From contig CAIMFA010000839.1 of the NCBI GenBank assembly GCA_903840185.1, positions 1 to 34,040 of the forward strand: a stretch of 34,040 nucleotides of DNA. Reading direction: 5' to 3'. The translations under genes and the position numbers were made by a program. Every line of letters starts with the position of its first letter. Within the stretch, counting starts at the first letter, position 1. Under the pieces are notes generated by a model. That model had not been told where the DNA came from, ran no database searches, and was given only the letters and a program-made list of their open reading frames with translations. Source of the DNA: an uncultured Lentisphaeria bacterium (GTDB taxonomy: Bacteria; Verrucomicrobiota; Lentisphaeria; Victivallales; Victivallaceae). Positions 1 to 34,040 of the stretch are shown piece by piece.

Positions 1-1450
1 CGCCTTTCCTGACGCTGCCTTTGTCTTTTACACAAAGCTCGCTGAGAAACCCGTCCGTGCGCGCATAAATCATATTCGACACGGCCGGTTTCACTTCACA
101 GGGAATCGAAATATTCCACGGCAGCGGCATAAACAACGTCAGCAGCAGCACTCCGGCGCCGGACAGCGAAATAATATAATTACGCGTTTTAATTCTGTTC
201 TTCAATGCCAAAATCATTTTGGTTTCCATCATGAGCGGCTTGACCACCAGTAAATAGACTTCAAGCATCAGCAGTACGATGCCGATAGCTTTTTCGAAGT
301 AATAATATACTACCATAATGATTGAGGTATAAAGAAAAATTCGATAGAAGAACCCCGAAATCCCGAAAATAATTAAAAAATATTTTTTCCAGCCCTGAGT
401 GTTATCCGAAGACTTGTAGTCAACTCCGAGACAATATTTCCGGAAAAGTTCACGGATGCGCTCGGTTCCGCGCATCTGAAGATTGTCAATGTTGACCAGG
501 TCCATCAACAGGTAATAACCGTCATAACGGATGAACGGGTTGCCGTTGATCAGCGCCGTGCTGATGATACTTACCGTGAAAATGTAATACGCGACAGCCT
601 GGGTCAGGCCCGGCCCGGAGTTCGCCCACACCAGCGCCGCCCATCCGCCGATAATGATTTCACTCAGAATGCCGGAGCCGTCAATCAGAAATCTTTTATG
701 CCGGTCTGGAATACGCCAGGAATCAGTAAGGTCGGTGTAAAGTCTGGGGAAAAACACAATGAAAGCCATGCCCATCCGCCGCACCCGGATGCCGACGGCT
801 TTGGCGGTGTACGCATGCGCAAATTCATGAACACACTTTATAATGACAACCGCAATCGAATAGCGCACCATCCCTTGAAAATTAATCGTATTGATAAATT
901 CTTCAGTCAGTTTCTGCCATTTGACGATCAGGCAGATATAGCCGCAGCCGGCAATCACGCCGAGCGTCAGGAATGTCCATTTGTTGAAAATCGCCTTTAT
1001 CGTGTCCACAGTGCGGTCAAGAAAGCGGTCGGGGGAAAGCAGCGGTATTTTGAAAAACAGATAGGTATAAAGCAGCAGATTGATGAAATTCCGCCGTTTC
1101 ATCACCTGATGTTTCTCCACCTTCTCCTCGGTCATCTTGTATACCGGAAGCATCAGATTGCTCTGATTTAAAAAATTCAGGACTTTGAGGATTTTCTCTT
1201 TATCCGCATGTATGCCGCGATTCTTTACTTTCGCCAGAAAAGCTTCCAGTTCCAGGTTTTCAGACATACAGCCGATGATCTGGTGGTCTTCTTCGGAAAG
1301 GCGGAAATATTTGTCGCTCACCGGATCGAAAACGATCCAGGTGGCGCTGCCGTCAGTCTCAGGTTCCCCCCGGAAAAGTTCGAGATCAGTGCGCAGTGTT
1401 CCGGTGTAATATTTCCGTTCCGGAGCAGGGCTGTCAGATGTGTTGTCCAT
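1..1450 (-). CDS. M50-family (site-2-protease-like) membrane metalloprotease with PqqD-like N-terminal domain and start of a C-terminal HlyD/biotinyl-lipoyl-like region; partial, runs off window start
   Basis: Hand translation of minus strand from ATG at 1450 (MDNTSDSPAPERKYYTGTLRTDLELFRGEPETDGSATWIVFDPVSDKYFRLSEEDHQIIG...) stays open to position 1. Contains VHEFAHAYTAKAVG (HExxH) and NGNPFIRYDGYYLLMDL (NxxPxxxxDG), both M50 hallmarks. Absent from the ORF track because it has no stop in the window. Confidence 0.85.
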   Translation of the reverse strand, partial: MDNTSDSPAPERKYYTGTLRTDLELFRGEPETDGSATWIVFDPVSDKYFRLSEEDHQIIGCMSENLELEAFLAKVKNRGIHADKEKILKVLNFLNQSNLMLPVYKMTEEKVEKHQVMKRRNFINLLLYTYLFFKIPLLSPDRFLDRTVDTIKAIFNKWTFLTLGVIAGCGYICLIVKWQKLTEEFINTINFQGMVRYSIAVVIIKCVHEFAHAYTAKAVGIRVRRMGMAFIVFFPRLYTDLTDSWRIPDRHKRFLIDGSGILSEIIIGGWAALVWANSGPGLTQAVAYYIFTVSIISTALINGNPFIRYDGYYLLMDLVNIDNLQMRGTERIRELFRKYCLGVDYKSSDNTQGWKKYFLIIFGISGFFYRIFLYTSIIMVVYYYFEKAIGIVLLMLEVYLLVVKPLMMETKMILALKNRIKTRNYIISLSGAGVLLLTLFMPLPWNISIPCEVKPAVSNMIYARTDGFLSELCVKDKGSVRKG

Positions 1451-1471
1451 GCGTTTTCAGGTCCTTGCGGT

Positions 1472-2896
1472 TTAAACCCGTCTCCACCACAGCACGAGAT
1501 TCCGGAAGAGGTAATAGCCGAGCGGCACCCGCGGCCCGGCGATCCTGGCTACGCCGCGCATTCCGCAAAGCAGATTTTTCTTCTCATAATTCATCGTCAT
1601 CCGGATCATATAGCAATAAACTTTTTTCTCGGTAAGAACCGGTTTCGGACTGATGGACTCGATTTTTCCGGAGATCGGCATTTCCGGCATGGTATGCAGA
1701 TATAGTGTAACTTCGCAGTTATCGTCCAGTGCGGAGGCGTTCTGCTCATTCACCGCAATCAGCGCGACCAGGTTTTCCGTGGACAATATTTCAAACAGTT
1801 TTTCTCCGGCCCGGACGGCTTTGCCTTCGAGCTTATCTTTATCGGCGATATCCAGAATACCGGCCTGTTTGGCGCGTACCACGCTTTTTTCCAGAAACCA
1901 TTTATTGCGCCTGATGCTGATATCCGCTTTTTCTTTCTGGAGTTCAAGCATCCGGACTTCGCCGCGCTTGGAAATATCTTTGAACGACTGCTGCTCAATC
2001 AGATCCAGTTGCGCGGAAATTTTATTGCGGGCGTTTTCCGCTCCTGCCAGATCAAACGCGCGTTCTTCGGTGTTGTATGCCAGGATGACAGTGCCCGGCA
2101 CGACGCTGTTGCCGCTTTTATTGTTGTAGCATGTTTCAATTACGCCGTCGAACGGAGCATAGTAGTAATTCTCTTTGGCCGGCATGATCTCGAAATCCGC
2201 CGCCACGTTCTGCCTGACGGGCATTACAAACAGGGAAATAAAAAACAAGCCGGCCAGAATCAGCAGTATACGCGAAGGTTTCAGCCACTTCTTGCGATCA
2301 ATCACCCGGTGAATGATCTTCTTCTGCTTGTCATGCATGGCGAAAAATAAAGCTTCGGAATAGTGCTGGCACAACAGCGGCAGCAGGCTGCCGGCGCTGG
2401 CCAGATTGGCGCTGTCTGAAAATTCCACCGCCCAGATCAGCAGCTCATGGGAGGACGTTCCGCCATGCGAAGCCGGTCTGACGGGAATCAGCAGCATTTG
2501 CGGGAAACAGGCTTGAAAATATTCAAACGCGTCCAGCGCGCTCTGTCTGGCATTTTTCTCTTTGAGCAGATCTTCCGTAAGCACCGTAACCTTGTCCAGT
2601 CCGTCAAGCGGTTGAATCAAGTTTGCCAGATGAATACAGTATTCAGAGTTGGAATTTACATCCGGCTGGCCGGAGACCGCAATTATTTTCGGTTTGGCGC
2701 CGCGCATGTCAATCAGCGCGGAACGTTCATACGGTGCCACCATCCGGCTGTTATTGACAATGTGATTGGCCAGCTGCTGCAGAGTATGTTTCTCGAAAGC
2801 TTCATGGCCCAGTTTCAACACTGCGGAAATGGCGTTCAGCTTGCCTTTCAGCAATAATAACTCTTTATGCTCTTTTGTGGATTGAGATTCCGGCAT
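1472..2896 (-). CDS. HlyD-family efflux/secretion adaptor with N-terminal GAF-like domain
   Basis: 474 aa ORF; N-terminal ~180 aa soluble GAF-like region, one TM (ILLILAGLFFISLFVMPV), then HlyD-like beta-barrel/coiled-coil (YYYAPFDGVIETCYNNKSGNSVVPGTVI...). TAATG overlap with the upstream ORF. Confidence 0.75.
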   Translation of the reverse strand: MPESQSTKEHKELLLLKGKLNAISAVLKLGHEAFEKHTLQQLANHIVNNSRMVAPYERSALIDMRGAKPKIIAVSGQPDVNSNSEYCIHLANLIQPLDGLDKVTVLTEDLLKEKNARQSALDAFEYFQACFPQMLLIPVRPASHGGTSSHELLIWAVEFSDSANLASAGSLLPLLCQHYSEALFFAMHDKQKKIIHRVIDRKKWLKPSRILLILAGLFFISLFVMPVRQNVAADFEIMPAKENYYYAPFDGVIETCYNNKSGNSVVPGTVILAYNTEERAFDLAGAENARNKISAQLDLIEQQSFKDISKRGEVRMLELQKEKADISIRRNKWFLEKSVVRAKQAGILDIADKDKLEGKAVRAGEKLFEILSTENLVALIAVNEQNASALDDNCEVTLYLHTMPEMPISGKIESISPKPVLTEKKVYCYMIRMTMNYEKKNLLCGMRGVARIAGPRVPLGYYLFRNLVLWWRRV

Positions 2897-3777
2897 TATT
2901 TTTTCCCGCTGTTTTTGTCATATTGCTTCATCAGCTTGCCGGACATTCCCGCCGCAAGCTTCCGGTCGCGGTTGTCCAGGAGAACTTTTATTTCAAATGT
3001 CCGGCTGCCGGGATCAATTTCGCCGGAAATCACATTGATGGTTCCTTCGTGTTCGGTTCTGGTCTCGTCAATCCAGACCCGCATTCTTTTGCCGATAGCC
3101 ACTTTATTGATTTCGGAGGAAGGCAGGTGCATCACCGCCAGCAGCTGGTAATCGTCAATGATATTAATCACCTGCTGGCTGGCGCGGACAAATTCATGCT
3201 CCTGCACCAGTTTCTTAATCAAACGTCCGGCAAACGGCGCGACCAGACGGCAGGCTTTCAAATCTATTTCCGCCATTTTCATATTCGCGACGGAAAAATT
3301 CAATTTTGAAGTAGCGATATCCCTTTCCAGTTCACTTTTTTCCAAATCCTGCATGCCTTGAATGCCCTTTTGATACATTTCCTCATTGCGCTTGAAATTT
3401 TTCAACGCAAACTGCATCGAAGCGTCAGCCTCAAGCTGCGCGGATTTGGCTTTATCGTATTTCTGGAGATAAATTTTATCATCAAGCAGAGCAATCACAT
3501 CACCCCCCTTGAAGCAATCCCCCTCTTTGAAATTATATTGCATGACCGCCGTGTCAACTTCAGCCGAAATCACCGCCTGGCGGAATGGGAAGATAACGAC
3601 TTTGGTCGGATATTCATCCGCTGCCGGCATGTCCTCGACGGCGGCAAATCCATTTAACGGTGCAATCCATAGCAGACACAATCCAGGCAGACAAGCCGCG
3701 AAAGCCAGTCCGGCAGCATTGCAATTACCCAGTAATAACCGGAATAAACGATTCATTTCCAAGACCTTTCTGTTCAT
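2896..3777 (-). CDS. RND/HlyD-type periplasmic membrane fusion protein
   Basis: 293 aa; N-terminal signal/TM, coiled-coil hairpin, LVAPFAGRLIKKLVQEHEFVRASQQVINIID lipoyl motif, DPGSRTFEIKVLLDNRDRKLAAGMSGKL typical of AcrA/HlyD adaptors. Confidence 0.85.
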   Translation of the reverse strand: MNRKVLEMNRLFRLLLGNCNAAGLAFAACLPGLCLLWIAPLNGFAAVEDMPAADEYPTKVVIFPFRQAVISAEVDTAVMQYNFKEGDCFKGGDVIALLDDKIYLQKYDKAKSAQLEADASMQFALKNFKRNEEMYQKGIQGMQDLEKSELERDIATSKLNFSVANMKMAEIDLKACRLVAPFAGRLIKKLVQEHEFVRASQQVINIIDDYQLLAVMHLPSSEINKVAIGKRMRVWIDETRTEHEGTINVISGEIDPGSRTFEIKVLLDNRDRKLAAGMSGKLMKQYDKNSGKK

Positions 3778-4028
3778 GTAAAATCAAAGTAATATAACCA
3801 TTATTTCCGCAAAATGCTTTAGTTGTTTAAAAATTATCGCGGTTTTTTCTTCACCGCTCCGATGCTTGAAAAGTAATTGCCCGCAATGAGTGATTTTTTA
3901 TAAAAAACTCGTTTGCAAATTAAATTTTTAATGTTATGTTCTAGTTGTTTTATATTGGTTATAGAATAATCTTATTCTTATTATGAATGTAATTAAACCT
4001 AAAAAATAGATTGTTTCAGGAGAGAAAA

Positions 4029-4283
4029 ATGGACAACATCAAAAAAGAAATCTTCGCTGACGGAATCGGGCAGATTCATTTTGCCGGCGGTATGGTAAGA
4101 TTTGATTTCGTTACCCTGCAACCCGATCCCGACGGCAAAGGCGAGCCGCAACCCCTTTGTAAAGAGCGCATTATTATGCCGCCGCAGGGTTTCCTGAACG
4201 CTTTTAATTCGATGCAGAATCTTATCGACAAACTTCTTGAAGCCGGGATTCTTCAGAAAACGAATAACGCAGCGACGAAATAA
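4029..4283 (+). CDS. Small conserved-looking hypothetical protein (~84 aa) of the export locus
   Basis: ORF 4011..4283 opens with TTG; the ATG at 4029 has a good Shine-Dalgarno (CAGGAGAG) just upstream, so MDNIKKEIFADGIGQIHFAGGMVRFDF... is the preferred start. Confidence 0.7.
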   Translation: MDNIKKEIFADGIGQIHFAGGMVRFDFVTLQPDPDGKGEPQPLCKERIIMPPQGFLNAFNSMQNLIDKLLEAGILQKTNNAATK

Positions 4284-4334
4284 GGGTAGAACTTATTTAA
4301 ATGTAGTCAGAGAAATCCAGGAAGCGGGGCTGTT

Positions 4335-5999
4335 ATGTTAAAAGTATTTCGTTTAGTAATTGCTTTAGCTATAGCAATGGTGGCGTTCGGATGTCATGAT
4401 TCTGAATATTACCGCCAGCAGCGTGTCGAAAAAGCCAACGAACATTTCGGGAAGATCAATAAGAAAGTTATTCCCCAGGGCACGGTTTTTACCCTGCCTG
4501 AATGTATCTCCATCGCCCTGAAGCAGAATCTTGACTTGAAAGTCTTTGACTTGAAGGAACGGATTGCGCAGGAAAAAGTTACCGCTGAAATGCTCGGCAT
4601 GCTTCCTGACTTGACTGTATCTGATGACGCCACCGGCAGAAACAACGAGCCGGGTTCGAGCAGCCAGAACCTCCAGACCGGTGCTCAGACTTATCCCCCG
4701 AGCAAAAGTTCGGATAAAGGCGAAAATGTATTCCGGGTTGAAATGGCGCTCAGCGTGCTTGACTTCGGACTTGCTTATTTGAACGCCAATCAGGCTGAAG
4801 ACAATGCCCTTATCGCGCTGGAGCAGAAACGCCGCGCCGCGCAGAACCTGACCCTGGACGTCGTCAAAACATATTTCAAAGTCGCGGCCACCCAGGATGC
4901 CATTGAAACTACCGAAAAACTGCTGGTCAAATGCAAAAATATTGAAAAAGTATTTGCCGAGATCAGTGATTCCAAATCCGTCTCACCGCTGCGTCTGCTT
5001 GATGAGAGAAAGAGATTTATCCGGCTGGAAAAACGCCTGATGGAATATCAGCGCAGTTACCAGAACTCCTGTATTGAACTGCGGGCGCTGATGGGTTACC
5101 TCCCGATTGATGATATCAGAGTTGATACCAGAGCGCTGCAGAAAATGAACGTCATCCAGCTTCCAGACATCAATCTGCTCGAGAAGATTGCGCTGATGGA
5201 ACGCCCGGAACTGTATCAGCTTGACATTGAAACCAGCGTTACGGTTACCGAAGCCAGAAAAACCATTCTGATGATGTTCCCGAACGTCAAAGTGTTCACT
5301 GACTTTACTAATTCCAGCAACTCGTTCCTTTACAATCAGAGCTGGTGGGAAATCGGCATGAGAGCCGCGTACAACCTGTTGAAGCTCCCGCAGCAGATCG
5401 CTAAATACCGCACCATCAATACTGAGATTGACGAAATCTCGCTCAGAACACTGGCGCTGTCCATCGGGGTCATGTCACAGGTGCGTATTGCCCATGCCAA
5501 CGTGATTGAAGTTAAAGAACGCTTCGATCTTGACGAAAAAGTTTATCTGGCGTATGCCGACCATCTGAAGATTGCGCGCCAGAACTTCACCGCCGGCGGC
5601 GCCCTCTCCAAGCTGGAGCTGGACCGCATGGAACTGGAAACCGCGGAAACCCAGATTGACCGCACCCTGGCTCTCGGCAATTATTACCTCTCTTATTACC
5701 GCATGCTCAATACTATCGGCGTTCAGGCGCTGGATCAGAAGACCCTTGACCGCCTGATCGAAGAAATCAAGCTTTCCGAAGCGAAAGCCAAAGCGGAAAC
5801 CGAGCAGAAGCAGAAAGCCGCGGAAAAGGCCAGAGAGGAAATCAACAAGAACGTTGTAACATTCAACGGCGTGGTGCTGGGCAATAATACAATTCCGGAT
5901 GGCAGCAGAGAAAAGTTTGATATCATTGTCCCGGAAAAACCGGCGGACGCAAAGAAACCCGCAGCCGATACCAAGGCCGCCCCAGCTGCCAAAAAATAA
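4335..5999 (+). CDS. TolC-like outer membrane efflux lipoprotein with Ala/Lys/Pro-rich C-terminal tail
   Basis: 554 aa; lipobox-like VAFGC, then LPECISIALKQNLDLKVFDLKERIAQEKVTAEMLGMLPDLTVSD, typical OEP repeat architecture. Confidence 0.85.
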   Translation: MLKVFRLVIALAIAMVAFGCHDSEYYRQQRVEKANEHFGKINKKVIPQGTVFTLPECISIALKQNLDLKVFDLKERIAQEKVTAEMLGMLPDLTVSDDATGRNNEPGSSSQNLQTGAQTYPPSKSSDKGENVFRVEMALSVLDFGLAYLNANQAEDNALIALEQKRRAAQNLTLDVVKTYFKVAATQDAIETTEKLLVKCKNIEKVFAEISDSKSVSPLRLLDERKRFIRLEKRLMEYQRSYQNSCIELRALMGYLPIDDIRVDTRALQKMNVIQLPDINLLEKIALMERPELYQLDIETSVTVTEARKTILMMFPNVKVFTDFTNSSNSFLYNQSWWEIGMRAAYNLLKLPQQIAKYRTINTEIDEISLRTLALSIGVMSQVRIAHANVIEVKERFDLDEKVYLAYADHLKIARQNFTAGGALSKLELDRMELETAETQIDRTLALGNYYLSYYRMLNTIGVQALDQKTLDRLIEEIKLSEAKAKAETEQKQKAAEKAREEINKNVVTFNGVVLGNNTIPDGSREKFDIIVPEKPADAKKPAADTKAAPAAKK

Positions 6000-6020
6000 C
6001 GTTATCCATCTTATACAATC

Positions 6021-6058
6021 AACAAGCAATGTTTCATCGAAACATTGCTTGTTTTTTT
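6021..6058 (+). terminator. Rho-independent terminator of TolC-like gene
   Basis: Perfect 15-bp stem AACAAGCAATGTTTC-ATC-GAAACATTGCTTGTT followed by a T tract. Confidence 0.93.
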
Positions 6059-6245
6059 GTCCACGGAAAATGCGTGCAGGGCCAGACGTCCCGGCGGGCC
6101 GGGAATTTTGGGTTCTAGTTCAATAAATTCGTTTTGTCATAATGATGATGCCGGAAAAATCATCCGGTCAGCCGGGACGGCTGACCCAACTATGCTGGCA
6201 TTTTTCCCCCCGTTTTGTCTACAGGAATTTGTATTTCCGGTTCCT

Positions 6246-6415
6246 TATGATTGTGAAACAATCTTTGGAGTGCGAAGCCCCTGCTTCGCTTTAGATTACG
6301 GATAAAACATGAATCGCAGACAGAAATATAATGACCGGACAGAAATATAATAGCCGGACAGAAAACCAAAGCGGCGCAGGAGTGCCGCACTCCAAAGTCA
6401 GGCTGGAGCGCCTGA
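6246..6415. repeat. REP/BIME-like multi-hairpin intergenic element, copy 1
   Basis: GATTGT-GAA-ACAATC hairpin, arm CTTTGGAGTGCGAAGCCCCTGCTTCGCTTTAG (6263-6294), inverted arm CCAAAGCGGCGCAGGAGTGCCGCACTCCAAAG (6366-6397), hairpin TCAGGCTGGAGCGCCTGA (6398-6415). Same architecture as 14412-14577. Confidence 0.85.
6319..6364. repeat. 19-bp tandem repeat (about 2.4 copies) inside repeat copy 1
   Basis: gacagaaatataatgaccg / gacagaaatataatagccg / gacagaaa. Confidence 0.85.
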
Positions 6416-6487
6416 CGGGAAAAGTCCAGGCCCAGCCGGTTAAGTTCATCAGCATTGAATATCCCTGAAGTTCCCGCCTTTTCTATT

Positions 6488-6513
6488 ACTTTAGAACTTT
6501 AGAACTTTAGAAC
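6488..6513. repeat. 8-bp tandem repeat (ACTTTAGA x3)
   Basis: actttaga actttaga actttaga actc, directly downstream of the minus-strand hydrolase stop. Confidence 0.85.
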
Positions 6514-6515
6514 TC

Positions 6516-7229
6516 TTATTTGAAGCTTCCTGTTTCAATAAAGCGCAGCGCCGCTCGGCGGACTGACGGCAGAAACATCATGAAAGAATGTTCAGCGCGA
6601 ACAATGATATGATCTTTCTGGGTCGCCAGTTTGGTCAGGCAGATAGCCACTTCAAAGTCATATTTCCCGGCAATTATACCGATTTCGACACTATCCGGAA
6701 CCGGCACGGAGTGAACGTAGGCGCCAGCTGCGCTGCTCAGTTCCGGCAGCGGTTTAAGCAGGTTCCCGGACACCGGCAGCAGCTTAAGCAGTATCTTTGC
6801 GGCATACGATCCGAGATTGGGCGGTGCCAGCATCACAATCCGTTTGATCCTGTCCGGCGTAAGCGCCTCGCCGGTCCAGTCGTTACCGGCGGCCAGATGT
6901 CCGAGCGCTTCGCGGGTGACAATCCCGCCGAGACTGTGGGTGACGATATTGATTTTCATCTCCGGCGGACTTTCGCGGACTATTTTTTCCAGAAACAGCT
7001 TAAAGTCACCGGCGTGACGGCTGATTGTCTGCATAGAAGTATGGTAATCATAAATGTATACTGCAAAACCGGCTTTGCGGAAAAACCTGGCCAGGGAATA
7101 GAGATAAAAACTGCGGTGAATCAGCCCGTGAATCAGCACCACTATCTCATTCCGGTCGTTTTCAGGCGCCGGCGGCAGATAATAGTTGTATCTTTTGCCG
7201 GCAAAAAAATCTTTTAAATCTTTAAACAT
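6516..7229 (-). CDS. Alpha/beta hydrolase (lipase/esterase-like)
   Basis: Motifs VVLIHGLIHRSFYLYSLARFF and NIVTHSLGGIVTREALGHL (G-x-S-x-G-like nucleophile elbow). ORF extends to 7259, but the internal Met (MFKDLKDFF) near 7229 is a more plausible start, overlapping the preceding gene's stop. Confidence 0.8.
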   Translation of the reverse strand: MFKDLKDFFAGKRYNYYLPPAPENDRNEIVVLIHGLIHRSFYLYSLARFFRKAGFAVYIYDYHTSMQTISRHAGDFKLFLEKIVRESPPEMKINIVTHSLGGIVTREALGHLAAGNDWTGEALTPDRIKRIVMLAPPNLGSYAAKILLKLLPVSGNLLKPLPELSSAAGAYVHSVPVPDSVEIGIIAGKYDFEVAICLTKLATQKDHIIVRAEHSFMMFLPSVRRAALRFIETGSFK

Positions 7230-10200
7230 CATTATTCTCCACGGCCATCTCCGCGGCAATTTTTTTCAGTTCCGTAAAATCCAGTTTGCCGCTGCCGAGC
7301 ATCGGAATTTCCTCCACATAGTAAAAGTTTTCCGGGCGCGGAATCCACAGATTCGGCAAATCACGGCTCCGCAGTTCCCTGACAATATTTTGCGGGTCAA
7401 GCGTCTTATCCGAGTAAATGACGACCAGCTTCTCGCCTTTTTTACTGTCTTCCGCTCCGCACACCGCGATGCAGCGCGTTTCGGAGTGAATTATCTCATT
7501 GATCTCCTTCTCCAGCAGCTCATGCGGCACCATTTCCCCGGCAATCTTGCTGAACCTGGAAAGCCGGCCGGTGATAGTAATATAACCCCGGTCGTTCATG
7601 TGCGCAATGTCGCCGGTAAGATACCAGCCGTCACGGATGACTTCGGCGGTCTTTGCCGGGTCGTTAAGATACCCCTGCATCACGGTCGGCCCTTTAACGA
7701 CGAGCAGGCCGTCAATATCCGGCGGACGGAGTTCAAATGTATCCGGATCAACGATTTTAGCGCAGATGCCGGGCATCGGCGTGCCGATGCTGCCCCGTTT
7801 GCCGACGCTGGTGCCCAGGTCGAGAACCGAACTGGCGACGTTGATCGAGACCACCGGCGAGAGCTCGGAGCAGCCGTAGCCTTCGGCCACGGCAAGACCC
7901 GTCATTTCCTGGAACTTGTCGGCGATGTCGTTGCGCAGCTTCTCCGCGCCGCTGATCACCAGCCGGAGCGAGGCAAAGTCTTCAGGATCGCAGCGGCGCA
8001 TGTATGCCTGCAGAAACCCGGGAGTAGCCATCAGCGCTGTCAGTTTATTGTTGCGGATCGCCTGGCCGACGGTCTGCGCGTCCAGCGGGTTGGGAATGTA
8101 AACCACTTCCGCGCTGTAAACGATCGGCAGCCACAGACAGACCGTCAGACCGAAGGAATGAAATATTGGCAGATTGCCGACCACCTTGTCCGAATTCCGC
8201 CAGTTCATGATGCGGATGAACGAAAATAAATCGCTGTTGATGTTGTGGTGCGACAGCATGATCCCTTTCGGGATGCCGGTGGAGCCGCTGGAGAAAATCA
8301 CCACGCCGGTGCGGTAGACGTCGCGATGGCTGACCGGCGAAAGCAGTTTCATCAAAATTACCCGCGGTATCAGCAGCGCCGCCAGGAACGCCTGAATCTT
8401 TTTAGCCTTCGTGATCTTCGGTGCGAATCCCTCCAGAAACACCATCTGCGGAAACGGCTCCATTTTCAGTTTGGCTAAAAACATTTTACTTGTCAGAATG
8501 CAGTGCAGTCCGGCCTGTTCAATGGCGATGCGGTTGGATTCGCGGGATGCGGTGAAATTAAGCAGGGCCGGTACTTTATCAGCCATCATCACCGCCAGGA
8601 CGGAAACCGCCGCCGCCGCGCAGTTCGGCATCATCACGCCGACATATTTATCCTCCGCCGGGGCCAGCTTGCGGATTTCCCGGCTCAGCAGCATGGCCTT
8701 CACGAACAGCGGCAAATTGCGGAATTCCTTCTGTTCGGCGCCGTTGAACTCCTTGATCAGTTTGCGGAACGGATGCCGCGTCGCCTGCCAGGCGAACTGG
8801 CTGTGCAGCGGCCGTTCATGTCCGTCAGGGATGCGCTCCGTTTCGGCGGCCATTTCCGACAGCACCAGCCGTATCTCGTAACCGGAGAGATCTTTGCTCA
8901 TCGGTTTGCCGATGGTGATCGAGGCCGGATGCCGCAATTGCAGCGGCATCCGCAGCTTTATTTTACCGTAATAATAGGTGAAAATAAATCCCCACAGCAT
9001 CCCCAGCCGCACCGGGATCACCGGCACTTCCAGTTCGGGCGGTATCATCGAGGAAATACCTTTCCGGAAGTTCATCATAATCCCGTTGCGCGTGATCCCG
9101 CCTTCCGGAAAAACACAGACGATTTCGCCTTGCCGCAGCAATTCATGCGTCTTCAGGAAAAGCTGATGCAGCTGTTTAGGCTTGGCCGCCGGAACTTCAA
9201 TAAATCCCGCCCACTTCACAAACGGATACAGCCAAGGATAGCGGTAGAAGGTTTCATGCATCATAAAATGCACCGGCCGCGACGTGCAGCGCGAAATCAG
9301 CAGCGCATCAACAAATGAAACATGGTTGGCCACCAGCAGCACCGGCCCCTCCTCCGGAATATTCTCCTCCCCGTAAGTCCGCACCCGCAGCAGCGTATGC
9401 GAAAGCACCAGCCCCGCCAGCCGCCACAAAAACCGCGGCTCCCGCCAGAATACGACAAGCGCGAATAAAACAGCGAAAGCCAGAACACTCCAAAAGCAAT
9501 ATCCAACAGACTTATTGCCGTTGGCTTCAATTGCGAGTAATATACCAGCAAATAAAAGAAATGTTATCATTGTTGCAATGCTCTGAATAGCAAAAAAACG
9601 ACATCGACGTGCAGCATCTATAAATCGTAGCTGGTATGCTCTAACAGGAGTCAACGCCAAGCTGGCAAAAGCCCAAAGAATTGCAGAAAACAACAATGCT
9701 GGAAACATAGATATATATACAAGCATTGGAAAAATAATCATGCCAGCCAAACCAAGTGGAACTAATCCTAACTCAACATGACCGCGCGAAAGACGTGTTG
9801 CCGCGAAACACCCAACAACCATTCCTAGTATTTGTGACATTAGCATATAGACCGCACTTGATCGTGAAGAAAAAGATGCCCCAAAAACACCCAAAGCATA
9901 GATTTGAAAAAACAATAATGCTCCAATAATATATGCTTCTATAAGGATGAGTATCGGAATCATGCGGGCACTGGGCTCATTATATGGAATTGGTTTGCTT
10001 TCAACGGACTTTACGCATGGTATTTTTATAGCGAAAAATAGATCAATTATTGCAAATGCAATCCATATGCATCCAGCAGTACATGTCAATTTATCAAAAT
10101 AAAACCCTGTAATTGAACCAATAATTATAGCGGTAAAATTTACAAAAAGAAATATTCCAGCTATTTTTGAATATGCCTTCATTGGAAAAATATCTGGAAT

Positions 10201-10569
10201 TACACCTTTTATTGCCACAGAGCAAGCTACATTTTCGAGGCCTAACAGAAACACAAGAGAAAGTAATATCGGAAATACACCGCCTTTAAAAAAACTCAGA
10301 CAGCAACTAAATATAAAGAGAAAGATTATAATTTCACATAGCTTCGCTTTAACAATAAAACTCTTACAGGCAATTTGAATATTATAAAAACGAATAATCC
10401 ATGGAAATATCAGGAATGGCGCAAAATAACATCCTAACACAGCGAATACAAAAAGTGAAGAACCATCAGTTGGAATAGAGAATATACATGTAAACACACT
10501 AACCGTACTGCAGAAAGCCATTCCGGCGAATGGGAAGATGCTGGCTTGACTAGGTTGGTTCTCTGCCAT
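7222..10569 (-). CDS. aas: Aas-like trifunctional protein: MFS (LplT-like) transporter + PlsC acyltransferase + acyl-ACP/AMP-forming ligase
   Basis: 1115 aa. N-terminal ~12-TM MFS; VANHVSFVDALLISR (HxxxxD of PlsC), VFPEGGITRNG; FSSGSTGIPKGIMLSHHN AMP-binding motif and GWYLTGDIAHMNDRGYITITGR ligase motif. Confidence 0.88.
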   Translation of the reverse strand: MAENQPSQASIFPFAGMAFCSTVSVFTCIFSIPTDGSSLFVFAVLGCYFAPFLIFPWIIRFYNIQIACKSFIVKAKLCEIIIFLFIFSCCLSFFKGGVFPILLSLVFLLGLENVACSVAIKGVIPDIFPMKAYSKIAGIFLFVNFTAIIIGSITGFYFDKLTCTAGCIWIAFAIIDLFFAIKIPCVKSVESKPIPYNEPSARMIPILILIEAYIIGALLFFQIYALGVFGASFSSRSSAVYMLMSQILGMVVGCFAATRLSRGHVELGLVPLGLAGMIIFPMLVYISMFPALLFSAILWAFASLALTPVRAYQLRFIDAARRCRFFAIQSIATMITFLLFAGILLAIEANGNKSVGYCFWSVLAFAVLFALVVFWREPRFLWRLAGLVLSHTLLRVRTYGEENIPEEGPVLLVANHVSFVDALLISRCTSRPVHFMMHETFYRYPWLYPFVKWAGFIEVPAAKPKQLHQLFLKTHELLRQGEIVCVFPEGGITRNGIMMNFRKGISSMIPPELEVPVIPVRLGMLWGFIFTYYYGKIKLRMPLQLRHPASITIGKPMSKDLSGYEIRLVLSEMAAETERIPDGHERPLHSQFAWQATRHPFRKLIKEFNGAEQKEFRNLPLFVKAMLLSREIRKLAPAEDKYVGVMMPNCAAAAVSVLAVMMADKVPALLNFTASRESNRIAIEQAGLHCILTSKMFLAKLKMEPFPQMVFLEGFAPKITKAKKIQAFLAALLIPRVILMKLLSPVSHRDVYRTGVVIFSSGSTGIPKGIMLSHHNINSDLFSFIRIMNWRNSDKVVGNLPIFHSFGLTVCLWLPIVYSAEVVYIPNPLDAQTVGQAIRNNKLTALMATPGFLQAYMRRCDPEDFASLRLVISGAEKLRNDIADKFQEMTGLAVAEGYGCSELSPVVSINVASSVLDLGTSVGKRGSIGTPMPGICAKIVDPDTFELRPPDIDGLLVVKGPTVMQGYLNDPAKTAEVIRDGWYLTGDIAHMNDRGYITITGRLSRFSKIAGEMVPHELLEKEINEIIHSETRCIAVCGAEDSKKGEKLVVIYSDKTLDPQNIVRELRSRDLPNLWIPRPENFYYVEEIPMLGSGKLDFTELKKIAAEMAVENNDV

Positions 10570-10595
10570 GCTGCAAGGATTTCCTTTGTGTATTG

Positions 10596-10627
10596 CTAAC
10601 TATCAGGTTAGTCCCGCGACTGCGGGA
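10596..10627 (-). promoter_or_regulatory. Two adjacent short hairpins between the LysM gene and the aas-like gene (possible attenuator or processing site)
   Basis: CTAAC-tatcag-GTTAG and TCCCGC-GACT-GCGGGA in the 79-bp gap. Confidence 0.4.
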
Positions 10628-10648
10628 TGCCTTTGTAATTAACTTATC

Positions 10649-11257
10649 TTAATCTTTTTTCGGGATATACAGTACCTGGCCGGTGCGGATGGAATCACTT
10701 TTCATCCGGTTGGCTTTCCTGATCTCGTCAATTTTGACTTTATGCGCTTTGGCAATGGTATTCAGAGAATCCCCGGATTCCACGGTATATTTTACAAAAG
10801 GCCCGGCACCGGCGGGGATGGAAACGTTGGCGGCGACGGTATCGTTGATAACTTTGGTAGTCTGCTCGGCAATTACATTGACCAGCTTGTTCAATTCCTC
10901 CTGCCGGGCGGCCTTGTCGTCTTCGATCTTCTTATTCAATTCAAGAATCTGCCTGATGAGTTCCTGATTGCTCTGCTCCAGCGCCTGATTGCGTTTTACC
11001 AAATCCTGGCAGCGCAAATCGAGGTCGGAGACCTGGCTCTGAACCCCGTCAATGCGGTTGGTGTTTCTGGTGGTGTCATCCTGCAGTTGTTTCACGTTCC
11101 GGGCAAGCTGTTTATTCGCGCGGCTGTTATCACTGGAACTGGCGGATAGTTCGCGAAGTTTGACCTGCTCTTCCGATTCAGACGAATTAAACATGGCGCA
11201 TCCGCTCACCAGCAAAGCGGTTGACAGAAACGCGGCGATGGTTAAAACACGGTTCAT
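10649..11257 (-). CDS. LysM-domain lipoprotein with coiled-coil
   Basis: Signal peptide with lipobox LLVSGC; central coiled coil; C-terminal YTVESGDSLNTIAKAHKVKIDEIRKANRMKSDSIRTGQVLYIP (LysM). Confidence 0.88.
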   Translation of the reverse strand: MNRVLTIAAFLSTALLVSGCAMFNSSESEEQVKLRELSASSSDNSRANKQLARNVKQLQDDTTRNTNRIDGVQSQVSDLDLRCQDLVKRNQALEQSNQELIRQILELNKKIEDDKAARQEELNKLVNVIAEQTTKVINDTVAANVSIPAGAGPFVKYTVESGDSLNTIAKAHKVKIDEIRKANRMKSDSIRTGQVLYIPKKD

Positions 11258-11343
11258 CTTTTCTCCATATATTTATAATTTTTTTACAGTTGAAAATATA
11301 GCGATACCGCCTGAATTTACAATCGCCTGGGTAATTTTTCAGT

Positions 11344-12531
11344 TCAAATATTGAACCACGGCAGTACCTTGAAACCCTGCCTGATATAGCTCTCTTCTCC
11401 GCCGTAAACCAGAGCGCCGGATTTTATGGATGTCATTTCCTGCCACAATTTCAGTCCGTTGAACATATCCGAGGCGATTGTGGCGCCGGATTTAATTTCG
11501 ATTGGATACAGTTTTTCTCCGTATCCAATCACAATATCAATTTCATGTCCGGATGAATCGCGCCAATAGTAAAGTGGCGGCTCGGTTCCCATGTTGAAAC
11601 ATTCTTTGGCCAGTTCCGCTACCACTAGCGTCTCAAAAATCGCGCCTCTGCTGCTGTGGCTCACCAGTTCTCCGGAAGTGCGGATTCCAAGCAGGTAACA
11701 GAGCAGGCCGGTGTCAATGAAATACAGTTTTGGACTTTTGATTATCCGCTTGTTGAAATTTTGATAATACGGTTGCAAAGTCATAACGATAAAACTGGCT
11801 TTCAATACGGACAACCAGCGTTTGACCGTAACCATGGAAATTCCGCAGTCAGCGGCAAGCGAGGAATAATTCAGAATCTGTCCGGAGCGTCCGGCGCAAA
11901 GCCGGAGAAAACGCTCAAAAGTCTCAAGATCGCCGATGTTAATCAGATTTCGCACATCCCGTTCAAGATAAGTTTGCGTATACTGCCCCAGCCAGTCAAA
12001 GGGGGAATAGCCCCGGTCATGCACTGGCGGGTAAAAACCGCGCTGCATGACCTGGTTAAGCTCGAGACTGTCCGGTTTCTTCTCCGTTTTTTGCTCGCTG
12101 AATGCAAATACGTCCATCGGGGCATAGCCGGCAAGTTCGCGCAGCGAAAACGGCAGCAGATGAAATATTGCACAACGTCCCGCCAGTGACTGGGAGACGG
12201 CTTCCATAAGGAGAAAATTTTGCGATCCGGTAAGAATGAAACGCCCGGGAATTTTTTCCGCATCGACAATCGGCATCAGATAAGAGAATAATTGAGGCAC
12301 GCGCTGAATTTCATCCAGAATGACCGGAGTTTTGAACTGGGCAAGAAAACCGTTTGGATCTTCAATCGCAAAATTACGGACATCCGGTTTTTCCAGATTC
12401 ACATAAGCGTAGCCTTTGAATAAATCAAGACAAAGAGTAGTTTTACCCGATTGCCTGGGGCCAGTCAAAGCGATAACCGGATATTGCGCAACCGCTTTTT
12501 TTAACGCTTCGGCAAGAAAACGTTTAATCAT
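11344..12531 (-). CDS. AAA-family ATPase with C-terminal DUF4143-like domain
   Basis: Walker A ALTGPRQSGKTTL; VILDEIQRVPQLF; LTGSQNFLL; C-terminal YYWRDSSGHEIDIVIGYGEKLYPIEIKSG nuclease-like DUF4143 signature. Confidence 0.9.
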   Translation of the reverse strand: MIKRFLAEALKKAVAQYPVIALTGPRQSGKTTLCLDLFKGYAYVNLEKPDVRNFAIEDPNGFLAQFKTPVILDEIQRVPQLFSYLMPIVDAEKIPGRFILTGSQNFLLMEAVSQSLAGRCAIFHLLPFSLRELAGYAPMDVFAFSEQKTEKKPDSLELNQVMQRGFYPPVHDRGYSPFDWLGQYTQTYLERDVRNLINIGDLETFERFLRLCAGRSGQILNYSSLAADCGISMVTVKRWLSVLKASFIVMTLQPYYQNFNKRIIKSPKLYFIDTGLLCYLLGIRTSGELVSHSSRGAIFETLVVAELAKECFNMGTEPPLYYWRDSSGHEIDIVIGYGEKLYPIEIKSGATIASDMFNGLKLWQEMTSIKSGALVYGGEESYIRQGFKVLPWFNI

Positions 12532-12606
12532 GATATGGCCTCTTTGTAATTTTATCTTTAGTATATTAAAATTACATGTTTATAAAAAATGTCAAGCTCA
12601 AAGTCT

Positions 12607-12637
12607 TGCAAATCTAACATTGAATGTTAAATTTGCA
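12607..12637. promoter_or_regulatory. 31-bp near-perfect palindrome in divergent intergenic region
   Basis: TGCAAATCTAACATT-G-AATGTTAAATTTGCA: 15-bp arms, one mismatch, between minus-strand ATPase (start 12531) and plus-strand isomerase. Confidence 0.6.
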
Positions 12638-12702
12638 GGAAATAAATATATGATTTTGCGCAGACCAGGTGATGAAGACCAGCATATTTCTTCCAAAAAT
12701 AT

Positions 12703-12730
12703 TTGACTGACAGGGTTCAAGGCGTATTTT
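12703..12730 (+). promoter_or_regulatory. Possible sigma70-like promoter
   Basis: TTGACT - 16 bp - TATTTT upstream of the 12800 start. Confidence 0.3.
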
Positions 12731-12799
12731 TACAATATGAATTTATTACAAACAAACTCCGGGATGAACTGCCGTCCTGAAATAGAAGGTGTGACTCAA

Positions 12800-13564
12800 A
12801 TGTTTAAAAATGGTCTGGTCTCAATATCTTTCAGAAAATTTTCTCCTGAAAAAATAGTACAAATGTGCGCCAAAGCCGGTTTGGACGGGATTGAATGGGG
12901 CGGCGATGTTCATGTGCCGCACGGCGATCTCCAGACGGCCGCGACGGTGCGGAAAATAACCGCCGGCGCGGGACTGCATGTTGCCGCCTACGGCTCCTAT
13001 TACCGCGCCGGCGTCAGCGAACAGGCCGGACTGGCATTTGAAGATGTGCTGGCCTCCGCGGTCGAACTGAAAACGCCGACCATCCGGTTATGGGCAGGCG
13101 GACAGGGGTCGTCGGAGGCAGGCGAAGCCGGACGCATCGGAGTCATTGACGACCTCCGCCGGATTGACGCAATGGCACGGAAAGCAAATATTTCGGTAAG
13201 CCTGGAATTTCACGGCGGAACCCTGACCGACACCAACGCGTCCACAGTCAGGCTGATGGATGAGTTGAGCGGAACGAACATCTGCTTTTACTGGCAGCCG
13301 CCGGTAAACCAGCCGTTTGAATACTGCCGCGACGGGCTTTCGGCCGTGCTGCCGCGGTTGACCAATATCCATGCCTTTCACTGGATGAATACGGAAAGGC
13401 GTCCGCTGGCGGAAGGCATTCCGAACTGGAAAAAATATCTGGAGACGGCAGCCGCTGACGGCAGAGATCACTATGTCATGCTGGAATTTGTTCTGGAAGA
13501 CAGCGAAACCCAGTTCTATGCCGATGCCGCAATCCTTAAAGAATTGACTGAACCGTACGATTGA
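12800..13564 (+). CDS. Sugar phosphate isomerase/epimerase (xylose isomerase-like TIM barrel)
   Basis: MFKNGLVSISFRKFSPEKIVQMCAKAGLDGIEWGGDVHVPHGD..., SLEFHGGTLTDT, FYWQPP. ORF track start is 12737; internal ATG at 12800 has AAGGTG upstream. Confidence 0.8.
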   Translation: MFKNGLVSISFRKFSPEKIVQMCAKAGLDGIEWGGDVHVPHGDLQTAATVRKITAGAGLHVAAYGSYYRAGVSEQAGLAFEDVLASAVELKTPTIRLWAGGQGSSEAGEAGRIGVIDDLRRIDAMARKANISVSLEFHGGTLTDTNASTVRLMDELSGTNICFYWQPPVNQPFEYCRDGLSAVLPRLTNIHAFHWMNTERRPLAEGIPNWKKYLETAAADGRDHYVMLEFVLEDSETQFYADAAILKELTEPYD

Positions 13565-13589
13565 CCGGTTGTAAACAAAGGGAGTAATC

Positions 13590-14381
13590 ATGGCGGATCA
13601 ACAGAGAATAGTCGGTGTCAGCACCGAAAGAAACTCCGGATACTGTCTATATCTGGTGCTGATTTTCCTGATTGCGGCGACGGCGCTGGTCTATATCGCA
13701 TATCTGATGGTTTCCTCTCCGGCGCGCACCATGGATTCAGCATTGATCAATGCGAAGAAACTGCTGCAGACGGAAATAAAGATTACGGAAAAGATCACCA
13801 GCGAGTTCAGCACCATCACCAGCACACAAGACCTGGTTGTATGCTCGGAAAACAGTTTTCTGTCGGATTTTAAAACCATCGCGGTTACGAAACTCGGAGT
13901 TACCAGCAAAGGCTATTTTGCGCTGAGAGTGCCGGTGAAATTTTACTTCTATGTGCCGGTTAATGACCGCAGGCAGTGGCATTTCAAATACAGTGACGGA
14001 ACGGTCTGGGTTGACGTCCCGGAACTGAAATGGCAGGAGCCGAATATCAAGTGGCGCGATTCGGAGGAATTTATTTACGGCGGCCTGCTGATAGACAGCC
14101 AGAAATCATCCGAAGAATTGAAAGACATGATACTAAAGCAGGCCAACATATCCGCGGCGGCCGGAGCCAGATCTGACAATGTCCGTCACGCCGCCCGCAT
14201 CAGCCTCGCCAAATTCCTGAATGAATGGCTTTTAGTGAAATTGAAAAATGAATTGCAGATTAATTCCGTCGCCATAAAATTCAATGACGAAAAAAATTAT
14301 CCGCCGGTGCTGTTCGCGGTTGCCAGGCCGCGGCAGTTCATTGAAAAAAGTGAGCCGCCGGCCAGTATCGAGAATAAGTAG
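13590..14381 (+). CDS. Hypothetical membrane-anchored protein
   Basis: 263 aa, single N-terminal TM (CLYLVLIFLIAATALVYIAYLMV), RBS-like GGGAG upstream; no confident family. Confidence 0.7.
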   Translation: MADQQRIVGVSTERNSGYCLYLVLIFLIAATALVYIAYLMVSSPARTMDSALINAKKLLQTEIKITEKITSEFSTITSTQDLVVCSENSFLSDFKTIAVTKLGVTSKGYFALRVPVKFYFYVPVNDRRQWHFKYSDGTVWVDVPELKWQEPNIKWRDSEEFIYGGLLIDSQKSSEELKDMILKQANISAAAGARSDNVRHAARISLAKFLNEWLLVKLKNELQINSVAIKFNDEKNYPPVLFAVARPRQFIEKSEPPASIENK

Positions 14382-14411
14382 ATTTATTAAGTAACCTGGT
14401 CATACGTTCTT

Positions 14412-14577
14412 TATGATTGCGCAGCAATCTTTGGAGTGCGAAGCCACTGCTTCGCTTTGGATAACGCCGGAAACAGCTTTTTCCGTTATCTGGCTATGGT
14501 AGAGTGGATGGCTCTGACCACAAATAACCAAAGCGACGCAGGGTCGCCGCAGTCCAAAGTCAGGCCGGAGTGCCTGA
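14412..14577. repeat. REP/BIME-like multi-hairpin intergenic element, copy 2
   Basis: GATTGC-GCA-GCAATC, arm CTTTGGAGTGCGAAGCCACTGCTTCGCTTTGG (14429-14460), inverted arm CCAAAGCGACGCAGGGTCGCCGCAGTCCAAAG (14528-14559), TCAGGCCGGAGTGCCTGA (14560-14577). Confidence 0.85.
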
Positions 14578-14625
14578 CATGAAAATTCCGGAAAAGCCGG
14601 TTATACTCAACTAGAGGATGTTAAG

Positions 14626-14955
14626 ATGAATAAATTCCTGCAGACAATCGGACTTGACCCGCTGGTGGCGTTTGCGGTTGTCGCCATTGATTTCATGCTG
14701 TTCGGGACGGATGCCACCGGCGTCGGCTGGATAATTTCCTGCTTTGTCGGTTTGCTGCTGATCGTTCCCAGCGCCCTGCTTCAGCATTTTTCATTCGGCG
14801 ACAAATGGCCTGCCGCCTTCGCTAAAGGGGTCATCGTCGGCATTTTAACCGCAATTCCGACGCCGCTGCCGTCAGTTGTGACTTTCTCCGTCGGCGTGGC
14901 CGGCCTGCTCTCGCAAATCAAAAGGAACCAGTTGCCGCCGGGAAAAGGTAAATAA
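14626..14955 (+). CDS. Small integral membrane protein (109 aa)
   Basis: Three hydrophobic segments; ATG preceded by AGAGGATG RBS-like sequence. Confidence 0.7.
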   Translation: MNKFLQTIGLDPLVAFAVVAIDFMLFGTDATGVGWIISCFVGLLLIVPSALLQHFSFGDKWPAAFAKGVIVGILTAIPTPLPSVVTFSVGVAGLLSQIKRNQLPPGKGK

Positions 14956-14963
14956 GACAGGGG

Positions 14964-15065
14964 AGTCAGAAGTCAGAAGTCAGGAGTCAGAATAATACTG
15001 AAGACTGAAGACTGAAGACTGAAGACTGAAGACTGAAGACTGAAGACTGAAGACTGAAGACTGAA
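14964..15065. repeat. Two adjacent heptanucleotide tandem arrays: (AGTCAGA)4 and (ACTGAAG)~9.9
   Basis: AGTCAGA units at 14964-14991, ACTGAAG units at 14997-15065; explains the spurious ...QSSVFSLQSSVFSLQ... ORF on minus. Confidence 0.95.
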
Positions 15066-15077
15066 TGATGGCTAAAC

Positions 15078-15142
15078 CCAATATCCAACAATCAATTACC
15101 AACCCTGGAAGGACTGGATCGAACTTGGACATTGGATATTGG
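15078..15142. repeat. Inverted repeat CCAATATCCAA ... TTGGATATTGG
   Basis: Perfect 11-bp arms at 15078-15088 and 15132-15142. Confidence 0.75.
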
Positions 15143-15177
15143 ATATTCGTTTTTAATCCGTAAATTACAGTGAAGAT

Positions 15178-15210
15178 AAAAAAAGACGCCTGGCGTTGAT
15201 TCCAGGCGTC
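15178..15210 (-). terminator. Rho-independent terminator of the Gfo/Idh/MocA gene
   Basis: GACGCCTGG-cgttgatt-CCAGGCGTC with A tract on + (T tract on minus) just past the stop. Confidence 0.88.
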
Positions 15211-15229
15211 CAGTTTTCTACAGGTTAAG

Positions 15230-16285
15230 TCAGCCTTTGCGGGCAAACTCAGTGCCTTTTTTCACCAGTTCAGTAATTCTGACTACTTCCATGCCTTCTT
15301 CAATGGTGATCGGATAAGGCTTGCCTTTGCGTATGGCATTGTACACACCCTGCCAGATGTCATGGACATCGCATTTGGCTTTCGGTGCGACCTTAACGGT
15401 CTTTTCAATCCATTTGAGCACTTCCGCATTGCCGAAAACTCCGTTCAGCGGGGGATTATCGGGATAGGCTTTTATCTTCAGAAATTTCTGTTTCGGGTCA
15501 ATATATTTCAGCGTAATCGAATCGCCTTGAGAGGTCAGCGCGCCCTTCGTGCCGAAAATGACGTATTCAGGTTGTGAAATAGCCGCGCCGCCGCTGATTT
15601 CCAGATCAACTATCCGGCCGTTTTTACCGGTCAGCACGATTTTCAGATGGTCCTCGGCATCGCCGACTGCGGCAATCTTTTTCAAATCGCTCCAGACGTT
15701 CGCGACCGGTGAATCCAGGAAACGCAAAGCATGATCAATGATATGCGGGCCCCAGTTGTTGAGCTGTCCGCCGCCGCATTCCATGAGTGTCTGCCAGTCA
15801 TTCCGGCGCTGATAGCCGTGACGGTGCAGTTTGACTTCATAAACGTCCCCGAGCACGCCGGAGGCGATGATTTCGCGGATGTGGTTGAACGGCGCTTCAT
15901 AGCGGCGGTTGTGCCGCAGAAACAGTTTGCCCGGATATTTTTCCGAGGCTTTCTTCAATTTTTTGGCGTCCGCATAGGTCAGCGCGATTGGTTTTTCCAG
16001 AAACACATATTTGCCAGCCGCCAGCGCCTTGAGCGCATGGGCGGTGTGATCAGGCGAACGGGTGGCGATGGAAACCAGTTCCACTTCCGGGTCTTTCAGA
16101 AACTCTTCCTGATTGCTGTAAAAGCGGCAGGACGGCAGTTTTTCCTTCGACGCCTTAATACGGTCTTTGGCGAGGTCGCAGCCGGCGACAATTTCGAACA
16201 TTTGGGGAAATTTCGAAGCCTCCGCAATATGCATGCAGTGGCCGGCCCGGCCGAGCCCCCAGATACCAACTTTGATCTTTTTCAT
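15230..16285 (-). CDS. Gfo/Idh/MocA-family oxidoreductase
   Basis: MKKIKVGIWGLGRAGHCMHIAEA Rossmann motif; VFLEKPIALTYADAKKL (EKP motif). Confidence 0.93.
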   Translation of the reverse strand: MKKIKVGIWGLGRAGHCMHIAEASKFPQMFEIVAGCDLAKDRIKASKEKLPSCRFYSNQEEFLKDPEVELVSIATRSPDHTAHALKALAAGKYVFLEKPIALTYADAKKLKKASEKYPGKLFLRHNRRYEAPFNHIREIIASGVLGDVYEVKLHRHGYQRRNDWQTLMECGGGQLNNWGPHIIDHALRFLDSPVANVWSDLKKIAAVGDAEDHLKIVLTGKNGRIVDLEISGGAAISQPEYVIFGTKGALTSQGDSITLKYIDPKQKFLKIKAYPDNPPLNGVFGNAEVLKWIEKTVKVAPKAKCDVHDIWQGVYNAIRKGKPYPITIEEGMEVVRITELVKKGTEFARKG

Positions 16286-16292
16286 AGTTTAT

Positions 16293-17045
16293 TTACTTTC
16301 CTATTACATTCTTGACAAACTTCAAGCTCACTGCCAGATCCTTCAGCGGATCGCGCAGATGAACGTCGTGCTCAATGTGAATCCAGCCGTCCCAGCCGAC
16401 TTTCAGCAGCATTTCAATTACTTTGGTATTGCTGAAACCGTTGTTGCCGGCGCCGAGTTCGCAGAAACGGTATTCCTTGATGCCGTCCGGGCGGGTGCCG
16501 CCGGTCAGAAACACGTCTTTCAGATGCATTACCGAAATGCGTTTGTGATACTTTTTCACGATCTCGACCGGATTTCCGCCAGCCATGCTGAGATGACCGG
16601 TATCAAACACAATCCCGGTATCGGGACAGGCTTTCAGGAAATCTTCCAGTTCTTTCTGGTTTTCAACACGCTGGTGCATGTGGTTGTGAATGGATGCGGT
16701 AACTCCCCATCTGGCGCAGGATTTGCTCATGGCGTTACAGCGGCGGCAGAATTCCTTGAAATCCACCACGCGGTCATTCTGTCCGGGATTGAGCCATACA
16801 TATTTTTTGTCCAGCGCGGCGGTCCATTCAGTGGTGACCTGGACGCTCGGACCGCGGCAGGTGCTGAAATCCATGCCCAGTTTGCGGTACAGCGCCGCTT
16901 TGTAAAGCGCGTCGGACGGGCTTACCGCTTCCAGACGCTCGGTTCCGTTAAATCCCAGTTTCTTCAGGTCCAGCAGACGCTCTTCAATGTCATACATTCC
17001 GCCGTACCACACGTTCATTCCGTAATCAGCCACTCCGAATTTCAT
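16293..17045 (-). CDS. Sugar phosphate isomerase/epimerase, tandem paralogue A
   Basis: MKFGVADYGMNVWYGGMYDIEERLLDLKKLGFNGTERLEAVS..., IVFDTGHLSMAGGNPVEIVKKYHKRISVMHLKD TIM-barrel motifs. Confidence 0.9.
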   Translation of the reverse strand: MKFGVADYGMNVWYGGMYDIEERLLDLKKLGFNGTERLEAVSPSDALYKAALYRKLGMDFSTCRGPSVQVTTEWTAALDKKYVWLNPGQNDRVVDFKEFCRRCNAMSKSCARWGVTASIHNHMHQRVENQKELEDFLKACPDTGIVFDTGHLSMAGGNPVEIVKKYHKRISVMHLKDVFLTGGTRPDGIKEYRFCELGAGNNGFSNTKVIEMLLKVGWDGWIHIEHDVHLRDPLKDLAVSLKFVKNVIGK

Positions 17046-17056
17046 TTTTTCACCCT

Positions 17057-17815
17057 TTAACTTTGTTTGGTTAAATCTATTATTGACAGTCCGCCCCTTT
17101 TGAGGTAGTCCAGACTGTTAGACAGTTCATCCAGCGGATTGAGCCTGAAATCTTCCGGTTCGATGAAGACCCAGCCGTCATATCCCGATTTGATTAAAAC
17201 TTCCAGCGTTTTCCGGTTGATGACCCCGAATCCGCCATTGCCGAGAGCCCGGTACTGGATCCTGCCGTCCACCATTTCGGCATCTTTCAAATGCACCGCG
17301 CAAATCCGGTTCAAATATTTTTTCACGATAGCGGCCGGATTGCCTCCGGCAAGTCCGATCTCGCCGACGTCAAACACCAGTCCGGCATCGGGACAGGCTT
17401 CGAGATAACGTTCAATTTCCGCCTGGGTTTCCAGCCGGGAATTCACATGATTGTGGATGCCGCAGCGCAAACCATATTTGGCGGCGGCGGCGGCAAAAGC
17501 GTTCACTCTGGTGGTAAAAGTATCAAAATCCAGTTCGCGGTCGAGGCTGCCGGGGGTGATCCATACATATTTTTTGCCGAGCCCCGCAGTCCACTCTATT
17601 CCGGCTTGAACAGACGGGCCGCGGCAGGTGCTGAAATCCATCCCCAGCCGGCGGTACAGCGCGGCTTTGCAAAGCGCGTCCGAAGCGCTCACCGCCTCCA
17701 GCCGTTCCGTTCCGGACAGACCGAGCTTTTTGATGTCCAGAAGGCGGCTTTCAATGTCATACAGTCCGCCGTCCCAGACATTCAGCCCGTAATCAGCCAC
17801 TCCGAATTTAAGCAT
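17057..17815 (-). CDS. Sugar phosphate isomerase/epimerase, tandem paralogue B
   Basis: MLKFGVADYGLNVWDGGLYDIESRLLDIKKLGLSGTERLEAVS..., LVFDVGEIGLAGGNPAAIVKKYLNRICAVHLKD. Confidence 0.9.
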   Translation of the reverse strand: MLKFGVADYGLNVWDGGLYDIESRLLDIKKLGLSGTERLEAVSASDALCKAALYRRLGMDFSTCRGPSVQAGIEWTAGLGKKYVWITPGSLDRELDFDTFTTRVNAFAAAAAKYGLRCGIHNHVNSRLETQAEIERYLEACPDAGLVFDVGEIGLAGGNPAAIVKKYLNRICAVHLKDAEMVDGRIQYRALGNGGFGVINRKTLEVLIKSGYDGWVFIEPEDFRLNPLDELSNSLDYLKRGGLSIIDLTKQS

Positions 17816-17923
17816 ATTTTTATTCCGCCATAATTGATTATAATGGATTATATGATTATACTATAAAGCGTACAAGCTTTGTTTGGAATAGATTTATTGA
17901 GCAAAAAACTGGACTTTTTGATC

Positions 17924-18736
17924 ATGAAGTATTTTGACGGCATCAATTTTATCGGCTGCGGCGAAGACACTAACCACTTAACGGTTCAGAAAGACCGGCT
18001 TTTCGAAGGTTACTACGGCATCCAGTATAATCACAGCGGGCCGCTGGATTTCGCCACTGGCGACAGTCCGCTGAAACAGGTCGAAGGTTCTTACGCTTTC
18101 ATCACCCGCCCCGGACTGAAATTTTACTACGGCGCTCCGGCCGGGCAAACCCGCCATCATATTTTCGCCTGCTTCAAAGGCCCGCGGGTTGACCGGCTCA
18201 TCCGCCACGGACTGCTGACCATCAACTCAAGCCAGCCGTTGATCGCTATTGTCAACGCCGAACGTTTTCTCGCCACTTTGCGCGAATTGATTGAGAATAT
18301 CGGGCATAATCCGCCGCAGAATTACAACCGCGCGGTGCTGCTGCTGGAGGATCTGCTGCTGCAACTCCATGAACAGCCGTCGGAAAAACCGGAAATCAAC
18401 AGTCATCTGATACCAGGGTTGAAACAGCTGGTCAGCGCCGTTGAACAGAACCCGCAACTGGAGTGGGACTTCACCAGGGAAGCCGCCGCGCTCGGCGTAT
18501 CCTATCCGCACTTCCGCCGGATTTTCCGGCAGTACGCCGGAACTTCCCCGGTAAACCATCTGATCAAATGCCGTCTGCGCAACGCCGTCTGGCTGCTGCT
18601 GCATTCCGACGACCAGATCAGCGCCGTCGCGGAAAACTGCGGCATTCCCGACGAGTTCTACTTCTCCCGCCTGTTTAAAAAATACTACAATCTCCCCCCC
18701 CTGACCTACCGCCGCGAATTCAAAACCCGCCCGTAG
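17924..18736 (+). CDS. AraC-family transcriptional regulator
   Basis: C-terminal double HTH: FTREAAALGVSYPHFRRIFRQYAGTSPVNHLIKCRLRNAVWLLLHSDDQISAVAENCGIPDEFYFSRLFKKYYNLPPLTYRREF. ORF opens at a TTG (17879); ATG at 17924 preferred. Confidence 0.92.
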   Translation: MKYFDGINFIGCGEDTNHLTVQKDRLFEGYYGIQYNHSGPLDFATGDSPLKQVEGSYAFITRPGLKFYYGAPAGQTRHHIFACFKGPRVDRLIRHGLLTINSSQPLIAIVNAERFLATLRELIENIGHNPPQNYNRAVLLLEDLLLQLHEQPSEKPEINSHLIPGLKQLVSAVEQNPQLEWDFTREAAALGVSYPHFRRIFRQYAGTSPVNHLIKCRLRNAVWLLLHSDDQISAVAENCGIPDEFYFSRLFKKYYNLPPLTYRREFKTRP

Positions 18737-18744
18737 TCCAGCCA

Positions 18745-18770
18745 TAAAAAAACCGGAGATTGCTCTCCGG
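18745..18770 (-). terminator. Rho-independent terminator of LarA-like gene
   Basis: CCGGAGA-TTGC-TCTCCGG with A7 tract on + (U tract for the minus transcript). Confidence 0.8.
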
Positions 18771-18793
18771 CGATAAAAACTATAGCAGGGGAA

Positions 18794-20077
18794 TCAGACG
18801 AATTTTTCTTTCAGCGCCCACAGACCCAGGGCGGGGTTGCTGATGTAGAAGATCTCTTCGCCGTTGACGGTGTTAAACCCGTCTTTCAGCGTTGCCACCT
18901 TATACTTTTCAATGGTCTCATTCAGGTCGGCATATTCGAAACCGGCATTTTCGATCTCCTGTCTGGACATTTTTGGGCCGGGACAGTAGGTGATGCGGAA
19001 ACGGCCTTCAGACGAACCATGAATAAGGTGCGCCGCCGCGCTGAGATTGTTGCGCAGTTCTTCATTTTCCTTTACCGCCTTAAGCGTGGCGGGTGTGCCG
19101 TGATAGCCGTATTTCCGGATCAGGCGGTCAATCTCTTTGTCCTCGCCGAATTCCTTCAAGGCGGGGGCCAGAACGATCAGTTCGCCGCCGTCGGCGATGG
19201 CCATGCGGGTGCGGTAAACCGACTTGTTGCCCAGCCAGGTGCTTTTGAATTCTTCGGGGTCCAGATAGACCACGACTTTTTTCATGGGTTTGTCGAGCAG
19301 CAGCAGATTGGTCTGCTGGCTGAGCTTGCAGGCCGCCAGGAAAGCTTTTTCATCGTCGCCGCTGAAGAATCCGCGCATTTCCATCTTTCCGGAGACGCTG
19401 CCTTTGGCCATAACGGTCAGCATATAGACAATCGGCAGATCGCCGAGAAAGTCATTGACGCCGCGGTTGAACAGTTTGCGCACCGGCGAATCCGCCTGTC
19501 CCATGATCCGTTCCATGTTGTACGCCGCGCCGAGGAAATGGGATTTGTTGATAGTATCGGCGCCGCCGACTCCAACCATGATATTTTTGGTGTAATTGGC
19601 CATGCCGACGACTTCATGCGGCACCACCTGCCCGATAGACAGGATCAGGTCATAGCCTTCAAACAGGATCTTATTGACTTCAACCTTGACGCTGTAATCA
19701 ACCCTGCCTTCCGACCATTCTTTCAGCAGTTCGCCGGAAACCGTGCCTTTCATGACCACATCGTTCCGCCAGTCATGGACTTTGAAACAACTCAGCGGGA
19801 TGTTCTGTCCGAACATTGCCCGGAGTTCATGTTCCGGCATCGCCGCATGAGTGCCGAGCGCCGGAATGATGTCAACCTGACATTTGCCTGCCAGCATTTC
19901 ATAGATCATGGCCGTGATCGGTCCCGCATAAGAATTGGCGCGGGTGATGTCCGGCGGAATCAGCAGCACTTTCTTAAAACTGCCGCCTGCTTTGTCCAAA
20001 GTCTCTTTTATCAATTGACGCAGCTCATTATCGCTGATGGCCAGCGTTTCGCCGCTTTTTGTTGCAAAAATGCCCAT
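18794..20077 (-). CDS. LarA/DUF2088-type (nickel-dependent lactate racemase-like) protein
   Basis: LLIPPDITRANSYAGPI (DxTR motif), DIIPALGTHAAMPEHELRAMFG (catalytic-His region), SIGQVVPHEVVGMANYTKNIMVGVGG (second His and Lys region). Confidence 0.88.
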   Translation of the reverse strand: MGIFATKSGETLAISDNELRQLIKETLDKAGGSFKKVLLIPPDITRANSYAGPITAMIYEMLAGKCQVDIIPALGTHAAMPEHELRAMFGQNIPLSCFKVHDWRNDVVMKGTVSGELLKEWSEGRVDYSVKVEVNKILFEGYDLILSIGQVVPHEVVGMANYTKNIMVGVGGADTINKSHFLGAAYNMERIMGQADSPVRKLFNRGVNDFLGDLPIVYMLTVMAKGSVSGKMEMRGFFSGDDEKAFLAACKLSQQTNLLLLDKPMKKVVVYLDPEEFKSTWLGNKSVYRTRMAIADGGELIVLAPALKEFGEDKEIDRLIRKYGYHGTPATLKAVKENEELRNNLSAAAHLIHGSSEGRFRITYCPGPKMSRQEIENAGFEYADLNETIEKYKVATLKDGFNTVNGEEIFYISNPALGLWALKEKFV

Positions 20078-20107
20078 TTATTCAACTCCTGATTGCAAAT
20101 ATTAACT

Positions 20108-20144
20108 GTTTAGTGCATTTTAACTATATCCTAACGTTTAGTGC
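20108..20144. promoter_or_regulatory. Direct repeat GTTTAGTGC x2, 28 bp apart, upstream of LarA-like gene
   Basis: TAACtGTTTAGTGC (20108-20116) and TAACGTTTAGTGC (20136-20144). Confidence 0.5.
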
Positions 20145-20262
20145 CAGTCAATATCAAACATAAGGAAAAAGCCGTACAGTTTGAATAATTTGTGCAATTT
20201 TAATGTTTTTCTAACAATTGCTTTACCTGTTTCTAAGAATCTAATATTATATTAGCTATTGT

Positions 20263-20991
20263 ATGATAAAAATTATGAATGGAAAAAATAAAATGGCTAA
20301 AGAGAAAATTCTGATTATCGAAGACGAAGAGGACATTCAGGAACTAATTACCTACAATTTAAAGAAAGAAGGTTATGACAACCTGAAAATCGCCGATTCC
20401 GGTGAAGACGGCCTGAAAATGGTCTCGACGTTCGCACCGGATGTCGTGCTGCTGGATCTGATGCTGCCGGGGATGGACGGGCTTTCCGTCTGCCGCAACC
20501 TGAAAAGCAATGCCGAAACCGCCAAAATTCCGATTGTCATGCTTACCGCGAAGAGCGAGGAAACCGATATCATCATCGGCCTGGAAATGGGGGCTGACGA
20601 CTATGTTACGAAACCTTTCAGCCCGAAAGTGCTGGTCGCCAGAATCAAGTCTGTGCTCCGGCGCAGCCGCGACAACAGCGACGACGAAGTCCGTGATATT
20701 ATTAAACGCGGCGTGCTGCTGATCAACCGCGGCAAACGGGAGGCGACGCTTTCCGGCAAACCGCTGGTATTGACTTTTTCCGAATTCGAGATCCTTTATA
20801 TGCTGGCGCGGCGCCCGGGCTGGGTGTATACCAGAAATCAGATCGTCAATGCCGTGAAAGGCGATGACTACCCGGTTACTGAAAGGTCCATTGACGTTCA
20901 GATTGTCGGCTTGAGGAAAAAGCTGGGAAATTCCGGCAGCGCCATTGAAACTGTCAGAGGCGTCGGCTATCGTTTCAATGAAGATTTTTAA
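20263..20991 (+). CDS. phoB: PhoB-like OmpR-family response regulator
   Basis: ILIIEDEEDIQELI..., VVLLDLMLPGMDGLSVC, MLTAKSEETDIIIGLEMGADDYVTKPFSPKVLVARIK, C-terminal winged helix TERSIDVQIVGLRKKLG. True start may be the ATG at 20275 or 20293. Confidence 0.93.
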   Translation: MIKIMNGKNKMAKEKILIIEDEEDIQELITYNLKKEGYDNLKIADSGEDGLKMVSTFAPDVVLLDLMLPGMDGLSVCRNLKSNAETAKIPIVMLTAKSEETDIIIGLEMGADDYVTKPFSPKVLVARIKSVLRRSRDNSDDEVRDIIKRGVLLINRGKREATLSGKPLVLTFSEFEILYMLARRPGWVYTRNQIVNAVKGDDYPVTERSIDVQIVGLRKKLGNSGSAIETVRGVGYRFNEDF

Positions 20992-21011
20992 ATGAATCGG
21001 AAGCATATTTA

Positions 21012-22778
21012 ATGAAGAATGATCTGTTTCATTTTTTTCCGGTAATCGTAATTACGGTTGCATGTCTTCTGCTGGGAGTCATCTGGCACCAGTCGGGCTG
21101 CATTGAAAAAGTCTATCTTGACCGCGTGCAGGACGGCCTGCTGGTCAGAACTAAATTCCTTTCTTATGAGATTAAAAGACTTATCGCTGATAAGAACCAT
21201 GCGGTTTTGAATCAATTCTGTGATACTGTTTCCAAAGAAAGCAGCACCCGGATTACCATAATCGAGCCGGACGGCAAAGTCCTGCATGATTCGTCCAATG
21301 ACGCCGACAATATGGCCAATCACGCCAAAAGGCCGGAGGTAATTCAAGCGATGAGCGGAACCCCGGCGGTTGTCACCCGCTACAGCACTACGCTGAATCA
21401 GCGGTTGATCTACGCCGCCATCCCCATTACTGAAGATAACGGTAAAAATTATGTTTTGCGTACTGCCGTTTCATTTAAATCGGTGGATGAGGCGCTTGCT
21501 GCCGCCGAGCGGCAGATTACGCTGGCGTTCATCCTCGTAACCGGTTTTGTTACTGTGTTCAGCATCATTATCGTGCGCCGTCTGGCGAGGCCGATCGAGC
21601 AGATGCGCGTAAGCGCCGCCCAGATCGCCGCCGGCAACCTGAACGTAAAACTGCCGGTTCCGGCTGGCGGCTCCATCCGGGATCTGGCGCTATCCATGAA
21701 CAACATGGCGGAACAGCTGAAAATGCGCATTGCTCAGATCACTACGGAGAAAAATGAACGTGACGCCATGTTCGCCAGCATGACCGAAGGGGTGATTGCG
21801 GTTGACCTGAAAGGCATTATTCTTGATATCAATCCGGCGGCGTACAAGATTTTTGATCTGCCCGCCGACGCGGTCGGGCTGTCATTCTACGGCGTGGTCC
21901 GCAATACCGAACTGCATGCGTTTCTCGAGCAGATCATCAAGGAAAAGAAGCCGATTGAAAGCGAATTCACTTTTTACGGCACCATGGAACGCCATATCCG
22001 GATCAAGGGAACCGTCATCCGGATGGACGGAGATAATGTCAGCGCCGTGCTGATTGTGCTTTCGGATTTCACCCGGATCAAGAAACTGGAAAACTTCCGC
22101 CGGGACTTTATCGCAGACGTCTCCCATGAGATAAAAACTCCGCTGACCGCGCTTAAAGGGGCGGTTGAGACCTTGCAGGAAGGCGCCATCAATGAACCGG
22201 AAAGCGCCGCCAAATTCATGGACATCATCTCCCGCCATTCCGACCGGCTGAACGCGCTGGTCAGGGACATTCTTAGCCTGTCTGAACTGGAACGCAAAAC
22301 CAGCAGCGAGGAAATGGATTTCGGCGTGGTTAAAATTGCCGGCCCGGTAACCGGGGCGGTCGAGCTGTGCAAAGAGCGCGCAACCTCAAAAAACATCTCG
22401 TTGAAACTGACCGAGCCAATTGGCGATTTTAAGGTCAAAGGCGATGCGCAACTGCTTGAACAGGCAATTTTAAACCTGATCGACAACGCCATTAAATACA
22501 ATCTGCCGGGAACTAGAATCCAGGTAGGCGTCATTGCATCAGGCAGGGATATTTTCATCAGTGTGTCCGATGACGGCTGCGGAATCGCCCAGGAGCATCT
22601 GCCGAGGCTGTTTGAGCGCTTTTACCGGGTGGACAAGGCGCGCAGCCGGAAACTGGGCGGAACCGGACTGGGACTGGCGATCGTCAAGCATATTGCCCAG
22701 CTGCACAAAGGTTCGGCTGAGGTTCAGAGCACTGTCGGCAAAGGCAGCATTTTCACTATCCGGCTGCCGGCTGCATAA
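21012..22778 (+). CDS. phoR: PhoR-like sensor histidine kinase (TM sensor, HAMP, PAS, HisKA, HATPase)
   Basis: RRLARPIEQMRVSAAQIAAGNLNVKLP (HAMP), DFIADVSHEIKTPLTALKGAVETL (H-box), QAILNLIDNAIKYN (N-box), GCGIAQEHLPRLFERFYRVDKARSRKLGGTGLGLAIVKHI. Confidence 0.93.
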   Translation: MKNDLFHFFPVIVITVACLLLGVIWHQSGCIEKVYLDRVQDGLLVRTKFLSYEIKRLIADKNHAVLNQFCDTVSKESSTRITIIEPDGKVLHDSSNDADNMANHAKRPEVIQAMSGTPAVVTRYSTTLNQRLIYAAIPITEDNGKNYVLRTAVSFKSVDEALAAAERQITLAFILVTGFVTVFSIIIVRRLARPIEQMRVSAAQIAAGNLNVKLPVPAGGSIRDLALSMNNMAEQLKMRIAQITTEKNERDAMFASMTEGVIAVDLKGIILDINPAAYKIFDLPADAVGLSFYGVVRNTELHAFLEQIIKEKKPIESEFTFYGTMERHIRIKGTVIRMDGDNVSAVLIVLSDFTRIKKLENFRRDFIADVSHEIKTPLTALKGAVETLQEGAINEPESAAKFMDIISRHSDRLNALVRDILSLSELERKTSSEEMDFGVVKIAGPVTGAVELCKERATSKNISLKLTEPIGDFKVKGDAQLLEQAILNLIDNAIKYNLPGTRIQVGVIASGRDIFISVSDDGCGIAQEHLPRLFERFYRVDKARSRKLGGTGLGLAIVKHIAQLHKGSAEVQSTVGKGSIFTIRLPAA

Positions 22779-22858
22779 GGCTCCATGAGTAACGCCTGCT
22801 CCGCCGGCAGGAATGCGTTTCACGCAGGAATAAGGGAAGAAAGGAAGAAAGTTTCGGG

Positions 22859-23683
22859 TCAAATATCTTCGGAACTGTCGGCCGTATCTTTCAGAAAAGT
22901 CATATTCTTGTCGCCGTCCATAATACCCCGTGAAGTTCCCTGAATGAATTCAACGAATTGCGTCACTTCCGGCGTGGTCTCCTGCAGTGCGATTTCCGCA
23001 AAGGCGTTTTTCGAGTTCAACCCGCGGAAAAAGTAGATTTTGATTGCCCGGCGGATAGCCGCCCGGCGTTCCGGCGGCAGCCCCGCACGGCGGAGTCCAA
23101 CTGTATTCGGCCCGCAGATGCAGTTGTTCTCCGCCAGCATACAGTAGGGCGGAATATCCTGGGTGATGATCGTCCTGCCGCCGACCATGGCCAGACTGCC
23201 GATCCGGCAGAACTGATGAATCAGCACATAGCCGCTCAACACGGCGCCGTCCTCAATATGCACATGGCCGGAAATCGCGGTATGATTTGCCACCGTGACA
23301 TGATTGCCGATACAGGCGTCATGGCCCACATGTACAAACGCCATCAGCAGGGTATGGCTACCGACAATCGTCTTCTGGTTCTCAAACGGCGACCGGTGAA
23401 TCGTCACATATTCCCGGATAACTGTCTCCTCGCCGATTTCCGTATAGGAAACCACACCCTTTTTAAAGCGGTGGTCCTGCGGCTCCTCCCCGATCAAGGC
23501 CCCGAAATAGAAGCGGCACCCCTGCCCGACTTTAGTGTAGCGGGCAATCTTGACATGCGCGTCGATATAACAGTTATCGCCTATCTCCACATGATCCTCG
23601 ATCACGCTGAACGGGCCGATCTCGACGTTCTGCCCGATTTTAGCTTCCGGCGATACTGCCGCGGTCGGATGAATTTTCATCAC
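22859..23683 (-). CDS. lpxA: Acyl-[ACP]--UDP-N-acetylglucosamine O-acyltransferase
   Basis: Hexapeptide-repeat beta helix MKIHPTAAVSPEAKIGQNVEIGPFSVIEDHVEIGDNCYIDAHVKI..., YVTIHRSP, MAFVHVGHDACIGNHVTVANHTAISGHVHI, C-terminal NTVGLRRAGLPPERRAAIRRAIKIYF. Confidence 0.95.
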   Translation of the reverse strand: MMKIHPTAAVSPEAKIGQNVEIGPFSVIEDHVEIGDNCYIDAHVKIARYTKVGQGCRFYFGALIGEEPQDHRFKKGVVSYTEIGEETVIREYVTIHRSPFENQKTIVGSHTLLMAFVHVGHDACIGNHVTVANHTAISGHVHIEDGAVLSGYVLIHQFCRIGSLAMVGGRTIITQDIPPYCMLAENNCICGPNTVGLRRAGLPPERRAAIRRAIKIYFFRGLNSKNAFAEIALQETTPEVTQFVEFIQGTSRGIMDGDKNMTFLKDTADSSEDI

Positions 23684-23710
23684 AAGGTTTTATCCTTTAA
23701 TTGTTAACGG

Positions 23711-24433
23711 TCAGCGCCCGACGATTGTCGCTATGCTGGTGTCGCCCTGCAATACACGGTCAAGATTTTCCGGATCGGAAAAGTTGAACACGATGATCGG
23801 CAGGTTATTGTCACTGCACATTGCAAAAGCCGTCGAATCCATGATCTTCAACTGCTTGTGTAAAGCTTCCTTATAAGTAATCTCTTCGTACCTGACCGCA
23901 TCCGGGTCTTTCATCGGGTCGGCAGAGTAAATGCCGTCAACTTTTGTTGCTTTCAGCACCGCTTCGCAGTCGGTTTCCAGCGCCCGGAGCACCGCAGTGG
24001 TGTCGGTGGTGAAAAAAGGACTGCCGGTGCCGCCGGCGAAAATCACCACTTTGCCTGATTCCAGCGCGGCAATCGCATCGGCGCGGTTGTAACGGGGCGC
24101 GACCGGCTCCATCGGGATGGATGTCTGCACTTCCGCTCCGATTCCAGCCGCGTCAAACGCGTCTTTAACGCACAGCGCGTTCATCACTGTCGCCAGCATA
24201 CCCATGTAATCGGCGGTCACGCGGTCCATGCCGCGGGTCGAACCGTTGACTCCGCGCCAAAGGTTGCCGGCACCGATAACCAGCGCCACTTCAATGCCGT
24301 TGTCGATCACGCTTTTAATCAGTTCCACGATTCTGGTTACCGCGGGCGCGGAAAAGCCGGTCAGGCTGTCGCCTTTAAGGGCTTCGCCGCTCAATTTGAT
24401 CAATACCCGTTTATATTTATATGCTTCTTCCAT
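23711..24433 (-). CDS. pyrH: UMP kinase
   Basis: YKRVLIKLSGEALKGD, VIGAGNLWRGVNGSTRGMDRVTADYMGMLATVMNALCVKDAFD, FAGGTGSPFFTTDTTAVLRALE, KATKVDGIYSADP. Confidence 0.97.
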   Translation of the reverse strand: MEEAYKYKRVLIKLSGEALKGDSLTGFSAPAVTRIVELIKSVIDNGIEVALVIGAGNLWRGVNGSTRGMDRVTADYMGMLATVMNALCVKDAFDAAGIGAEVQTSIPMEPVAPRYNRADAIAALESGKVVIFAGGTGSPFFTTDTTAVLRALETDCEAVLKATKVDGIYSADPMKDPDAVRYEEITYKEALHKQLKIMDSTAFAMCSDNNLPIIVFNFSDPENLDRVLQGDTSIATIVGR

Positions 24434-24612
24434 ATTCCGCCTTTCAGATTAATATTTAAATTTGCTACCCTTAAATATAAAGCAGACGCCTGTAAATCAA
24501 AATTTGAAAAGCAAATTTTTGACAGAATACTGGAAAAATCCATCGCCGGCGGCTTTTTCGGGCTTCCGCCGCATGAGATTGATGTGACCTGTGTGGTGTT
24601 GCAGAACTTAGC

Positions 24613-25818
24613 TTATAAATCGATTTTCAATACCGCCGGACCGGTTAGTTTATCCACGGGAATGTTTTTTATGCGCAAGACTGGTTTGTCGCCGCGTTTG
24701 TATACGATAGGCTCAAAAGTCCATGGCAATTGTTCGCCGGTATTCATCAGCGTGACTTTCCGGGGAGATTCTTTTAACGGATCAAGGCTTAATGTGGACG
24801 AACTTAATGCTTTGATGCAATGCACGTAAAGCGTTTCACCGTTTCTTACCGCATACAGTTCATCGTTCTCAAGAACCCGCGCTTCAGGAGTTCCGTTGAA
24901 TGCCGGACGCACTTTGCGCATCCAGCCGCCGATATTCTTCAAGATTTCAGAAGCGGATGAGGGGATTACGCCGGAAGCGTCCGGACCGACGTTCAACAGA
25001 TAGTTTGCGCCTCTGGCCAGCCAGCTGTCAATGCACTCCATTAAATAGCGCGAGGAAAAATAGTCTTCATCCTGTTTATAGCCCCAGCTGTTCACGCCCA
25101 CCGACTGACAGGCTTCCACCAGGCGGAATTCCGTACCATTGCCGGTATCGGCCCCTTCCGGGTTCCAGTCGCGCTCCGGCGTTGAAAAATCGCCGGTATC
25201 AAAGCCGCGGTTATTGATGACGGCCTGCGGTTGAAGTTCCCGGATCAGGCGGTGTACAGAAGGATCTTTATATTCAGGCACGTTCATGTCCCACCAGATG
25301 CCGTGAATTATACTGTAGTTCGTACACAATTCCCGGATTTGCGCTTTAAGAAACGCTATGTATTCCGGCATGTCATGACCCGCCGGGTCGGTAACGATCT
25401 CATGATGCCGCCCGATATTGGGGTAAGCCTGCTGATGCCAGTCAACAACAGAATAATAGAGCATCAACGGAAAATTCCGCTTATGGCATTCCTCCGCCAG
25501 CATACCGACAATATCCCGCTTATAAGGCGTATTCATGATATTGAAGTCCGTCTGCCTGGTATCCCACATGCAGAAGCCGTCGTGATGCTTCGTGGTAAAA
25601 CACATGTATTCCATCCCGGCGTCCTGCGCCATGTCCAGCCATTCCACGGGATTAAATTTAACCGGATTGAATTGATCCGCGTATTTTATATAGGCTTCAC
25701 GCTGCAAATTCCAGCGCTGCCAGTACTGCTCATGCACACCCGGCACCGCATAAATCCCCCAATGAATAAACATTCCAAACCTGGCCTGACGAAACCAGTT
25801 TATATCATTATTAACCAC
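24613..25818 (-). CDS. Alpha-L-fucosidase (GH29-like)
   Basis: WFRQARFGMFIHWGIYAVPGVHEQYWQRW, MEYMCFTTKHHDGFCMWDTRQTDFNIMNTPYKRDIVGMLAEECHKRNF, GANYLLNVGPDASGVIP. Confidence 0.93.
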   Translation of the reverse strand: MVNNDINWFRQARFGMFIHWGIYAVPGVHEQYWQRWNLQREAYIKYADQFNPVKFNPVEWLDMAQDAGMEYMCFTTKHHDGFCMWDTRQTDFNIMNTPYKRDIVGMLAEECHKRNFPLMLYYSVVDWHQQAYPNIGRHHEIVTDPAGHDMPEYIAFLKAQIRELCTNYSIIHGIWWDMNVPEYKDPSVHRLIRELQPQAVINNRGFDTGDFSTPERDWNPEGADTGNGTEFRLVEACQSVGVNSWGYKQDEDYFSSRYLMECIDSWLARGANYLLNVGPDASGVIPSSASEILKNIGGWMRKVRPAFNGTPEARVLENDELYAVRNGETLYVHCIKALSSSTLSLDPLKESPRKVTLMNTGEQLPWTFEPIVYKRGDKPVLRIKNIPVDKLTGPAVLKIDL

Positions 25819-25857
25819 TTTAATTTGACCTTTATTATATGAGCCTGCAATTTGATA

Positions 25858-27267
25858 CTAACGGTTCAGCCAGTCCGCCGTTTGTTGAAAGACCGCCGGG
25901 ATTTCAGCCGCATTGATTTTCAGTAATTTAATATACAGCGCTTTGGCGTCGGCGCTATCCTGTTTGACCGGGAAAGAATACAATGCGTCGAAAAGCAACC
26001 GTGGATCTTCCGTTGCGACGGCGTCGCCCAGCAGCGTCTGATGCATGCTCATCGCCGCCATCAGGCCATAGAAAACCGGCGGGATATAAAGATTCTCCGC
26101 CGCATGAAGCTGTCCGTCTTTAATAAATTGAGAATACTCCAGCACCATCCGGTCGGTAAATCCCGGCACCGCACCGCGGCTGGGAAAACTGGCGGCGATC
26201 GCCATTTCCTTAACCCCGCCAACAGCTTTGATAATGCGGGACATAATATTCTGGTCGTCGCGCAGCAAATCCAGGTTTTCCGGCGCTTCGCGGGACCATA
26301 CTTCGCGCGGAAATTCGCTGGCGTTAAGCAGCGACTGCCAGTAGTCGGCGGTGCGCTGCTTCTGGTCGTTGTTTTGCTTCATCTCCTCCGCAATCTTAGC
26401 CTCGTCAAATTTCGCGCTCTGCGCGGCATCCGCCACATAGCGGCCGGCCATGTCAAGATACTGAAGCCCTTCCGGTTCGGATGAAAAGAGCAGATATCCG
26501 TATTTCCTGTACAGTTCAACCAGAGTTGTCACGGAATTAGTAATCAACTGTTTCATCCATGGGCTCCAGCGCGCCGACAGTTCCGGCATCCGCCAGCCGT
26601 CTGCCAGCGCCTGGTCGATCAGCCGGTAGAGGTCATCAGTGCCGCGGGTGGAACCGGGCAGGATGAAACTCATGTGATTGACCCCGGCAGACAGAATGTG
26701 ATAATCATCACAGCCGCAATCAGCTCCCAGTATCCGAGTCAAATCCCACTGGTGGTTGGTATAACCGGCGCACACGCCAAAACACTTTATTTTAGTATGG
26801 TTGTTGACGGCGGCGCTGAATACCGGCACAGGGTTGGCAAAATCCAGCAGACAGGCGTCAGGACAGAGTTTTTCCATCTTCCGGGCGATATTCATAATCA
26901 CCGGCCCGCCTTTGAGCGCCAGAAACGCCCCGCTTGGCGAAAGCTGGTCAGTACCGGTAAATCCGTGCTGCCCGCAGGCGGCGCAGCTTAACGCGAAAGA
27001 ATGCCTGCTGCCCGGCATGATGACAATCGTCACCACATCCGCGCCTTCCAGCGCGCGGTCCAGTACCGCCTCGCATTCGATCTGCGCCCCGGAGCCGGTA
27101 TATTCAGGGCAATGCACAATCATCTCGCGCATCAGCGCCATCCGTTCCGGTGCCAGATCGTGTAAAACCAGTTTGAACTGGCGGTTCAACAATGCCTGCT
27201 CGCTCAGCAGTGAACGGGCCACCGGCAGGTAACGATGCGCCCCGCCGCCGATAAATACTACTTTCAT
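25858..27267 (-). CDS. GH4-family glycosidase (alpha-galactosidase/glucosidase-like, NAD/Mn dependent)
   Basis: MKVVFIGGGAHRYLPVARSLL (NAD-binding), LLDFANPVPVFSAAVNNHTKIKCFGVCAGYTNHQWDLTRILG, ILSAGVNHMSFI (GH4 metal and active-site motifs). Confidence 0.88.
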   Translation of the reverse strand: MKVVFIGGGAHRYLPVARSLLSEQALLNRQFKLVLHDLAPERMALMREMIVHCPEYTGSGAQIECEAVLDRALEGADVVTIVIMPGSRHSFALSCAACGQHGFTGTDQLSPSGAFLALKGGPVIMNIARKMEKLCPDACLLDFANPVPVFSAAVNNHTKIKCFGVCAGYTNHQWDLTRILGADCGCDDYHILSAGVNHMSFILPGSTRGTDDLYRLIDQALADGWRMPELSARWSPWMKQLITNSVTTLVELYRKYGYLLFSSEPEGLQYLDMAGRYVADAAQSAKFDEAKIAEEMKQNNDQKQRTADYWQSLLNASEFPREVWSREAPENLDLLRDDQNIMSRIIKAVGGVKEMAIAASFPSRGAVPGFTDRMVLEYSQFIKDGQLHAAENLYIPPVFYGLMAAMSMHQTLLGDAVATEDPRLLFDALYSFPVKQDSADAKALYIKLLKINAAEIPAVFQQTADWLNR

Positions 27268-27431
27268 TTAGCTTCGTCTCCATTTGATTAATTGGTATGA
27301 ACGATGCAAAACAATCTCCCTGATATTTGTTCCCTAGCAACATAGCTATTCGAGTTCGAACCGCTCGATCCAGCGGCAGCCCAACCATCTGGAAAACAAA
27401 ATCTTATATCGACTTCTGGTTCCTTTTTAAG

Positions 27432-28964
27432 TCACCATTTGTCCGTCTTGAAACATGAGGCAGGAAACCCATCCTTATTGAATAGATTTCCTAATGGATT
27501 ATCAGCCCAGGCATAGCGGACAGCCTCTGGGTTTTTAACCTTTTCGGAGCTGATAATCACTGTATCACCATCAATCACGGCATCGGCCCAGACGAACTGC
27601 CGATCGGCACCTGCAATTGAAAATCCTTTCAACATCCCTTCTCTCGATATCAACCCTTTTTCTGCGTGAGTAAAGAATATTCTTGCTTTCCCGTCATTGA
27701 ACTCAATCTTGCTGAACAGTGGACCTGAATATTCCACCTTTTCGTTATAAGCAATGGCCCTGGCCGCCATAGACAGGCGTTTCGCAAGTTCCGCTTTTTT
27801 CCTTGGGTGCAATCCCGACTCGCATATGTCCGTGGTTACGACCATGGCGGTATTACTCAATTTCAATGACTCTCTTTGTGCGTTCCGAACTTCAGCCCAT
27901 GTGCTTTCAGCAGGTAATTGCTGGATGCTATTTATCGGCGCGAGCTGCACAAATATGAATGGTAAATCCTGTTTCCATAATTTACGCCAATTTTCAATCA
28001 TAGTCAAGAAATGGTTGTGGTATGTTGCCGAATGTCTGTAGTAAGCTTCGTTCTCCCCTTGATACCAGATGACTCCCTTTATGGCAAATGGAGCCAATGG
28101 GTGAATTCTGGCATTGTAGAGTAGACCGGGAGAACTAGCATAGGCCTCAAAAAATCCGGGGTGGGCAGGCGGCTTTAAACCGTCTCCATTGCTCTTATTT
28201 AATGCTGCCTGGTATTCCGCCATTTTAGCGTCAAAAGTCTTTTTGCGTTCCAAATAGGTTGAGTAATCAGCAATATCGTCTTTGAATAAGGGGTTTAATC
28301 TCTGGGAATCAGGGCTGATCCATGCTCTGATTGGCGTGGAACCCTCAGCCGTTTCAATTAAGCCAATCGGGATATTCAAACGTTCATTCAAGTCGCGACC
28401 GAAATAGTAGGCGACTGCAGAAAACCACTTTAGAACAGATGGATCACACTGCATCCAGTTGCGGGAGATGTGCGGAAATGTCATAAAAAGGTCCTCCGAT
28501 GGCACAGGCGCAGTTCCTCCGATTTTAATCAGGCGAATTCCGGAATGCATCGCACTGTGTAACTCAGCCTCCCCATTCGCCTCATCCTTTAGAGGGTACT
28601 GCATATTCGACTGCCCGGAACAGAGCCAAACATCCCCTATCATGATATTCTTGTATTCGACGGTATTGGCCCCTGTGATTCTCAGAAGGAATGGACCTCC
28701 AGCAGAAAAAGGGCCTATTCGCAACAGCCACTTGCCTTCATCATCAGACATGGCGCTTCGCGTCTCTCCATTGAATTCGACATTTATCCGTTCTTTCTTT
28801 CCAGCCCAGCCCCATATAGGCAACTCCGCGTCTCTTTGGAGAACCATGTTGTCACCAAAAATGCCGCCAGGTTTTACCTCCGACATTACAGACATGCAAG
28901 TGAAAACAACAAATAAAAATCCGAGCATAAATACCTTTAAGTTCATACAATCACCATTGTTCAA
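27432..28964 (-). CDS. Sialate O-acetylesterase-like SGNH hydrolase, secreted
   Basis: Signal peptide; GIFGDNMVLQRDAELPIWGWA, IGDVWLCSGQSNMQYPLKD, APFAIKGVIWYQGENEAYYRHSATYHNHFLTMIENWRKLW. Alternative start at 28946. Confidence 0.92.
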   Translation of the reverse strand: MNNGDCMNLKVFMLGFLFVVFTCMSVMSEVKPGGIFGDNMVLQRDAELPIWGWAGKKERINVEFNGETRSAMSDDEGKWLLRIGPFSAGGPFLLRITGANTVEYKNIMIGDVWLCSGQSNMQYPLKDEANGEAELHSAMHSGIRLIKIGGTAPVPSEDLFMTFPHISRNWMQCDPSVLKWFSAVAYYFGRDLNERLNIPIGLIETAEGSTPIRAWISPDSQRLNPLFKDDIADYSTYLERKKTFDAKMAEYQAALNKSNGDGLKPPAHPGFFEAYASSPGLLYNARIHPLAPFAIKGVIWYQGENEAYYRHSATYHNHFLTMIENWRKLWKQDLPFIFVQLAPINSIQQLPAESTWAEVRNAQRESLKLSNTAMVVTTDICESGLHPRKKAELAKRLSMAARAIAYNEKVEYSGPLFSKIEFNDGKARIFFTHAEKGLISREGMLKGFSIAGADRQFVWADAVIDGDTVIISSEKVKNPEAVRYAWADNPLGNLFNKDGFPASCFKTDKW

Positions 28965-28987
28965 AGCTAAAGCTTTCCTATTTTTTG

Positions 28988-29056
28988 ATACCGAACCGCA
29001 GTTCGGCGATAGTTCGCCATTTCATCGCAGTTGAAGCAAGATGCCTGAAATAATTC
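28988..29056 (-). repeat. Shared ~60-bp leader block, copy A (5' of sialate O-acetylesterase-like gene)
   Basis: TACCGAACCG...TTCGCCATTTC(A)TCGC...TGAAATAAT, parallel to 29820-29874. Confidence 0.6.
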
Positions 29057-29180
29057 CACAACAGACAAAATGCAAAATACGTTTATTTATGTGTTTTAGC
29101 CAACTACTGTACTTTCTTTTTTACGCTGCAACACATGACCTCGTTCTTCAAAAATTCAGGGAAACTTCAACGTTACTCTC

Positions 29181-29780
29181 CTATTTTACAATATCTGCCT
29201 TTATCCAACAGGTAACGGTTACCGAGATACCAGCTTTAACTTCCATCATCTGGAAAACCCTGTAATCATGGTTAACTTTAACCGCGACTGAACCACTTTG
29301 GGCATTGCCGCCAACAATCACCTTATCGTTAACCACCCATTCCGCAGGACGACCATTAGCATTAGTGGTTTCAAAATCTCCATTCTTAATTTCAGCACCC
29401 ACAATGGTGAAATTATCGAACCAGAACCACACTTTGTCTTTATCATTTGCCGCATTATTACCCATCACCTCCAATATCACTTTACCATCGTTTTTGGGTG
29501 TGAAGGAAAAAGAATACTTCTTCCACTCAGAGGAGACTGGAAACTTAAAGCTCAAACGTTTATCTTTATTCTCGTTCAACCATGCACATTGTTCACCGAT
29601 GACTCCCATATCAAGGCTGCCTAAATTCATCGATACCATCGCGCAATTTTCAATCTTTCCATTAATCTCGATATTTTCAATCTTCCCATTAATGTCGATT
29701 CTGGCAAGGGGTTCTTCGGCCATTGCTCCACCGACTACCGCCATGCATATCAACCAAACCAAACGTTTCTTTAATTTCAT
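29181..29780 (-). CDS. Small secreted CBM-like protein (possibly C-terminally truncated)
   Basis: Signal peptide MKLKKRLVWLICMAVVGGAMA; VWFWFDNFTIVGAEIKNGDFETTNANGRPAEWVVN...VKAGISVTVTCWIKAD resembles CBM4/9-type jelly rolls; ends abruptly. Confidence 0.65.
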   Translation of the reverse strand: MKLKKRLVWLICMAVVGGAMAEEPLARIDINGKIENIEINGKIENCAMVSMNLGSLDMGVIGEQCAWLNENKDKRLSFKFPVSSEWKKYSFSFTPKNDGKVILEVMGNNAANDKDKVWFWFDNFTIVGAEIKNGDFETTNANGRPAEWVVNDKVIVGGNAQSGSVAVKVNHDYRVFQMMEVKAGISVTVTCWIKADIVK

Positions 29781-29819
29781 AATTTTTATCCATAAAGTTT
29801 TAATGTTGTTTGAACCTAT

Positions 29820-29874
29820 CTACCGAACCGATGATTCGCCATTTCGTCGCCCTGGAACAGGAACTCCGAAATAA
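29820..29874 (-). repeat. Shared leader block, copy B (5' of CBM-like gene)
   Basis: CTACCGAACCG-ATGATTCGCCATTTCGTCGCCCTGGAACAGGAACTCCGAAATAAT. Confidence 0.6.
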
Positions 29875-30036
29875 TCGCTTGCATAGCCGGATGATACCCC
29901 GCCAGACTAAAAAGTTCGTCATCCAGCCTAAATTTGTGTTTTTAGCCACCTCCTCTTATTTTTCTCTTTTTTCATGCGGTTCAATTCTCCTGTTCCTCGT
30001 TTAATGTCGCCTGTAGAATGGACGTTAAGGAATTCT

Positions 30037-33000
30037 TTAGCGCCGTTCATTCATGTCCAGTCGTTTGAGGAAAGTTGAGTCATTGCCGATATAGTAAAGC
30101 ATTGTGCGTTTTCCTGGGAGATCAACTTCGAATTCATCCAAATCACGTCCTATGACATCCCCGCTGAAGACCTCTCTGATTTCATGAGCCTTCACGCGGA
30201 GTTTCAGCTTCTTCTTGCCTGCATCCTTTGTATGGACCAGAATGAAGTTACCATCGGCGTAGAGCGCATCATCAGTGTCAAGATAGACATGGACACCGGC
30301 GAACTTCGCGACGTTTCTGTAAACCATCGGATGAGTGAGCGGTACTGCAGAGTAAATGATCGCGCCCTTGCCTATGCGCTTGACTCCCATGGCGGGTTTT
30401 CCATCCGGGTATTTCGCAAGAATTTCCAAGCCGTCTTGTGGAACTGTGTCATCCAGAAAAAACCTGTGCCAATAGGGGATGAACTGCTTGTCCAAGGCAT
30501 CACGGTAACTGCCTCCACCGATTGTCTCCTTGCCGGAGAGACCATCAGAAAGCGGATTTGCCGATTTGATCATGAATGCGTTGAGCATCTGGGGGCCGTC
30601 TACTTTGACCTTGATTCCAAGAAGCCTTTCCATATTTGACAGAGATGCACTTTTATCGTCGATCAGTCCTGCAGGGCCCATAATAAGGCAGACGGCTCCT
30701 TCCTCGACAAGTTTTCTTATACGCAGCCTGTCGTCGTCGTCGCAATAAAAAAGCGTTGGGAATATGTATAGCTTGTATCCGTTCTTCGTCGGAAAATCCT
30801 CCTTCATGATGAAGTCCTTCGGAGCCCCCATCCGCATCATTGATTCAATTACCAAGGTGCTGTAGTTCATCACATTTTCAATGCTATAGAAAGGTGGATT
30901 CTCTCCAGGCGCCAGTTGCTTGACGCTTACGCCGGAGTATTTCAAGGAATGCAGATCCAGAACCACAAGAACTTCGGAGGTATTTTTTCTTTCAAGTCCC
31001 AAAGCGGAATCCCCTACCCGCAACTGTATGGATATTTCGTCAAGCAATATTGGCTTGTTGAACCAGGGGCCTGTATAACCCATGTCGAAATACCACATGG
31101 CATTATGTTCAATCATAAAAGTATTGGCAAACTCGCGACGCATCGAGGCAGCCGCATCTTCATAGCAAAGCTCCGAAACGTTACCCTTGTTGTATTGCGT
31201 CACCATGTCTACTTCCTGAAGCATCATCTTGCCATGCATACGTACCGATGCCCAAGGCACAGTCGTGCAGGCCGAGACGCCCCCGGCCATACGGTCGTGA
31301 TAGGAGAAGATTCCGCCAATGAATTTAGGAGCCGGATGCCTTAGAATCGGGAACTTGTCAGATACGCAAACTCCCGGGCTTATTGTCGCCCATTCGGTAT
31401 TGAGGCTGAAGAGGTCGAAAAGACCGAAGAATGAATTTGGGGCCTCCGCCTGGACACTGTCAAAGATAGAGAGAGCTATGTCTTCGCCCTCATGCGGATA
31501 TACTTCAAGAAAGTCAAGGATACGACGTGACTCGGGCTTAGACGGATCTTTGAAGCCTGCGAAATCCGAGACGCTGCGCTCCTCAATGTCCGGAAGGTGA
31601 GGATTGTCGAAATCTGCCGCAGGAACACCCCAAGCCTTCCTCAAAGCCTCAACTGTGCTGTATTTCCTCCTAAGATAGTCTCCGAAGAACTTTATCTGCG
31701 CAGGGCTGGCATCTATCTTGTAGTCAGGACGCGGACCTGGCTGTCCCCAGTTGAGTTCATAGCCTCCACCAGTAACCAGAACACCCAGCACACGCCGCCC
31801 ATACCCCTGACTCTTGAAATGTCCGATAATCATCTTCATCTCTTCCGCTGCATATTCCTTATAACGGGCAGAGGCCAACGAAGCATCATATGAGGTCTCT
31901 ATTTTAGTGTCCTCGTAACCGGCTAATGCCGCCTCACCTCCCTGCTTTCTTACCACGTGGAACTTCTCAGACGCCGGCAGAGCTGGAGGGGCTGGTATAG
32001 CCAGCCTGAGTAAAAAATAACTCTCAGGAGCGGCGGCCAGCAATTGCGCCATCATATCGTCAAGCAGCCGCATGTCCATATGCCCGTCTTTGTTGAAGGT
32101 CTTTATCGTGACAATAGGCGCAAAAAACCTGATTCCTGAATTATAGGTGTCTCGCAGAACATTATATGTGGATTCGGCATAAGGAGAACCGCTGCTGGCG
32201 GCGATACTGAAGAAAAGCGGTGTACGTTGCTTGCTTTCAACAAAGAAGTCGATCCCATCGCCACGTCTCTTAATCTCCACCTTAGGTAATTCTACCTTAA
32301 CCTGCTCCGGCACATGTAGGGAGCCGAGGCATTTCTCCTCTGATACTGGAATGCCGCGGGATATCTCCCAGGAGCCGCCGCAGACAGTCCACGCATTACC
32401 AATGGTCTCGCGTTCGAAATCGTCGCTTATTATGATTTTTCCACTATCAATATCTTTAACAACGATGTCGTCAACATAGGCTAAGGAATGGTCTCCCGAA
32501 CGGAATCCGGCAAAGCCATTGGAAAATAGAGATTTCGTGTCACGACATGAGATTTTGTTGCCATCCAATTCAAGTTCCAAGTTGTTTCCGTGACAACGCA
32601 TCACGAATGTGCGCCATCCATCATTTCCGACAGGGCCGCATTTGCCAGACTGACTTAGATCTGCCCACTTGCCGTCATTAAAGGACATGATCGACATGGT
32701 CTCTGTCTGAAAACCGGTGCTATAGTAAAATCTCCACGATCCCGACATTTGCGTAAGCCCGTCCTGGCCTCTGACAAACGGCGCCACATCACCAGCCAGC
32801 CTGCATCTCAGTTCGTAGTTAGAACCCTTGTAACCAGCCAACTGAATGAGCGATCTTCCACTAGTCGACTTCAAAACGCGATTCGACTCGTTCGCGATAA
32901 CAACAGACTTGACTATCAATTTATAATCACCAGAGGGTAAATATGGAACAGGTAAGAAAAGCGATATCCGCCCATGGTCTTCAGCCATTATTCTGCTTGG

Positions 33001-33270
33001 AAGTCCAAGAACAGAAGGCGATGCCAAATACAAATCTCTTCCATCTTTCCTTGCATAAAAGTTCAAAGACTCGACTTTCACTTCATGCCTCCGCCTGTAA
33101 TTAAACTTCATATCCACCCCATCCCCGCTTACATTTAAGGTAGAATTGTCAAAATTGATCATGGGGATATCGCCCCCAAGACATTGCGGAATCATGGCAA
33201 TTGGGTAAAACGCAAGAACCAGCACGAAAAGAGTCCAAAAACAAGCCTTTAAACTCATTAAAGAATTCAT
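30037..33270 (-). CDS. Large secreted glycoside hydrolase, GH42-like beta-galactosidase core with N-terminal LamG/DUF1080-like domain
   Basis: 1077 aa; N-terminal signal; FAGFRSGDHSLAYVDDIVVKDIDSGKIIISDDFE concanavalin-like; central TIM-like region VLGVLVTGGGYELNWGQPG..., RKYSTVEALRKAWG typical of GH42/GH14-like; C-terminal trimerisation/GATase-like segment. Confidence 0.7.
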   Translation of the reverse strand: MNSLMSLKACFWTLFVLVLAFYPIAMIPQCLGGDIPMINFDNSTLNVSGDGVDMKFNYRRRHEVKVESLNFYARKDGRDLYLASPSVLGLPSRIMAEDHGRISLFLPVPYLPSGDYKLIVKSVVIANESNRVLKSTSGRSLIQLAGYKGSNYELRCRLAGDVAPFVRGQDGLTQMSGSWRFYYSTGFQTETMSIMSFNDGKWADLSQSGKCGPVGNDGWRTFVMRCHGNNLELELDGNKISCRDTKSLFSNGFAGFRSGDHSLAYVDDIVVKDIDSGKIIISDDFERETIGNAWTVCGGSWEISRGIPVSEEKCLGSLHVPEQVKVELPKVEIKRRGDGIDFFVESKQRTPLFFSIAASSGSPYAESTYNVLRDTYNSGIRFFAPIVTIKTFNKDGHMDMRLLDDMMAQLLAAAPESYFLLRLAIPAPPALPASEKFHVVRKQGGEAALAGYEDTKIETSYDASLASARYKEYAAEEMKMIIGHFKSQGYGRRVLGVLVTGGGYELNWGQPGPRPDYKIDASPAQIKFFGDYLRRKYSTVEALRKAWGVPAADFDNPHLPDIEERSVSDFAGFKDPSKPESRRILDFLEVYPHEGEDIALSIFDSVQAEAPNSFFGLFDLFSLNTEWATISPGVCVSDKFPILRHPAPKFIGGIFSYHDRMAGGVSACTTVPWASVRMHGKMMLQEVDMVTQYNKGNVSELCYEDAAASMRREFANTFMIEHNAMWYFDMGYTGPWFNKPILLDEISIQLRVGDSALGLERKNTSEVLVVLDLHSLKYSGVSVKQLAPGENPPFYSIENVMNYSTLVIESMMRMGAPKDFIMKEDFPTKNGYKLYIFPTLFYCDDDDRLRIRKLVEEGAVCLIMGPAGLIDDKSASLSNMERLLGIKVKVDGPQMLNAFMIKSANPLSDGLSGKETIGGGSYRDALDKQFIPYWHRFFLDDTVPQDGLEILAKYPDGKPAMGVKRIGKGAIIYSAVPLTHPMVYRNVAKFAGVHVYLDTDDALYADGNFILVHTKDAGKKKLKLRVKAHEIREVFSGDVIGRDLDEFEVDLPGKRTMLYYIGNDSTFLKRLDMNERR

Positions 33271-33394
33271 TCAATTTTCTCCAGAATACATTTAAAATCC
33301 TTATGCCTCTTAACGAACGTGGCAACAGTATCCATCGCAAGAAACCCAATATTGAAAGAACTTAACATTTTAATCTAACTGAAATGGTTAAGAG

Positions 33395-34040
33395 TCAAAT
33401 CCCTCTTCCAAGCGAATTATTCGAAGCTGGCATAATATTGATATCCAAAGCGCTGAGTTTATTCACATGGCCGTCGAAATAGAGCACATTAGACCGGCCG
33501 CGATGTCGGAATTCAACATCATAAGTCGCCATGCCAAACATGACCATCCATGGCATGCCACGAGAAAATGATATTGATGAATCAGAATGCCCTTCTATGA
33601 TTACACCGCAAATGCTAGGTTTCTTTATTGCGCCGATTTTAATTAATTCGGCATTGTTGAAATAAATGTATTTCATGCCAAAAAAGAGGTTGTACATGGT
33701 GGACATTTTATATGCCGGGGAATCAGTGTAAGGCGTATTGGGGTTCATATCACTAGGACACGATACTCCATTCTCGATGAAAGATGCCTTATTCATATTG
33801 GAATATTTAAACATCTGATAATACCAAAAACCCTGGCTGTCAGTGGTTCGTGAACTGCACGGCAAAATATACGAATCATAGTCATTCGAATAAAATTGTG
33901 CCCACAATCCCCGCTGTTTCATCATGTTCGCGCAACTGATTTCACGCGCCTTTTCCCGTGCGTTATTCAGCGCCGGCAGGAGCATTCCGGCCAAAATTGC
34001 GATGATCGCGATCACCACGAGGAGTTCGATGAGTGTGAAA
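33395..34040 (-). CDS. Type II secretion pseudopilin-like protein with H-X9-DG motif (DUF1559-like), partial at window end
   Basis: Minus strand reads [33 protein letters not shown] (prepilin methylation motif) running off the window; C-terminal [12 protein letters not shown] = H-X9-DG. Listed ORF start (34018) is internal. Confidence 0.92.

Follow-up and report, generated by a model that had tools for sequence, protein, structure and literature searches.

The window, meaning the whole stretch of DNA analysed here, is the entire contig C839 (34,040 bases) from a 6.05-Mb draft genome (G000). Analysis of its open reading frames (ORFs) with Pfam and NCBIfam found all five genes of the locus at the positions given in a preliminary description (Table 1). 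The genes for a periplasmic adaptor (MFP), a second adaptor (GAF-HlyD) and an M50 metalloprotease all lie on the minus strand, divergent from a small ORF (SMALL) and the gene for a TolC-family lipoprotein. An HlyD adaptor and a TolC outer-membrane protein are both present in the locus by Pfam and NCBIfam. The finer details reported earlier, namely a TAATG overlap, the HEFAH and NxxPxxxxDG motifs, a small 84-amino-acid (aa) ORF and a TolC-like lipoprotein, were confirmed as well; the TAATG, at 2894-2898, is the MFP stop overlapping the GAF-HlyD start. Contig C839 ends at window position 1, and the M50 gene is therefore truncated. A promoter and terminator scan of the divergent spacer gave signals at chance level. 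Two other minus-strand ORFs of the window encode a 1,115-aa Aas-like fusion (7222-10569), in which a membrane part without a Pfam match is joined to a PF01553 acyltransferase and a PF00501 AMP-binding domain, and an ATPase with AAA_14 plus DUF4143 (11344-12531).

Table 1. Features of the export locus in the window
Feature	Position	Strand	Evidence
M50 intramembrane metalloprotease with N-terminal PqqD-like (tentative) domain, cut by contig end	2..1450	-	Pfam PF02163, 2.5e-7
M50 motifs	within 2..1450	-	HEFAH and NGNPFIRYDG
GAF-HlyD adaptor (GAF part by homology only)	1472..2896	-	Pfam HlyD_3, 1.3e-11; HlyD_D23
RND-type periplasmic adaptor (MFP)	2896..3777	-	NCBIfam RND_mfp TIGR01730, 145 bits (cut-off 94.9)
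SMALL, conserved 84-aa protein with paralogues elsewhere in the genome	4029..4283	+	AGGAG just 5' of ATG
TolC-family outer-membrane lipoprotein	4335..5999	+	Pfam OEP, 1.5e-26; lipobox VAFGC

We compared the truncated M50 protein, whose closest named matches are from uncultured Lentisphaeria, with full-length homologues, mostly 665 to 767 aa long. In the alignment, both the zinc motif (HExxH) and the NxxPxxxxDG motif are intact in nearly all family members, including that of the window. The homologues end in a third HlyD-type adaptor half, in which Pfam detected HlyD_3 in 12 of 15 proteins and which matched MacA and EmrA profiles in a profile search. An AlphaFold2 (AF2) model of a 709-aa homologue from the same genus had a mean pLDDT of 80 and a pTM of 0.49, so the individual domains can be trusted more than the way they are arranged; the best PDB matches of the adaptor half were MexA and AcrA. 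Because full-length M50 relatives carry this C-terminal half, the machine would thus have three adaptors: the HlyD half of the M50 protein, GAF-HlyD and MFP. A Foldseek search with the whole model returned only adaptors among the matches listed and was uninformative on the N-terminal domain. The preliminary description had called that domain PqqD-like. It gave a weak match to NCBIfam NF050069 (PqqD; E = 1.7e-4; 21.5 bits, cut-off 110), and the model has a beta-beta-beta-alpha-alpha-alpha topology; however, a PDB profile search with the domain did not find PqqD and returned weak PNGase matches only. Together, these results give weak support to a PqqD-like domain.

In the second adaptor, Pfam detected no GAF domain. 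The window protein is nevertheless homologous (hhalign 3.3e-29) to the GAF-HlyDs of a distant variant of the locus (see below), in which Pfam does detect GAF; the earlier assignment therefore holds by homology to these proteins, while Pfam finds no GAF in the protein itself.

To follow the genes across relatives, we used a set of 61 genomes (that of the window and 60 relatives). M50 was present in 36 (one by a weak match), GAF-HlyD in 33 and TolC in 35. GAF-HlyD occurred in 33 of the 36 M50-positive and in none of the 25 M50-negative genomes (Fisher, 4e-14). The five-gene set is conserved across Lentisphaerota and found also in Desulfobacterota, and a genome scan located relatives of the M50 protein in Desulfobacterota, Planctomycetota and Proteobacteria. 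In G130 (L269, 8827-11397) the system is decaying, with M50 broken and MFP shortened, and this genome has no exact match to the tag described below.

The preliminary description had also stated that no ABC or RND pump is visible in the locus, and had named a pump encoded just left of the window in the same operon as a finding that would refute its proposal. No RND-sized gene adjoins MFP in the window or in the same-genus loci L067 and L068, and no HlyB/LssB-type ABC transporter was found in the window or to the left of M50 in same-genus genomes. In both L067 and L068, M50 ends the operon and the next gene lies on the opposite strand; this neighbor indicates that no pump stands to the left of M50 in these two genomes, and the refuting case named earlier was not borne out.

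In the relatives, giant ORFs were found between TolC and MFP-GAF-HlyD-M50, or adjoining TolC. Gene calls were made by codon usage on draft assemblies, and the giants are often cut by contig ends. Most encode proteins of 1,000 to 7,300 aa that contain DUF4347, a domain with passing mentions only in the open-licence PMC literature. The giants share an N-terminal tag, LE[DE]R[VI]LF[DE][AG]AA (fuller consensus, [MI][FY][QRK]LE[DE]R[VI]LF[DE][AG]AAA..[DE][IV]), from which a low-complexity linker leads into DUF4347. Conserved acidic residues break the hydrophobic core of the N-terminal stretch, which makes it look unlike a Sec signal peptide; the mean hydropathy of the giants' N-termini exceeds that of average N-termini, in a test that did not cleanly separate them from signal peptides. 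Many giants also carry a C-terminal tail, FKSDxExLLDE. Among the 1,090 ORFs of the analysed loci whose 3' ends are complete, 13 have this tail. All 13 are giants of Victivallis or rumen Lentisphaeria operons or a split piece of one. The gene order is TolC-giant-MFP-GAF-HlyD-M50 in Victivallis and rumen Lentisphaeria and TolC-giant-M50-MFP-GAF-HlyD in Desulfobacteraceae, whose giants begin with MKLE[DR]RIVLDGAA. In G020 (L065, 4621-16633), one giant is broken into three consecutive frames of 1183, 2523 and 270 aa; assembly frameshifts or decay of the gene are the probable cause.

We searched whole genomes for the tag with a degenerate DNA pattern that has, by our own count, about 34 bits of specificity. 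In the relatives' set, the tag was detected in 26 of the 36 M50-positive genomes and in none of the 25 M50-negative ones. All 40 called ORFs with a match have the tag at residues 4 to 25, and a TolC homologue lies directly upstream of 24 of these 40. The search was extended to a phylum sample of 388 genomes, in which M50 proteins were split into close and distant types at a gap in E-values (close type below 1e-180, next group at 1e-105). Close-type M50 was present in 34 of 35 tag-positive genomes (Fisher, 1e-38), and reversed-pattern controls gave zero matches in the same sample. In G124, the sole exception, the gene after TolC is tagged and runs into a contig end. Because the genomes are not independent, these p values overstate the association; a genus-level test (8e-7) and the covariation of tag and M50 inside two genera that have both M50-positive and M50-negative members (p = 6e-5) are fairer measures. 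We counted against a role of the giants as cargo that 10 M50-positive relatives, some with incomplete genomes, lack an exact tag match. The exact pattern misses variants such as LEERIYFDGAA in G042, and counts of M50-positive, tag-negative genomes are therefore upper bounds. In G403, from another order of the class, a close-type M50 set occurs with a tagged giant (L255/L256), while the other sampled members of its family have neither, which suggests that machine and cargo were transferred horizontally together.

The genome of the window itself contains one exact tag match. It starts a 7,285-aa ORF on another contig (C684:5463-27320, minus strand), the candidate cargo of this genome, in which DUF4347 is detected and PMP-type and beta-helix repeats are matched more weakly. 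The C-terminus of this ORF, HPAFKSEVEILLDKLLAS, is the tail of the operon-type giants. Just upstream lies a 268-aa ORF with a degenerate tag, together with a second copy of SMALL.

From the linkage of tag and gene set, we consider that the genes of the locus probably specify the envelope components of an export (or surface-display) machine dedicated to very large proteins tagged with LE[DE]R[VI]LF[DE][AG]AA. The same data weigh on a different reading, in which MFP and TolC are orphan small-molecule efflux parts that serve RND or ABC pumps elsewhere and M50 is an adjacent stress-signalling protease. MFP and TolC proteins are common to many pumps, and the MFP of the window scores above the RND_mfp cut-off. 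However, the M50 protein has an adaptor half of its own, GAF-HlyD is confined to M50-positive genomes, and the set shows linkage to tagged giants rather than pumps; we regard an efflux role as very improbable.

The preliminary description had placed the M50 protein at the center of a machine for peptide or protein maturation and export that spans the inner and outer membranes. The conserved export set agrees with a machine of this extent, but the RiPP-type side of the proposal was not supported, as no leader/core precursor was found. In a RiPP-like system, SMALL or another peptide would be the precursor, PqqD the recognition element and M50 the leader protease. Among NCBIfam families, M50 best matches the daptide and YydH/LiaK proteases, with which it shares an M50 membrane protease core, and the PqqD signal, weak as it is, points the same way, as does SMALL, a neighbor of the machine that is present in several copies, some of them in tandem. 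In contrast to these proteases, the window-type M50 falls far below the equivalog cut-offs (146 bits against 300), carries an extra HlyD half and has no identified precursor peptide; no maturase was seen in the window locus either. SMALL itself was rejected as a RiPP precursor. It is conserved along its full length in the alignment, with no leader plus variable core, and its AF2 model (beta-beta-beta-alpha, pLDDT 84) looks folded. Furthermore, homologues occur in 51 of the 61 genomes, including 19 of the 25 M50-negative relatives, and SMALL is therefore not tied to M50. We thus judge RiPP maturation improbable and consider giant tagged proteins the most likely cargo.

Members of the SMALL family are mostly 65 to 95% identical across the order and occur as tandem and dispersed copies, with paralogues in L079 (5469-4579, four in tandem), L093, L094 and L097. 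Copies also adjoin C39-type ABC transporters and stand just upstream of giants. A paralogue lies beside a type I ABC transporter (C39-like domain) and HlyD in L090, L097 and, in the genome of the window, on contig C264 (L094, 6097-8987); this SMALL-adjacent exporter is widespread in the order, independent of M50. Searches of Pfam, NCBIfam and the PDB gave no convincing relative of SMALL, and a fold search gave weak PC4-like matches only (E = 0.14). A DUF3467-like identity was considered and received no support from Pfam.

We then turned to what could drive export. The preliminary description had termed the locus ATPase-less. This is true of the window locus and, for the candidate motors tested, of the complete genome of zth2 (G011), but not of certain rumen operons that contain a type I ABC transporter or of the distant variant with its extra SecA. 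G000 and nearly all of its relatives have a single SecA locus, and additional SecA pieces are fragments of split genes; one SecA was also found in the Desulfobacteraceae that carry the M50 set. With one SecA per genome, SecA2 was rejected as a hidden motor in Lentisphaerota. A C39-type ABC transporter was rejected as an obligatory motor because it is uncorrelated with M50. The zth2 genome encodes a single SecA and lacks a close C39-type ABC exporter. Its reduced locus retains M50, TolC, SMALL and a tagged protein of 269 aa but not GAF-HlyD. The 269-aa protein, encoded between TolC and M50 (L108, 9202-10011), is the only exact tag match in this genome and is perhaps a minimal cargo. The missing GAF-HlyD and the restriction of the tag to so short a protein were counted against the export of giants.

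The main rival to a dedicated machine comes from rumen and gut Lentisphaeria. Seven of their loci (L151, L153, L155, L157, L158, L257 and L258) have an ABC transporter, HlyD, TolC, the tagged giant, MFP, GAF-HlyD and M50 in a row. A classical type I system (C39-type ABC transporter, HlyD and TolC) could therefore move the giants C-terminus first, leaving M50, MFP and GAF-HlyD only to process, anchor or sense the N-terminal tag. The systems that secrete giant adhesins by HlyB/HlyD/TolC are alike in having adaptor and TolC-type parts, a very large repetitive cargo and a conserved C-terminal tail, and the genome of the window has its own C39-type exporter on C264. Unlike them, the window locus has no ABC transporter, has three adaptors, one of them fused to M50, and is associated with a shared N-terminal tag. 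In addition, a close homologue of the ABC transporter is absent from M50-positive zth2, G012, G049, G057 and G060, whereas many M50-negative genomes have the exporter, and no ABC gene lies inside the Desulfobacteraceae operons. On balance, transport by a type I system appears unlikely, though less so than a RiPP-like role.

Kamneva, Poudel and Ward (2015; PMC4452313) described a locus of a secondary SecA_DEAD protein, Peptidase_M50, GAF-HlyD and HlyD, and proposed a secretion function with SecA2 as the ATPase and M50 as the membrane pore. They named no cargo and called the biological role "completely unknown"; the earlier remark that the substrate of such gene sets is poorly defined was thus a fair one. 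The two loci share homologous M50-HlyD and GAF-HlyD proteins, MFP, often an outer-membrane OEP protein, and the lack of an ABC transporter. They differ in that the window locus and genome have no secondary SecA, in the placement of their M50s in separate clades, in the tag (LE[DE]R here, LEPR-XLL there), and in the single, degenerate GAF-like region and the regular presence of SMALL and TolC in the locus described here. The distant variant is of this 2015 locus type: in our sample, extra SecA_DEAD proteins are encoded beside distant M50s (24 to 27% identity) or elsewhere in the same genome; G065, a small draft with a distant M50, has one SecA fragment only. A tree of M50 proteins separated the two variants with full support, though its inner placements are unsure because of some long branches, and the M50s of Lentisphaerota and Desulfobacterota formed a separate clade without extra SecA.

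The distant variant has tagged giants of its own. Of the 23 genomes in the 388-genome sample that encode LEPR-XLL proteins (NF012209), 22 have a distant M50 (Fisher 2e-25). A distant M50 stands within 15 kb of 11 of the 37 LEPR hits, against 0.25 expected for an assumed 4.5-Mb genome. The pairings are unmixed: close-M50 genomes have no LEPR match and distant-M50 genomes no LEDR match. Both kinds of giant start with a short LExR-x-L tag, and the two tags are in register; a Lentisphaerota giant scored 8.6 bits with NF012209 (cut-off 17), against 33.5 for a Betaproteobacterial giant in L174. LEPR-XLL-type giants have open frames of up to 20,466 aa in the sample.

In the export machine that we favor, the M50-HlyD protein would sit in the inner membrane, where its N-terminal domain (tentatively of PqqD-like fold) would receive the tagged N-terminus of the giant. 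The protease site may cut the tag or release or gate the giant, and the HlyD half, GAF-HlyD and MFP would form a periplasmic conduit to the TolC lipoprotein. We infer direct recognition, cleavage, the direction of transport and the energy source of this machine. A more tentative proposal is that it may be a secretion system of its own kind. The PqqD-like/M50/HlyD protein would be its inner-membrane gate, which would read an N-terminal LExR tag and hand chains thousands of residues long on to TolC. In Lentisphaerota and Desulfobacterota it would work with no dedicated ABC or SecA2 motor; a sister branch would rely on a dedicated SecA2 and on the LEPR-XLL tag.

The association would give the machine described in 2015 (PMC4452313) a candidate cargo, and it would give a candidate receptor to the LEPR-XLL-type tags, which are carried by some of the largest proteins of bacteria. 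In their share of huge proteins, Lentisphaerae rank among the richest bacterial groups (PMC11573180). We found no earlier link between tag and machine in open-licence PMC papers, and one may have been reported elsewhere. The proposal can be tested in a deposited strain that has the system, Victivallis vadensis DSM 14823, in which we found three M50 loci of this kind. An M50 about 60% identical to a Victivallis-like M50 was also found, adjoining an LEDR giant, in a record titled Planctomycetota (L142), which is either a mislabelled bin or a case of gene transfer.
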